Origin: Bacteroidota bacterium
Lineage (GTDB): Bacteria; Bacteroidota; Bacteroidia; Flavobacteriales_C; GCA-002722245
DNA: 54,111 bases
NCBI GenBank assembly: GCA_026390935.1
Contig: JAPLEZ010000134.1
Coordinates: 1-54,111 of the forward strand
Direction: 5' to 3'
Within the stretch, counting starts at the first letter, position 1. Each line of letters starts with the position of its first letter. The notes under the pieces are model-generated. The model worked only from the letters and a program-made list of their open reading frames with translations. It did not search any database and was not told the origin of the DNA. Both the position numbers and the translations under genes were made by a program. Shown here piece after piece: positions 1 to 54,111 of this stretch.

Positions 1-7
1 TCTAAAC

Positions 8-358
8 GCATAGCTCAGCTGGTTCAGAGCATTCCGTCTTGAAACGGCTACCGTTAGAACACTTTTTCTTGGGTTATATTTACACCCAGTACGTCCTTGC
101 GAAAATTTTGTACCCAAAATTGAAGCAATCTCCTGTAACAATGCACTTCAGATTAATTCCTATTTAGTTTTAACCAACAGTACAAAAAAACAAAAATATT
201 CATGATGAGATTGCTTCAATTTTGAGTACAAAATTTTCGCAAGGACGTACTAAGTGTGTTGCTGTTACTGAAAGAGACTTTGCAGTAAATAAAATTAAAA
301 AAGTGTCCCAAAAGTAGCTTAAAACAGATGTTTCATAGGTTCGAATCCTATAGCTCCC
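8..358 (+). pseudogene. Degenerate tRNA interrupted by an inserted element
   Basis: Two tRNA-like pieces face each other across a 270-bp insert. The 5' piece (about 8-47) has a D arm (GCTC at 13-16 pairing with GAGC at 27-30) and an anticodon-like loop CTTGAAA. The 3' piece (about 318-358) has a perfect T arm (ATAGG, TTCGAAT, CCTAT) followed by AGCTCCCA, a normal 3' acceptor strand and discriminator. The 5' acceptor strand should read GGGAGCT, but the bases before TAGCTCAG do not pair with the 3' strand, and the anticodon stem does not close in any simple reconstruction. I therefore call it a relic rather than a working tRNA. It could also be fragments of two tRNAs joined by rearrangement. 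The amino acid cannot be assigned. Confidence 0.55.
48..317. mobile_element. MITE-like element with terminal and internal inverted repeats, inside the tRNA relic
   Basis: The ends are imperfect 20-bp inverted repeats, 48-67 (CTACCGTTAGAACAC then T5) and 298-317 (inverted, CTACTTTTGGGACAC then T5), matching at 16 of 20 positions. Inside them is a much stronger inverted repeat of 45 bp, 88-132 against 207-251, with one mismatch. The flanks CTTGAAACGG (38-47) and CTTAAAACAG (318-327) match at 8 of 10 positions and may be a decayed target duplication. There is no transposase; the only long frame (minus strand, 69 codons) is made of the repeat arms and looks non-coding. The size, symmetry and lack of genes fit a miniature inverted-repeat element. 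The family is not identified. Confidence 0.6.
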
Positions 359-369
359 AAAACAAAAAC

Positions 370-394
370 CCTCAAGCATCTTGAGGTTTTTTTT
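370..394 (+). terminator. Rho-independent terminator
   Basis: CCTCAAG (370-376), loop CAT, CTTGAGG (380-386), then eight T. The 7-bp stem is perfect. An A-rich run before the stem makes it usable in both directions. It lies just after the tRNA relic and insulates exbB from upstream transcription. Confidence 0.8.
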
Positions 395-441
395 ATTTGA
401 AATAAACAATCTCCTTTTAACATCTTCTCACTACTGTGGCA

Positions 442-461
442 ATTTTCCCGAAATGGAAAAT
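442..461. promoter_or_regulatory. Small dyad upstream of exbB, possible operator
   Basis: ATTTTCC (442-448) and GGAAAAT (455-461) form a 7-bp inverted repeat with a 6-bp spacer, about 65 bp before the exbB start. Such dyads can bind regulators, but no factor can be named and chance is possible in AT-rich DNA. Confidence 0.2.
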
Positions 462-524
462 ATAATTTAGTTAGTATAATTATTATGTTGCTGATCACGT
501 TAACCTTATTATAAACACAAAACT

Positions 525-1220
525 ATGTTTTCATTCTCTCTTCTTCAGGTTCCATCAGCTGTTGCTGCAGTAAACCCACCGGTTGAAAAAACCGAGGAAC
601 TGCTAGGTCCTATCGACATCCTTTTCAAAGGGGGGTTCATCATGATTCCAATCGCTATTCTTTCCATTGTAACGGTATACATATTCGTTGAGCGCTTTTT
701 ATATGTTAAACGCCAAACAACTGCCGACAATAATTTCATGAATACCATTCAGGATTTTATTAGAAATGGAAATGTGGAGTCGGCTTTAACTTTTTGCAAA
801 AGCTCCAACAAACCTGTTGCAAGGATGATTGAGAAAGGTATTTCACGAATTGGAATGCCAATCAAAGAAATTGAAGAATCCGTTGAAATCGTTGGGAAAT
901 TTGAAGTATACAAAATGGAAAAAAACGTCCCTATGCTTTCCATCATCGCGGGTATTGCACCAATGTTGGGTTTCTTGGGAACTATTTTAGGTGCGATAAA
1001 ATTGTTTATGGACATTGCTCAGGCTGGTGGCGACTTACAAATTGATATTGTTGCCAATGGTTTGTACACTAAATTGGTTACTTCCGCTGCCGGATTGCTA
1101 GTTGGTATCATGGCTTACATCTTTTACAACTGGATCAACGCCATTATCAACAAAGCAGTTCATCAACTGGAATTGAACACAATGATGTTCCTTGACTTGC
1201 TAAAAGAACCTACAAGATGA
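525..1220 (+). CDS. exbB: MotA/TolQ/ExbB proton channel family protein
   Basis: This is the channel subunit of the inner-membrane Ton motor, which with ExbD turns proton flow into energy that TonB passes to outer-membrane receptors. The 231 residues show three membrane segments in the family arrangement: about 37-57, then 135-161 (LSIIAGIAPMLGFLGTILGA, the conserved TolQ/ExbB core), then 176-202, with a large cytoplasmic loop between the first two. The length is normal. The ATG is the first in frame after the 370-394 terminator. The stop overlaps the exbD start by four bases (ATGA), so the two are translationally coupled. A TolQ or MotA-like role cannot be ruled out from sequence, but exbD next door and tonB 1.6 kb away favour ExbB. 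Confidence 0.9.
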   Translation: MFSFSLLQVPSAVAAVNPPVEKTEELLGPIDILFKGGFIMIPIAILSIVTVYIFVERFLYVKRQTTADNNFMNTIQDFIRNGNVESALTFCKSSNKPVARMIEKGISRIGMPIKEIEESVEIVGKFEVYKMEKNVPMLSIIAGIAPMLGFLGTILGAIKLFMDIAQAGGDLQIDIVANGLYTKLVTSAAGLLVGIMAYIFYNWINAIINKAVHQLELNTMMFLDLLKEPTR

Positions 1221-1636
1221 TTAGCTTACGAAAGACAAATAAACAAGGCGCTCATGTCTTCACAGAGGCCATGAATGACATCATGTTCTTCCTCATGTTG
1301 TTTTTCATCATCGTTGCCACCATGAAAAGCACCAGCGCTATTAAAGTTCCTGTGCCTAAATCGGGCAACAATGCTTTAGTGACTCCTTCAAAAAATGAAT
1401 TGGTTCTTTCGGTAGTGAAAGATGCTACAGGCGCCATCGCCTATTACATCAAAGAATCTCCTATAGATCCTGAAGCCTTGGCCGCTTTCATTATGGCTGA
1501 GAAACAAAAGCATCCCGAAAACGAAACAGTGGTAATGATTCGAATGGATAAGGATCTTCCTTTGCAAAATTTGGTAGATGTAATGTCGGTAACAAGCAAG
1601 GCCGGCGTGAAATCTTTGATCGCTACTGAAAAATAG
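1217..1636 (+). CDS. exbD: ExbD/TolR family biopolymer transport protein
   Basis: This is the single-span partner of ExbB in the Ton motor. After a short cytoplasmic head it has one membrane helix at about 20-37 that carries the conserved Asp (D21 in MNDIMFFLMLFF), the residue known in this family to take part in proton transfer. A periplasmic domain of about 100 residues follows. The 139-residue length is typical. The start overlaps the exbB stop (ATGA). The 3' end runs 14 bp into the end of the convergent folC gene, so there is no room for a terminator between them. Confidence 0.9.
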   Translation: MISLRKTNKQGAHVFTEAMNDIMFFLMLFFIIVATMKSTSAIKVPVPKSGNNALVTPSKNELVLSVVKDATGAIAYYIKESPIDPEALAAFIMAEKQKHPENETVVMIRMDKDLPLQNLVDVMSVTSKAGVKSLIATEK

Positions 1637-2849
1637 CCGCTGCCAAAACATCGGCCACCACAAAAGTACTTCCTCCAATAAAAATAAAATCCTCGACACC
1701 AGCTGCGCTAAGTGCTGCTTTTACCGCATTTACCGGACTGCTATATTGCGCTCCTTTCAACTCAAATGCACTGGCGAGTTGCTGTAGTTCATCAACAGGA
1801 AGTGCTCTGGCAATGGCTGGCTGACAAAAATAATACACAGCATGTTTAGGCAAAAGAGGTAAAATCTTTGATTGATCTTTATCGTTCACCGATCCCCAAA
1901 CGATATGCAACTTTTTGCATTTCTCCTCCTTAAGCTGCTTCACCACTTGTTCAATTCCTTCTTTGTTGTGACCAGTATCACACACCACTGTTGGGTGCGC
2001 AGCCAACGTTTGCCAGCGACCGATAAAGGCCGTATTTCTCACCACATTCATCAATCCATTCGCAATATTTTCATCAGATATTTTCCAACCTGCTTGCTGC
2101 AATTTCCGAAGCGCGGCAATAGCACTTGCTATATTTTCCTTTTGGTAAAATCCTTTTAAATCGCTTTTCATCGCAACAGGCTGTGCATATTCCAGCGGAG
2201 CTGATTTTTCGACAGCCACGGCCCTAAAAACATTTTCCGTCGCCGCTTGTCGCTCCCCTATCACCACTGGAATTCCAGCTTTAATGATTCCTGCCTTTTC
2301 AAAAGCAATTTTCTCCAGCGTGTCTCCCAAAATATTGGTGTGATCCAATCCAATATTTGTAATAACAGAAAGTTCGGGAACAATGATGTTCGTTGAATCC
2401 AATCGTCCGCCCAATCCAACTTCCACGATGGCTATATCTACTTTCTCTTTTGCAAAAAAATGAAAGGCCAATGCAGTAGTATATTCAAAAAAAGATGGTT
2501 CAATGTGCTTGAACAGTGGCGTGTATTTTTCTACGAAGGAAACCACTTCTTCCTCTGGAATCATAACGCCATCGACTTTAATTCTTTCACGGAAATCAAT
2601 TAAATGCGGACTACAGTATATTCCAGTTTTGTATCCAGCCTCCTGCAAAACAGAAGCGAGCATATGCGTGACCGAACCCTTACCATTGGTTCCTGCAACA
2701 TGAACTGATTTGAATTTGTTTTCGGGATTGCCCAGCACTTTTTGTAGTGCTATGATATTGTGTAAATCGGCCTTGTAAGCCGATTGCCCCACCACCTGAT
2801 ACACTGGAAGCTGACTAAATAGGAAATCAACGGTTTCCTTATAGGTCAT
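1623..2849 (-). CDS. folC: Folylpolyglutamate synthase / dihydrofolate synthase
   Basis: FolC adds glutamate to dihydropteroate and to reduced folates using ATP, and acts in the cytosol in the Mur-ligase fold. The protein (408 residues) opens with the family P-loop HVAGTNGKGSVTH at about 50-62, followed by the GIYCSPHL segment. ITNIGLDHTNILGDTLEKIAFEKAGIIK marks the central ATPase domain, and the C-terminal domain carries VCDTGHNKEG. The length is normal for the bifunctional enzyme. It is translationally coupled to tonB upstream (ATGA). In many Bacteroidota, as I recall, folC follows exbB-exbD-tonB in one direction; here tonB-folC runs against exbBD. Its last 14 bp overlap the end of exbD. 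Confidence 0.92.
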   Translation of the reverse strand: MTYKETVDFLFSQLPVYQVVGQSAYKADLHNIIALQKVLGNPENKFKSVHVAGTNGKGSVTHMLASVLQEAGYKTGIYCSPHLIDFRERIKVDGVMIPEEEVVSFVEKYTPLFKHIEPSFFEYTTALAFHFFAKEKVDIAIVEVGLGGRLDSTNIIVPELSVITNIGLDHTNILGDTLEKIAFEKAGIIKAGIPVVIGERQAATENVFRAVAVEKSAPLEYAQPVAMKSDLKGFYQKENIASAIAALRKLQQAGWKISDENIANGLMNVVRNTAFIGRWQTLAAHPTVVCDTGHNKEGIEQVVKQLKEEKCKKLHIVWGSVNDKDQSKILPLLPKHAVYYFCQPAIARALPVDELQQLASAFELKGAQYSSPVNAVKAALSAAGVEDFIFIGGSTFVVADVLAAAIFQ

Positions 2850-3619
2850 TGCAAATAGAAATTGAATTCTATGATCGCTTCTCTGTATTCAGGACCAGAT
2901 TTATTTTCGTTATAAATATATTCTCTTGCTAGTTTCTCGGCCCTGGTTCTTAAATCTGCAGAGGAATTCGTAGTCCCCTTTTGATTTCCAACAGCCGAAA
3001 CAACATTCCCACTTCTGTTTATTTTCACTTTCACAAACTGAAATCCTTCTTCCTGTGAATCGTAATTGGCTTGTCGGACGGTGTGCTTTGTAACCAAAAC
3101 TGGCGCTGTGCCAATGCCTCCGCTACCATTTGTGCCTTTCCCTTTACTTCTCCCTGGATCAACTCCACCACCGCCTTCATTTCCCGGATTTTTTGAATCC
3201 CCATCTCCTCCATCTCCTCCTATCATTTTTCCAAAATCTCCAAAAGGATTTACTGCTACAGGGTCGCTCTTTTTATTATCTTTTTTATTAGTGGTTTTTA
3301 CCTTTGTATTTTTCTTAACATCCTCAGTTTTCTTTACCACAACATCTTCATCTGATGCATCATTCGAAATGATATTCTCTTCCGGACTACTTTCCGATTG
3401 CGTTGCCGCAGCTTGAGAAAGCGCAGGTTGCGATTCTTTATTTCCACTTCCTTGATCATCAGATCCAAAACTCACTTCAAGGCTATTTCCAACACCCGAT
3501 GGACCTTCAGCCTTCTCACCTTCAAGCACCATAAACAACAATACTAAAAACAAAAGAGAATGAAACGCTACCGTCACCACAGCGCCAATCCACTTATCCG
3601 ATGTTTCTGTTGCATTCAT
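2846..3619 (-). CDS. tonB: TonB-like energy transducer
   Basis: The 257-residue protein has the TonB plan: a short cytoplasmic head, one N-terminal membrane anchor (about 11-32), a long low-complexity periplasmic linker (Ser/Glu, Lys/Asp and Gly-rich stretches, about 35-175), and a C-terminal domain from about 180 (RQANYDSQEEGFQFVKVKINRSGNV). In the TonB family this last domain touches the TonB box of outer-membrane receptors. The proline content of the linker is low for TonB; it is Gly/Lys/Asp rich instead, as is common in Bacteroidota. It overlaps folC by four bases. The exbBD pair ending at 1636 is the likely motor. It could be a TolA-like protein, but the C-terminal domain reads as TonB. 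Confidence 0.8.
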   Translation of the reverse strand: MNATETSDKWIGAVVTVAFHSLLFLVLLFMVLEGEKAEGPSGVGNSLEVSFGSDDQGSGNKESQPALSQAAATQSESSPEENIISNDASDEDVVVKKTEDVKKNTKVKTTNKKDNKKSDPVAVNPFGDFGKMIGGDGGDGDSKNPGNEGGGGVDPGRSKGKGTNGSGGIGTAPVLVTKHTVRQANYDSQEEGFQFVKVKINRSGNVVSAVGNQKGTTNSSADLRTRAEKLAREYIYNENKSGPEYREAIIEFNFYLQ

Positions 3620-3784
3620 ATTTTCACTTTTTTTATTAACGATGGTCCTTTAGCATTAGTATAAAAGGCCATTGTCACGCATAAAAATAATAAAAGACAA
3701 ATAATCAAACAGGGGAAATCTTTGAAGATATTGACAAAAGAGGGTTGATAGAGATGTTCCTGTGCGAGCAAAACAATTTCACAC

Positions 3785-4951
3785 CTAAGCCTTTCTTCTC
3801 TTCTTCTCAGCCATGATCAACTTCAACTCTCTACCGGTTTGGCCAGCTATAGAAGTATTTTCCTTTGCTCTGCGAATGAGATAAGGAACCAATTTTTCCA
3901 CCGGACCATAAGGCACGTATTTCACCACGTTGTAACCTGCTGCTGCTAAATTAAAACTGATGTGATTACTCATTCCGTACAATTGCGCGAAGAAAACCCG
4001 TTCATCTGCGACCTTAATTCCCTTTTGTTTGATCATGTGCACCAAATGCAAACAGCTCGATTCATTGTGGGTTCCAGCGCAAATATTTACAGCATCCAAA
4101 TTCTCCACACAAATGGTTACTGCTTTATTAAACAATCTGTCGGTTTCTTCTTTATTGGCATTGATGGTCGATGGGTAGGCATTCACCTCTGCACGCTTGC
4201 GCTCCTTTTCCATGTATGCGCCGCGCACAAGCTTTAGTCCTAAACAATATCCCTTCTCCCTCGCATTTTCAATTTGATCTTTTAAATAAGTAATTCTATC
4301 ATTTCGATACAGCTGAATAGTATTGTATACAATGGCTTGTTCCTTATTGTATTTCTCAATCATCTCTTCAGCAATACTATCAATCACTTTTTGAATCCAG
4401 GTTTCTTCGGCATCCAAAAATATTCTCACTTTATTTTCGTGTGCAGTTTTACAGATGAGTTCAATTCTGGCCCTAACTTTAGTAAACTCTTCTTTTTCAT
4501 CTGCACTCAATTCCTCTCCTGATTGCACTTTTACAAGCAATTCAAAGCGCGCTAATCCAGTAATTTTAAAAACTGTAAATGGAATTTTACTATTTCCCTT
4601 GGCTAATTTTATAGTGGCAAGCACTTCGTTTTTTGAAGTTTCAAAGGAATCGTCGTTCGCCTGGCCTTCTGCCGAATAATCTAAAATCGTCCCCACTTTG
4701 TATTTGTCGTACATTTCATCAACCACCGCTTTGCATTCTTCAATGTTCTCCCCTCCGCAAAACTGTTTGTATAAAGTTTTTTTGATTAAGCCCTTTATCG
4801 GCAAATGCATTCGGAAGGCCCAGCGCATAATGCCTTTCCCGTACTTCACTAACGACGGGTAGCCCATCATTTTAAACAATACAAATGAACGATTGAGCTC
4901 AACGTTTGTGCGTCCCTTAAAGGCTATTTCGGTATCGTGAAGATTAAGCAT
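3785..4951 (-). CDS. Proline dehydrogenase family protein
   Basis: This enzyme oxidises proline to pyrroline-5-carboxylate with FAD and passes electrons to the quinone pool. It is the stand-alone Bacteroidota form (388 residues), not the fused PutA. Recognisable segments are the N-terminal TILDYSAEGQ, the middle LGLKLVRGAYMEKERKRA with the substrate/flavin Arg, and the C-terminal AAGYNVVKYVPYGPVEKLVPYLIRRAKEN, whose YLIRRAxEN holds the two Arg residues that bind proline carboxylate in the family. proC, which runs the reverse chemistry for synthesis, lies 2.5 kb away at 7413 on the other strand. The gap to the upstream glucosaminidase is 54 bp, so co-transcription is possible. Confidence 0.9.
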   Translation of the reverse strand: MLNLHDTEIAFKGRTNVELNRSFVLFKMMGYPSLVKYGKGIMRWAFRMHLPIKGLIKKTLYKQFCGGENIEECKAVVDEMYDKYKVGTILDYSAEGQANDDSFETSKNEVLATIKLAKGNSKIPFTVFKITGLARFELLVKVQSGEELSADEKEEFTKVRARIELICKTAHENKVRIFLDAEETWIQKVIDSIAEEMIEKYNKEQAIVYNTIQLYRNDRITYLKDQIENAREKGYCLGLKLVRGAYMEKERKRAEVNAYPSTINANKEETDRLFNKAVTICVENLDAVNICAGTHNESSCLHLVHMIKQKGIKVADERVFFAQLYGMSNHISFNLAAAGYNVVKYVPYGPVEKLVPYLIRRAKENTSIAGQTGRELKLIMAEKKRRKA

Positions 4952-5005
4952 CTTGCTTACTTTTTTTATGGATACGACGAGTTCGAAAAGAAGTTTTAAA
5001 TAAAA

Positions 5006-5863
5006 TCACCGTTTTCTTTTTCTCAAGTACAGCGTTTCGCCAACAACAGGGTCGGAGCCAGGAACTATGTGATTTTTTTTGTACAAGTGTTTGAGTTGAA
5101 TGGCAAACTTTTGAGAAATAGACCAATAGCTATCGTGAAGCGCAACAACGTAAATATCTGTTGTTCCTTTTCGGCGCTTGGGTTGCAAGTACACTGGTTC
5201 ATTCAAACCAATAGCCATCGTGTCATTCCTGTCGTTGTATTTGTATAATTGTCGCAAACTAATTTGAAATTCCTTGGCGATACTATCAAGATTAGATCCA
5301 TTGGAATTAACATACTTCACAAAATTTTTGCTGAGCAGTACCTCATGAACTCCCGCCATCACATTAGCGCTTGTATCATATTGTTGCAATCCATAGCGCT
5401 CAATCATGTTGGTGAGCAACTGCGGATACTTAGGATTTGTAGCATATCCAGCAGCTTTCAAACCAGCGGCCCAGCCTTGATAGTCGGTAATTTTCAAAGC
5501 AAACAAAGCAGCGTAGCGCGAACGGGTTTTCAAAAAAACAGAATGATCTCTATACGACTCCAGCACATCATTGTATTTTCTGAAACATTCATTTTTAGAA
5601 TCATCATCCATGTGGTAAGTTGCGCCAGTCCAATCAGAATGACATTTAATTCCAAAATGATTATTGGCTTGTTGAGCTAAAATGCTGTTTCCGTAATTTG
5701 ACTCCAACATGCCTTGAGCCAAGGTAATGCTGGCCGGAACGCCATATTCGTACATTTCCTTTATTGCATCGTCTTTATACAACTCAATATATTGCTCGGG
5801 AGTGATGGTCGCAAAAGCGAAACTTTGAATGAGAATAAAGACTGCTAACAAGTACAACTTCAT
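5006..5863 (-). CDS. Glucosaminidase (GH73-like) with two LysM domains
   Basis: This is a predicted peptidoglycan hydrolase that cuts next to N-acetylglucosamine. The signal peptide is about 1-18 (MKLYLLAVFILIQSFAFA). The glucosaminidase domain spans about 20-165, with the catalytic-type Glu in ITLAQGMLESNYGNS and the downstream ANNHFGIKCHSDWTG and AAGYATNPKYPQLL typical of FlgJ-like GH73 proteins. Two LysM repeats follow, at about 175-225 (VKYVNSNGSNLDSIAKEF) and about 230-283 (YVVALHDSYWSISQKF). The 285-residue length is usual for this Bacteroidota family. It is probably used in wall remodelling in the periplasm. It lies 14 bp after the ACC-deaminase-like gene in the same direction. Confidence 0.88.
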   Translation of the reverse strand: MKLYLLAVFILIQSFAFATITPEQYIELYKDDAIKEMYEYGVPASITLAQGMLESNYGNSILAQQANNHFGIKCHSDWTGATYHMDDDSKNECFRKYNDVLESYRDHSVFLKTRSRYAALFALKITDYQGWAAGLKAAGYATNPKYPQLLTNMIERYGLQQYDTSANVMAGVHEVLLSKNFVKYVNSNGSNLDSIAKEFQISLRQLYKYNDRNDTMAIGLNEPVYLQPKRRKGTTDIYVVALHDSYWSISQKFAIQLKHLYKKNHIVPGSDPVVGETLYLRKRKR

Positions 5864-5877
5864 GCTTATAAAGTTAA

Positions 5878-6747
5878 TTATTTTGACAAGTCAATGCCAA
5901 ATCTCTCTTTGATACCTTCATTGCCCTGCAAGCCACCGCTGTGAATCAGCAGCACTTTGCTGTTGTTTGGAAAATAATTTTTTGAAAGCAAGTCCATTAC
6001 ACCCATCAACATTTTTCCAGTGTAAATTCCATCTAAAGGAAGATCATGTTTCTCTTTCATCATTCGAATAAAACTGACCAGCTCATCACTTATTTTTCCA
6101 TAACCACCACAATGATAATTCAACGCCAATTCCCAGTTTTTATTGGTGTTTCCAAAAGAAGACAAATGATTCTCAATTTCTTCATTTAAAAAACCACCAC
6201 CTTTTAGCACTGGTATGCCAATCAATTTTTGATGGGGCAAAGCCGATAAAATCAATCCACTTAAAGTTGCTCCCGTACCACAAGCACAAACAATGAAATC
6301 ATATTTTTCACCAACGCCAGCCAACATTTCAGTACAGCCCTGAACACCAAATTTATTGGAACCTCCCTCAGGAATCACATACACATCAGAAAAAGAAAAA
6401 CGAGAAATATCCTTTGAACGATACTCCGCTCTCGACAAAAAATGCAGTTCCATTCCCTGCTGCTTGCAAAAGCGCAAAGTGGAATTTTCGCCATCGAGTT
6501 CCTCTCCCCGCACCAATCCAATTGTTTTAATGTTGTGCTCCTTTCCCGCTGCAGCCGTTGCCGACAAATGGTTGGAGTACGCTCCTCCAAAAGTCACAAT
6601 TGCTGACACCTTCAATCGTTTTGCTTCTTCCAGGTTGTACTTGAGTTTCCACCATTTATTTCCCGACACAAAAGGATGCCGTAAATCTTCCCGCAAAATA
6701 TCAAGCGAAACATTTTCATTGAAAATTCCTAATGGTTGCAACAACAT
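5878..6747 (-). CDS. 1-aminocyclopropane-1-carboxylate deaminase / D-cysteine desulfhydrase family PLP enzyme
   Basis: This is a fold-type II PLP enzyme of 289 residues. The PLP lysine is in FVSGNKWWKLKYN (about 29-41), followed by TFGGAYSNHLSATAAAGK, which is the cofactor/substrate Asn-His motif of ACC deaminases and D-cysteine desulfhydrases. ACGTGATLSGL is the phosphate-binding glycine loop. It is shorter than true ACC deaminases (about 330-340), as is common for the Bacteroidota branch, where D-cysteine desulfhydration is the safer guess. Substrate cannot be decided from sequence. The start region lies back-to-back with the DUF5522 gene and leaves almost no separate promoter space. Confidence 0.82.
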   Translation of the reverse strand: MLLQPLGIFNENVSLDILREDLRHPFVSGNKWWKLKYNLEEAKRLKVSAIVTFGGAYSNHLSATAAAGKEHNIKTIGLVRGEELDGENSTLRFCKQQGMELHFLSRAEYRSKDISRFSFSDVYVIPEGGSNKFGVQGCTEMLAGVGEKYDFIVCACGTGATLSGLILSALPHQKLIGIPVLKGGGFLNEEIENHLSSFGNTNKNWELALNYHCGGYGKISDELVSFIRMMKEKHDLPLDGIYTGKMLMGVMDLLSKNYFPNNSKVLLIHSGGLQGNEGIKERFGIDLSK

Positions 6748-6951
6748 ATATTTGTAAATTTACCGCAAATAAACATTCCATTGAGCGAAATATTTGAAAG
6801 TAAAAATCCGTTGGAGCCTGATGACTTTTATTGGGAGAATGGCTATCGGGTATTTACGGCAAAATATCTGTTGAAGAGAGGACACTGTTGCAAATCGGGC
6901 TGCAGACATTGCCCTTACGGATTTAAAAAAGAAACTAAAAACTCAAAATAA
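6736..6951 (+). CDS. DUF5522 domain small protein (cysteine cluster)
   Basis: This is a small cytosolic protein with the conserved core LEPDDFYWENGYRVFTAKYLLKRG followed by HCCKSGCRHCPYGF, a four-cysteine cluster with two His that could bind a metal. The biochemical role is unknown. No ATG exists in frame. The longest start is TTG at 6736, which would overlap the divergent gene by 12 bp; a second TTG at 6781 gives a 56-residue protein closer to the family's usual size and is my preferred start. TATATTTG at 6747-6754 matches a Bacteroidota -7 element and would fit the later start. The stop overlaps the start of the following lipoprotein gene (TAATG). Confidence 0.75.
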   Translation: MQQHIFVNLPQINIPLSEIFESKNPLEPDDFYWENGYRVFTAKYLLKRGHCCKSGCRHCPYGFKKETKNSK

Positions 6952-7367
6952 TGAAAGCTCTAATAGCACTACTAGTAATATTCAGCGTTATATTTCTCGC
7001 CGCTTGTCAGCCTGAAGACGATTACATCAATAACGACATCCGTCAAGATTTTATCGGTTCTTGGAAATGCGTGCAAACCAGCAAACTCATCCCTACCTCA
7101 GAATTCACAGTAACTATCAAAAAAGACACCGCATTGACCGGCCGAATTCATCTTTACAATTTCACCAAATTAGGAGTGAACAATAGTGTGTATGCCACTA
7201 TCAGCACGGTAAACGTGAGCGCCATCAATATTCCAGCGCAAAGCGTTCAATCCAATGTAATTCAAGGAAGCGGCACACAAATTAGCACTACCAAACTCAA
7301 TTTCGAATATACTGTTGATGATGGTAACGAAACCGACACGCTCACGGCGGTATTCACTAAATTATAA
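6951..7367 (+). CDS. Small lipoprotein of unknown function
   Basis: This 138-residue protein has a lipoprotein signal (MKALIALLVIFSVIFLAAC; lipobox LAAC, Cys19). QPEDD follows directly, with acidic residues of the kind linked in Bacteroidota to export to the surface. The rest reads as a small beta-rich domain: IGSWKCVQTSKLIPTSEFTV near the start, and LNFEYTVDDGNETDTLTAVF near the end, a pattern like lipocalin-type or assembly-associated lipoproteins. I do not recognise the family. It is coupled to the DUF5522 gene by TAATG and is followed 45 bp later by proC. Confidence 0.75.
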   Translation: MKALIALLVIFSVIFLAACQPEDDYINNDIRQDFIGSWKCVQTSKLIPTSEFTVTIKKDTALTGRIHLYNFTKLGVNNSVYATISTVNVSAINIPAQSVQSNVIQGSGTQISTTKLNFEYTVDDGNETDTLTAVFTKL

Positions 7368-7412
7368 AGTGTATTGCTATTTTATTAAATTTACCGCTCA
7401 AAATTTATCAAT

Positions 7413-8225
7413 ATGGCTTCAATCAATAAAATTGCAATTCTGGGCGGCGGAAACATGGGTTTAGCCTTTGCACGCGGATTAGTTAAATCTGGAAAATTCA
7501 AACCTGAACAAATTACCCTCACCCGAAGAATGCTTCGTAACGTTGAAGCCATACAGGCCGAAGGATTCCCTGCAACCAGAGACAATGCCGAAGCCATCAA
7601 AGGTGCCGATGCAATTGTACTAGCAGTGCTTCCTCAGCAAGTAAACAATGTTCTCGACGACATTAAAAGCTCAGTAGATGTAAGTTCACAATTCATTATC
7701 TCTTTGATTTCAGGAGTAACCTCCAGCGACATCAAAGGATATTTAAATGCTAAAATCCCTGTGGTAATTGCAATGCCGAACACGGCTATTGCCATTCAGC
7801 AATCCATGACTTGCCTTGCTGCCACCAACAACGATAAAAAATACATTGATATCTCCACCGAATTGTTCAACACTGTAGGCGAAACTGTAACTATCGACGA
7901 AGGTCAGATGACTGCTGCAACAGCGCTTTGTGCCTGTGGAGTAGCGTTCTTCTTAAGATCTATCCGTGCTGCATCTCAAGGCGGAACAGAAATAGGTTTT
8001 CACTCTCACGACGCATTAAAAATGGCAGTGCAAGTAGCTCGTGGTGCTGCAGAATTGTTGCACCAACACGAATCACATCCTGAAGATGAAATTGATAAAG
8101 TAACTTCTCCTAAAGGATGCACTATCGCCGGATTAAACGAGATGGAGCACCAAGGATTTAGCTCTGCTATGATCAAAGGAATAATTTTAGCGAATGATAA
8201 GGCGGGCACGCTTTATAAGAAGTAA
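7413..8225 (+). CDS. proC: Pyrroline-5-carboxylate reductase
   Basis: ProC reduces pyrroline-5-carboxylate to proline with NAD(P)H, the last step of proline synthesis, in the cytosol. The 270-residue protein starts with the Rossmann motif AILGGGNMGLAFARGL (about 8-23). It contains VIAMPNTAIAIQQSMTCLA and ends with the substrate-binding domain TAATALCACGVAFFLRSIRAA and SPKGCTIAGLNEMEHQGF, which corresponds to the family signature SPGGTTIAGL. The length is normal. The upstream gap of 45 bp contains TAAATTTA, a near -7 element, so it may have its own promoter. A small possible peptide and palindrome C follow. Confidence 0.93.
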   Translation: MASINKIAILGGGNMGLAFARGLVKSGKFKPEQITLTRRMLRNVEAIQAEGFPATRDNAEAIKGADAIVLAVLPQQVNNVLDDIKSSVDVSSQFIISLISGVTSSDIKGYLNAKIPVVIAMPNTAIAIQQSMTCLAATNNDKKYIDISTELFNTVGETVTIDEGQMTAATALCACGVAFFLRSIRAASQGGTEIGFHSHDALKMAVQVARGAAELLHQHESHPEDEIDKVTSPKGCTIAGLNEMEHQGFSSAMIKGIILANDKAGTLYKK

Positions 8226-8317
8226 TCACGAATTTCAATAAAATTTTAATCGCTATTGCAGTAATAGTAGTGATTGTTATAGTCATGCAAATTATTGCTT
8301 GGAGTAACCTTGTTTAA
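8225..8317 (+). other. Possible 30-codon membrane peptide or relic
   Basis: Directly after the proC stop an open stretch of 30 codons reads ITNFNKILIAIAVIVVIVIV and then MQIIAWSNLV before TAA. It looks like one membrane helix with charged residues only at its head. No ATG, GTG or TTG starts the full helix; the only Met is inside it. It may be a small protein with a rare start (ATC or ATT), a decayed gene, or chance. Confidence 0.2.
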
Positions 8318-8341
8318 AATAAATTTGGCTCTGGTAATTTC

Positions 8342-8522
8342 AAAAAATCCCTCTTCCCCTCACACCATAAGCCTTCACGCTCTCCCTTTTATCAAAGGGA
8401 GAAGAGCATTCCCCATCCATACTTGTGCTAAACTTTTCAAACGAAAGGGCAACTAACTGACTTCCTCCTTTGGAAAAGGAGGAGTGCGAAGGCTTTTGGT
8501 GTGATGGCAAGGAGGATTTAAA
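8342..8522. repeat. Palindromic element C (hairpins inside, stalks outside)
   Basis: The left arm (about 8346-8404) and right arm (about 8461-8519) are imperfect reverse complements. Each arm has a stalk and a hairpin. The left stalk has CACACCATAAGCCTTCACGC and its hairpin is CTCCCTTTTATCAAAGGGAG. The right hairpin is CTCCTTTGGAAAAGGAG and its stalk is GCGAAGGCTTTTGGTGTGA. The arms point stalk-outward, the reverse of elements A and B. It lies between convergent proC and the acyltransferase and ends 3 bp before the acyltransferase stop. It probably also acts as a transcription stop for both genes. Confidence 0.75.
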
Positions 8523-8524
8523 AA

Positions 8525-9574
8525 CTAAACCTTTTTTACTTTCAATCCCGCCCACAAACTCACAGGAAAAACAACCCAAACTGCAAAGGCTGCAAGCCAA
8601 GGTAAACTCAACGCTTGCACAACAACAAAAGAAAGTACCATCCAGTAAACCGGAAAAAACAAAGTGCAAAATCCATATTTCACAGAGGGAAAAAACTCAT
8701 CTCTTCCCGTTAATTTCTCAGCTAGTTTATCAATGAGAAAATACAAAGGACGATGAACGAGCAACAAAGGAAAGGACAGTGCATCATTGATCCATTGAAA
8801 TTTTCTTTTTGGTGCCCTTTCGCTGTTCAATTTTGATTTTTCAATCTCCACCAAATGCTTTCCCGACAAGGGTTCCAACGCAGCAATATTTCTTCGCATG
8901 GTTTTATCTGATTCCTCGTAACCTTCTTTTTCCAAATGCAAAACCATTGTGCGCAATTCCGCTTCAACAAGTGCTGTGAGCACATTAATTCTATCGCCCG
9001 AACCCGAGTATTCCCGAGCTACCTTTTGCACCGAAATAGGCTCGCCGTAATCAATCCACACGTCGGAACGAAAACCCATATGATCCGAATAATTCAATCC
9101 TACAGGCACAATGTGCAAATCTAAATTGGGATATTTTTCTACTGCGCCCAAGGCAATTCGAGCCATACCTTTTTTCAAAGGAAACATGTGTTTGTGCGGT
9201 TCACAAGTGCCTTCGGGAAAAATCAAAACCCACTTATTTTCGGCAAGCGTTTGATAACACCAAGTGAACACTTCACCATTGTTTTTTACTCCAGTACCGT
9301 CTTGTGCTCGGTAAATGGGCACTATATTCAATCCCTTTAAAATTTTTCCAACTATAGGATTTTTAAAAGCATCGGATCGCGCCAAAAAATAGGCCTGCTT
9401 ATTCATTTGATACACTACAAGCACTGCATCCAAAAATGCATTTTGATGGTTCACCGCTAATAAAACTGGCTTATCCAAAGGCAAATTTTTTGTACCAGAA
9501 ACATTCACCCTGCGGTAATACAAGGGCAAAGTGATTTTAACCAAACGATGAAGTATGTAGTAAATTAAATTCAT
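8525..9574 (-). CDS. Lysophospholipid acyltransferase family protein (PlsC-like)
   Basis: This is a membrane-associated acyltransferase of phospholipid synthesis. The family motifs are clear: NHQNAFLDA (the NHX4D catalytic motif, about 42-50), an Arg-containing ARSDAFKNPIVGKILKGLNIVPIYR, FPEGTCEPHKHMFPLKKG (the substrate-binding EGT motif), and the fourth block IVPVGLNY. Near the C-terminus (about 300-345) are two hydrophobic segments, FFPVYWMVLSFVVVQAL and LPWLAAFAVWVVFPVSLWAG. The 349 residues are longer than classic PlsC (about 240) because of these tail helices, a form common in Bacteroidota. The acceptor lipid is unknown. It follows a 149-residue membrane protein 9 bp upstream, so the two probably form an operon. 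Confidence 0.88.
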   Translation of the reverse strand: MNLIYYILHRLVKITLPLYYRRVNVSGTKNLPLDKPVLLAVNHQNAFLDAVLVVYQMNKQAYFLARSDAFKNPIVGKILKGLNIVPIYRAQDGTGVKNNGEVFTWCYQTLAENKWVLIFPEGTCEPHKHMFPLKKGMARIALGAVEKYPNLDLHIVPVGLNYSDHMGFRSDVWIDYGEPISVQKVAREYSGSGDRINVLTALVEAELRTMVLHLEKEGYEESDKTMRRNIAALEPLSGKHLVEIEKSKLNSERAPKRKFQWINDALSFPLLLVHRPLYFLIDKLAEKLTGRDEFFPSVKYGFCTLFFPVYWMVLSFVVVQALSLPWLAAFAVWVVFPVSLWAGLKVKKV

Positions 9575-9583
9575 TGATGAATT

Positions 9584-10033
9584 TTAAGCCAATTCCAAAT
9601 CCCGTAAAACATTGGCTTTCGTAGGTCGAAGAACGACGAACGTTGCAACAAGCACCAATACCAATCCGATAAAAATGAAATTACAAGTAAAGAAATACGC
9701 CACTACACAAAATATAGAAGCCGCTTCCAGCATAGCAAATCGAATAATCAACGCAGTAGAATAATCACCCAGTTTCTGCCTCAGATTGTTACTTTGCTGT
9801 ATTTCCTTCAACTTAGTTTTGAATAAAAAAGTCCCCATACCTATTGCTCCTCCAACAACCAACAGAGCCATAACGAGAAACATATTATTGATATCATCCT
9901 TTTCAGAATCCATTGCTCTGCCGTTTAACGCCAACAAGGCAATACCAGCAAACAAAAGCTGTCCAAGCACCAATGCACCGTGCAACACCGTTAACGTTCG
10001 GAGATATTTCTTTGAAATAATTTGCGTAAACAT
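9584..10033 (-). CDS. Four-helix membrane protein of unknown function
   Basis: The 149 residues are arranged as four membrane helices: about 18-37 (LHGALVLGQLLFAGIALLAL), 50-68 (MFLVMALLVVGGAIGMGTFL), 95-114 (LIIRFAMLEAASIFCVVAYF) and 117-135 (CNFIFIGLVLVLVATFVVLR). A basic/polar loop KTKLKEIQQSNNLRQKLGD lies between helices 2 and 3. I recognise no domain, although small proteins of this shape often sit beside lipid genes in Bacteroidota. The 9-bp gap to the acyltransferase suggests a shared transcript and perhaps a shared membrane role. Confidence 0.75.
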   Translation of the reverse strand: MFTQIISKKYLRTLTVLHGALVLGQLLFAGIALLALNGRAMDSEKDDINNMFLVMALLVVGGAIGMGTFLFKTKLKEIQQSNNLRQKLGDYSTALIIRFAMLEAASIFCVVAYFFTCNFIFIGLVLVLVATFVVLRPTKANVLRDLELA

Positions 10034-10108
10034 AGAAACGAGTTAAAAGAATTCGACCTCAAGATAAAAACATTTTGTGATAACTTATTTTGAACTTACC
10101 TTTAATGC

Positions 10109-10300
10109 ATGTTCACTGAAGGCAGACTTTACTTTATTTTATTTTTTGTTGTGGCTTTTATTGGCGGATTAATTTTCGCTTACCGTAAAGACATAAAAAA
10201 CAATCCGAAAATTTTTAAAGGAGCGTCGCGAATTTTGATTTACATTTTAATCTGCCTTGTAGTATTTACAGGCATTGTGAAACTACTTCGTTTTTTTTAG
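10109..10300 (+). CDS. Small two-helix membrane protein
   Basis: This 63-residue protein has two membrane segments, about 8-24 (FILFFVVAFIGGLIFAY) and 41-60 (RILIYILICLVVFTGIVKLL), with the basic linker RKDIKNNPKIFKGAS between them. Its function is unknown, but the regular design and ATG start make it more convincing than a chance frame. The stop overlaps the mutS stop on the other strand by 4 bp, with no terminator between them. Confidence 0.65.
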   Translation: MFTEGRLYFILFFVVAFIGGLIFAYRKDIKNNPKIFKGASRILIYILICLVVFTGIVKLLRFF

Positions 10301-12912
10301 TTCCCCAATCTCTTTTTAATTTCACTCAACTTCATCAATGCTTCCACTGGAGTAAGCGTATTAATATTCAAGCGCGTTAAATCATCGCGAATTTCTTCCA
10401 ACACAGGATCATCCAGCTGAATAAAACTCAATTGCATTCCTGAAGTTGCATCGGGTTTTATTTTTTCACGCAAATCATTTCCTCCTTCACGCTGTTTCTC
10501 TAAACGCTCCAAAACTGCATTGGCATTGGATATTACCAACTTCGGCAATCCAGCCAGTTTCGCCACATGAATACCAAAGCTATGTTCACTTCCACCTTGC
10601 GCTAGTTTTCGCAGGAAAATTATTTTGCCCTCAATTTCTTTTACCGATACATTGAAGTTTTTAATGCGCGAAAAAATATTCGTCATTTCATTCAACTCGT
10701 GGTAATGGGTAGCGAAGAGTGTTTTCGCTTTAAACAAAGGATATTCATGCAAATACTCGGCAATGGACCAGGCGATGGAAATTCCATCGTAAGTGCTAGT
10801 GCCTCTACCAATCTCATCCAGCAAAATCAAGGAGCGCTCCGACAAATTATTGAGAATATTTGCTGTTTCATTCATCTCTACCATGAAGGTAGATTCGCCC
10901 GTTGAAATATTATCCGATGCGCCAACACGTGTGAAAATTTTATCAACCACTCCCATTTTCACCTGCTTTGCCGGAACATAAGAACCAATTTGCGCCATTA
11001 AAACAATCAATGCTGTTTGACGCAGCAAAGCAGATTTTCCCGACATGTTCGGACCGGTAACCATGATGATTTGCTGCATTTGGTCATCGAGATAAATATC
11101 GTTAGCCACATATTTTTCTCCAACCGGCAGATTTTTTTCAATCACCGGATGTCTTCCGTCTTTGATATCAATGATCAATGAATCATCAACTTCCGGACGA
11201 ACATAATCGTAATCCAAAGCTTGCTTTGCAAAGCCCGACAGGCAATCCAGCGTGGCCACTAAATCAGAATTCCTTTGTAAAGCCACAATGTAATCGGCAG
11301 CATTCGACACCAATTCGTTGAATAAAGCAAATTCAATTCCGTTGATTTTATCTTCCGCTTCTAAAATTTTTGTTTCAAAAATTTTGAGTTCCTCAGTAAT
11401 ATATCGTTCAGCATTCACCAGTGTTTGCTTGCGAATCCATGTTTCGGGAACTTTGTCTTTATGTGTGTTTCGAACTTCTATGTAGTAACCAAAAACATTA
11501 TTAAAAGCAATTTTCAAAGAGCTGATACCTGTGCTTTCGCTCTCCCGTTGCTGAACTTCGAGCAAGTAATTTTTTGAATCGGTAGATAGTTTTCTGTACT
11601 CATCCAGCTCAGCGTGCACGCCATCAGCAATCAACCGTCCTTTGCCAACAATAGAAGGTGCGTCAGGATACAAAACCTTTTCAACTTTTTGTACAAAAGC
11701 AGAAAGCGCATCCATCTCATCCAACAAAATTTTAAATTCAATGTTGGCTGAATCATTGAAGGATTTTAATTTTTCAATGCACTGCAATGAATATTTCAAA
11801 TTCCATATTTCACGTGGAGAAACCCGTCCCATCGCAATTTTAGAAGCGATACGCTCAATATCAGAAATGCTTGATAAGATCTTTCTTATTTCATCAGCAG
11901 CATCTTTGTTTTCCAACAAATGTCCAACGAGAGCGTGACGATAAGTGATTTTATCTTTGTCCTTCAAAGGAAGTACCATCCATTTGCGCAACATTCTACC
12001 GCCCATTGGTGTAAGTGTTTGATCAATTACATCCAAAAGCGTTATGGCTCCGGGATTGGCTGAATACACCAACTCCAAGTTGCGAATTGTAAAAGGATCC
12101 AGCCACACAAAATCATCGCTTACAATCTTGGAAATTTTATTGATGTGCGCGAGTTTGTCTTGTTGATTGAAATGCAAATAGTGAATAATAGAACCAGTGG
12201 CAGTTACCGCCAAAGGCTCCTTTTCAATGCCAAAACCTTTTAAACTATCGGTCTCAAAAATCTTTTGAATTTGTTCCTTCGCATAATCAGTTCCATACAC
12301 CCAATCCTCCAAACCGTAGGTGTAGTATCGTCCACCAAAAAGCTCGGTAAAGCGTTGCAATTTATTTTTTTGAAAGAGAACTTCTTTGGGTAAAAAACTA
12401 TTTAATGTTTTGGAGATGTATCCAAATTCTCCTTCGGTCACGTAAAATTCTCCTGTGCTAATATCAACGAGCGCCAAGCCAGCTCTGTTTTTATCAATGC
12501 AAACGCTGGCTAAATAATTATTGCTTTTATGATCCAATACTTTATCACTCATGGCAACACCGGGAGTCACCACTTCGGTAACACCACGTTTTACAATGGT
12601 TTTAGTCATTTTAGGATCTTCCAGCTGATCGCACACGGCAACACGCTGTCCGGCTTTCACCAGCTTAGGTAAATATGTTTCCAGGGAATGATGTGGAAAG
12701 CCCGCCAACGCAACTTCTGAAGCAGTGCCATTGGAACGCTTGGTCAATACAATTCCAAGAATTTTGGAAGTCTTGACAGCATCTTCATTGAAGGTTTCAT
12801 AGAAATCCCCAACACGAAAAAGCACTAGGGCGTCAGGATACTTTTCCTTGACGCCATAGTATTGCTTCATTAATGGCGTTTCATTTTTATCTTTGGTCAG
12901 CTGCTCAGTCAA
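10297..12912 (-). CDS. mutS: DNA mismatch repair protein MutS
   Basis: MutS recognises mismatches and starts repair. The N-terminal domain holds the mismatch-reading FxE motif within FRVGDFYETFNEDA (about 33-46). The core and clamp follow, and the ATPase has Walker A TGPNMSGKSALLRQ (about 620), the ABC-type signature region STFMVEMNETANIL, Walker B LILLDEIGRGTSTYDG and the ATHYHEL His. The 871 residues match MutS1. The C-terminal LTPVEALMKLSEIKKRL is the usual dimer/MutL tail. The start is TTG at 12912; no in-frame ATG lies upstream, and the next Met is at residue 15, where homologues also align (LMKQYYGVKEKYPDA). mutL is not in the window. Confidence 0.95.
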   Translation of the reverse strand: MTEQLTKDKNETPLMKQYYGVKEKYPDALVLFRVGDFYETFNEDAVKTSKILGIVLTKRSNGTASEVALAGFPHHSLETYLPKLVKAGQRVAVCDQLEDPKMTKTIVKRGVTEVVTPGVAMSDKVLDHKSNNYLASVCIDKNRAGLALVDISTGEFYVTEGEFGYISKTLNSFLPKEVLFQKNKLQRFTELFGGRYYTYGLEDWVYGTDYAKEQIQKIFETDSLKGFGIEKEPLAVTATGSIIHYLHFNQQDKLAHINKISKIVSDDFVWLDPFTIRNLELVYSANPGAITLLDVIDQTLTPMGGRMLRKWMVLPLKDKDKITYRHALVGHLLENKDAADEIRKILSSISDIERIASKIAMGRVSPREIWNLKYSLQCIEKLKSFNDSANIEFKILLDEMDALSAFVQKVEKVLYPDAPSIVGKGRLIADGVHAELDEYRKLSTDSKNYLLEVQQRESESTGISSLKIAFNNVFGYYIEVRNTHKDKVPETWIRKQTLVNAERYITEELKIFETKILEAEDKINGIEFALFNELVSNAADYIVALQRNSDLVATLDCLSGFAKQALDYDYVRPEVDDSLIIDIKDGRHPVIEKNLPVGEKYVANDIYLDDQMQQIIMVTGPNMSGKSALLRQTALIVLMAQIGSYVPAKQVKMGVVDKIFTRVGASDNISTGESTFMVEMNETANILNNLSERSLILLDEIGRGTSTYDGISIAWSIAEYLHEYPLFKAKTLFATHYHELNEMTNIFSRIKNFNVSVKEIEGKIIFLRKLAQGGSEHSFGIHVAKLAGLPKLVISNANAVLERLEKQREGGNDLREKIKPDATSGMQLSFIQLDDPVLEEIRDDLTRLNINTLTPVEALMKLSEIKKRLGN

Positions 12913-12991
12913 AATACAATGGGATTACAAAGTAAATTTAGCAAAGTAGGTAGGTAATGAAGGAAATAGCAGTCATATAATATTAACATTT

Positions 12992-13525
12992 ATGAAGAAA
13001 TTATCCATGGATGAATTGAACCGCATGTCGGTACAAGAATTCAAACAAGCACAAAAAACGCCGATCGTCATTATTTTAGATAACATTAGAAGCTTGAATA
13101 ACATTGGCGCTATATTCCGAACAGCCGATGCATTTTTACTGGAAGGCATCTATTTATGTGGCATCACAGCCACTCCACCACATCGTGAAATTCAAAAAAC
13201 AGCTTTGGGCGCAACAGAATCAGTGAACTGGAAGCACTTTGAAAACATCAGTGATGCTGTGGAAGCACTCAAAAAAGAGCACTTCAAAATCATATCTATA
13301 GAACAAGTGGAGAATCCGATTTACCTGAACGATTTCCAACCCAACAAAGGAGAAAAATATGCCATTGTATTAGGCAATGAAGTTGAAGGTGTGAGTCAGG
13401 ATGTAATCAACCAAAGTGATTATTGCATAGAAGTTCCTCAATTGGGCACAAAGCATTCATTGAATGTTTCTGTTTGCGCAGGAATATTGATTTGGGATTT
13501 GTTTGTGAAGATGCGCACCTTGTAA
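12992..13525 (+). CDS. SpoU/TrmH family RNA 2'-O-methyltransferase
   Basis: This is a SAM-dependent enzyme with the trefoil knot, acting on tRNA or rRNA ribose. The three SPOUT motifs are present: N-x-G-A-I-x-R in LNNIGAIFRTADAF (about 36-49), YAIVLGNEVEGVSQDVI (about 127-143), and VPQLGTKHSLNVSVCAGILIW (about 151-171). At 177 residues it is the short form without an extra RNA-binding domain; a short basic/helical head (MKKLSMDELNRMSVQEFK) replaces it. The site modified cannot be inferred. The stop codon touches the left arm of palindrome D. Confidence 0.88.
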   Translation: MKKLSMDELNRMSVQEFKQAQKTPIVIILDNIRSLNNIGAIFRTADAFLLEGIYLCGITATPPHREIQKTALGATESVNWKHFENISDAVEALKKEHFKIISIEQVENPIYLNDFQPNKGEKYAIVLGNEVEGVSQDVINQSDYCIEVPQLGTKHSLNVSVCAGILIWDLFVKMRTL

Positions 13526-13708
13526 AATCCCTCTTGCCATCGCACAGCATCCCAACACACTCTCCCTTTTTTCAAAGGGAGAAGTGCACCACCTGCTAAA
13601 CATATTCAAAAATGCACTTCAAAGAATGGGCCGCTAACTTCGTGCGCAGGCCCGAGCTAAGAGGCGAGCGTGCGAAAGGCTTTAGTGCGTTGGCAGCATC
13701 TCTTAGCT
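13524..13708. repeat. Palindromic element D (relative of C) with a second dyad
   Basis: This occupies the first half of a 415-bp gene-free gap between convergent trmH-like and ompA genes. The left arm (13524-13582) is a close relative of the left arm of element C: AAAATCCCTCTT, then a hairpin CTCCCTTTTTTCAAAGGGAG. The right side (about 13653-13708) carries the stalk GCGTGCGAAAGGCTTTAGTG flanked by a perfect 10-bp inverted repeat, GAGCTAAGAG (13653-13662) and CTCTTAGCTC (13699-13708). It looks like one C-type arm paired with a different hairpin type, so it is a hybrid or decayed copy. Confidence 0.65.
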
Positions 13709-13718
13709 CTTGATTTTT

Positions 13719-13875
13719 TGTTACTTTTTCATCAAGGAAAAAGTAAAAGAAATGAGGCTGAAAGCCTCAATAAAAGATTCCGCGAAGTCAAAACACCAAA
13801 GCCATTGTCTATGGCTTTTCCTCTTAATATCAAATGCTAAACTTCACGGAGCAAGTGTGCATTTCACAATGACGT
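13719..13875. repeat. Further hairpins in the trmH-ompA gap
   Basis: TTACTTTTT (13720-13728) and AAAAAGTAA (13738-13746) form a 9-bp hairpin. Next, GAGGCTGAAAGCCTC is a short dyad. Then ATTCCGCGAAGT and ACTTCACGGAGC (near 13778 and 13845) enclose a smaller hairpin AAAGCCATTGTCTATGGCTTT. ATTCCGC and CGGAGC also occur in element E (20865-21013), so this is probably a decayed E-type copy. A 71-codon plus-strand frame across it has no convincing protein features. Confidence 0.5.
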
Positions 13876-13891
13876 ATGGAGTAAAACAAAA

Positions 13892-13917
13892 AACGCCCCT
13901 GGTTTCCCAGAGGCGTT
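13892..13917 (-). terminator. Terminator of ompA
   Basis: AACGCC and GGCGTT close a stem with CTGG/CCAG near the loop (one bulge on each side). Read on the minus strand it ends in GGCGTTTTTTG, a T run right after the stem, 24 bp past the ompA stop. Confidence 0.75.
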
Positions 13918-13940
13918 CTTGCTAAATTATTCTTCGACTA

Positions 13941-15377
13941 TTATTTTCCGATTGAGAAGTCAACTCTTCTGTCAACGATAGATCCATTACCTTTAGTAAG
14001 AACATCTGCGTTTCCTTTAGAATCAGTAACCAATCTCGCTTTGTCGATTCCGTAAACTTTCACTAAGTGATTTACAACCGCCTCAGCACGTTTAAGAGCT
14101 AATTTTTTGTTGTATTCAGGAGAACCTACGTTATCTGCGTGACCAACTACTACCAGTTTCAACTTCGGATTAGCTTTCAAAGCCTGAGCGATAGTTGTCA
14201 TTGCAGGGTAGTTGTTGTATTCAACTACTGTAGAGTTAACCTGGAAGTAGATAGATGGTAAACCAGATGGTTGGTATGCAGAACCTCCGTCAGTTTTCGC
14301 AGGAGCAATCGCACTTCCACCAGTTTGGATAGTAACACCTTTAGCATCTACTTGAGCACCTTTAGCAGTGTTTGGCTCCAAGTCTCTGCTATCACCTACA
14401 CCGTCACCGTCAGCATCAACCTCAACACCATTTTCGTTCACTTTAGCACCATTTGCAGAGAAACGCTCTTGGTCCATGTAATCAGGTACACCGTCACCAT
14501 CAGTATCAACTGAAGTACCGTCACCGTATGCTTTAGCTCCTTTAGGAGTATTGTTGTCTTTGTCATATTTATCAGCAATTCCATCACCGTCTTTGTCACC
14601 AAATCCGTCAATCAACTCACTAACCGCAGCTAATTTTTCTTCCATTGCAGAAGCATCAGTTACTTGAGCTTTTCCACTGAAGCTATAAACCGCTCCTAAA
14701 GATGAATATGTGTAGCTGTCTTTTCTTGTTCCTAAAACAATAGCATCAAATTTATCAGTGTTTAAGTATCTAACACTTGATTCTAATGTAATGCCAAGGT
14801 GGCTGTTTATTTTGTATTTCAAACCAAAACCAACTGGAAAAACAACTTCTCTCGTTGCTTTGTCTTTAGTCCAGTTTAAATCTGAATAACCCTGATAAGC
14901 AATTAGTTTATTAGTTTTTAATTCATGAAGTGTACTTCTGAATGAGTTCAAACCTAAACCTAGGTATGCATAAGAAGTCAATTTGCTTTTCCCAACCTTT
15001 GTAGGGAAGAACATATTGCTTAAATTCAAATGAACGTTCAATGTAGGCTCAATGAATCCACCATCAAAATACATGTTTTTTTGTCTGTTTGAACCATGGA
15101 AATCTCCCCAGTTCAATTGTCCCTGCAAAGCAAAAACAGGAGAAAAAGTATACATCGCATTCACACCAGCTCCCCATCCTTGTTCGCTGTGATATTTCAA
15201 TGCAACTCCTAAATTATATTGTTTGATATCAGTGTAAGTTAATACTGATGCAACGTTAACTCCTACGGATAGTTTATCCAAGAAAGAAGCTTTCTTAGTT
15301 GTATCAACCTGAGCTGATAACGAATTTAAGCCGATCATTGCTGCTAAGCCTAAAGTTATTTGTGATTTGAATTTCAT
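13941..15377 (-). CDS. OmpA family protein with thrombospondin type 3 repeats
   Basis: This is a predicted outer-membrane protein that anchors the membrane to peptidoglycan. The signal peptide is about 1-22 (ends LSAQ). A beta-barrel domain spans about 25-220. Then come Ca-binding-type repeats at about 240-335, with DKDGDGIADKYD, DTDGDGVPDYMD and DADGDGVGDSRD. The OmpA C-terminal domain is about 365-478, with VVVGHADNVGSPEYNKKLALKRAEAVVNHL, whose Asp and Arg bind diaminopimelate in the family. The 478-residue length is normal. It has its own promoter (15414-15444) and terminator (13892-13917), as expected for an abundant protein. Confidence 0.92.
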   Translation of the reverse strand: MKFKSQITLGLAAMIGLNSLSAQVDTTKKASFLDKLSVGVNVASVLTYTDIKQYNLGVALKYHSEQGWGAGVNAMYTFSPVFALQGQLNWGDFHGSNRQKNMYFDGGFIEPTLNVHLNLSNMFFPTKVGKSKLTSYAYLGLGLNSFRSTLHELKTNKLIAYQGYSDLNWTKDKATREVVFPVGFGLKYKINSHLGITLESSVRYLNTDKFDAIVLGTRKDSYTYSSLGAVYSFSGKAQVTDASAMEEKLAAVSELIDGFGDKDGDGIADKYDKDNNTPKGAKAYGDGTSVDTDGDGVPDYMDQERFSANGAKVNENGVEVDADGDGVGDSRDLEPNTAKGAQVDAKGVTIQTGGSAIAPAKTDGGSAYQPSGLPSIYFQVNSTVVEYNNYPAMTTIAQALKANPKLKLVVVGHADNVGSPEYNKKLALKRAEAVVNHLVKVYGIDKARLVTDSKGNADVLTKGNGSIVDRRVDFSIGK

Positions 15378-15413
15378 GGTTTGAATAATTTAGTATTCCT
15401 GTTAATTTGAGTG

Positions 15414-15444
15414 CAATAATAAAGAATGTTTTATTTTTTACAAA
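15414..15444 (-). promoter_or_regulatory. Bacteroidota-type promoter of ompA
   Basis: On the minus strand TTTG (15441-15444) is followed by exactly 19 bases and then TATTATTG (15414-15421), close to the Bacteroidota consensus TTTG-N19-TAnnTTTG with one mismatch. It would start transcription about 30 bp before the ompA ATG. The -33 box overlaps one arm of the 15424-15450 dyad. Confidence 0.7.
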
Positions 15445-15450
15445 ACATTC
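15424..15450. promoter_or_regulatory. Perfect 9-bp dyad between folK and ompA
   Basis: GAATGTTTT (15424-15432) and AAAACATTC (15442-15450) are perfect inverted repeats 9 bp apart. They span the ompA promoter spacer and touch the folK stop. They may be a weak folK terminator, an operator controlling ompA, or both. Confidence 0.45.
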
Positions 15451-15952
15451 ACGTTTTTTTTTCTATATATATACTTACTTGCAATGAGTCCCCGCATTCC
15501 CCTAACAGTTCAAGCATTGATTTTTTTAAAATCGGATGTTGAACGTTTCCATCAATTTCAACTAAAGGTATCAAAGCAAATAAGCGATCTGCAAGCTTTG
15601 TATGTGGAATTATTAACTCTGCAGTATTAACAACCTCACTTCCATACAGCAAAACATCTATGTCAATTACGCGAGAAGAATAACCTTCAAATCCACTCCT
15701 AACGCGACCTACAAGTGCCTCCATGAATTTAATTTTCTCCAAAATTTCATACGGTTCCAAATCACACGCAATTTTAATCACCTGATTCAAAAACTGTAAT
15801 TCACTACTGAATCCCCAAGGTTCGGTTTCATAAACAGACGACACTTTTATAATTCCCCCAAGCTCAGTTTGTATGCAATTACGAGCCTTGGATAGATTTT
15901 CTTCTCTGTTTCCAAGATTAGTCCCCAATAAAAGAAATAGCTCTTTTTTCAT
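15449..15952 (-). CDS. folK: 2-amino-4-hydroxy-6-hydroxymethyldihydropteridine pyrophosphokinase (HPPK)
   Basis: FolK moves a pyrophosphate from ATP to the pterin in folate synthesis. Seen here are FLLLGTNLGNREENL (about 5-19), SSVYETEPWGF (about 38-48, the loop that closes over the pterin), LEALVGR-like FMEALVGRVRSG, and the signature RVIDIDVLLYG (about 94-104), whose two Asp bind the magnesium ions. The 167 residues are normal for a single-domain HPPK. It stands alone here, away from folC (1623) and other folate genes, and runs back-to-back with sppA. Confidence 0.93.
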   Translation of the reverse strand: MKKELFLLLGTNLGNREENLSKARNCIQTELGGIIKVSSVYETEPWGFSSELQFLNQVIKIACDLEPYEILEKIKFMEALVGRVRSGFEGYSSRVIDIDVLLYGSEVVNTAELIIPHTKLADRLFALIPLVEIDGNVQHPILKKSMLELLGECGDSLQVSIYIEKKT

Positions 15953-16014
15953 TTCGGCGACTAAGGTAGTCGAGAAACAACAAAAAAGAGATATTTTTGA
16001 CGCAAAGAAAAAAT

Positions 16015-17799
16015 ATGAGTTTTAAAACAACATTCTGGGGAGGCCTACTAGCCTATCTTGTAGGTAAAATCGTTTATTCCATAATATTCCTAATTATCAT
16101 CATTGCTATAATTGGCGGAATATTTTCATCACTCTCCGAAGACAAAGATCAAGTGAGCATTAGCGAACCCGTATTTTTGAAATTGCATTTGCAAGGCAAC
16201 ATTGCAGAAAGAAAAAACAACAATCCCATTCAGACGATCATTGCTGGAGATCAAAACACTGCTCCGTCTTTAGAAGAAATCAAAGAAGGACTAACTTATG
16301 CGAAACAAGATCCTTTGGTAAAAGGTGTGTTACTTGATTTTTCAGGTTTGTCCAGCGGAATTGCAAACATTGAAGAACTGCGCAACGAATTGATCAACTT
16401 TAAAAAATCAGGAAAAAAAGTATACAGTTATAGTAATGGTTATTCGCAAAGCGAATATTTCCTTGCTTCTTGCGCCGATTCCATCTGGTTGAATCCACAG
16501 GGCGGTATTGAATTTAAGGGTTTATCAATGAAATATCTATTTTTTAAAAACCTACTCGCTAAGCTGGGTGTGAAGCCAGAAATTTTTCGACAAGGAAAAT
16601 ACAAAAGCGCTATAGAGCCCTTTGAGCTAGACTCTATGAGTGCAGCCAGTGAAGAACAATCTTCAGTGCTTATTCATTCGATATGGAATGATGTGCTGAC
16701 TAAAATTTCGAAAAGTAGAAAATCAAATATTGCAGCATTGAATCACATCGCCGATAGTTTGGTATTGCTCAATGCTCACCAGGCGCTAGAAAATCATTTG
16801 ATCGACGGCATTTACTATCGCGACCAAGTGGAAGCGCAAATCGTTAAGGCATCCAGCAAAAAACAGCCACTGGTGGCCTTTTCCGCTTATCTTAAAACCA
16901 AAACGCCTATTGAATTAGAAAACTCTGAAAATAAAAAATCGGGCATCGCCGTGTTGTATGCTGAAGGAGAAATTGTAGATGGAAAAGGTGGAAAAGAACA
17001 AATTGGAGATGTGACGTTTATGTCGGAACTAAAAAAAATACGAGAAGACAGCAGCATCAAAGCCCTAGTGATTCGCATCAACTCACCAGGCGGAAGCGCG
17101 CAAGCTTCTGAAAATATTTTGCGAGAAATAGAGCTCATCAAAAAGATAAAACCAGTGGTGATTTCCATGGGAAATGTGGCTGCGTCGGGTGGATATTACA
17201 TTGCTTGCAAATCCGATGCTATTGTTGCGCAACCCAACACCATCACGGGTTCTATAGGTGTTTTTGGAATGATGTTCAACATGCGTGAACTTTTTGAAGA
17301 TAAAATTGGTGTTACGTTTGACGGCGTGCAAACCAACAAACACTCGGATTTCCCAGCAATCAACCGCGAAATAAGCGCCAAAGAAAAAGAAATCATTCAA
17401 AAAGAAATCGCATTGGTTTACGGCGTTTTCAAAGAGCGCGTAGCCAAAGGACGCAACATTACTATTGAAATGGCCGACAGTTTAGGAAGAGGAAGAGTAT
17501 GGTCGGGAATTGATGCAAAAAGAATCGGACTCGTTGATGCGCTTGGCGGATTGGATGACGCCATTGCAATTGCAGCGCAAAAAGCAAAATTAAAAAATTA
17601 CGAAATCAAGTCTTTTCCAAAACAAGAATTCAATCTCGCAGAAGCAGTGAAAGATATTTCCTCTCTTGAAATTCAAAAAACTATCAGCGAGAGTGCAGAG
17701 CTAAAAACACATTATTCGGCCATCATGAATTTATTGCGCCAAATGCAATCCATGAAGGGCATTCAAACCCGTTTGCCGGGTGAAATTATCATAGAATAA
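16015..17799 (+). CDS. sppA: Signal peptide peptidase SppA, long (67K) type
   Basis: SppA is an inner-membrane serine protease that breaks down left-over signal peptides. An N-terminal anchor (about 15-40, IVYSIIFLIIIIAIIGGIF) is followed by two peptidase-S49 repeats. The N-terminal repeat carries the catalytic Lys in GKYKSAIEPF (about 195-204). The C-terminal repeat has INSPGGSAQASE and the Ser nucleophile in GNVAASGGYYIAC (about 385-397). I start at the ATG at 16015 (594 residues); an in-frame TTG at 15997 lies inside TATTTTTG (15992-15999), which matches a -7 promoter box and argues against the longer form. The gene is divergent from folK with about 60 bp between them. Confidence 0.92.
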   Translation: MSFKTTFWGGLLAYLVGKIVYSIIFLIIIIAIIGGIFSSLSEDKDQVSISEPVFLKLHLQGNIAERKNNNPIQTIIAGDQNTAPSLEEIKEGLTYAKQDPLVKGVLLDFSGLSSGIANIEELRNELINFKKSGKKVYSYSNGYSQSEYFLASCADSIWLNPQGGIEFKGLSMKYLFFKNLLAKLGVKPEIFRQGKYKSAIEPFELDSMSAASEEQSSVLIHSIWNDVLTKISKSRKSNIAALNHIADSLVLLNAHQALENHLIDGIYYRDQVEAQIVKASSKKQPLVAFSAYLKTKTPIELENSENKKSGIAVLYAEGEIVDGKGGKEQIGDVTFMSELKKIREDSSIKALVIRINSPGGSAQASENILREIELIKKIKPVVISMGNVAASGGYYIACKSDAIVAQPNTITGSIGVFGMMFNMRELFEDKIGVTFDGVQTNKHSDFPAINREISAKEKEIIQKEIALVYGVFKERVAKGRNITIEMADSLGRGRVWSGIDAKRIGLVDALGGLDDAIAIAAQKAKLKNYEIKSFPKQEFNLAEAVKDISSLEIQKTISESAELKTHYSAIMNLLRQMQSMKGIQTRLPGEIIIE

Positions 17800-17821
17800 T
17801 AATATTACCTTAGCGCTGCAC

Positions 17822-19333
17822 ATGTCGATTAACAATTCTATCATAACCTGGCAACTTAAAAAACGCTTTCAGCGGGTAGAATTTTTCATGAACCATCCTC
17901 ACGAGGTTCAAAAAACATGTTTGCAGGAATTGCTGGATACCGCCCAAAATACAGAGTTTGGTAAAAAATACAATTTCAAAAACATTTACTCTTACGAACA
18001 ATTTCGCAACACGATTCCGCTGCATTCCTACGAAGATATTTTTCCTTTTATCAACAAAACATTACAGGGACAAAAAAACATTTTGTGGCCTGGTGAAATC
18101 AAATGGTTTGCTCGTTCATCAGGCACTACCAACGACAAAAGTAAATTCATTCCAGTAAGTACAGAAGCTCTTAAAGATGGCCATTACAAAAGTGGTAAAG
18201 ACATGCTTTCCATCTATTGCAATGAGTTTAAAAAGGCAAAAATTTTTGAAGGAAAATGCCTTTTCATGGGGGGCAGTCATGAAATAAATAAGCTGAATGA
18301 AAAAAGCTATGTGGGCGACCTATCGGCCATCATCATTGACAATCTGCCTTTTTGGATCAACGCAAGAAGGAGTCCGGATAAAAAAACTGCCCTCCTCGGC
18401 AACTGGGAAGAAAAACTGGAGCGAATGGCGGACATTGCCATTAAAGAAAACATCACAACACTTTCAGGAGTTCCTTCCTGGACCATGGTTTTACTCAAAC
18501 GTGTTTTGGAAAAAACAGGGAAATCCAACATCGAAGAAGTATGGCCAAACATTGAAATGTTCATGCATGGCGGCGTAAAATTTGATCCGTATATTGAACA
18601 ATACAACAAATTTTTTCCGTCGGGAAAAATGAAATACACCGAAACCTTCAATGCATCGGAAGGATATTTTGGCGTGCAGTTGGAAAATAAAGTACGCGAC
18701 CTTTTGTTACTTATTGATCATGGAATTTTTTATGAATTTATTCCAATCAACGAAATCGACAAAGAACAACCAAAAGCGCTACCATTGAATGAAGTAGAAG
18801 TCAACAAAGCATACGCAATGGTCATCTCCACCAACGCCGGACTCTGGCGATATATGCTGGGCGACACCATTAAATTCACTTCTGTAAATCCCTACCGCTT
18901 TATTATTTTAGGCAGAACCAAATATTGCATCAACGCTTTTGGCGAAGAACTCATGATTGACAACGTGGAAAAAGCCATGCAAATAGTTTGCGAAAAACTA
19001 AAAGTAAAAATCAACGACTACACTGCTGCTCCCGTATTTATGAAAGAAGGATCTGGTGCGCACGAATGGATAGTAGAGTTTGAAGAAGCACCCGGCGATT
19101 TAAATTATTTCACCGAAAGTTTAGACAATGCTTTAAAAACGCTAAATTCCGATTACGAAGCAAAGCGCTACAAAAACATGGTCCTTCAAAAACCAGAAGT
19201 AATTGTAGTTGAACGCGGCACTTTTTACAAATGGTTTAAAAGCAAAGATAAATTGGGCGGACAAAATAAAATACCGCGCTTATCCAACGACAGAGTGTTT
19301 GTGGAAGAAATAAAAAAATTCATGTTGCAATGA
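17822..19333 (+). CDS. GH3 family protein (acyl-adenylate/thioester-forming superfamily)
   Basis: Plant GH3 enzymes join amino acids to acids such as jasmonate and auxin through an acyl-adenylate. Bacterial members are widespread in Bacteroidota and their substrates are not known to me. In these 503 residues the ATP-binding loop is FARSSGTTNDKSKFIPVS (about 99-116), a second core motif is TFNASEGYFGVQ (about 277-288), and GLWRYMLGDTIKF (about 340-352) matches the hinge-region motif. No signal peptide is present, so it acts in the cytosol. The last four bases overlap the start of a lipoprotein gene, a coupling that suggests a shared process. Confidence 0.88.
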   Translation: MSINNSIITWQLKKRFQRVEFFMNHPHEVQKTCLQELLDTAQNTEFGKKYNFKNIYSYEQFRNTIPLHSYEDIFPFINKTLQGQKNILWPGEIKWFARSSGTTNDKSKFIPVSTEALKDGHYKSGKDMLSIYCNEFKKAKIFEGKCLFMGGSHEINKLNEKSYVGDLSAIIIDNLPFWINARRSPDKKTALLGNWEEKLERMADIAIKENITTLSGVPSWTMVLLKRVLEKTGKSNIEEVWPNIEMFMHGGVKFDPYIEQYNKFFPSGKMKYTETFNASEGYFGVQLENKVRDLLLLIDHGIFYEFIPINEIDKEQPKALPLNEVEVNKAYAMVISTNAGLWRYMLGDTIKFTSVNPYRFIILGRTKYCINAFGEELMIDNVEKAMQIVCEKLKVKINDYTAAPVFMKEGSGAHEWIVEFEEAPGDLNYFTESLDNALKTLNSDYEAKRYKNMVLQKPEVIVVERGTFYKWFKSKDKLGGQNKIPRLSNDRVFVEEIKKFMLQ

Positions 19334-20193
19334 TGTCAAAGTTTCTGTTGTTTGTCGGTATTTTAGCCATAGTGATGGGCTGCGGGTTCACCGCCGGCTC
19401 AAAACTGAGCGCTGAAAAATCTACCAATGACTCTATTTTTTCTGCCGATACCTCACGCATGAATAAAATCGCACTTGAAAAATCCATTAAAACACAAGGT
19501 TCCAAATTGTACACCGATCCTGTAGAAAATTATTACATCAGCAATCAAATTTCTATTTGGAAAACCAGTTCACAAAACAACCTCAACTTCACCTACAGCT
19601 TAAAACGATCGGGAAGCATCACACACATTGATGCTGGCGATCCTATGAAAGTGTTGGTTTTTTACAAAGACCTTTCTCTCATCTCCTTTCTCGATAATTT
19701 CCTTGCGGAAGCGGGTAGCATCCAACTCATGGATTTCGGATTGGATCAGGCCGAAGTGGTTTGCAAATCCATGAACAACGGCATTTGGGTGTATGATGTA
19801 AAACAAGACAAGCTGGTGAAAATTAATTCCTCCTCAAAGGTGGATGTGGAAATTTTAAATATTCAGCGCATCATCGGCGAATCATTTTCACCTACACAAA
19901 TGCTGGAAAGAAACAATGGACTCTACCTCAATGACCCTGAAAAAGGAATTTTTGTTTTTGATAACTACGGCGCATTCATTCGCAAAATTCCCGAAGCAAA
20001 CATCAGTAAATTCAATGTCATCGAGAATTTCATTACCTTTCGCAGAAACAACGATATCTTTACTTTAAATAAAGAAACATTGGAATTGTTTAAAATATAT
20101 TCCGACTCCACCATGACCGACTTCAGCATCACAGAAAAAAAACTCTACATTCTTAATGCCGATAGCCTTCATATTTATAAATTAATCCCTTAA
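19330..20193 (+). CDS. Lipoprotein with a predicted beta-propeller-like fold
   Basis: The 287 residues begin with a lipoprotein signal MSKFLLFVGILAIVMGCG (Cys about 18-19). The mature part has repeated short beta segments, such as GSITHIDAGDPMKVLVFYKDLSLISFLDN, GIWVYDVKQDKLVKIN, GIFVFDNYGAFIRKIP and DIFTLNKETLELFKIYS, spaced about 40-45 residues apart as in a propeller. I recognise the shape but no named family. ATG at 19330 overlaps the GH3 stop (ATGA); a second ATG follows at once. The deoxynucleoside kinase gene starts 35 bp later. Confidence 0.75.
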   Translation: MMSKFLLFVGILAIVMGCGFTAGSKLSAEKSTNDSIFSADTSRMNKIALEKSIKTQGSKLYTDPVENYYISNQISIWKTSSQNNLNFTYSLKRSGSITHIDAGDPMKVLVFYKDLSLISFLDNFLAEAGSIQLMDFGLDQAEVVCKSMNNGIWVYDVKQDKLVKINSSSKVDVEILNIQRIIGESFSPTQMLERNNGLYLNDPEKGIFVFDNYGAFIRKIPEANISKFNVIENFITFRRNNDIFTLNKETLELFKIYSDSTMTDFSITEKKLYILNADSLHIYKLIP

Positions 20194-20228
20194 TTTAGCC
20201 GCTGGCTTAAATTTCAAAAATTCATCAT

Positions 20229-20843
20229 ATGCATGTAGCTGTAGCAGGAAATATCGGATCAGGAAAAACTACACTCACCTCAATGCTCGCAAAGCATTAC
20301 GGATGGGAGGCTCACTACGAAGATGCAGATGACAATCCTTATTTGAACGACTTTTACGAAGACATGCAACGCTGGTCTTTCAACCTGCAAATCTACTTTT
20401 TGAACAGTCGTTTCAGTAAAATTCAGGAAATCAGAGCCACAGGAAAAAGCGTTATTCAGGACAGAACCATCTATGAAGATGCGTACATCTTTGCGCCCAA
20501 CCTGCACGCCATGAACTTAATGATCAAGCGTGATTTCACCACTTACTCCAATTTATTCAACCTTTGCAATAGCTTGATACAAGCACCAGACCTATTAATT
20601 TACCTGCGTGCAAGTGTTCCAACTTTAGTAAACCAAATTCAAAAAAGAGGTCGCGAATATGAAGCAGCCATCCGTTTGGATTACCTCACACGTTTGAACG
20701 AACGTTACGAAGCATGGATCTCTACTTACACTTCAGGAAAACTCTTAATCATTGATGTTGACAACAACAACTTCCCTGAGAACAAAGAAGATTTAGGAAA
20801 AATCATTACTAAGATTGACGCGGAGATTAACGGGTTGTTTTAA
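20229..20843 (+). CDS. Deoxynucleoside kinase
   Basis: This enzyme phosphorylates deoxynucleosides for salvage, in the cytosol. The P-loop is GNIGSGKTT (about 7-15). The sensor/catalytic stretch is YEDADDNPYLNDFYEDMQRW (about 30-49), ending in the QRWSFNLQIYFLNSRF typical of the dNK/dGK/dCK family. DRTIYEDAYIFA (about 77-88) supplies the DR[ST] motif. The lid is QIQKRGREYEAAIRLDYL (about 136-153). The 204-residue length is normal. Whether it prefers dA/dG or dC cannot be read off. It is the third gene of the GH3-lipoprotein-kinase run, and palindrome E follows the stop. Confidence 0.9.
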   Translation: MHVAVAGNIGSGKTTLTSMLAKHYGWEAHYEDADDNPYLNDFYEDMQRWSFNLQIYFLNSRFSKIQEIRATGKSVIQDRTIYEDAYIFAPNLHAMNLMIKRDFTTYSNLFNLCNSLIQAPDLLIYLRASVPTLVNQIQKRGREYEAAIRLDYLTRLNERYEAWISTYTSGKLLIIDVDNNNFPENKEDLGKIITKIDAEINGLF

Positions 20844-20864
20844 TTTTAGCCTAGTACTTCCACG

Positions 20865-21013
20865 CACACTCCGTTCAGTTTAGCGAAGCGTAACTGGACG
20901 GAATCTTTTCTTGAAGCTTTCAGCTTCTCTTCATTCAATATTTTCAAGTTAATCTAGTAGCTGAAAGCTTCAAGAAAAGATTCCGCTAAGTTGAAAACTT
21001 AGCGGAGCGTGTG
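20865..21013. repeat. Palindromic element E (double hairpin on a 25-bp stem)
   Basis: A perfect 25-bp stem joins 20901-20925 (starts GAATCTTTTCTTGAAGC) to 20959-20983. Outside it each arm ends in its own hairpin. The left one is TCCGTTCAGTT with AACTGGACGGA (20870-20902); the right one is CCGCTAAGTT, GAA, AACTTAGCGG (20983-21005). The outermost ends read CACACTCCG and CGGAGCGTGTG. It fills the 196-bp gap between convergent kinase and FemAB-like genes. No coding frame lies in it. Confidence 0.8.
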
Positions 21014-21039
21014 AAATTACAGCGCGCTGAGCCTGAGTG

Positions 21040-21951
21040 CTACCTCTTCAACAACTTCAAGGGAAAACCTAGTCGATTTATTTTCACAAACAAATAAGGA
21101 TGATTCACCGCTCCAAAACTCTGATAAAATCTTCCTAGATTTTCATCGTTGGATCCTTCAAAATCGAAGATTAGTTTTTGTCCGCTGTATTCTTGAATAA
21201 CACTGTCGATCAAAAAAGGCATAGCCCCTGAATTACGCGCTGCTTCATTGTTTCCTGAGAAAAGAAAAATAATTTTTTCTGCTGTTTTTAAAAAGCAGGC
21301 ACCGGCGCAAACCTCTCCGTTTAGCAAAACATGTTTTACCTTCAGTATAGCTTTGTAATCACAAACATCCATCAATTCCTCAAAGCGGATATAATCTTTT
21401 TTGGATAATGCTTTAATACTTTTTCCTTTTTCAGCTTGGAATAAATTAATCACTTCCAAAGCCTTTGGAGCATCAACAACAGTCAATCCTTTTTGCTGTG
21501 CTTTTTTAATATTGCGTCGACAATTTTCGGAATAACCTTTTTTAATTTCGTCATGAGAACACGACAAATTCAATTCGTAATTCACTCGCTCTGTAGTCAA
21601 TCCTGAAGCTTTCAATCCGTTGAAGGAATTCAAATAATACTCTAAAAACTTAAATTTTGAATTTGCGATTTTCAAAACTTCAATCAAAATATTTTCATCT
21701 GTCTGCGACTTTGAATACAAGCCCAATTGCTGTATAAAAAACGGCGGGTAAACATATTTAATAGCGAATTTTTTATTCCACGGCAAAGGAAAAATAGCAT
21801 CATAATCGCCTACTACAATGCCGTCCCAGTTTTCGCACAACTCATCCAAATACCAACTATAGGCATAGGGCAGTTGTTGAATGCTTTGCTGAACACAAGC
21901 ATCCCATTTATGTTTGTCGATGTTTTTATTTTCGAGGTATTTAATTTCCAT
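21040..21951 (-). CDS. FemAB/GNAT-like acyltransferase
   Basis: This 303-residue protein has the GNAT-type layout of the peptidoglycan-bridge (Fem) family. The N-terminal half has YAYSWYLDELCENWDG. The middle has CRRNIKKAQQKGLTV, a basic helix typical of Fem-like proteins. The C-terminal half has VCAGACFLKTAEKIIFLFSGNNEAARNSGAMPFLIDSVI, and FDFEGSNDENLGRFYQSFGA is the conserved end motif. The acyl donor (aminoacyl-tRNA or acyl-CoA) is unknown. The start overlaps the end of the polysaccharide deacetylase by 11 bp, so both probably serve one cell-envelope or exopolysaccharide pathway. Confidence 0.72.
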   Translation of the reverse strand: MEIKYLENKNIDKHKWDACVQQSIQQLPYAYSWYLDELCENWDGIVVGDYDAIFPLPWNKKFAIKYVYPPFFIQQLGLYSKSQTDENILIEVLKIANSKFKFLEYYLNSFNGLKASGLTTERVNYELNLSCSHDEIKKGYSENCRRNIKKAQQKGLTVVDAPKALEVINLFQAEKGKSIKALSKKDYIRFEELMDVCDYKAILKVKHVLLNGEVCAGACFLKTAEKIIFLFSGNNEAARNSGAMPFLIDSVIQEYSGQKLIFDFEGSNDENLGRFYQSFGAVNHPYLFVKINRLGFPLKLLKR

Positions 21952-22543
21952 TGGCCTTCGCGTATTCCACCATATCGATATATACTTTGCGCCAGCCTTT
22001 CCAAATTCCTCTGTCGTTCATGGAATCATTGTGCCACAAGGAAATAAAAATTCCGTTGACCGCTTTCACCTGATCGATAATGGCTTTATAATGCTCCATC
22101 GCTCTTTCTGGCGGAATTTTTTGATAGTATTTCAAAGTCCCTTCCATGATGGCGAAAGGATATATTTTTAATGAAGTTTCCACTTCCAAATCCAAATCGT
22201 AAAAGAAAAACGGCGTGCACAATCCGGCTCTAAAACCATAGTCGGATGCGTAACCCATAGTATAATCTTCCTGAATATCCAGCTCAATTAAATTGCGGTA
22301 AGTATCGGGCAGAGAAATTTTCAAAAAATGTTGTCGACTCTTAAATACTTCTCTATTAATCACACCTTGCAAACGGGAGACTTCCTTTGCCAATTGCACA
22401 GGATTTCCGTTGGAACCAAAAGAAGGATGAATTCCTACCTGCGCATAATCCGCCAAAGATTTAATGAGCGATCGGAACTTTTTACTTTCTACAGAAATGT
22501 TTTTGTCGTTCACACCATAATCGCCCAACAACAGAAAATACAA
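21941..22543 (-). CDS. Polysaccharide deacetylase family protein, C-terminal part (frameshifted)
   Basis: This is the downstream half of a gene split by one frame change (see 22510-23253). It contains SLADYAQVGIHPSFGSNG, with the His-Pro-Ser motif of the Bacteroidota deacetylase family, and ends FISLWHNDSMNDRGIWKGWRKVYIDMVEYA, a conserved tail with the second His. No good independent start is visible; the assigned Met lies within sequence that belongs in the middle of the intact protein. Joining the two frames at the A/T run 22560-22565 gives one protein of about 437 residues. Confidence 0.7.
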   Translation of the reverse strand: MYFLLLGDYGVNDKNISVESKKFRSLIKSLADYAQVGIHPSFGSNGNPVQLAKEVSRLQGVINREVFKSRQHFLKISLPDTYRNLIELDIQEDYTMGYASDYGFRAGLCTPFFFYDLDLEVETSLKIYPFAIMEGTLKYYQKIPPERAMEHYKAIIDQVKAVNGIFISLWHNDSMNDRGIWKGWRKVYIDMVEYAKANGN

Positions 22544-23253
22544 GTATTCCAGATTGTACTTTTTTGCAATTCCAATTGAAATTCATAGGTATCATAAGGA
22601 TCTTTTTCAGCACCGGTGAGCACTTTCAATCTTTCTTTAAAACCCTTCATATCGAAGGTAGAAAGCGACTTTAAAAATCCGCCCAAAGTTCTAATGAATC
22701 CTTTTTCCAGATATGCATATGCGTTGTCAACGTCGATAGACGAAATGAAACGGTATTTTTTAGCCGGAAAAACAAGCTGAGGATATTTTAGCAAAAGCGC
22801 TTCTTTTAAATGCAGCGCCCACTTATTCACTACCGGCTGATGCAAAAAATTGTAGCTGTACGCTAAACTGGCCTGAGCATCAAAACGATCGTAAACATCC
22901 CGAATATGGGGCAAATATTCTTCGTAGCGACTCGCTAGAAAAAAACTTGCCGAAAAAATATCGAAGGGCAAAGCCGACTTCGGACCAACAGAAAAAAAAG
23001 CTTTGGTGTCCTTCCAATTGAAAACCGAAATGTCCTGATCAATGATCCCCGTTTCAAACAACAAACCTTTTGATTGTATGAACAATTCATCTGTAAAAGG
23101 CTGGTTACTGTATGTTAATTTTGCTCCTGCATGAGCCAAATAGCTCTCTTTATCACAAGTGAGTTCAAACTTAATTCCATAAATATCCCTGAACACCAAA
23201 TTGAAAGCGTACTTAGCCCTACTTGTTATTTTTGGAGTGTAAATGAGAATCAT
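22510..23253 (-). CDS. Polysaccharide deacetylase family protein, N-terminal part (frameshifted)
   Basis: This is the upstream half of the split gene: an N-terminal region of about 130 residues as in other Bacteroidota members, then KYRFISSIDVDNAYAYLEKG, whose SIDVD holds the metal-binding Asp of the NodB-like domain. The frame then runs EFQLELQKSTIWNTCIFCCW and stops. Adding one A to the minus-strand run CAAAAAAG restores LQKKYNLEYLYFLLLGDYG and continues into the downstream half. The intact protein would be a secreted or cytosolic carbohydrate deacetylase; no signal peptide is visible. It is probably in one operon with the FemAB-like gene. Confidence 0.72.
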   Translation of the reverse strand: MILIYTPKITSRAKYAFNLVFRDIYGIKFELTCDKESYLAHAGAKLTYSNQPFTDELFIQSKGLLFETGIIDQDISVFNWKDTKAFFSVGPKSALPFDIFSASFFLASRYEEYLPHIRDVYDRFDAQASLAYSYNFLHQPVVNKWALHLKEALLLKYPQLVFPAKKYRFISSIDVDNAYAYLEKGFIRTLGGFLKSLSTFDMKGFKERLKVLTGAEKDPYDTYEFQLELQKSTIWNTCIFCCWAIMV

Positions 23254-23320
23254 TACGGAAAGGTAAAAGAAACATTGATAAAAAGGAAGTAATTGCCTTT
23301 CTGCTTTTAACTTTTTAGCG

Positions 23321-23328
23321 TAAGTTTG
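23321..23328 (+). promoter_or_regulatory. -7 promoter element of purQ
   Basis: TAAGTTTG is a perfect match to the Bacteroidota -7 consensus TAnnTTTG, 30 bp before the ATG at 23358. The -33 position has TTTC instead of TTTG at a 19-bp spacing. It shows that the in-frame GTG at 23328 is not the start. Confidence 0.5.
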
Positions 23329-23357
23329 TGCATCAAAAATTTTATAAGCAGAAACAG

Positions 23358-24056
23358 ATGAAATTTGGCGTAATTACTTTCCCGGGATCCAACTGTGATC
23401 AAGACATGATATATGTTTTAAAAAACATTTTGGGCCATGAGGTGGAATCATTGTGGCACAAAGACCGCGACTTGAAAGGCTGCGATTTCATAGTGCTTCC
23501 AGGAGGATTCTCTTACGGTGATTACCTACGTTCAGGCGCTATTGCCCGCTTCTCTCCCATCATGGAAGAAGTCATCAAACACGCTGAAAAAGGCGGATAT
23601 GTGATGGGCGTTTGCAACGGTTTTCAAATTTTGTGCGAATCGGGATTATTGCCAGGAGCATTGCTTCAAAACAATTCTCAAAAATTTATTTGTAAAAATG
23701 TGTTCGTTACGCCTCAAAGCGACAACGCAGCCATTTGTTCTACTTTACAAAAACACAGAGCTTACCAAATTCCTATCGCTCATCAGGAAGGAAGATATTA
23801 TGCCGACAAAGAAACTTTGTGGCAATTGAATGAAAACGATCAGATAATTTTCCGCTATTGCGATAAGGATGGCAACATCAACGATGCTGCTAATCCGAAT
23901 GGAGCTCTAGATAACATTGCTGGTGTTTGCAACAAAGGCAGAAATGTATTTGGAATGATGCCTCATCCTGAAAGAGCTGCCGACGATGAACTATCCAACA
24001 TTGATGGACGATTGATTTTTGAGTCGTTGATTGATGGGGTAATGGCGAAAATATAA
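23358..24056 (+). CDS. purQ: Phosphoribosylformylglycinamidine synthase, glutaminase subunit
   Basis: PurQ releases ammonia from glutamine for the fourth step of purine synthesis. It is a class I glutamine amidotransferase: FPGSNCDQDM at the N-terminus, VLPGGFSYGDYLRSGAIARF (about 43-62), the nucleophile Cys in GVCNGFQILCESG (about 83-95), and the His/Glu pair in MMPHPERAADD near 200. The 232-residue length fits stand-alone PurQ of the small-subunit type, so purL and purS should lie elsewhere. I start at the ATG at 23358 because a promoter -7 box overlaps the earlier GTG. Palindrome B follows. Confidence 0.93.
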   Translation: MKFGVITFPGSNCDQDMIYVLKNILGHEVESLWHKDRDLKGCDFIVLPGGFSYGDYLRSGAIARFSPIMEEVIKHAEKGGYVMGVCNGFQILCESGLLPGALLQNNSQKFICKNVFVTPQSDNAAICSTLQKHRAYQIPIAHQEGRYYADKETLWQLNENDQIIFRYCDKDGNINDAANPNGALDNIAGVCNKGRNVFGMMPHPERAADDELSNIDGRLIFESLIDGVMAKI

Positions 24057-24108
24057 TTCGTTTTTTCTCAAAACATTTTACAAACCATATTTACGCTTGG
24101 TTTTTCGG

Positions 24109-24251
24109 GAGTGGATTTCCCTCTCGGAGGAGAGGGGCGCGAAAGCTTTTTGTGGGGAGGAGGGAGATGGATTAATTATTTCTGTTTAATCCATCTCCCT
24201 GCCACCGCACATTTCCATCACACCCCTCTCCTCCGAGAGGGAAGCACAGCA
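24109..24251. repeat. Palindromic element B (gene-less copy of the DUF559 element)
   Basis: The left hairpin CCCTCTCGGAGGAGAGGG (24119-24136) and right hairpin CCCTCTCCTCCGAGAGGG (24224-24241) are exact reverse complements. Inward lie stalks ending in a perfect 14-bp stem, GGGAGATGGATTAA (24162-24175) and its complement (24186-24199), with only 10 bases in the loop. Hairpins and the inner GGGAGATGGA are identical to those of the element at 26537-27073, which holds a DUF559 gene where B has the loop. It sits between convergent purQ and anmK and can act as a two-way transcription stop. Confidence 0.85.
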
Positions 24252-24271
24252 CGAGAAAAGCATTCAGAAAT

Positions 24272-25330
24272 TTATTTGATTTGAATAATCACTCCACCGC
24301 TACAATCATGCTTCGCTCCCGTCACACTTGCCAAGCAATTCGGTAAATTCAAATATCTCAGTACGCCCAGGAAGGCAAAAATTATTGCTTCTTTAAAATC
24401 AATCACCGCCGCTTCAGGCACCACCACTTCTCCGTTTTTGAAATTGAATTTTATTCTTTCTATTAAAAAGGAATTTTTCGCTCCACCTCCTGTAACCAGC
24501 AAAGAACCAGGTTTTATATTCGCAACAATACTTTGAGCAATGTATTCCACAAAAGTGCGCATTTGATCATTTACACTTAATGCCGATGCTTTTAAAATCG
24601 GGAAATAGTTTTTTTCAATGTATTCAATTCCTAATGATTTTGGAGCAGGAAGTTTATTGAATTCCACGGCAGATAAGCTATTCAAAAGATCAACATCCAC
24701 TTTTCCTTCCGCTGAAATTTTTCCACCGTCATCGTATGGTTTTCCAAAATGTTCGGCCAAAACATTTAAAACAATGTTCACCGGACAAATATCGAAAGCC
24801 ATTCTTTTATCACCGCTATTGAAGGACACATTGGCAATTCCTCCCAAATTCAAACAATTATCATATTGAGCAAACAACAGTTGATCACCAATTGGCACCA
24901 GCGGAGCACCTTGTCCGCCAAGGGCCACATCCAAAGTACGGAAATCACCAATCGTTGTTTTTTGCGTTGCAGAAGCTATGTGATTCAAATCGCCGATTTG
25001 CAATGTGAGTCCGATTTCCGGTTGATGAAAAATCGTGTGACCGTGCGAAGAAATAAAATCAACTTCCAGTTTATTTTTGTCGATAAAATTTTTCACCTGC
25101 AAACCCATCCATTTTCCGTAGTTTACATGTAACTTGCTTAAGTCTTCACCGGTATAAGAACGAGCGTTTTGCAGCTGTTCTTTGAGCGAATTATCATAGG
25201 AAATGGTCACGCCCGGACCCGACGTAAAAGTCCAACCGGCGGCGTTTTGCGTAAATTCACAATACGCAATATCCAAACCATCCAATGATGTTCCCGACAT
25301 TAAACCTATAACACGAAATGTTTTTTCCAT
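24272..25330 (-). CDS. anmK: Anhydro-N-acetylmuramic acid kinase
   Basis: AnmK opens and phosphorylates 1,6-anhydro-MurNAc during cell-wall recycling, in the cytosol. It has the ASKHA fold: the phosphate motif GLMSGTSLDGLDIAYCEF (about 9-26), ISSHGHTIFHQPE (about 93-105), LGGIANVSF with FDICPVN (about 167-195, the Bacteroidota variant of the usual FDTGPGN), and LLVTGGGAKNSFLIERI (about 278-294). The 352-residue length is normal. With the glucosaminidase at 5006 it supports active peptidoglycan turnover. It is convergent with purQ, with element B between them. Confidence 0.93.
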   Translation of the reverse strand: MEKTFRVIGLMSGTSLDGLDIAYCEFTQNAAGWTFTSGPGVTISYDNSLKEQLQNARSYTGEDLSKLHVNYGKWMGLQVKNFIDKNKLEVDFISSHGHTIFHQPEIGLTLQIGDLNHIASATQKTTIGDFRTLDVALGGQGAPLVPIGDQLLFAQYDNCLNLGGIANVSFNSGDKRMAFDICPVNIVLNVLAEHFGKPYDDGGKISAEGKVDVDLLNSLSAVEFNKLPAPKSLGIEYIEKNYFPILKASALSVNDQMRTFVEYIAQSIVANIKPGSLLVTGGGAKNSFLIERIKFNFKNGEVVVPEAAVIDFKEAIIFAFLGVLRYLNLPNCLASVTGAKHDCSGGVIIQIK

Positions 25331-25360
25331 TGCGAAAAATTAATGATTTAAATTTACTTT

Positions 25361-26500
25361 ATGAACCTACAACTATCCGAAGAACATAAAATGATTCAAC
25401 AAGCAGCAAGAGATTTTGCACGCAATGAATTGTTACCTGGAGTTATTGAAAGAGATGAAAATCAGACTTTCCCCAAAGAACAAATTAAAAAACTGGCAGA
25501 GCTGGGTTTTCTCGGCATGATGGTGGATCCTAAATACGGTGGTGCGGGAATGGATACCATTTCTTATGTTCTCGCGATGGAAGAAATTTCAAAAATTGAT
25601 GCATCAGTTTCTGTTTGTATGAGCGTGAATAATTCTTTGGTTTGCTGGGGATTGGAAACATATGGCAGCGAAGCACAAAAACAAAAATATTTAGTACCTC
25701 TGGCCAAAGGAGAAAAAATTGGAGCGTTTTGTTTATCAGAGCCAGAAGCCGGATCCGACGCTACTTCCCAAAGCACAACAGCCATCGACAAAGGAGATTA
25801 TTATTTGCTCAACGGCACCAAAAACTGGATCACCAACGGAAGCTCGGCCTCCACATATTTAGTAATCGCTCAAACCGACGTAAGCAAGGGCCACCGTGGC
25901 ATCAATGCATTCATCGTTGAAAAAGGATGGGAAGGATTTGTAGTTGGAAAAAAAGAAAACAAGCTCGGAATCCGCGGTTCCGACACACATTCACTCATGT
26001 TCACCGATGTGAAAGTTCCAAAAGAAAATAGAATTGGTGAAGATGGTTTCGGATTTAAATTCGCGATGAGTACGCTTTCCGGCGGACGAATCGGTATCGC
26101 TTCACAAGCTCTAGGAATTGCCAGCGGCGCCTTTGAACTCGCTACTCAATATTCCAAAGAAAGAAAAGCATTCGGCAAACCTATTTCCGATCATCAAGCC
26201 ATTGCTTTCAAACTCGCCGATATGGCCACTCAAATTGATGCCGCACGTTTGCTTTGCCTCAAAGCTGCATGGCTCAAAGATCAACATGGTGACTACACAG
26301 AAGCCGGCGCAATGGCAAAACTATTTGCTTCTAAAGTAGCGATGGACACTACCATTGAAGCGGTACAAATTCATGGTGGATATGGTTTCGTGAAAGAATA
26401 CCATGTGGAGCGTTTGATGCGTGATGCCAAAATCACTCAGATTTATGAGGGGACGAGCGAGATACAGAAAGTGGTGATTAGTAGGGGGATATTGAAGTAA
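25361..26500 (+). CDS. Acyl-CoA dehydrogenase
   Basis: This flavoenzyme puts a double bond into acyl-CoA and passes electrons to ETF. The 379 residues carry all the family blocks: the FAD/substrate segment FCLSEPEAGSDATSQSTTA (about 126-144), NGTKNWITNG (about 151-160), the middle RIGIASQALGIASGAFELA, and the C-terminal QIHGGYGFVKEYHVERLMRDAKITQIYEGTSEIQK. There the Glu of YEGTSEIQ sits at the usual catalytic base position of short- and medium-chain enzymes. Chain-length preference cannot be fixed; it resembles butyryl-CoA-type enzymes. It stands alone, divergent from anmK. Confidence 0.92.
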   Translation: MNLQLSEEHKMIQQAARDFARNELLPGVIERDENQTFPKEQIKKLAELGFLGMMVDPKYGGAGMDTISYVLAMEEISKIDASVSVCMSVNNSLVCWGLETYGSEAQKQKYLVPLAKGEKIGAFCLSEPEAGSDATSQSTTAIDKGDYYLLNGTKNWITNGSSASTYLVIAQTDVSKGHRGINAFIVEKGWEGFVVGKKENKLGIRGSDTHSLMFTDVKVPKENRIGEDGFGFKFAMSTLSGGRIGIASQALGIASGAFELATQYSKERKAFGKPISDHQAIAFKLADMATQIDAARLLCLKAAWLKDQHGDYTEAGAMAKLFASKVAMDTTIEAVQIHGGYGFVKEYHVERLMRDAKITQIYEGTSEIQKVVISRGILK

Positions 26501-26536
26501 AAATCATATTACATTTTTCAAGTATGAACTTCCGGG

Positions 26537-27073
26537 CATGGGCTTCCCTCTCGGAGGAGAGGGGTGTGTTAGCCTTGCGGGGAGGAGGGAGATGGACCAA
26601 CACCCAATTCTATTTCCCTTTTCTCAATTTCACAAATAATAGTCTTCTCCACATTCATCAAATCATGCATCACTTCACTATCATGAAATCGTAAAGTTTT
26701 ATATCCTAATTTCAAAAGCTCTTCATCTCTTTTCAAATCTTCTTCGTATTTAAAATTGTGAGAATAGCCATCCACTTCAATTATTAATTTAAGCTTTCTA
26801 CAGAGAAAATCCGCGATGTATTTTTCTATTGGTCTTTGTCGTAAAAAGGCATAGCCCGTTTGACTATTTTTTAAAACTTCCGACCATAATCTGATTTCTG
26901 ATAAAGTAGAATCGTGGCGCAAGGATCTGGCAAAACCTTTTAGATTTTTGTTGTAATAACTGAGGGACATGGTGTTTAATTAGGTGAGGTGAAAATAAAA
27001 ATTTCTTTTTATTCCATCTCCCTGCCACCACACAAATCCTACGCACCCCTCTCCTCCGAGAGGGAAACCCATG
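26537..27073. mobile_element. Palindromic element A carrying a DUF559 gene
   Basis: Terminal inverted repeats begin CATGGG at both ends and include an identical hairpin, CCCTCTCGGAGGAGAGGG on the left (26546-26563) and its complement on the right (about 27048-27065). Inward, each arm has a variable stalk and then the shared GGGAGATGGA. The first 30 or so bases of the arms differ at only two places. Between the arms is one gene (26569-26970) whose last codons lie inside the left arm. Element B has the same arms without a gene. No target duplication is obvious at the ends. No transposase is present, so how it moves is unknown. Confidence 0.7.
26569..26970 (-). CDS. DUF559 domain protein, Vsr/PD-(D/E)XK-like endonuclease
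   Basis: This 133-residue protein belongs to DUF559, a family placed with the very-short-patch-repair and restriction-like endonucleases. The fold signature is visible: RHDSTLSEIRLWSEVL (Glu about 25), FLRQRPIEKYIADFLCRKLKLIIEVDGYSH (about 47-76, with Asp in ADF and Glu/Asp in EVDG as likely metal ligands), then KRDEELLKLGYKTLRFHDSEV. The tail GVGPSPSSPQG is low-complexity and is encoded by the stalk of the surrounding palindrome, so the gene and the repeat evolved together. Activity has not been shown here; it could be the element's nuclease, a repair enzyme, or a passenger. It faces the acyl-CoA dehydrogenase. Confidence 0.82.
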   Translation of the reverse strand: MSLSYYNKNLKGFARSLRHDSTLSEIRLWSEVLKNSQTGYAFLRQRPIEKYIADFLCRKLKLIIEVDGYSHNFKYEEDLKRDEELLKLGYKTLRFHDSEVMHDLMNVEKTIICEIEKREIELGVGPSPSSPQG

Positions 27074-27104
27074 TCTGAAAGCACATTATCAAAAAAACAG
27101 GATG

Positions 27105-29024
27105 TTATTTCTTCTCCTCTCCCTTATCCTTCTTCCCTGCATCCATCATCTCCATCAATTTCAACCCAAGCAATCCATTCATAGGATTGGCCTCTCCGCC
27201 ATTTCCATTAATCATCACATCAGGAATTACTTTAATATGTCCTCTACCAATTTCCTCTGTGATTTTGTATTTGGTAAAGTTGTCGCCACCCATTGCTTTA
27301 ACCTGCAATTCGTAAGCAGAAGCAGTGGATTTACCAATAGCAAGAATTTTCTCCGCTTCCGCATTACCGGTAACAGAAATACGTTCAGCTTCAGCATTGG
27401 CAATTAATTTTGTGGCTTCGGAATCCGCAGAAGCTTTCATACGTGTAGCTTCTGCTGCAGCTTGCGCACGCATTTTTGTGGCTTCGGCTTCGGCGTTCAC
27501 TTGTAGTTTCACGCTGGCTCCGTCTCCTTCCGCTTTCTTAACAGTAGCGTTGGCGGTGCGTTCAGCAATTTCCACCGATTGTTGTGCTTTCACAATTTCC
27601 TTTTGCATGTCGGCAATGGCAGTTTCTTTCTCTACACCCTGACGTTTTTCTTGTGCTTTTTTCTGCGTTTCAAAAGTCAACTCTTCCTCTTGCGCAATTT
27701 TTCTATCCGTTAAAGTTTTCATTAATGACGCTGGAGGAACGATATCACCAATCAAAGTATCCACCGCATTCACGTTGTATTCTTCCAATACTTTTCTGAT
27801 ATGATCTTTCGCCGATTGTTGTCTTTCTTTACGAGTTCCCAAGAAAGAAATAACATCGCTGTCCTGTGCCGAGTTACGGAAGTAGTTACCGATAGTAGGT
27901 TCCAAAACCTGCGACACCAAATTGTTCATGTTACCAAAACGCGCGATAACTTTTGGCGCATCGGTAGAAGGAATATGAATGATTTGCGCCACATCCAAAT
28001 TGAAAGGGAAACCATCTTTGGAACGCACAGTGATGGTAGATAAATTTTTATCGAGATTATGCGATTCACTGCGTGCATTTGCCCAGTTCAAAACAAGATT
28101 GGTAGTAGGCACCAACTCCACTTTCATGATGTATTTATTCAAAGGATATTTTCCCGGACCGTAAGGTTCGTTCCAAACACCTTTGAATCCTTTTTCAAAA
28201 ATATTTCCATGCTTGAATTCATCACCGCTTGTATCTTTTCCGTCGGAACCGATATAAGAAATCACAACACCAACGTGTCCGATAGGAATTTCAGTCATTG
28301 GAGTTTCTTCAATTTGTACCGCCCATGGATTGATGTTGTACGAACCCGCCAAAATGATTTGCGGCTGCAATCCACGATTCCCTCCACTTTTCAAAAACAA
28401 ATCGAAATCCTGATAATTATTATGACCATCCACTTGTTTACCTGCAATTTGTCCGTTCTCAATTGGCGCACCATCCAGCGTGGTAACAATACCTACCATG
28501 CTCTCGTGAATTTGCACCATTTCCACTACACTCACTGCAAACAAATGCGTGTTGATTCTATAGGAACCCGCGGTGATATAAGCTGTTTGTCGACCTTTTT
28601 GTCCGCCATTTTTCAAAAACTTCTCAGCGTCTTGAAAATTATCACAATCCACTTTTCTACCTAAGATTGCTCCGGTAGGAATTTCATTTCCATCGTTGGC
28701 CAAAACCAATCCGATTTTTCCTTGGGGAATAATAATAAAACCTTGCAATAACACTTCATATTGCCACACCCATTTCCAGAAATACAATCCTGGCGCTAAA
28801 GTCTTAGCCTGAAAACCAGCTTCGCCGTTGGTGGCAATAATTTTACCGTCGGGCATTTCTCTATCGGCACCCAAAAGCACAAACTTTTTAGTAACCAATC
28901 CGATTTTATCTTCAGGAATAATCACCATTCCAAATAAAACACGAAGGATGAATTTGTAAAAAATAATCATCAATAAAAGAAGCACTACCCACCAGTAGGT
29001 AGCCAATAATTCAGGGAGATTCAT
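27105..29024 (-). CDS. SPFH domain (flotillin/prohibitin-like) membrane protein
   Basis: This is a predicted membrane scaffold. An N-terminal anchor (about 8-34, YWWVVLLLLMIIFYKFILRVLFG) is followed by a long region (about 35-290) with related modules: GRKVDCDNFQDAEKFLKNGG and then ITAGSYRINTHLFAV, repeated as GKQVDGHNNYQDFDLFLKSG and then ILAGSYNINPWAVQ. The SPFH domain proper is about 300-465 (LVLNWANARSESHNLDKNLSTITVRSKDG). An Ala/Glu-rich coiled coil at about 465-600 has AEAEATKMRAQAAAEATRMK. The tail is Lys/Glu-rich. The 639 residues exceed typical flotillins (about 430-500) because of the modules. The promoter side is a 223-bp gap to 29248 in which I see nothing specific. Confidence 0.88.
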   Translation of the reverse strand: MNLPELLATYWWVVLLLLMIIFYKFILRVLFGMVIIPEDKIGLVTKKFVLLGADREMPDGKIIATNGEAGFQAKTLAPGLYFWKWVWQYEVLLQGFIIIPQGKIGLVLANDGNEIPTGAILGRKVDCDNFQDAEKFLKNGGQKGRQTAYITAGSYRINTHLFAVSVVEMVQIHESMVGIVTTLDGAPIENGQIAGKQVDGHNNYQDFDLFLKSGGNRGLQPQIILAGSYNINPWAVQIEETPMTEIPIGHVGVVISYIGSDGKDTSGDEFKHGNIFEKGFKGVWNEPYGPGKYPLNKYIMKVELVPTTNLVLNWANARSESHNLDKNLSTITVRSKDGFPFNLDVAQIIHIPSTDAPKVIARFGNMNNLVSQVLEPTIGNYFRNSAQDSDVISFLGTRKERQQSAKDHIRKVLEEYNVNAVDTLIGDIVPPASLMKTLTDRKIAQEEELTFETQKKAQEKRQGVEKETAIADMQKEIVKAQQSVEIAERTANATVKKAEGDGASVKLQVNAEAEATKMRAQAAAEATRMKASADSEATKLIANAEAERISVTGNAEAEKILAIGKSTASAYELQVKAMGGDNFTKYKITEEIGRGHIKVIPDVMINGNGGEANPMNGLLGLKLMEMMDAGKKDKGEEKK

Positions 29025-29247
29025 AAATATTTATTTAGTTATACGATGAAGTAAATGTATAAATTATTTACACTTTCAATTTATTAATAGAAATAAATAT
29101 TTTGTTAATTATTTTAAGATTTCCCCATCCTTCGTCTCAATAATGGTATTGCGTAAGATAATGTTGCTAAGAAAAATTTACGGGAGTGGAAGTCTTTAAC
29201 TATTTTGGCATTTATATTGTCGTGCACTAAGCTCAAAAATTCATTTC

Positions 29248-29853
29248 ATGAAAAAATATTTTCTCATTGTTGCTATTACAATTCTCATCACCCCTTTCAT
29301 TAATGCTCAGTCACCTTGCACGAATTATTATTACAACTTCTATCCAAAAACCGTTATCTCCATTTCCAATGAAGGAAGCATAAGCAACATTCAATTTACT
29401 CAGGGTAATGCGGTAATTGTTATGGACAGCTATGGCAACATTTCGTCCATCACACCAACAGGAGCAGGAAATTACAGCTACTATGATAATTACGATAAAA
29501 ACACAGGAAATCAAGCACAACTCAAATCGTTTGCAAGCACTGTATTCACATATTTCCCTTTAACAGAAACCAATGGATTAGCAGGAAAAATTAAAAGCAT
29601 TGACACCTTGCAATTCAACTATTACACAACTTTCGATTTTAATGCTCCCTTCGGAAAAATTAAATCTATTGGAGATATAAAAATAGACTACTATGGCACG
29701 AAAGAAATTACACCTTTTGACGGGAAAATTAAAAAAATTGGCGACTATTCGCTGACCTATTTCACCACTTTCGATTTAGATGCAATGAAAGGAAAAATAA
29801 AATTACTGGAAGGGAAAATGGAAAATGTATTGGTGATTCCGAAGTTGTACTAA
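29248..29853 (+). CDS. Secreted protein with internal repeats, unknown function
   Basis: The 201 residues start with a signal peptide (about 1-20, MKKYFLIVAITILITPFINA). From about 105 three or four imperfect repeats of some 24 residues follow, built on GKIKSIDTLQFNYYTTFDF: GKIKSIGDIKIDYYGTKEI, GKIKKIGDYSLTYFTTFDL, GKIKLLEG. Each pairs a Gly-Lys-Ile-Lys turn with an aromatic strand, suggesting a small beta-roll or sheet. No known family is recognised. The stop overlaps the recG stop on the other strand by 4 bp. Confidence 0.7.
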   Translation: MKKYFLIVAITILITPFINAQSPCTNYYYNFYPKTVISISNEGSISNIQFTQGNAVIVMDSYGNISSITPTGAGNYSYYDNYDKNTGNQAQLKSFASTVFTYFPLTETNGLAGKIKSIDTLQFNYYTTFDFNAPFGKIKSIGDIKIDYYGTKEITPFDGKIKKIGDYSLTYFTTFDLDAMKGKIKLLEGKMENVLVIPKLY

Positions 29854-31952
29854 CTTATCCTGCTCCAATTGCTTTTCGGATCGGTCAATGAATTCAAGTG
29901 TGCAGCAATGTATTTATTTTCTTCTTTTTTAATTTCAGGATCATCAGTTAAAATCTCCATTGCTTTCTGACGCGCAATTTGCATGGTTTGAGAATCCTTG
30001 ATTAAATCCGCAATTTTAAAATCCATTACTCCGCTTTGGCGCGTTCCTTCTATGTCGCCGGGACCACGCAATTTTAAATCCACTTCAGCAATTTTAAATC
30101 CGTCGTTGGTTTCACACATGGTTCTCATGCGCAATTTTGCTTCGGGTCCGAGCTTATCGGCCGTCATTAAAACGCAGTAAGATTGCTCAGCTCCCCTACC
30201 CACTCTTCCGCGCAATTGGTGCAATTGGGAGAGTCCGAAACGCTCTGCACTTTCAATAATCATCACTGATGCGTTGGGAACATTCACGCCCACTTCAATC
30301 ACTGTTGTAGCTACCATGATTTGCGCTATGCCGCTTTTGAAACGCTGCATCTCAAAATCTTTTGCATCCGATTTCATCCTTCCATGCAGTACTGCAATTT
30401 GATAATGTGGTGGCTCAAAAGCACGTTGCATGCTTTCATAGCCATCCATTAAATCTTTGTAATCCATTGCTTCGGATTCTTCAATGAGCGGATAGACAAC
30501 ATACACCTGTCGACCCAAAGCAATTTGATCGCGAATGAATCCAAACACGCGTAATCGTCCGCCATCCTTATAATGCAAAGTGGTGATGGGTTTTCTTCCT
30601 GGAGGTAATTCATCAATCACCGACACGTCCAAATCGCCGTACAAAGTCATAGCGAGTGTGCGTGGAATAGGCGTTGCCGTCATCACCAAAACATGCGGAG
30701 GACGCGTATTTTTTCGCCACAATTTAGATCTTTGCGCCACACCAAAACGATGTTGTTCATCAATGACAACGAGACCGATATTTTTAAACTGAACAGGATC
30801 TTCAATGAGTGCATGCGTTCCAACAATTACTTTTAATTCTCCGGACTGGAGTTTTTCAAAAACACTTTGGCGCTCTTTTCCTTTCACTGAACCCGTGAGC
30901 AATTTCACTTCAATTCCCATTGGACGCAACAATTCTTCAAACGAAGCAAAATGCTGATTGGCCAATATTTCCGTGGGCGCCATGATGGCAGCCTGATAGC
31001 CATTATCGAGCGCGATTAAAATACTCAAGAGCGCAACCATCGTTTTTCCGCTTCCCACATCTCCTTGCAACAAACGGTTCATGTGCTGACCCGAACCCAT
31101 GTCTTTGCGAATTTCCTTCACCACTCTTTTTTGCGCGCCGGTGAGTTCAAAAGGCAAATATTTTGAGTAAAAATTATTGAAGTTATCTCCAACTTTATCG
31201 AAAATAAATCCAGCGTAATTTACTTGTCGACCTTGTTTCACTTTTAAAATTCGCAGCTGCGCAAAAAACAATTCATCAAATTTCAAACGCGCAATGGCGC
31301 GATTGGCCAACTCCAAACTTTGTGGCTGATGAATTTGCTGAAAGGCTTGATCCCTCGACATGAACTGCAAATCGGTCACAATTTCCGCATTCAATGTTTC
31401 GGGAATTTTTCCTTTGATTTGCGGCAATAAAACCGTCATCAATTTTCTGATTCCCTTACTGTCTAATCCTCGGTTTTTCATATTCTCCGAAGAATTGTAA
31501 ATCGCCTGAAGGCCTTTCAATTCATTGAAAGCAACAATGGAATACAAAGTCATTTCAGGATGAGAAATATTCATTTTGCTTCCGAACAAAGTCGGCTTGC
31601 CATACACGATATATTCCTTCCCTAGTATCAAAGTCTTTTTTAAAAACATTGCGCTACGAAACCACACCAATTCCAATGCTCCAGAATCATCACGAAGTAT
31701 CGCTGTTAATCTTTTTGCCTTTCCTGTTCCAACTTCTTCCATGCTCACCAAAGTGCCTTTCACCTGCACATATGACTGATCGGAAATGATGGTGCTTATT
31801 TTTTGGAAGTTTGTGCGATCAACATATTTAAAAGGAAAATGATGGAGTAGATCGCCGAAAGTGAAAATGTTTAAGTCGAGTTTAAGCACATCGGCGCGGT
31901 TGGGACCAACACCTTTTAAAAATTCAACTGCTGTGCTTAAAACATCTGACAT
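29850..31952 (-). CDS. recG: ATP-dependent DNA helicase RecG
   Basis: RecG remodels stalled forks and recombination junctions. The N-terminal wedge/OB domain (about 1-250, with GVGPNRADVLKLDLNIFTFGDLLHHFPFKY) precedes the helicase core: Walker A LLQGDVGSGKTMVALL (about 290-306), the DEQH box VVIDEQHRFGVAQRSKL, TATPIPRTLAM, then the C-terminal helicase lobe with VATTVIEVGVNVPNASVMII, HQLRGRVGRG and GDIEGTRQSG, the RecG-specific TRG-type region. The 700-residue length is normal. Its 3' end overlaps the convergent gene at 29853, and a 60-nt hairpin repeat lies just upstream of its start. Confidence 0.95.
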   Translation of the reverse strand: MSDVLSTAVEFLKGVGPNRADVLKLDLNIFTFGDLLHHFPFKYVDRTNFQKISTIISDQSYVQVKGTLVSMEEVGTGKAKRLTAILRDDSGALELVWFRSAMFLKKTLILGKEYIVYGKPTLFGSKMNISHPEMTLYSIVAFNELKGLQAIYNSSENMKNRGLDSKGIRKLMTVLLPQIKGKIPETLNAEIVTDLQFMSRDQAFQQIHQPQSLELANRAIARLKFDELFFAQLRILKVKQGRQVNYAGFIFDKVGDNFNNFYSKYLPFELTGAQKRVVKEIRKDMGSGQHMNRLLQGDVGSGKTMVALLSILIALDNGYQAAIMAPTEILANQHFASFEELLRPMGIEVKLLTGSVKGKERQSVFEKLQSGELKVIVGTHALIEDPVQFKNIGLVVIDEQHRFGVAQRSKLWRKNTRPPHVLVMTATPIPRTLAMTLYGDLDVSVIDELPPGRKPITTLHYKDGGRLRVFGFIRDQIALGRQVYVVYPLIEESEAMDYKDLMDGYESMQRAFEPPHYQIAVLHGRMKSDAKDFEMQRFKSGIAQIMVATTVIEVGVNVPNASVMIIESAERFGLSQLHQLRGRVGRGAEQSYCVLMTADKLGPEAKLRMRTMCETNDGFKIAEVDLKLRGPGDIEGTRQSGVMDFKIADLIKDSQTMQIARQKAMEILTDDPEIKKEENKYIAAHLNSLTDPKSNWSRIS

Positions 31953-31974
31953 GAGATAAAAATAAGGAAAAATC

Positions 31975-32034
31975 TCCCACAGATTTCACAGATCTGCACA
32001 GATGGCTCTGTGTAAATCTGTGAAATCTGTGGGA
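31975..32034. repeat. Palindromic element F (60-nt hairpin)
   Basis: Perfect 19-bp arms TCCCACAGATTTCACAGAT (31975-31993) and ATCTGTGAAATCTGTGGGA (32016-32034) enclose a second stem, CACAGA/TCTGTG. The arms themselves repeat ATCTGTGAAATCTGTG internally. It lies between the codirectional ABC exporter and recG, where it may end or weaken transcription. Sequences of this kind are, to my knowledge, scattered in other Bacteroidota genomes. Confidence 0.8.
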
Positions 32035-32056
32035 AACAAATTTATTTAAAAAAATC

Positions 32057-33904
32057 TTATTGAAAACTCTGCATTTGACACAATTGGAAATAAATTCCCT
32101 CTTGTGCTATGAGCTCAGAATGCTTTCCCCTCTCAGCAATTTTTCCTTTATCAAGCACAATGATTTCATCAGCGTGCTGAATAGTTGATAAACGATGTGC
32201 AATCACTACTGAAGTCCTATTCGACATTACTTTTTGCAAAGCATCTTGTACTAATTTTTCAGAGGCGGTATCGAGCGCTGAAGTAGCTTCATCCAAAATC
32301 AATATCGGCGGATTTTTCAATACCGCTCGGGCGATGCACAAACGCTGACGTTGGCCACCCGACAATTTATCTCCCTTATCACCAATAACAGTATCGTAGC
32401 CATTGGGCAATTGAACGATGAAATCGTGAGCATTCGCCACTTTCGCTGCCTCAATCAATTGCTCTTTTGAATATGATCCACCAAAAGAAATGTTGTTGAA
32501 TACTGTATCGTTGAACAACACAGAATCCTGAGTCACCACGCCGATCAAAGAACGCACATCGGAAATTTTACAAGAACGGATATTGATGCCGTCAATTAAA
32601 ATCTCTCCTTTAGTAACATCGTAAAAACGAGGAATCAAATCGGCTAAAGTAGATTTCCCTCCTCCGCTATGCCCTACCAATGCAATCGATTTTCCTTTTT
32701 GAATTTTCAAATTGATATCAGAAAGCACTTCGTCTTTCTCATAAGAAAAACAAACATTCTTAAATTCAATTTCCTTTTCAAATCCGTTTAATGTTTGTGG
32801 ATTTTGAGGATCAACAATGGAATTTTCAGCATGCATGATTTTGTTTATTCTATCAATGGCAGCTGCTCCTTTTTGTACGTTGCTGTATGCTCCTGCAATG
32901 GTTTTAATGGGTGCAATTGCCAAGTACAACAACAAAATATAGCCAATGAAAATAGAGCCACTCAGCCCGCCCTCAAACACAAAAAATACTCCTCCTACCA
33001 CCAACACAGAGGCAATGGTGATCATTCCTAAAACTTCGCTCAGCGGAGATGCCAAATCGCGCTTGCGGAACAAACGAATCGACAATATCCTGAAACGATT
33101 GTTGTTTTCTTCAAATTTACCGCTGGTGTACTTTTCGGCACCAAAGGCCTTAATCACTTTCAATCCTGAAAGCATTTCTTCCATGTTGGAGAGTAAATCG
33201 CCCATTTTGTCCTGTGCTTTTGTAGATGTGCGTTTCAATCCCTTACCTAAAACAACAATGGCTAAAATTGAAATAGGCGTAAAAAGCATCATGAACAAAG
33301 TAAGCTTGGCATCAATAAAAAACATGGAACCTATTACCAAAACAATGCTCAAAGGTTCACGAAATATAGCTTCAAGAGAGGATAGTATGGACCATTCCAC
33401 TTCCTGCACATCATAAGTCATTCTCGACATGATATCCCCCTTTTTTTCATCGCTAAAAAACGACAACGGCAAATGCATGGATTTGTGAAACATTTGATTT
33501 CTTAAATCGCTGATTACCCCGTTTCGTATGGGTGATAGGAAAAACATAGCAAAATAACGACAAGTATTTTTCAGTAAAAAAGTGATGACAATGATCCCAG
33601 CAATTATCACTAACACCTTTGATTTTCCTGCAGCAACGTTTTCGGCTTGAAGTATCACCTCAGAAGTCCACTGCTGCATTCCATATTGCACCGATTTGAT
33701 GTTAATTCCAGTATGAGGATTAGGTGCCAAGAATTTTTGCAAATCGGCAGAGGATGATTTTTCAAATAAAACCTCTAAAACAGGAATAAAAAAAGCGAAG
33801 GAAAGCAGGTTGAATATGGCGTACAGCACATTAAAAAGTACGGTGAGCCACACATATTTCTTATAGCCAGCTGCGTACTTTAAAACCCTTAAAAAATTCT
33901 TCAT
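32057..33904 (-). CDS. ABC exporter (MsbA/lipid-type), fused membrane and ATPase domains
   Basis: This half-transporter of 615 residues should act as a homodimer in the inner membrane. The N-terminal membrane domain (about 1-330) has six helices. The C-terminal ATPase has Walker A ALVGHSGGGKST (about 404-416), the Q-loop GVVTQDSVLFNDT, signature LSGGQRQRLCIARA, Walker B PPILILDEATSALD, and the H-loop IAHRLSTIQHAD. The length and motifs match MsbA-like and multidrug exporters; lipid A core or drugs are both possible substrates. It is divergent from rbfA across element G, a large cloverleaf palindrome, and upstream of recG in the same direction. Confidence 0.88.
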   Translation of the reverse strand: MKNFLRVLKYAAGYKKYVWLTVLFNVLYAIFNLLSFAFFIPVLEVLFEKSSSADLQKFLAPNPHTGINIKSVQYGMQQWTSEVILQAENVAAGKSKVLVIIAGIIVITFLLKNTCRYFAMFFLSPIRNGVISDLRNQMFHKSMHLPLSFFSDEKKGDIMSRMTYDVQEVEWSILSSLEAIFREPLSIVLVIGSMFFIDAKLTLFMMLFTPISILAIVVLGKGLKRTSTKAQDKMGDLLSNMEEMLSGLKVIKAFGAEKYTSGKFEENNNRFRILSIRLFRKRDLASPLSEVLGMITIASVLVVGGVFFVFEGGLSGSIFIGYILLLYLAIAPIKTIAGAYSNVQKGAAAIDRINKIMHAENSIVDPQNPQTLNGFEKEIEFKNVCFSYEKDEVLSDINLKIQKGKSIALVGHSGGGKSTLADLIPRFYDVTKGEILIDGINIRSCKISDVRSLIGVVTQDSVLFNDTVFNNISFGGSYSKEQLIEAAKVANAHDFIVQLPNGYDTVIGDKGDKLSGGQRQRLCIARAVLKNPPILILDEATSALDTASEKLVQDALQKVMSNRTSVVIAHRLSTIQHADEIIVLDKGKIAERGKHSELIAQEGIYFQLCQMQSFQ

Positions 33905-33927
33905 TCATCAAATATAAGATTTTTCCC

Positions 33928-34034
33928 CTCGCGCGCGTCTCCAGACGAGTGCGGATTTAATAAGGCATTTATAATGCCTCCATTAGCAATACAATTGCTA
34001 AGATAAATGCGCACGCGTTGCAAACGCGCGCGAG
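33928..34034. repeat. Palindromic element G (cloverleaf of five stems)
   Basis: An outer stem CTCGCGCG/CGCGCGAG (33928-33935, 34027-34034) holds three branches: a hairpin CGTCTCCAGACG (33936-33947); a stem GTGCGGATTT/AAATGCGCAC (33949-33958, 34005-34014) that itself carries two hairpins, GGCATT/AATGCC (33964-33978) and TTAGCAAT/ATTGCTAA (33983-34001); and GCGTT/AACGC (34015-34027). It fills 107 of the 148 bp between divergent genes, so the promoters of both must overlap or flank it. Its GC-rich ends differ from local AT-rich DNA. Confidence 0.8.
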
Positions 34035-34052
34035 AATTCTTAATTTTAAGCC

Positions 34053-34388
34053 ATGGAGTCAAGAAGACAAAACAAAATATCGGCACTAATACAAGAAGAA
34101 ATAGGGACCATCTTTCAAAAAGAAAGCAAGAGCCTTTTCGGCGGTGCCTTCATCACAGTAACACAAACCCGCGTTGCACCGGATTTATCGGTGGCCAAAA
34201 TATACATCAGCATCCTTAACAAGGAACGCGATGTAGTGATGAAAATAGTGAAAGAACAAAGCAACGAAATCAGAAAACGACTGGGCAACAACGTTCGCCA
34301 TCAATTGAGAAAAATCCCTGAATTGATCTTTATCCTTGACGATTCACTGGATTATGCTGAAAAGATTCACAATTTATTGAAGAAATAA
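34053..34388 (+). CDS. rbfA: Ribosome-binding factor A
   Basis: RbfA binds the 30S subunit and helps 16S rRNA 5' end maturation. The 111 residues have the KH-like plan: MESRRQNKISALIQEEIGTIFQKE at the start, ITVTQTRVAPDLSVAKIYISIL (about 37-58) as the core strands, and NNVRHQLRKIPELIFILDDSLDYAEKIHNLL (about 79-109), the conserved C-terminal motif. The length is normal. The permease gene starts 4 bp after its stop (TTG at 34393). Confidence 0.93.
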   Translation: MESRRQNKISALIQEEIGTIFQKESKSLFGGAFITVTQTRVAPDLSVAKIYISILNKERDVVMKIVKEQSNEIRKRLGNNVRHQLRKIPELIFILDDSLDYAEKIHNLLKK

Positions 34389-34392
34389 GCGC

Positions 34393-35604
34393 TTGAACTT
34401 TGAACTCAAAATAGCTTCCCGTTATTTTTTAGCCAAAAAATCCAAAAACATCATCAATTGGATCACCTGGATTTCCATCCTTGTGGTTTCTATTGTTTCG
34501 GCAGCTATCATCATCGTACTTTCCGCACTCAACGGGATGAACGAAACGGTGATGAATTTGTATACCAATTTCGATCCCGATATAAAAATCACTGCTGTTG
34601 AAGGAAAAACTTTTGAATCATCCTCTGCTTTAGAAAAAAGCATTCGCAAAATTCCCAATGTAAAATATTACGTTGAAACGGTAGAAGAAAACGTGTTATT
34701 GAAATACGACGACAACCAGGAAGTGGCGAAATTAAAGGGTGTTAGCGCTGAGTTTGCAAAGATGACGCAAATTGAAAAAATGATGCCACACAACCAAAAC
34801 AAGGATTTTCTGTTGGAATATGGCAGTCAGCAATTTACCGTTTTGTCTATTCAACTAGCAATGAAACTGGGCATCAACACCGACAATCCGCATGCTTTTG
34901 TAAACTTTTACCTTCCTGTTTTTGAGGAAGGATCAGGCATTCAAACCGAATACTTCAAAACCATATCTGCCTTGCCCCGAAACTCATTTGAAATCAATGA
35001 AGATTTTGGAAATTATATCATCGTCAATAAGGCCTTTGCGAATGAACTGCTGGGCTATGGCAATAAAATTTCCGACATAGAAATAGGCATCACTGATCCA
35101 GCAAAATTGGAAGAAACCAAAGCAGAGCTTCAAAAATTATTGGGAAATAAATTTGAAGTTAAAACACGATTTGAACAGAATTCCTTCCTATTTAAAACAT
35201 TGCAAACCGAAAAATGGATTACGCTCTTCATCCTTGCCATAATCACTTTCCTGGCTATTTTCAATGTGATTGGCTCTTTGTATATGTTGATCATCGACAA
35301 GAAAAAAGATGTGTTTATTTTACAAAGCATGGGCGCTACCACCGGACAAATCAAAAGAATTTTTTGGCTGGAAAGCTTTATCATTGGCGTTGTTGGCGTA
35401 ATAATAGGATTGATCCTCGGACTAGCACTTTGCGTGTTGCAAGACATGTATGGGTTTATAGAAATTGGTGCGAATTTCAGCATAACAGCTTATCCTGTTT
35501 CAATTGAAGCAAGCGATGTGATCATCACCTTGCTTTTGGTAACTGCAGTAAATGCGCTTACTTCACTCATCCCGGTATTGGCCATGAAGGTTGAAAAACC
35601 TTAA
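34393..35604 (+). CDS. FtsX/LolE-type ABC transporter permease
   Basis: This inner-membrane permease of 403 residues has the MacB/FtsX layout. Helix 1 is about 22-45 (WITWISILVVSIVSAAIIIVLSAL), then comes a periplasmic domain of about 220 residues. Three helices close it, at about 277-300 (FILAIITFLAIFNVIGSLYML), 325-350 (FIIGVVGVIIGLILGLALCVL) and 374-395. The partner ATPase is not adjacent. The start is TTG; no ATG is available near it, and MNFELKIASRYF resembles the usual N-terminus of the Bacteroidota family. It is probably part of lipoprotein release or another envelope export system. It ends exactly where the M23 peptidase ends on the other strand. Confidence 0.85.
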   Translation: MNFELKIASRYFLAKKSKNIINWITWISILVVSIVSAAIIIVLSALNGMNETVMNLYTNFDPDIKITAVEGKTFESSSALEKSIRKIPNVKYYVETVEENVLLKYDDNQEVAKLKGVSAEFAKMTQIEKMMPHNQNKDFLLEYGSQQFTVLSIQLAMKLGINTDNPHAFVNFYLPVFEEGSGIQTEYFKTISALPRNSFEINEDFGNYIIVNKAFANELLGYGNKISDIEIGITDPAKLEETKAELQKLLGNKFEVKTRFEQNSFLFKTLQTEKWITLFILAIITFLAIFNVIGSLYMLIIDKKKDVFILQSMGATTGQIKRIFWLESFIIGVVGVIIGLILGLALCVLQDMYGFIEIGANFSITAYPVSIEASDVIITLLLVTAVNALTSLIPVLAMKVEKP

Positions 35605-36942
35605 TTACTTCACCACTACTCTACCTGTTTTTGTTGCTTGATTTTCGGAAGTCAATTGATAAAAATAAACTCCACTCCCCAAACTAATTTCGGTTTTTGA
35701 ACTTGTGATTTTTGTTTCGTAAACCTTAGCTCCCAACACATTATAAAAGGAAAGCAATTGCCCATTGGTTGCAGTTTCTATAGTAAATATGCCATTAGAT
35801 GGATTGGGATACAATTCAATATTTTCATCATTTGCCAAAGTTGCAACTCCGGCAGCAGTACTCATGTCAAAAGTAGAGGAACAAGTAACGCCGTTATAAG
35901 TAGCCTTGAAAGTGTAGGTGCCGGCAACAGTTGGTAATTTTTTGGACCAGCCAAAAACCTTTGTTTTCGAATCAACAGAACTCGTATAAGTCCATGTTGC
36001 AAAAACACTTTGATCAGGATTCAAAATACTCATAGTACCCACTGTACCATTGATTTCATCTCTTATGAAAATGTAAAACTTAGCATAACCGGCAGGTAAA
36101 CCTGGTCCTTGAAAAGGCATTTCGTACATTGAACTTTCATTGAGAGTTTCTGTTGTAGGACAAGCTGGAAGCACAATATCGGTGCTATGTACAGAAGCAC
36201 GCACTATTCCGGTTTCCTTAGCAGGTTTTTGGGCAATCCACCACGAATTATTGTTTAAAATATTGCAATTTCCTGCAAAGGGATCCACTCGGGTAGAAAC
36301 ATCGGCACCAGCCCAAACTTCAAAATGCAAATGCGGTCCTGATGCACTTCCAGAGCTACCCACCACCCCTAATTTTTCACCGGCCACCACAGTTTGACCC
36401 ACAATTTTTTTAGTCACTGAATTCTTTTTCATGTGCCAATACAATGCCCTAGAACCATCACTATGTTGTATTATGATGTAGTTTGCAGTTAAATTATTAG
36501 AAGTGCAATTTCTATCGAATTCACCATCATGCACAGCGAGGATAGTTCCATCGGCAGCAGCCACTACCTCAACTAAATCATTGTCCATTTTATAAAAATT
36601 GAAAGGCCATGTAGCAATGTCAGTCCCTCTGTGTCCATCATACGAATTTGTACCACAGTTAAAATCTTTATAGGATCCAACAGCAACATCATGATCAACA
36701 TATGCTCCAATATGATAATAATCGCAATCTTTGAGTGCAGCTGCCGCTTTAAGCGGCCACTGCAGGGTAACTGCTCCTCCGCGATAATCGTTTTGTGGAA
36801 TATTTTTTATGTTTTCTGAAATTTGCTTTTGAAGTTCAGCATACTCAGCATCTGTGATACAAGGATTTTCGCTGTTGTTTTGTGCTATGGCGAGATTAGA
36901 AAGTAAAAACAAGAATAAGGATAACGAAGTAGTAGCTTTCAT
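35605..36942 (-). CDS. M23 family metallopeptidase with T9SS sorting domain
   Basis: This secreted zinc peptidase is probably directed at cell walls. I start at 36942 (445 residues), where MKATTSLSLFLFLLSNLAIAQ gives a clean signal peptide; a longer frame to 36981 adds 13 residues without merit. The LytM-type motifs are GHRGTDIATW (H and D, about 101-110) and HLHFEVWAG (about 202-210), with VVGSSGSASG just before. A middle beta domain follows. The C-terminus from about 370 (ELYPNPSNGIFTIETA, then GVYFYQLTSENQATKTGRVVVK) is a T9SS type A sorting signal. It is codirectional with the vWA gene, 60 bp away. Confidence 0.9.
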   Translation of the reverse strand: MKATTSLSLFLFLLSNLAIAQNNSENPCITDAEYAELQKQISENIKNIPQNDYRGGAVTLQWPLKAAAALKDCDYYHIGAYVDHDVAVGSYKDFNCGTNSYDGHRGTDIATWPFNFYKMDNDLVEVVAAADGTILAVHDGEFDRNCTSNNLTANYIIIQHSDGSRALYWHMKKNSVTKKIVGQTVVAGEKLGVVGSSGSASGPHLHFEVWAGADVSTRVDPFAGNCNILNNNSWWIAQKPAKETGIVRASVHSTDIVLPACPTTETLNESSMYEMPFQGPGLPAGYAKFYIFIRDEINGTVGTMSILNPDQSVFATWTYTSSVDSKTKVFGWSKKLPTVAGTYTFKATYNGVTCSSTFDMSTAAGVATLANDENIELYPNPSNGIFTIETATNGQLLSFYNVLGAKVYETKITSSKTEISLGSGVYFYQLTSENQATKTGRVVVK

Positions 36943-37002
36943 AAGTGATTGTTCTTTTGCGATTGAACAACATTTATTCAAGAAAAGTTACAACAAAATG
37001 AA

Positions 37003-38346
37003 TTACAGCCTTTTTCGCAAACCCTGACTTTTTATCACTTCCTTCAACTTTACTTTCGCTTCCTCCTCATTTTGAATAAAGAGATAAAATCCTTGTCCGG
37101 CCTCGGCCAATCGGACAATAAATGTTTTCCCGGATTTATTTTGTCCGAAAGTAAGCGCAGAAAACTGAATATTTTTCTTCGTTTTTTTTCTAATTAAATC
37201 TTTCATTTCATTCTCTGTTTTTCCCAAACCATCAAATCCACCATCGGTAGCGATGATAATTTGATTGACCCCACCTTTGATGAAATTTTTTTGCACAAAA
37301 CTGTATGCTTCTCGAATGGCTTCATCTCCGGCAGTTGAACCGCCCGCCTTTAAACTTTGAATGACTGCAATAATTTTTTCAGGATCAGCACCCGAAGTAG
37401 TTTTCAATTGTACTTTCACATTGTCGGAATAGGTGATAATGGTAATTTTATCTTCCTTACGCATCAATCGTGTTAACTCGATCATAGATGTTTTTAGTAA
37501 GGGCAAACGATCGGGACCGTCCATACTTTTCGACACATCAATTAAAAAAACAATATTGTTTTCTTTATAGTTTTCCACTGAATATACTGTAGGATCAACA
37601 GGAATATTTTCAGCGATTTTTTCAGGTATGATTTCAGTGACAATAGTATCTTTTTGTTGCGGAGATATTTGCTTTGGAAGCGGAACCAAAGTAATTGTTA
37701 TTTTCCGTCTGTTCGGATTGAAGTAATCTTGCAGCTCTTTGCTTTTGTATCCTTCATGTTCGGTATAAAAATAAAACGAACCAATGGTTGATTTAATGAT
37801 CACCTCACCTTTCGAGTTGGTTTTATATATGGCATAAAACTCACCCTTATGCATCTCTAACAGCGATGAAGACAATGGTTTTCCACTGAGAGAATCGATG
37901 ACGAGAATTTCTAAATCAAATTCGGGACGCTTGTAATTTGGGTTACTGAACGACGGACAAGCTGCATTGGCAAAAGCATCAAAACTCACCACTTCCCCAG
38001 TGTAATTAATCATCACTGCATTGGACGACGCGGTATGAAAAACGGGAATAGACACATTAAATTTCCCTGTATTGATGGGATTGTAAATAATCTCAATAAA
38101 TTTCCTTTCACCGGGAGCAATACCATCGGCTGGAAAACGAATTTCAAATTCTCGAGGATAATGCTGCTTCAACAAAAAAACTTTCGCACTCGTGGTGTTT
38201 GTGATTTCAATACTATCTATCCTGCTGATCCAATTTTCTACTTTATGGAAATTAACAGCTGTTGTGCTGAAAAGCAATCCATGATGATTGGTTTGCGCCA
38301 GCAATGAAGTTGTTAGAAACAAAAAAAAATACAATACCGACTTCAT
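37003..38346 (-). CDS. Secreted vWA domain protein
   Basis: I start at 38346 (447 residues): MKSVLYFFLFLTTSLLAQ is a signal peptide, and the longer frame back to 38532 lacks a signal. An Ig-like domain (about 20-130, TTAVNFHKVENWISRIDSIEITNTT) is followed by a short carboxypeptidase-regulatory-like domain (about 145-225, ILVIDSLSGKPLSSSLLEM). A vWA domain at about 260-445 has a full MIDAS: DVSKSMD (about 268), Thr in GGSTAGDEAI and Asp in ATDGGFDG. It should bind protein ligands through a metal. No sorting tail is seen. It is divergent from the rRNA methyltransferase, with element H between them. Confidence 0.82.
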   Translation of the reverse strand: MKSVLYFFLFLTTSLLAQTNHHGLLFSTTAVNFHKVENWISRIDSIEITNTTSAKVFLLKQHYPREFEIRFPADGIAPGERKFIEIIYNPINTGKFNVSIPVFHTASSNAVMINYTGEVVSFDAFANAACPSFSNPNYKRPEFDLEILVIDSLSGKPLSSSLLEMHKGEFYAIYKTNSKGEVIIKSTIGSFYFYTEHEGYKSKELQDYFNPNRRKITITLVPLPKQISPQQKDTIVTEIIPEKIAENIPVDPTVYSVENYKENNIVFLIDVSKSMDGPDRLPLLKTSMIELTRLMRKEDKITIITYSDNVKVQLKTTSGADPEKIIAVIQSLKAGGSTAGDEAIREAYSFVQKNFIKGGVNQIIIATDGGFDGLGKTENEMKDLIRKKTKKNIQFSALTFGQNKSGKTFIVRLAEAGQGFYLFIQNEEEAKVKLKEVIKSQGLRKRL

Positions 38347-38468
38347 AGTAACAAATATGACGAAATTTTCTCCACAATAGTATACTATCGAAAATTCTAT
38401 TTGACCAAAAAAATAAATTTGAACCAGTTGATTCCATTTCAATTTTATTACTTTGCACCTGCAAATAC

Positions 38469-38545
38469 TGGTAGAGACGGATGGCATCCGTCTAACACGA
38501 AGCTTGAAATGCAATTCCTTAGACGAATGCAATTCGTCTCTACCA
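38469..38545. repeat. Palindromic element H (two hairpins on one stem)
   Basis: TGGTAGAGACG (from 38469) pairs with CGTCTCTACCA (38535-38545). Inside are the hairpins GACGGATG-G-CATCCGTC and AGACGAAT-GCA-ATTCGTCT, with 27 unpaired bases between them. GTAGAGACG dyads of this type are, as I recall, common repeats in Bacteroidota and cyanobacteria. It lies 18 bp before the next gene's start, so it could form in the mRNA leader of that gene. Confidence 0.8.
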
Positions 38546-38562
38546 CAATCAAATTATGAATT

Positions 38563-39762
38563 TTGAAAGTCCACCGCAATTTAGTTTTAGCAACAATTCA
38601 AGCCCTTCAGCAAATTTTCAATGAAAATAAGCAAGCCGATCGCGTGGTGGAAAGTCTGCTGAAATCGAATAGCAAATGGGGAAGTCGCGACCGTCGTTTC
38701 ATTGCCGACACCATTTATTCTGTTGTTAGATGGTATCGTTTATTTTACGAAAACTTAGGTCATGCACCTCAGACAGAACAGGACTGGTGGAACATTTTAG
38801 CCATTCACTGGACTTTGCAAAACGAGGAACTGCCTGCTTTTCCCGAAATGGAAAACATCGATAAATCCAACATTCTTCAAAAAAATGAAGCACTTCAAAA
38901 AGTGAGAAAAATACGCGAATCCATTCCCGACTGGCTGGATGAAATTGGCGAAAAAGAATTAAAAGGAAATTGGGATGCAACCATAAAAGCACTCAATGAA
39001 ACCACTTCTGTTTCTTTGCGCACCAACACTTTAAAAACCAAAAAAAACAATTTGATTCAAGCCTTATACAAAGAAGGAATTATTGTAAAAAAAGAAATTG
39101 GTGAAGGACTAACTATAGAAAAAAGAGCAAAACTTACTCATCTAAAAATTTACGAGGAAGGTTGGTTTGAAGTGCAAGACATTAGTTCACAAATGGTGGC
39201 TCCACTATTAGATGTAAAGCCTGGAATGACCGTGATTGACGCTTGCGCAGGAGCTGGCGGAAAAACTTTGCACTTGGCTGCTATAATGCAGAACAAAGGA
39301 AAATTAATTGCGCTGGATGTTGCCGAAAATAAATTGCGTGAACTAAAAAAGAGGTCAGAACGCGCTGGTGTTTCTATCTTAGAAATCAATCCTCTTTCGA
39401 ATTTAGAAAGCATAAAAAAATATTACAACACTGCGGACAGACTGTTACTTGATGTTCCCTGCACCGGCTTGGGAGTATTGCGAAGGACTCCCGATTCAAA
39501 ATGGAAAATCACTCCCGAATTTTTACAACAAATCCAAAAAACCCAACAAGAAATTTTACAAAACTATAGCGCAATTTGTAAACCTGGCGGACAGATGATT
39601 TACGCTACATGCAGCATTCTTCCTTCAGAAAATGAATACGCAGTGGAAAAATTTTTAGCCAGCGAAGCCGGAAAATCCTTCTCACTACTTGAGCAAAAAA
39701 GCATCCTTCCACAAGAACACGGACACGATGGATTTTATATGGCCCTGCTTAGCCGCTTATAA
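38563..39762 (+). CDS. RsmB/NOP family rRNA (cytosine-5) methyltransferase
   Basis: This is a SAM-dependent m5C methyltransferase acting on rRNA. An N-terminal NusB-like helical region (about 1-110, NLVLATIQALQQIFNENKQADRVVE) is followed by a Rossmann domain. The SAM site is VIDACAGAGGKTLHLAA (about 224-240), the proline-cysteine motif is LLDVPCTGLGVLRRTPDSKW (about 295-314), and YATCSILPSENE (about 347-358) holds the catalytic Cys. The 399-residue length is close to RsmB-type enzymes. The start is TTG at 38563 (then KVHRNLV); an ATG at 38556 is out of frame, so check the reading for an error there. Confidence 0.88.
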   Translation: MKVHRNLVLATIQALQQIFNENKQADRVVESLLKSNSKWGSRDRRFIADTIYSVVRWYRLFYENLGHAPQTEQDWWNILAIHWTLQNEELPAFPEMENIDKSNILQKNEALQKVRKIRESIPDWLDEIGEKELKGNWDATIKALNETTSVSLRTNTLKTKKNNLIQALYKEGIIVKKEIGEGLTIEKRAKLTHLKIYEEGWFEVQDISSQMVAPLLDVKPGMTVIDACAGAGGKTLHLAAIMQNKGKLIALDVAENKLRELKKRSERAGVSILEINPLSNLESIKKYYNTADRLLLDVPCTGLGVLRRTPDSKWKITPEFLQQIQKTQQEILQNYSAICKPGGQMIYATCSILPSENEYAVEKFLASEAGKSFSLLEQKSILPQEHGHDGFYMALLSRL

Positions 39763-39880
39763 TAATTTTCTTCAGTTAGCACCAGTTCTATGGCGCATAT
39801 CGCCTCCACCAACGCTATAAAAACAAACTAATTTATCGCTCTTAATAAACTGTCCTACACACCATTATTAACAAATTCAA

Positions 39881-39912
39881 TTTGACAACTTAGAGTTATC
39901 ACGTTAAATTTA
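39881..39912 (+). promoter_or_regulatory. Candidate promoter of the first T9SS gene
   Basis: TTTG (39881-39884), 20 bases, then TAAATTTA (39905-39912) fits the Bacteroidota promoter with one extra spacer base and a final A. It lies 47 bp before the ATG at 39959, in a 196-bp gap that shows nothing else. Confidence 0.4.
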
Positions 39913-39958
39913 CAGCTGCTACTTATTAATTTTACGTTATCAGTTGTAAAACCATATA

Positions 39959-42337
39959 ATGGATCTACAGAAGAGATCAAATGCTACTTTACGCTATTTA
40001 AATTGCTCACTGCGAAAAATCTTGTGGCTGATGCTTATTTGCATTGTATCAACCGGCAACCTATTTGCTTCGGGAGACGCCGATGTTTCCATTAGCACAG
40101 CTGCAACGGCAAATGGATCATGGAGTGCTCTTAGTGGTGGTGTTTACACTTTTACTCCAAGTGCAAATAGTGCAGTAATAATTAATACAGATATCCAAAA
40201 TCGACTGACAGGCACAGGATTCACTGCAGGAAGCATAACCATTCTAACAGCATGCAGCGGTACAGGAAGTCAATCTGGCAATGTTACCTTTGCCACCGGT
40301 ATAACTGCGGCCACTACGAGCACAACACAATTAACTTTCACTATCACTGCTGCTGGAAGCGTCACTATAGGCAGTTCCATAACGTTTACGCCTGGCTCCA
40401 ATGCTGGCACAGGATATCCAGCCACCAATATTGTTTTTACTGGTCCGTCGGGCGTTTCCATAAATCAGCCTATCAATAGCATTGGAGGAGCAACTACTGG
40501 CGTTTCTAGCACTGGAGGTTTTGGAGGAAACTTAACTTGCACTGCATCTTCAGGAATTGTAACGATTGGCAACAGTGTAACTCTGACTGGTGGAACTGGA
40601 GGAAGTGGTGGTGGTGCTGGTCCGGGAGGCACTGGAGGAGCAGTAACTTTATCAGGACAAAGCATTTCTATCACCCAAGGAATCAATTCATATGGTGGAG
40701 CCGGCAGCGGTACAGGAGCAGGAGGAACAGGAGGAACATTTTCTTTTACCTCTACTTCCACTACTGTAAGCATAGGCAATTCTGTCACTACGTCAGGAGG
40801 AGCTGGCGCTAGCTCTGGAGCAGGCGGAACAGGAGGCGCAATAACTATTACTGCTGCAACTACTGTCAGCGTTACTCAACCTGTGTATTCAGTAGGTGGA
40901 AATTCAGGCACAGGCGATGGTGGAAGTGGTGGCGCAGTAAGCATCACCTCCACAAGCGGTAACTTAACCATGAGCAATACAATAAATACAAGTGGAGGAA
41001 GCCCTGGAGGTGGTAGTAATAAAAATGGAGGAACAGGTGGAGCCGTTACTTTAACTGCAAGTAGTTCTCTAAATGTATCACAACCTATTTACGCTAATGC
41101 AGGAACACCAACTGGTTCGGGCACAGCTACTGGAGGTGCCGTAACTCTGGTTGGTACCGGAGGGATTACTTTATCAAATATTATTCAAACCACAGGTAGC
41201 ACAGCCGGGGGAGCTGTAACCATCAACGATGGCAACAGCACAATAACAACAGCTGGAGGTGCGAATGACGGACAAAATGGTAGCGCTTATTTTCAATGTG
41301 GATCGATCAACAAAACAGGTAGCGGTAACTTTAACTTAGCACATACGGGTAATTCATGGACGGGCTTCACCAAAATCACAGCCGGAAAATTAACACTTGG
41401 ATCAACCAGCACTATACCGGATGCAAGTCAACTTTATTTCAATGGTGGAAGATTGGTAATGGGGGCATTTAGCGAAACTGTGGGAACCGTGATGGTTAAT
41501 GATTATTCAGTGTTAGATCTTCCCGCGGGAAATTACACCCTAACCTGCTCTGCAAGTAACGGCGTAACCTGGACTACTGGAAAAAAGCTGGGAGTTAACA
41601 ACTGGATAGGTGGATATAATGGTACTGCTGCCGGTGGGTCGGATCCGAAATTCAGAATTGGAACTTCTACAGAATTAGATGCCACTCACTTGGCGGGCAT
41701 ATATTTCCGTAATGCTGGAGGCACTCATTACACGGCTACACAATTAGGAACAGGTTTAACTGGAGAAGTTGTTCCTACTGCTACTCTACCAGTTGAATTA
41801 ATCTCCTTCAATGCAAAGGAATACAAAGGACAAGTGGAATTAACATGGACTACCGCCAGCGAAATCAACAGCGATTACTTTGAAGTTTTCCGATCGGAAG
41901 ACAACATCACTTGGGAATTGATTGGCAAAATATCGGCTGCAGGCAACAGCAGTTCTTTATTAAATTATTCCTTCATGGATCACGAAGCTCCACCCGGAAT
42001 CTCTTACTACCAGCTAATAGAAAGAGATTTTGATGGAACCCAGCAAAAATCAAACATTGTTTATATTTCCAAAGACAGTGAAACAGCCTTTCAAGTATTT
42101 CCAAATCCGGTTCATGATTACAGCTTCATCACCTTTCATGCTGACAAAGAAAATATGTATTCTATGAAAGTTATTGATGCTTTGGGAAAATTAGTTTTTT
42201 CCACAGAAATATATGCTAATCGCGGTGAAAACTCCTATACTTTTTCAATGGAAAATTTTGCCAATGGCGTGTATTCTGTGCAGTTGTATAGCACTGAAAA
42301 ATTGATAAACACTGCCAAAGTGTTGAAATTGGATTGA
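39959..42337 (+). CDS. Large secreted glycine-rich repeat protein, T9SS cargo (copy 1)
   Basis: This surface or secreted protein of 792 residues has a long signal peptide (about 1-37, ILWLMLICIVSTGNLFASG). From about 150 to 420 come glycine-rich units of some 40 residues: a GGTGGAVT-type glycine loop, then a strand such as SITQGINSYGG or VSVTQPVYSVGG, the pattern of a beta-helix. At about 455-545 (SWTGFTKITAGKLTLGSTST) the sequence resembles autotransporter-associated beta-strand repeats. A bridge TLPVELISFNAKEYKGQVEL leads to the T9SS type A sorting domain (from about 713, VFPNPVHDYSF). Codon composition is richer in GGA/GGT than neighbours. A close paralogue follows 67 bp later. Confidence 0.85.
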   Translation: MDLQKRSNATLRYLNCSLRKILWLMLICIVSTGNLFASGDADVSISTAATANGSWSALSGGVYTFTPSANSAVIINTDIQNRLTGTGFTAGSITILTACSGTGSQSGNVTFATGITAATTSTTQLTFTITAAGSVTIGSSITFTPGSNAGTGYPATNIVFTGPSGVSINQPINSIGGATTGVSSTGGFGGNLTCTASSGIVTIGNSVTLTGGTGGSGGGAGPGGTGGAVTLSGQSISITQGINSYGGAGSGTGAGGTGGTFSFTSTSTTVSIGNSVTTSGGAGASSGAGGTGGAITITAATTVSVTQPVYSVGGNSGTGDGGSGGAVSITSTSGNLTMSNTINTSGGSPGGGSNKNGGTGGAVTLTASSSLNVSQPIYANAGTPTGSGTATGGAVTLVGTGGITLSNIIQTTGSTAGGAVTINDGNSTITTAGGANDGQNGSAYFQCGSINKTGSGNFNLAHTGNSWTGFTKITAGKLTLGSTSTIPDASQLYFNGGRLVMGAFSETVGTVMVNDYSVLDLPAGNYTLTCSASNGVTWTTGKKLGVNNWIGGYNGTAAGGSDPKFRIGTSTELDATHLAGIYFRNAGGTHYTATQLGTGLTGEVVPTATLPVELISFNAKEYKGQVELTWTTASEINSDYFEVFRSEDNITWELIGKISAAGNSSSLLNYSFMDHEAPPGISYYQLIERDFDGTQQKSNIVYISKDSETAFQVFPNPVHDYSFITFHADKENMYSMKVIDALGKLVFSTEIYANRGENSYTFSMENFANGVYSVQLYSTEKLINTAKVLKLD

Positions 42338-42404
42338 TCCACACAGAAGAAAAACACAACCTTTCTGCACGATTTTTCGTACTAATGGTAACAATCCAAT
42401 TTGT

Positions 42405-44807
42405 ATGAAAAATATATCATATCTAGTTGTACTGATTATTGCCTTTGCAAGCAAAGTCCTCTTTGCCTCAGGCAATGCGAACGTTGATATCAATAATAGT
42501 TCAGCAAATGGATCTTGGTCATATGCATCATCCACATACACATGGACTCCAAGTGCAAATAGCTCAATAATCAACTACACCGATATTCAAAATTGTTTTC
42601 TCGGCTCTGGTGCTTTAGGCGGATCAGGACTCAACTCCGCAGCAACCAATGGCGCTCACAGCATCACTATACTCACCGCTTGCAGTGGTGCGGGCAGTCA
42701 AAGTGGAAACGTCACCTTTACAAACGGAATCACTGCTGCAGTTACCAATTCATCTACAATGACTTTTACGATTACTGCAGCAGGGTCTATTACGGTTAGT
42801 AACTCTATTACCCTCACGCCAGCATCCAGTGGATCTGCGGGCTACCCGGGAGTTGCATTAACATGGACCGCCCCTTCAGGAATCACAATTAGTACAGCAG
42901 TTAATGTGAGCGGAGGTACTTCAACTGCAACGGCTGTAGGTGGTGCTGGAGGAGCAATTAATTTTACCTCTTCGGGAGGTTCAATACAAATATCAAACAC
43001 ATTAACAGCAAACGGAGGTATTGGAGGAACTGGAGGTGGCGCTGGTCATGGAGGCGCTGGAGGCGCAATTAATTTAACAGGAACATTTGTTTCCACAAGC
43101 GCTGCGATTTCAGCCACTGGCGGTCAAGGATCTGATAGTGGCGACGGTGCTGTTGGAGGAGCTGTGACTCTTACTGCATCATCCAGCTATATTTCTGTTG
43201 GCAACACGATTACTACCACCGGTGGCGTTGGTGGTGGTGGAAACAACGCAGCAGGATTTGGAGATGGAGGTGCTGGAGGCGCAATTACTTACACAGCTGT
43301 TACCTATTTAAACATCACCACTGCCCAAAATGCTTCAGGTGGCAGCGGCGCTGGAGGTGGCAATGGAGGAAACGGAGGTGCAATAACAGGCACAACAACT
43401 TCCAGCTACATTACTATTTCAAACACCATAACTTCCAATGGAGGAAGCTCTGGAGTAGGTGGATCCAACCAAAGCGGAGGAAATGGTGGCGCGATATCTT
43501 TTACTTCTGGCGATTATTACTCTGACAATACAGCGATGGCAAATTCTGGCGGGACCTGCACAGGAACAGGATCTTCTACAGGCGGAGCAATTACACTTGG
43601 CGGAACCGGAGGGATATCCATTTCAAACGGTATTACCAGTCAGGGCTACAGTGGCGCTTCACTTGCAGCCGCAAATTACGGAGCACTAATTTTAAATGAT
43701 GGAAATGTAACGGTTGGTGGAAATAACACAGGATATACAGGCGGCGCTTGGACAGTAGGGTCGATAGAAAAAAAAGGAGCCGGTAATTTTTCTCTTGCTT
43801 GTACTAACTCGCAATGGACTGGCGATACAAAAATAACGGCAGGTAAACTTACTTTAGGTGCTGCTGGAGTGATTAATGACGCAAGCCGTTTGAATTTCAA
43901 TGGAGGAAGATTAGTGATGGGTGCTTACAGTGAAACTGTTGGGACAATTATGGTATCAGATTATTCTGTGTTAGACTTACCTTCTGGTAACTATACTTTA
44001 ACTACTTCGGCAAGTAATGGCGTGACATGGACCACCGGAAAAAAATTAGGAATCAACTATTGGGGGGATGTTGGCAATAACTACAATGGCACAGGTGCAG
44101 GTGGTTCAGACCCCAAATTTATGAATGGTGCCAGTGCGGGTTTAGATGCCACTCATTTAGCTGCAATCTATTTCAGAAGGACTTCCAACGGATCAACTTA
44201 CACTGCTTCTCAGTTGGGAACAGGTGAGCTTGTACCAACTGGTACGCTACCGGTTGAACTAGTTTCTTTTTCTGCCATAAAAAATAATGATCAAGTTGAG
44301 GTGCTTTGGGAAACCGCATCAGAAATCAACAGTGAATATTTCGAAATTTTGCGTGCTGGAAGCGACTTGCAATGGGAAAGTATTGGTAAAGTAAATGCTG
44401 CGGGAAATAGCAATAAATTAATTGATTACAAATTCATTGATGCTTTTCCTGCTCCTGGCATTAACTACTATCAATTGGTGGAATATGATTTTGATGGTAA
44501 AAACCAAAAATCAAAAATAGTGTCCATTAATAGTGACAATGTTGTTGAAACAAAACTAAGCGCTTACCCTAATCCAACCAATGGTGCTACAACCTTTGAT
44601 TTCTATTCGGAAAAAGGTGGAACCTATTTTATAAAAGCATTTACGCAAGGCGGTGATCAAATTTACTCCGCCAGAATTTTTGGTATTCCAGGAGAAAATA
44701 AATTCAATCTTTCTCTAGCCGATTATTCCATTGGCATTTACACTTTTCAATTGTGTGACAACAATGAAAAACCTTTAGCTACTACAAAGGTCATTAAAGT
44801 TGATTAA
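42405..44807 (+). CDS. Large secreted glycine-rich repeat protein, T9SS cargo (copy 2)
   Basis: This is a tandem paralogue of the preceding gene, 800 residues, with the same order of parts. The signal peptide is about 1-22 (MKNISYLVVLIIAFASKVLFASG). Glycine-rich beta-helix units (about 160-430) are more asparagine- and serine-rich than in copy 1. An autotransporter-like block (about 460-550) has SQWTGDTKITAGKLTLG, then FNGGRLVMGAYSETVGTIMV, almost the same as in copy 1. The shared TLPVELVSFSA bridge follows, then the sorting domain (from about 720, AYPNPTNGATTFDF). It probably forms a fibre or adhesive layer at the surface; no enzyme motif is seen. Confidence 0.85.
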   Translation: MKNISYLVVLIIAFASKVLFASGNANVDINNSSANGSWSYASSTYTWTPSANSSIINYTDIQNCFLGSGALGGSGLNSAATNGAHSITILTACSGAGSQSGNVTFTNGITAAVTNSSTMTFTITAAGSITVSNSITLTPASSGSAGYPGVALTWTAPSGITISTAVNVSGGTSTATAVGGAGGAINFTSSGGSIQISNTLTANGGIGGTGGGAGHGGAGGAINLTGTFVSTSAAISATGGQGSDSGDGAVGGAVTLTASSSYISVGNTITTTGGVGGGGNNAAGFGDGGAGGAITYTAVTYLNITTAQNASGGSGAGGGNGGNGGAITGTTTSSYITISNTITSNGGSSGVGGSNQSGGNGGAISFTSGDYYSDNTAMANSGGTCTGTGSSTGGAITLGGTGGISISNGITSQGYSGASLAAANYGALILNDGNVTVGGNNTGYTGGAWTVGSIEKKGAGNFSLACTNSQWTGDTKITAGKLTLGAAGVINDASRLNFNGGRLVMGAYSETVGTIMVSDYSVLDLPSGNYTLTTSASNGVTWTTGKKLGINYWGDVGNNYNGTGAGGSDPKFMNGASAGLDATHLAAIYFRRTSNGSTYTASQLGTGELVPTGTLPVELVSFSAIKNNDQVEVLWETASEINSEYFEILRAGSDLQWESIGKVNAAGNSNKLIDYKFIDAFPAPGINYYQLVEYDFDGKNQKSKIVSINSDNVVETKLSAYPNPTNGATTFDFYSEKGGTYFIKAFTQGGDQIYSARIFGIPGENKFNLSLADYSIGIYTFQLCDNNEKPLATTKVIKVD

Positions 44808-44833
44808 TACGATTCCAATTTTTTTGCATTCAA

Positions 44834-44923
44834 TTATAATGTAAGAACACCTGCACTGACTTTACACCTCCTTTTATAATAGAAAGCAATAATTGATGCT
44901 AAAATAAAGCAAGCCCCGCCCAT
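44834..44923 (-). other. Possible 29-residue membrane peptide in a gene-free gap
   Basis: In the 320-bp gap between copy 2 and the SGNH gene, the minus strand holds a short frame, MGGACFILASIIAFYYKRR then CKVSAGVLTL. It has one hydrophobic helix followed by basic residues. It may be a small protein or the end of a decayed gene; at this length chance is quite possible. Otherwise this gap holds the leader hairpin at 45078. Confidence 0.15.
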
Positions 44924-45077
44924 AATTATTCCTTCAAAGACGCTCAAATAGATATTGCATATAACTCATATTCAATATTGTGGATAAATATAGGGGTGCC
45001 TTTTACAAGCTGATGCATGCTGAGGTCTTTCAATAAATAATTGCTAATGCTTTCTTTGACTTACCTGATAATCAGGT

Positions 45078-45108
45078 GGGCGAACGACAAAAGGAACTCG
45101 CCCTTTTT
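45078..45108 (+). terminator. Terminator-like hairpin in the leader of the SGNH gene
   Basis: GGGCGA (45078-45083) pairs with TCGCCC (45098-45103) and five T follow, only 20 bp before the ATG at 45128. Just upstream, ACCTGAT/AATCAGGT (45063-45077) forms another dyad that shares bases with it. The pair could act as an attenuator. It could also be the terminator of copy 2, though it lies 270 bp after that gene. Confidence 0.4.
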
Positions 45109-45127
45109 AGAAAATATTTATACCGCT

Positions 45128-47242
45128 ATGAAAAAAATTAAAATGCTATTCGTCATGGGTCTGCTTGCTAAAGGACTCATAGCACAAAATCCGATATCGT
45201 ACTACATTGACTTCGGACCCTCAACAGGAACTACAGGTGATACGGTGATGAATCCCGACGGTTTTGGTCACCACTGGAACAATATCACTAATGCAACATA
45301 CTCTGCACTAGCAACTCCCTTATTCGATAAAAGCAAAGTTCAAAAAGGAGCAACACTTACTTTAACTACATCATTCGGACTTAATGGTAAAGATGGTTTT
45401 GGAGGGCTTACCTCCTTGCCCGATTCTAACAAATTAGAAGACTTAGGTGTTGTTGCTGCCACCGAGGATTTCTTTTTCACCGACAGTGCTGGCTCAATGA
45501 TTTTTAAGGGCTTGAATCCTCAAAACAAATATATTTTTAGCGTTTTCGCCTCAAGAAGCAACGCATCAACACGCATTAGCAAATATACCTTTACAGGAAC
45601 TAATACCGTTTCGGGAACACTACAAACAAGTGGAAGCAATTTGGGTGGTGCAGGCATCAATGGAAACAACAGCACGATGTATATAACTGATAGCATCACA
45701 CCTGCTTCTGATGGCAGTATTTCTATGGATATTTCCATTGCACAAGGGACATTTGCTTATATCTGCGCTTTGAAAATAAGCGAGTATATTGGAGCACCTA
45801 TTGTAGCGGTATCCGGCTGCACAATGGATCCTAAAAAAATAGCTTTCTTCGGATCATCAGTAGCCAATGGAGTGGGCGCTTCAAATAATAACGGCTATCG
45901 TCAGCAATACAGCAATTATTTAAACAGCCTCTCAGAAGGATGGAGCGAAGTGAACAATTGTGTATCAGGCGACAATACGACCAACGCAAAAGTACGCTTT
46001 TACAAAAATTTCAACACCAGCACTGGTACAGGTAAATGCAGCAGGTATATCATCATTGCGTATTCAATGGGTAATGAAGGCCTGTCGGGTTCAAGCAATA
46101 AGCAAGCTGTACTGAATAAATTTAAAAACAACCTGTTGAATCTCATTGACTCGGCGAAGGCCTACGGGATGACTCCGGTCATTATGAATTGCTATCCGCG
46201 TGAAGATTATACCGCTTCCGATTACACTTACATCAAACAAATGAATAACATCATTCACACATTAAATGTTCCAAGCGCGAACTTCTTGGGAGCGATTGAT
46301 GATTTAAGCGGACAATGCCGATGGGCTGCCGGATATAAATCTGATGCCGCTCATCCAAACAACGCAGGACACAACGAATTTTATCGCTGCATGGTGCCTT
46401 CACTATTTAATGCACTGGATGCACAAAAACCCTTTCCTGAAAAAGTAACAGGAACAGAAATAAATATTGATAGCAGTTCTCAAATTGAATTCTCTCCAAT
46501 GAATATTCATCCCTTCACTTTCTCCTTCGATATAAAAACATCTTCCACTGGCACCATAGCTGCGTATACTACCGCTGATGCAACAGGAAAACTAACCATT
46601 GATTCCAACAGAAAACTAAACTATGTATTGAATGAAAGCACAAAAATAAGTGGATCAACAACTTTAACTAGCGACCAATTTCATACAGTAACACTCACGC
46701 ATTACTATGCTGCGGGTAAAACTTTCTTATATGTTGATGGTGCGCTGCAGGGATCATGCGATGAAAAAATAGCACCACTAAAATTTGTTCTTGCAAGCGA
46801 AAAAAACGCAGACTTCAGTCAGCTGTTTTTTTACCGAGCAGGTATGAATACCGATGAAATTGCAGCGATGAAATCCGGAAATTTTTTGCAATCAAGCTTA
46901 GAAGTGTACGCCCCACTTGATGGAAAAGCAAAGCAATTGGAGGATCAACTTAGCAATAAAGCCTTAAGTCTACTTACCTTGAGTAAAACGCCTCATTCCT
47001 TATCAAGCGCTAAAATTCAATGGAGCGATGAGATTAAAGTATTTCCCAATCCGGTAAACAACACTTTAAATATTGAGGGATTGAACAATATGGAACAGAT
47101 AGAAATTAGGAATGTAAACGGACAAACAATAAAAACATTTTCAGGCAATACAATCAATTTAAGTGAGCTAACACCTGGAATTTATTTTTTAAAAATTAGC
47201 AACGCAGGATTGAATCAATACTACCGCTTTGTAAAAGAATAA
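45128..47242 (+). CDS. SGNH/GDSL hydrolase with LamG-like and T9SS sorting domains
   Basis: This secreted esterase-like protein has 704 residues from the ATG at 45128, whose MKKIKMLFVMGLLAKGLIAQ is a signal peptide; an earlier frame start at 45041 precedes the leader hairpin and is rejected. The N-terminal beta domain (about 20-230) begins YYIDFGPSTGTTGD. The SGNH domain (about 233-440) has block I as FFGSSVANGVGAS (GSS instead of GDS), then NCVSGDNTTN, YSMGNEG and DAAHPNNAGH (about 405, the Asp-His pair). A LamG-like domain spans about 445-610, and the sorting tail starts near 637 (VFPNPVNNTLNIEGL). Probably it removes acyl groups from polysaccharide; substrate unknown. Confidence 0.85.
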   Translation: MKKIKMLFVMGLLAKGLIAQNPISYYIDFGPSTGTTGDTVMNPDGFGHHWNNITNATYSALATPLFDKSKVQKGATLTLTTSFGLNGKDGFGGLTSLPDSNKLEDLGVVAATEDFFFTDSAGSMIFKGLNPQNKYIFSVFASRSNASTRISKYTFTGTNTVSGTLQTSGSNLGGAGINGNNSTMYITDSITPASDGSISMDISIAQGTFAYICALKISEYIGAPIVAVSGCTMDPKKIAFFGSSVANGVGASNNNGYRQQYSNYLNSLSEGWSEVNNCVSGDNTTNAKVRFYKNFNTSTGTGKCSRYIIIAYSMGNEGLSGSSNKQAVLNKFKNNLLNLIDSAKAYGMTPVIMNCYPREDYTASDYTYIKQMNNIIHTLNVPSANFLGAIDDLSGQCRWAAGYKSDAAHPNNAGHNEFYRCMVPSLFNALDAQKPFPEKVTGTEINIDSSSQIEFSPMNIHPFTFSFDIKTSSTGTIAAYTTADATGKLTIDSNRKLNYVLNESTKISGSTTLTSDQFHTVTLTHYYAAGKTFLYVDGALQGSCDEKIAPLKFVLASEKNADFSQLFFYRAGMNTDEIAAMKSGNFLQSSLEVYAPLDGKAKQLEDQLSNKALSLLTLSKTPHSLSSAKIQWSDEIKVFPNPVNNTLNIEGLNNMEQIEIRNVNGQTIKTFSGNTINLSELTPGIYFLKISNAGLNQYYRFVKE

Positions 47243-47262
47243 TTGGTTGGATAAGATGAGCG

Positions 47263-47291
47263 AAAATAGGCTGCGGTAGTGCAGCCTATTT
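47263..47291. terminator. Two-way terminator between the SGNH gene and the regulator
   Basis: AAATAGGCTGC (47264-47274), six-base loop, GCAGCCTATTT (47281-47291) is a perfect 11-bp stem with A- and T-rich flanks. It lies in the 56-bp gap between convergent genes and can serve both. Confidence 0.8.
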
Positions 47292-47298
47292 CGTTTAC

Positions 47299-50253
47299 CT
47301 AAAAATGCAAAATGAATTGAATGAGGTAAACCGACGGATCCAATTGTAATTTTTTCCTGATTCGGGTGCGGCTGGTTTCTAAACTCTTTGGAGTAATATT
47401 GAGTAGTTCGGCAATTTCATTATTTGATAAATTCATGCGCATATAAGCGCAAATCTTTAAATCTGTAGGACTCAACGCAGGACAAGCTTTTGTTAAACGA
47501 CTTAAAAAATCGTTGTGCAACAAATTAAAATTATGCTCAAAACTATCGCTATTATCGACGTCGCCTATTTCTTTTTCAAGTAATGAAATTGCTTTTCGCA
47601 AAGTATGATCTTCTTTGTTTTCCGAACTCAACAAAATGTTTTTAACGTCGTTGAATTTTTCAGTCTTTTTATCCACATGAATTTTTATGCTGGCCAATTC
47701 TCTTAATTTGTAGTTCAACTCACTTTGTAATTTCTCTTTTTCTACTTTTTCAAGTTGTGCTTCAAGCATTGCATTTCTTTTTTGCGAACGCTTACGTGTG
47801 ATGAAATTAACTGCGAATACCAACAGCACCACACACAAAACAAAAGCTAAAGTTTCAAACCAAATCGTTCTCCAGAATGGTGGAGAGATAACAATACGTA
47901 ATTGAGTAATACTGTTACTCTTTACGCCGTCGGCATTAAATCCCCTCACTTTAAAAACATAAGTGCCATAAGGTAAATTGGTATATGATGCGCTATTTTG
48001 TTTGGAGTTAGCATGAATCCAGTCGGCATCAAATCCTTCCAATTGATATTCATAACTTACTTCTTCAGGGGAGGTATGACATACTTCATTAAAATAAATA
48101 GAGAAATAATTTTGTGTATAGTCAAGTTCAATGCTTTTGAGGTATTCGGGTTGAAGTCCTTTGTACAACGAATCTTCGGTGATTGACCGATTAAAAATTT
48201 TAAAGTCGCAAATCAGTACAGGAAGCACAAAATTATTTGCAACTATTTTTTGAGGATCAAAAAAATTAAAGCCCTTTGGTCCGCCAAACAACAGCTTATC
48301 ATTGAACTTTGTGGCTGAGTTCAAATTAAATTCATGCGCTTGAAGTCCGGAATTTTTGGAGTAATTTTTAATCCACTTTTGTTTGTCGTAAGGCAATCCT
48401 CCATCTTTTTCCAATGCATAAATTTCCATTGCGTTGATGCGCGCGAGACCTTTGCCTGTGCTTAACCATACCGCCCCATCGTTACTCTCTAAAATACCAT
48501 TGATGTTGTTTGAGCAAAGTCCGTTAGATTGTGAGAAATCAATTTTAGCAAAGGTGTTTGTATTGAGTAAATACGCCCCTTTACCAAAAGTTCCAACCCA
48601 CAAAAAAGAACTTCCAGCATGCTTTACCTCAGCAATGCAACTAGTTACATCCTCCGTACAAAGCTGAAAATTATCGTTGTTGTATGAATATTTATTTAAA
48701 CCCCTATTGGTAGCAAACCACAAATTCCCTTGCGCATCTTCATGCATTGCTCGCACAACGTTATGGGCTATTGAAGATTTTTTTTCAGACTCATGCTGAT
48801 ATAATTTATAGTTCGGAATTTTTTCATTTAAAATTTCAGATAACTTATACTTCAGTAGACCCTTGTCGCTAACACTTATCCAAAGTTCATTTTTACTAGT
48901 ACAATAAATTGCAATTACGCTGTTAACTTTATCAGCAAAAAAATTAATTTGAGGCAAAGAAAAATGCAGCGGTTGAGCATTGGCATTGCTAAACATAAAA
49001 AAACCATCATCGGTACCTACCCAAATCCGCGACAGTTTATCGCGATAAATAATTTTTATATTGTTTTTAGCATCAAACTTTGCATTAGAGCCAAGCTTAA
49101 TATTAGTGTATGTTCTATTTTTTTCATTATATACAAACAAGCCTTCGTTCTCAATTCCAAACCATATATTTCCTTTTTCATCATTACAAACAGCACGAAT
49201 ATTATTGTCGTTTAGCTGAATCACGAAATGGTCGAATCGCTGTTTAAAAAAATCAATTTTACTTATTCCGCCACCCGATGATCCCATCCATAAATTCCCT
49301 GCTTCATCTTTAAAAATTAACCGAATAAAATTGCTGCTGATGCTATACCTGTTGGCTGAATTTTCAGTAAAATTTTGACTAACACATTGGTCGACATTGA
49401 TATTTTGAATTTTATACAAACCTCCACCCATGGTAGAGAACCAAATAAAATTATTTTTATCAACCTCAATTCCCGTAATATCCTGATGCACCGGCTGTAC
49501 GAATTTGATGGAAGAAAAAGTTTCCTTCTCTTTATTGAAAAACTTAAGTCCTTCTCCTTTAGTGGCCACTAAAAGATTTGCACTTTTCACACACAATGAA
49601 GTAAGTGGAACATTGAATATTGTTTTGAAGGAATGGTATTCACCCGAAATGCAATTGAATTTATGCAAAGTTCCGTCACTGCTACCGACCCACAAAATAT
49701 TAGGCTTTTCGTACACCATGCAAGAAATAGATTTGTTAGATCCTTTGCTGTTAAACGCAGCACATTGCGTTAACTTCATTGTTTTCGGATTCAAAGAAAA
49801 CAAACCCCTATTGCTAGTAGCTATCCATAAGATACCCTGCTCATCTTCAATGATACAATTCACTGCAGTAGCGGGAAAATTCGTAACTCTCTTAAATATT
49901 TTCTTTGCCCTTTCAAATACAAATAATCCCGATTCGGTACCCAGCCACAAGCAATCATTCATTGTTTTTTTCTGCTCACAAATTGCAAACACCACCGAAT
50001 TGGAAAAATCTTTATTTAAAATAGAATTGTACGACAGCATATTTGAACCATCATAACTATTTAAACCACCCCAGCTGCCTATCCAAATTACGCCTCTACT
50101 GTCTTGATACATCGACAAGATATAACTATGCAAAAGCCCTTCATCTTTGCTGATGTTTTCAAACTTTACAAGAGGAGAATTATTTTGGGAAAGTCCACTG
50201 TAAAACGTTAGAAACAGTAAGAAAAATAAAAGAAGATTTTTTATTGAGTTCAT
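47299..50253 (-). CDS. Transmembrane one-component regulator: Reg_prop propeller, Y_Y_Y domain, LuxR-type HTH
   Basis: This 984-residue sensor has a signal peptide (about 1-22), then a large periplasmic region built from Reg_prop-like blades (GVIWIGSWGGLNSYDG, GILWIATSNRGLFSLN, NLWFATNRGLNKYS and more, about 30-700). A Y_Y_Y domain is at about 715-790 (YEYQLEGFDADWIHANSKQNSASYTNLPYGTY). One membrane helix (about 793-818) leads to a coiled coil (about 820-880) and a C-terminal helix-turn-helix (about 925-980, LSPTDLKICAYMRMNLSNNEIAELLNITPKSLETSRTRIRKKL). There is no kinase or receiver, so signal and DNA binding are in one chain. Such sensors often control glycan or stress genes; here it faces the T9SS cluster. 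Confidence 0.9.
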   Translation of the reverse strand: MNSIKNLLLFFLLFLTFYSGLSQNNSPLVKFENISKDEGLLHSYILSMYQDSRGVIWIGSWGGLNSYDGSNMLSYNSILNKDFSNSVVFAICEQKKTMNDCLWLGTESGLFVFERAKKIFKRVTNFPATAVNCIIEDEQGILWIATSNRGLFSLNPKTMKLTQCAAFNSKGSNKSISCMVYEKPNILWVGSSDGTLHKFNCISGEYHSFKTIFNVPLTSLCVKSANLLVATKGEGLKFFNKEKETFSSIKFVQPVHQDITGIEVDKNNFIWFSTMGGGLYKIQNINVDQCVSQNFTENSANRYSISSNFIRLIFKDEAGNLWMGSSGGGISKIDFFKQRFDHFVIQLNDNNIRAVCNDEKGNIWFGIENEGLFVYNEKNRTYTNIKLGSNAKFDAKNNIKIIYRDKLSRIWVGTDDGFFMFSNANAQPLHFSLPQINFFADKVNSVIAIYCTSKNELWISVSDKGLLKYKLSEILNEKIPNYKLYQHESEKKSSIAHNVVRAMHEDAQGNLWFATNRGLNKYSYNNDNFQLCTEDVTSCIAEVKHAGSSFLWVGTFGKGAYLLNTNTFAKIDFSQSNGLCSNNINGILESNDGAVWLSTGKGLARINAMEIYALEKDGGLPYDKQKWIKNYSKNSGLQAHEFNLNSATKFNDKLLFGGPKGFNFFDPQKIVANNFVLPVLICDFKIFNRSITEDSLYKGLQPEYLKSIELDYTQNYFSIYFNEVCHTSPEEVSYEYQLEGFDADWIHANSKQNSASYTNLPYGTYVFKVRGFNADGVKSNSITQLRIVISPPFWRTIWFETLAFVLCVVLLVFAVNFITRKRSQKRNAMLEAQLEKVEKEKLQSELNYKLRELASIKIHVDKKTEKFNDVKNILLSSENKEDHTLRKAISLLEKEIGDVDNSDSFEHNFNLLHNDFLSRLTKACPALSPTDLKICAYMRMNLSNNEIAELLNITPKSLETSRTRIRKKLQLDPSVYLIQFILHF

Positions 50254-50350
50254 CGGCGCTGCATCTGTTTACTATATTAAAAATAAAATGCCAATTAACA
50301 TTGAAGTAATTGTTGTTTTCCCAAAGCCAAAAGACTAAAAAGTAAGTTGA

Positions 50351-51964
50351 TTAATGCGCCTCCAACCAATTTTTTCCTGTGCTCATTTCCACTTCTAAAG
50401 GAACTCGGGTTTTTACTGCGTTCTCCATTCCTCTTTTGACAATTGGTTTTAATTGTTCTACTTCATCCAGCGGACAAGTAAAAACCAACTCATCATGCAC
50501 CTGCAAAACCATTTTTGCTTTCAAGGTAGTTTTATCTAATTCACTTTGAATATCAATCATTGCTTTTTTGATAATATCGGCGGCAGAGCCTTGAATAGGC
50601 GCATTGATCGCATTTCGCTCGGCATAACCGCGCACGACAGCATTGGCTGAATTGATGTCTTTTAAATAGCGTTTGCGGCCCATTAAAGTAGTGACGTACA
50701 AATTCTTTTTTGCGTTATCAATGCTTTCATCCATGTACTGACGAATACGTGGATATTTCATGAAATAATTATCAATGATTTCTTTCGATTCGGTGCGCGA
50801 AATATTCAAACGCTGCGCCAATCCGAAAGCAGAAATTCCATAAATAATTCCGAAGTTCACCATCTTTGCTTTGCTGCGCATGGTTCGATCCACCTGCTCC
50901 AGCGGAACATTGAAAACTTTGGCAGCTGTTGCCGAGTGAATGTCTTGTCCGCTTTGAAAAGCTGCAATCATATCTTCATCACCGCTCAACTCAGCAATTA
51001 AACGCAATTCCACTTGAGAATAATCGGCAGACAACAACACATGATCATCGGCATTGGGAATAAAAGCACGACGCACTTCCCTACCCCTCTCGGTTTTAAT
51101 TGGAATATTTTGCAAGTTCGGATTCACTGAACTTAAGCGACCTGTAGCGGCCACCGCTTGATTGTAAGTGGTATGAATTTTACCAGTTTCTTTATTTACA
51201 ATTTCGGGAAGCGTATCAACATAAGTAGATTTTAATTTGATCAATCCGCGGTAATCCAAAATCAATTTAATGATAGGATGCTTATCTACCAACTTCTGCA
51301 AAACCTCTTCGGATGTGGCATACTGACCCGTTTTTGTTTTCTTAGCTTTCTCATCAATCTTCAATGTTTCAAATAAAACATCGCCCATTTGCTTTGGAGA
51401 ATTGATGTTGAATTGAACTCCGGCTGCAGCATAAATTTCTTTCTCCAACTCAATTAATTCATTGAGCAAATCTTTGGAATATTCTTTCAATGCAGGAATA
51501 TCAATTTTAATTCCTTCCATTTCCATTTTTGATAAAACATGCACCAAAGGCATTTCAATATCTTCAAATAATTTCTTTTCGTCTTTCAATTCTTTATTCA
51601 AAATACTTTTCAATTGCCAGGTGACATCAGCATCTTCAGCAGCATATTCAGTGAGTTGCGCCAAATCCACCGAACGCATTCCCAATTGATTTTTTCCTTT
51701 TTTTCCTATGAGCGTTTCAATAGAAACAGGTTTGTAACCCAAATAAGTTTCCGATAAATAATCCATGTTGTGACGCATATCCGGCTCAATTAAATAGTGC
51801 GCGAGCATGGTATCAAACAATTTTCCTTTCACTTCAATTCCGTATTGCAACAAAACATTGATGTCGTATTTTATGTTTTGTCCGCTCTTGGCAATATTTT
51901 CATTTTCAATTCTTAAATCGCAAGAGGCGCTGCCTCCCTTCCTCTCCTTCGGGAAGATGCACAT
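50351..51964 (-). CDS. polA: DNA polymerase I, C-terminal part (3'-5' exonuclease remainder plus polymerase), frame-disrupted
   Basis: This is the downstream piece of polA in a different frame from the upstream piece. It holds the rest of the proofreading domain, with ExoII GQNIKYDINVL and ExoIII YAAEDADVTWQL, and the complete polymerase: motif A SADYSQVELRLIAEL (about 308), motif B RSKAKMVNFGIIYG (about 368), motif C VLQVHDELVF (about 488). The assigned ATG at 51964 starts inside the overlap with the other frame; the first 16 or so residues (MCIFPKERKGGSASCD) do not look like Pol I. If joined to 51906-53177, the whole enzyme is about 941 residues, normal for Bacteroidota. Confidence 0.85.
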   Translation of the reverse strand: MCIFPKERKGGSASCDLRIENENIAKSGQNIKYDINVLLQYGIEVKGKLFDTMLAHYLIEPDMRHNMDYLSETYLGYKPVSIETLIGKKGKNQLGMRSVDLAQLTEYAAEDADVTWQLKSILNKELKDEKKLFEDIEMPLVHVLSKMEMEGIKIDIPALKEYSKDLLNELIELEKEIYAAAGVQFNINSPKQMGDVLFETLKIDEKAKKTKTGQYATSEEVLQKLVDKHPIIKLILDYRGLIKLKSTYVDTLPEIVNKETGKIHTTYNQAVAATGRLSSVNPNLQNIPIKTERGREVRRAFIPNADDHVLLSADYSQVELRLIAELSGDEDMIAAFQSGQDIHSATAAKVFNVPLEQVDRTMRSKAKMVNFGIIYGISAFGLAQRLNISRTESKEIIDNYFMKYPRIRQYMDESIDNAKKNLYVTTLMGRKRYLKDINSANAVVRGYAERNAINAPIQGSAADIIKKAMIDIQSELDKTTLKAKMVLQVHDELVFTCPLDEVEQLKPIVKRGMENAVKTRVPLEVEMSTGKNWLEAH

Positions 51965-53177
51965 ACCAAGCTTTTCCGGCTTGAAAAGAAAAAGACAAGC
52001 CTATTGCTTCTGCAACATGAGAATCGATGCCAGTGGTTTCACTATCAAAACAAATTTCTTGTTGAGCACTTAAAACTTCAATTAGTTTTGAAATTTCCTC
52101 ATCGCTGTTTACTAAAATATATTCGTGTGCAACGTCAGCAACAGTTTTGTAATTTGTTGGCACAGCTTCCGATGGAACATCTTCTTCAACGGCCATGGCG
52201 AACATATCCATTTGGCCGGCACTTTCGGCTGCCACCATCTTTTTATTTACTACAGGCGCTTCTGCTGCAGGCGCTGATGGTGCAGCAGGTGCAACAGCGC
52301 TTCCGCCCAGTATACGTTGCGCCAAAGTTTTAAATTCCAACTCATTAAAAAGCTCGGTAATTTTTTCGGTATCGTGGTTTTGTAATTTTAAATCCTCAGT
52401 AGAAATTTCCAGAGGAACATTGAGTTCAATGGTGGCTAATTTTTTCGACAATAATCCTTGTTCGGCAAACTGAATTACGTTCTCTTTTTGCTTTCCCTTT
52501 AGTTCTTGTGCATTGGCAATTAAGCCTTCAACACTGCCATACTTGGCAATTAAAATTTTTGAGGTCTTCTCTCCTATTCCTGGAATACCTGGGATATTAT
52601 CGGCAGAGTCGCCCCACAATCCCAAAATATCAATCACTTGTTCTACACGCTCTACTTCAAACTTTGCACACACTTCTTTGATGCCCCAAACCTCTGCTGC
52701 ATTTCCGTTTTTCGCAGGACGATACAACTTGATATTATCAGTTACAAGCTGCGCAAAATCTTTATCGGGTGTCATCATGTAGGTGGTGTAGCCTTCTCTT
52801 TCTGCACGTTTCGCCAAGGTTCCAATCACATCATCTGCTTCAAAAGTGGGCACCACTACCGATTTAATATTGAAAGCATCGGCCAATTTAAAAATATATG
52901 GAATGGCTTTCTTAATGTCTTCGGGTGTTTCATCGCGATGTGCTTTATATGCAGGAAACATATCTTCACGAAAAGTTTTTCCTTGCGGATCAAAAACAAT
53001 AGCAATGTGTGATGGTTTTTCTTTGCTTAAAATTTCCAGCAAAGTATTGGTAAATCCCAACATTACCGACGTATTTAATCCTTTGGAATTGTAACGTTGA
53101 TTGCTACCAAATGCAAAATAGGAACGAAAAATGATGGCAAAAGCATCAATAAGAAATAGTTTTTTTTCTGAAGACAT
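51906..53177 (-). CDS. polA: DNA polymerase I, N-terminal part (5'-3' exonuclease and start of 3'-5' exonuclease), frame-disrupted
   Basis: This is the upstream piece of polA, 423 residues. The 5'-3' exonuclease domain (about 1-290) has LFLIDAFAIIFRSYFAF, VVPTFEADDVIGTLA, MMTPDKDFAQLV and DNIPGIPGIGEKT. A Pro/Ala-rich linker follows (about 295-345). The 3'-5' exonuclease begins with ExoI CFDSETTGID (about 374-383), whose Asp and Glu indicate working proofreading. The frame ends 20 or so residues after YVHLPEGEEG. One extra base in the G-rich stretch about 51925-51955 (for example the run CCC at 51936-51938, GGG in the gene) explains the break; removing it gives LPEGEEGGSASCDLRIENEN. Confidence 0.85.
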   Translation of the reverse strand: MSSEKKLFLIDAFAIIFRSYFAFGSNQRYNSKGLNTSVMLGFTNTLLEILSKEKPSHIAIVFDPQGKTFREDMFPAYKAHRDETPEDIKKAIPYIFKLADAFNIKSVVVPTFEADDVIGTLAKRAEREGYTTYMMTPDKDFAQLVTDNIKLYRPAKNGNAAEVWGIKEVCAKFEVERVEQVIDILGLWGDSADNIPGIPGIGEKTSKILIAKYGSVEGLIANAQELKGKQKENVIQFAEQGLLSKKLATIELNVPLEISTEDLKLQNHDTEKITELFNELEFKTLAQRILGGSAVAPAAPSAPAAEAPVVNKKMVAAESAGQMDMFAMAVEEDVPSEAVPTNYKTVADVAHEYILVNSDEEISKLIEVLSAQQEICFDSETTGIDSHVAEAIGLSFSFQAGKAWYVHLPEGEEGRQRLLRFKN

Positions 53178-53231
53178 GCGCTGAATTTTTTCAGCTTTAA
53201 ATGTAGCAATTGGAAAGGAAAATCAATCAAA

Positions 53232-54111
53232 CTATTTTCCCAAAACAGTTAAATAACCATTTTGCTCGTATTGTGCATTGGAGGTATCGCTGTATTTCAC
53301 GATCCAAAAATATGTACCATCAGGCACCATTGCACCTTGATATTTGGCATCCCAATTAGGCATTACTGCTGCAGATTTAAAAACTGAAACTCCCCATCTG
53401 TCGAGCACTTCAAAATATTCAAAATTCACATTATTGACCACTTTTGAATAGTTATCATTTGTTATTTCAATATAATCCCCTTCACAAGGCATAAACGCAT
53501 CATTTATACCATCTCCATTAGGAGTAATTACATCGGGAAAACACAAGGACACTGGCTTGCAATATTCTGTAATATTAATGTTGGCAGTTGCTTCACATGA
53601 ATTCTTGTTGGTCACCGTTACCCAAACTTGTGAAGGCTCTGATATTTCAATGTTTGCAGCTGTTGAACCCGTCGACCACAAAATACTTGCAAAGGTATCG
53701 GCAACAATTCCTTTCCAAATTTCATTTCCTGCAAAACACAATGTGGTATCAGCACCTAAATCAATTTTTAACGACACATCAACTGTAATTAAAGTTGGGG
53801 TTGAGTATTCACTTGAACAAGTCCCTGATTTCACCAAAGCACGATATTTAGTATTTTGGGAAACATTGTTGTAATTTAAATTTGCACTTGTTCCAGCAAT
53901 GGAAGTATGGGTTGCAAAATTATCTGTTGAACTTTCCCAACCTTGAATAGTTCCAGTGTATCCCGATAAATTGATTGCTCCCGAATTTATTGTAGTACAA
54001 TAAACAGCGGCAGATCCTGTAGAACCACCAACAGTAATTGGATCAACATTGATAGTTGCAGCATTTGAATTAGCAGAAGAACATACACCCGATTTCACCA
54101 CCACTCGGTAC
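53232..54111 (-). CDS. Large surface protein with gliding-motility (CHU-type) C-terminal domain, 5' end outside window
   Basis: Only the C-terminal 290 or so residues are inside the window; the gene continues beyond 54111. Two Ig-like repeats are visible, with matching ends VVKSGVCSSANSNAATINVDP and ALVKSGTCSSEYSTPTLITVD. Next comes a strand-rich PKD-like region (SILWSTGSTAANIEISEPSQVWVTVTNKNSCEATA). The closing domain is CFPDVITPNGDGINDAFMPC, then EYFEVLDRWGVSVFKS and VPDGTYFWIVKYSD, the gliding-motility-associated (type B) T9SS signal. It is expected at the cell surface or secreted, as an adhesin or structural protein. It lies 54 bp upstream of polA in the same direction. Confidence 0.88.
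   Translation of the reverse strand, partial: YRVVVKSGVCSSANSNAATINVDPITVGGSTGSAAVYCTTINSGAINLSGYTGTIQGWESSTDNFATHTSIAGTSANLNYNNVSQNTKYRALVKSGTCSSEYSTPTLITVDVSLKIDLGADTTLCFAGNEIWKGIVADTFASILWSTGSTAANIEISEPSQVWVTVTNKNSCEATANINITEYCKPVSLCFPDVITPNGDGINDAFMPCEGDYIEITNDNYSKVVNNVNFEYFEVLDRWGVSVFKSAAVMPNWDAKYQGAMVPDGTYFWIVKYSDTSNAQYEQNGYLTVLGK

Follow-up and report, generated by a model that had tools for sequence, protein, structure and literature searches.

The window analysed here, a stretch of 54,111 nucleotides from a Bacteroidota bacterium, carried a gene for a small putative nuclease of the DUF559 family lodged between the inverted, hairpin-bearing arms of a repeated palindromic element. The analysis established the multi-copy nature of the arms, their specific association with the nuclease, in-frame insertions into host genes with both filled and empty alleles, the conservation of catalytic-type residues, and the fold as predicted. 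These data are probably, though not securely, explained by a family similar to REP/RAYT, in which a nuclease of the EDxHD/Vsr fold is associated with homing-like spread and is tolerated within genes as a translated domain. Cutting and mobility are inferred, as are the choice of target and the mobilization of gene-less copies in trans, and the role of the nuclease as the mover of the repeats is unproven.

The whole gene-bearing element extended over approximately 26524-27086 (no strand assigned), slightly wider than the 26537-27073 noted earlier, as defined by its outer inverted ends (ATGAACTTCCGGGCATGGGCTT and AAACCCATGTCTGAAAGCACAT) and by their conservation in 24 gene-less copies. It comprised the left-arm hairpin CCCTCTCGGAGGAGAGGG (26546-26563, plus strand), the left (L-type) inner arm ending in GGAGGAGGGAGATGGA (26564-26596, plus strand), the DUF559 gene encoding 133 amino acids (26569-26970, minus strand), the right (R-type) inner arm ending in GGCAGGGAGATGGA in the minus-strand reading (27013-27046, minus strand) and the right-arm hairpin CCCTCTCCTCCGAGAGGG (27047-27064, plus strand). 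The hairpin was 18 bp long (CCCTCTC-GGAG-GAGAGGG) and was matched four times in the window, against 0.45 expected. An earlier note on this DNA had described near-identical arms, each with its own 18-bp hairpin: both hairpins were found, and near-identity applied to them but not to the whole arms, which formed an inverted repeat of 72 nt at 75% (84% identity between right and left over 61 nt) and belonged to distinct L and R types. This copy was intergenic, with genes for an acyl-CoA dehydrogenase and a flotillin-like protein as neighbors.

Copy counts in the 3.76-Mb genome were taken from searches: the hairpin pattern occurred 63 times (0 for the reversed-pattern control), and a 67-nt probe taken from the arm in the window matched 70 places. 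The hairpins were mainly organized in inverted pairs spaced by about 100 bp. Twenty-four gene-less pairs were read, intergenic for the most part, and showed a core of 115-128 bp and two kinds of arm, L and R; their outer ends resembled one another and read approximately ATGGTTTTTCGGG.ATGGG.TT. In the window copy, the DUF559 gene was enclosed by L and R arms of these same types, and gene-less copies were far commoner than gene-bearing ones; the parallel with REP elements and their RAYT transposases, drawn earlier from the window alone, was borne out in this respect.

One gene-less copy was located in the window itself (24094-24265, no strand assigned; hairpins at 24119-24136 and 24224-24241), about 2.3 kb from the gene-bearing one, with a DNA fold z of -10.2 with respect to shuffled sequences. 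It was not found there in the sister species G002 and G004, and gene-less sites also varied between sister species. At site B of the window, G004 shared the neighbor gene on one side, but the intervening sequence and the downstream gene were different; the orthology of the gene-bearing copies of the window and G004 is undecided. The gene downstream of the acyl-CoA dehydrogenase was flotillin-like in the window and ABC-transporter-like in G002 and G004 (26524-29024 compared with L189 and L185), and this differing gene order places a rearrangement border at or near the element. Where the window genome (G000) has its element, G002 had unrelated palindromes, e.g. CAGATTTCACAGATC..GATCTGTGAAATCTG; this was seen at the counterparts of window 24103-24248, of the L016 site and of the acyl-CoA dehydrogenase end (L364, L368 and L185); intergenic sites seem to be occupied by differing palindromic families.

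The window protein matched PF04480 (DUF559) with 102 bits (cut-off 20.6; E 1.8e-29). Its conserved residues were D54, E65, D67, H71, D78 and R81, and the D, E-x-D, H, D and R were kept in 99-100% of 69 DUF559 domains, embedded ones included. The predicted model (mean pLDDT 89, pTM 0.81) was similar to the putative endonuclease NGO0050 (3hrl; Z 15.7), to the catalytic domain of the homing endonuclease I-Bth0305I (3r3p_A; Z 13.7, 1.9 A over 94 residues) and to Vsr (1cw0; Z 9.8), in agreement with the Vsr/PD-(D/E)XK-type fold proposed before. Judged by this model, the protein would be a small nuclease with the fold of EDxHD homing endonucleases and Vsr, its cutting activity being inferred only. 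A DUF559 gene has already been placed in the EDxHD homing family (PMC9403480). The window protein shares with I-Bth0305I the nuclease fold and the conserved acidic/His residues, and both families recur at the same site, but DUF559 has no surrounding intron or intein, the host protein retains the insert as a domain, and the 133-amino acid protein lacks an extra DNA-binding module. Caulobacter VsrA, a DUF559 protein, has been proposed as a mismatch-repair nuclease, and causes DNA damage in cells lacking a methyltransferase (PMC12907096). The window gene resembles Vsr and VsrA in fold and family respectively, but there was no cytosine methyltransferase beside it, and it is borne on a repeated palindromic element. 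Its identity as a defense gene was rejected, DpdF being the sole match (E 0.033).

Each of the four DUF559 genes in this genome lay between inverted hairpin arms, the arms of the other three being unlike those of the window in sequence. The same arrangement was found in four of five relatives from the genus, and in the fifth a hairpin was present on either side of the gene, with differing sequences. In the relatives G001, G003 and G004, both nuclease and arms had diverged, and the arms were still built from a hairpin, a spacer and a G-rich motif. A branch in which DUF559 genes mostly lacked arms, the outcome that the earlier note had named as its refutation, was thus not observed. The note had also stated that the last codons (PSPSSPQG) are read from the arm itself and had argued from this for co-inheritance. 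The tail and stop were indeed located in the left arm, and the fusion was repeated in the sister species G004, but in four other relatives the DUF559 gene stopped before the arm. Being present in two of the six genes examined, the fusion is not general and was dropped as the chief evidence; co-inheritance is supported by the many gene-less copies, by the one gene-bearing copy with L and R arms like theirs, and by the association of arms and gene, which extended across the phylum and beyond.

In the phylum, the inverted flanks of 37 of 50 DUF559 loci exceeded the 99th percentile of the controls, 236 windows drawn from the same DUF559 loci and from S23 loci; across many phyla, the same was true for 32 of 47 loci with respect to 563 control windows. 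Significant arms were lacking in roughly one quarter to one third of the DUF559 loci. The search for the arm in related genomes, suggested with the original observation, was also positive: among 40 genomes, at least three CCCTCTC..GAGAGGG hairpins were present in 17 of the 26 with DUF559 and in none of the 14 without (Fisher p 3.8e-5, not corrected for the shared ancestry of the genomes). The rank correlation between hairpins and DUF559 was maintained after controlling for genome size (partial 0.57). In G034, DUF559 was flanked by arms whose type was also that of the roughly 40 dispersed repeats in that genome, mostly singletons.

The nuclease might also be a passenger, that is, cargo trapped by arms which another enzyme mobilizes in trans, and kept for a host function, for instance mismatch repair or defense. 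This is unlikely, though not negligible. The large excess of gene-less over gene-bearing copies and the proposed role of VsrA in mismatch repair (PMC12907096) are compatible with it, as is the fact that S23/IVP genes, which were equally common, also had inverted flanks. However, the S23 flanks were of another sequence type and had no hairpins, indicating that the type of arm follows the cargo. Moreover, arm abundance tracked the presence of DUF559, arms and nuclease diverged jointly, no convincing defense-family match was obtained for the window protein, and a role in host repair leaves the in-frame insertions into LeuRS and MetH described below unexplained. The S23 flanks of the relatives (L221-L228) consisted of short units resembling TTTAGG, GTTTCAGG or AGTTTAAAG; with their S23 genes, they form another type of small gene-bearing element, distinct from that of DUF559. 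The 23S rRNA intervening sequence/S23 resembles the DUF559 elements in having a small gene between inverted flanks and in occurring several times per genome, in the same bacteria, but differs in arm type, and no in-frame case within a long ORF was found.

In-frame placement in housekeeping genes was beyond what the earlier note could see. Many DUF559 matches were located in frames of 700-1500 amino acids, inside host proteins and with both palindrome arms translated (e.g. ...SPSPGERG...[DUF559]...VLPFGEDLGG...); 13 of 69 matches read as internal insertions in frames longer than 700 amino acids. The hosts were LeuRS (at two sites), MetH, RecG, RecJ, HsdR, HrpA, ValRS and MnmE, and the 56 long frames included LeuRS (12, two sites), MetH (9, eight of them at one site), HsdR (6), RecG (5) and methylase-type proteins (4), among others. 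LeuRS, MetH, RecG, HrpA, ValRS, MnmE and a Mur ligase were confirmed as hosts by HMM; the remainder were identified from sequence. In the pan-bacterial set, 31 of 80 matches lay in frames longer than 400 amino acids (Proteobacteria, Chloroflexi, Spirochaetes and others), although embedded copies had been used to seed this set, so that their share in it is inflated. As a control, none of about 150 matches to S23 genes, which are of similar size, fell in a frame of at least 500 amino acids in the same 40 genomes. No splicing domain of the intron or intein type was detected in the embedding proteins by Pfam/NCBIfam, and the host frame was open through the insert. The tree grouped the MetH, HsdR and RecG copies of different families according to where they were inserted, and the two LeuRS sites had been entered by several DUF559 lineages. 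In an HsdR of Brocadiaceae (L295), DUF559 was placed as in the HsdR proteins of Bacteroidota (L079, L136, L138 and L146), between AAYHQYYAVN and GVIWHTQG.

Filled and empty alleles were compared for LeuRS and MetH. LeuRS was filled in G001 and empty at the same loop in G003; in the region preceding the insert the two proteins were 92% identical, and the matches listed included no further LeuRS from G001. MetH was present in most of 150 species of one genus of the same class, of which about 16 were filled at one inter-domain linker and most were empty. All 15 filled alleles examined had a length that was a multiple of three, and C-rich and G-rich arms of the AGCCCCCC/GGGGGGCT type marked the borders of the inserts. 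Filled alleles lacked about eight linker codons, so the insertion was not perfectly clean. In G360, the flanks of the filled MetH showed about 90% DNA identity to empty species and only 82% to the nearest filled one, and the nuclease grouped, with weak support, with nucleases of distant hosts. This pattern points to horizontal gain, though loss is not excluded. Three filled/empty changes were placed on the tree for the MetH site, their direction not being fixed, and loss rather than gain could lie behind part of the pattern. No target-site duplication was seen in the filled/empty comparisons, in which the intergenic flanks were diverged. Dating by synonymous divergence of element with respect to flank was discarded: synonymous sites were near saturation and the relative age was not decisive.

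The embedded nuclease was under purifying selection (dN/dS about 0.1-0.5), and this, together with the tendency of same-site copies to cluster on the tree, would also be expected of a fixed, vertically inherited accessory domain rather than a mobile insert. Such domestication is nevertheless improbable: the MetH site was empty in most congeners, the empty LeuRS of G003 was nearly the same protein as the filled one of G001 in its aligned N-terminal part, the host proteins are unrelated in function, and the inserts are bounded by palindrome arms. The notion that the hairpins are RNA-level or terminator elements, near DUF559 through base composition or chance, can draw on the intergenic position of most gene-less copies read and on their strong fold, but it was largely refuted by the reversed-pattern control and by the control windows that were exceeded, and terminators are excluded where the hairpins are translated within genes, leaving it barely tenable. 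For the same reason, and in the absence of any Rfam family at cut-off, a known RNA or terminator was ruled out as the identity of the hairpins.

Under the preferred reading, a REP/RAYT-like family served by a DUF559 nuclease, an arm consists of the short hairpin and a conserved G-rich stretch; two inverted arms make the gene-less unit of about 170 bp, and DUF559 between L and R the unit of about 560 bp. The nuclease may cut or nick DNA at an empty target, or at the extruded hairpin of an element, and repair of the break would copy the element into the cut site in a homing-like manner. Gene-less copies might be mobilized in trans, in the way proposed for REPs and their RAYTs. Insertions into genes would survive only when in frame and in a tolerant loop or linker, and would then be read through: an element open from end to end, with a length multiple of three, could thus become an extra domain of the host protein without splicing. 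Many gene-bearing elements of the wider family were in fact open from end to end. Against this reading stand the lack of demonstrated cutting or mobility, the target-site duplication that was not found, the quarter to a third of loci without significant arms, and the proposed mismatch-repair function of VsrA (PMC12907096). Its broadest form is tentative and falls a little short of what we would call probable: autonomous elements across bacteria, made of hairpin arms and an EDxHD/DUF559 nuclease, which copy themselves in a homing-like way, mobilize REP-like repeats in trans and reside unspliced in essential genes.

Among the closest known systems, REP/REPIN with RAYT (TnpA-REP) has in common with these elements short hairpin-forming repeats, which occur singly or as inverted pairs in tens of copies, and a gene-bearing unit with the enzyme gene between two inverted repeats. 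It differs in its enzyme, the RAYT being an HUH Y1 (IS200/IS605-like) tyrosine transposase and the enzyme here a nuclease of the PD-(D/E)XK/EDxHD fold. In addition, the GTAG tag of REPs was not seen in the DUF559-linked repeats, and the gene-bearing units of the wider DUF559 family are often within coding genes. Rickettsia palindromic elements (RPEs) are known in-frame palindromes of about 150 bp in unrelated protein-coding genes (review PMC10969869). The wider DUF559 family, though not the intergenic window copy, shares this in-frame insertion into unrelated genes; however, no enzyme gene has been described for RPEs, whereas the DUF559 elements carry a conserved nuclease and span phyla. CGTC-tagged repeats without a dedicated enzyme have also been described (PMC3733652).

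REP-like palindromes are common in bacteria and many families have no known mobilizing enzyme, for which a repeat-tied nuclease is a candidate; if the proposal is true, it would provide such an enzyme, possibly also for RPE-like elements. The recurrence of a gene paired with hairpin repeats across bacteria, often in frame within housekeeping genes, suggests that a class of selfish DNA has been overlooked. LeuRS and MetH show that conserved proteins can hold a selfish nuclease as an unspliced extra domain. This is relevant to protein evolution and annotation and to the function of the large, mostly unstudied DUF559 family, and the natural compact fusions offer a direct test bed for cutting and homing. 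In the open-access literature searched, no report of a DUF559-bearing palindromic element was found, and none of the 14 papers naming DUF559 linked it with tRNA synthetases; the two of these that contain the word palindromic were, going by their titles and abstracts, unrelated to such repeats. Subscription papers and preprints were outside this scope, and the absence of a report is no proof of novelty.

A plasmid or phage vehicle was considered and rejected, hits being few in both plasmid (44 of 72,556) and phage records (3 of 50,697). In Azospirillum, the element was present in every close strain found, hence the genus was uninformative for a within-species comparison of filled and empty sites. 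Its megaplasmids (L384-L387) carried DUF559 near prfA together with REP-like CCCTCCCC..GGGGAGGG repeats, and the query region matched 19-39 places per record. Finally, several LeuRS genes (L193, L195, L201 and L210) showed a further in-frame length difference of about 150-240 bp at a third place, near query residue 775-830.
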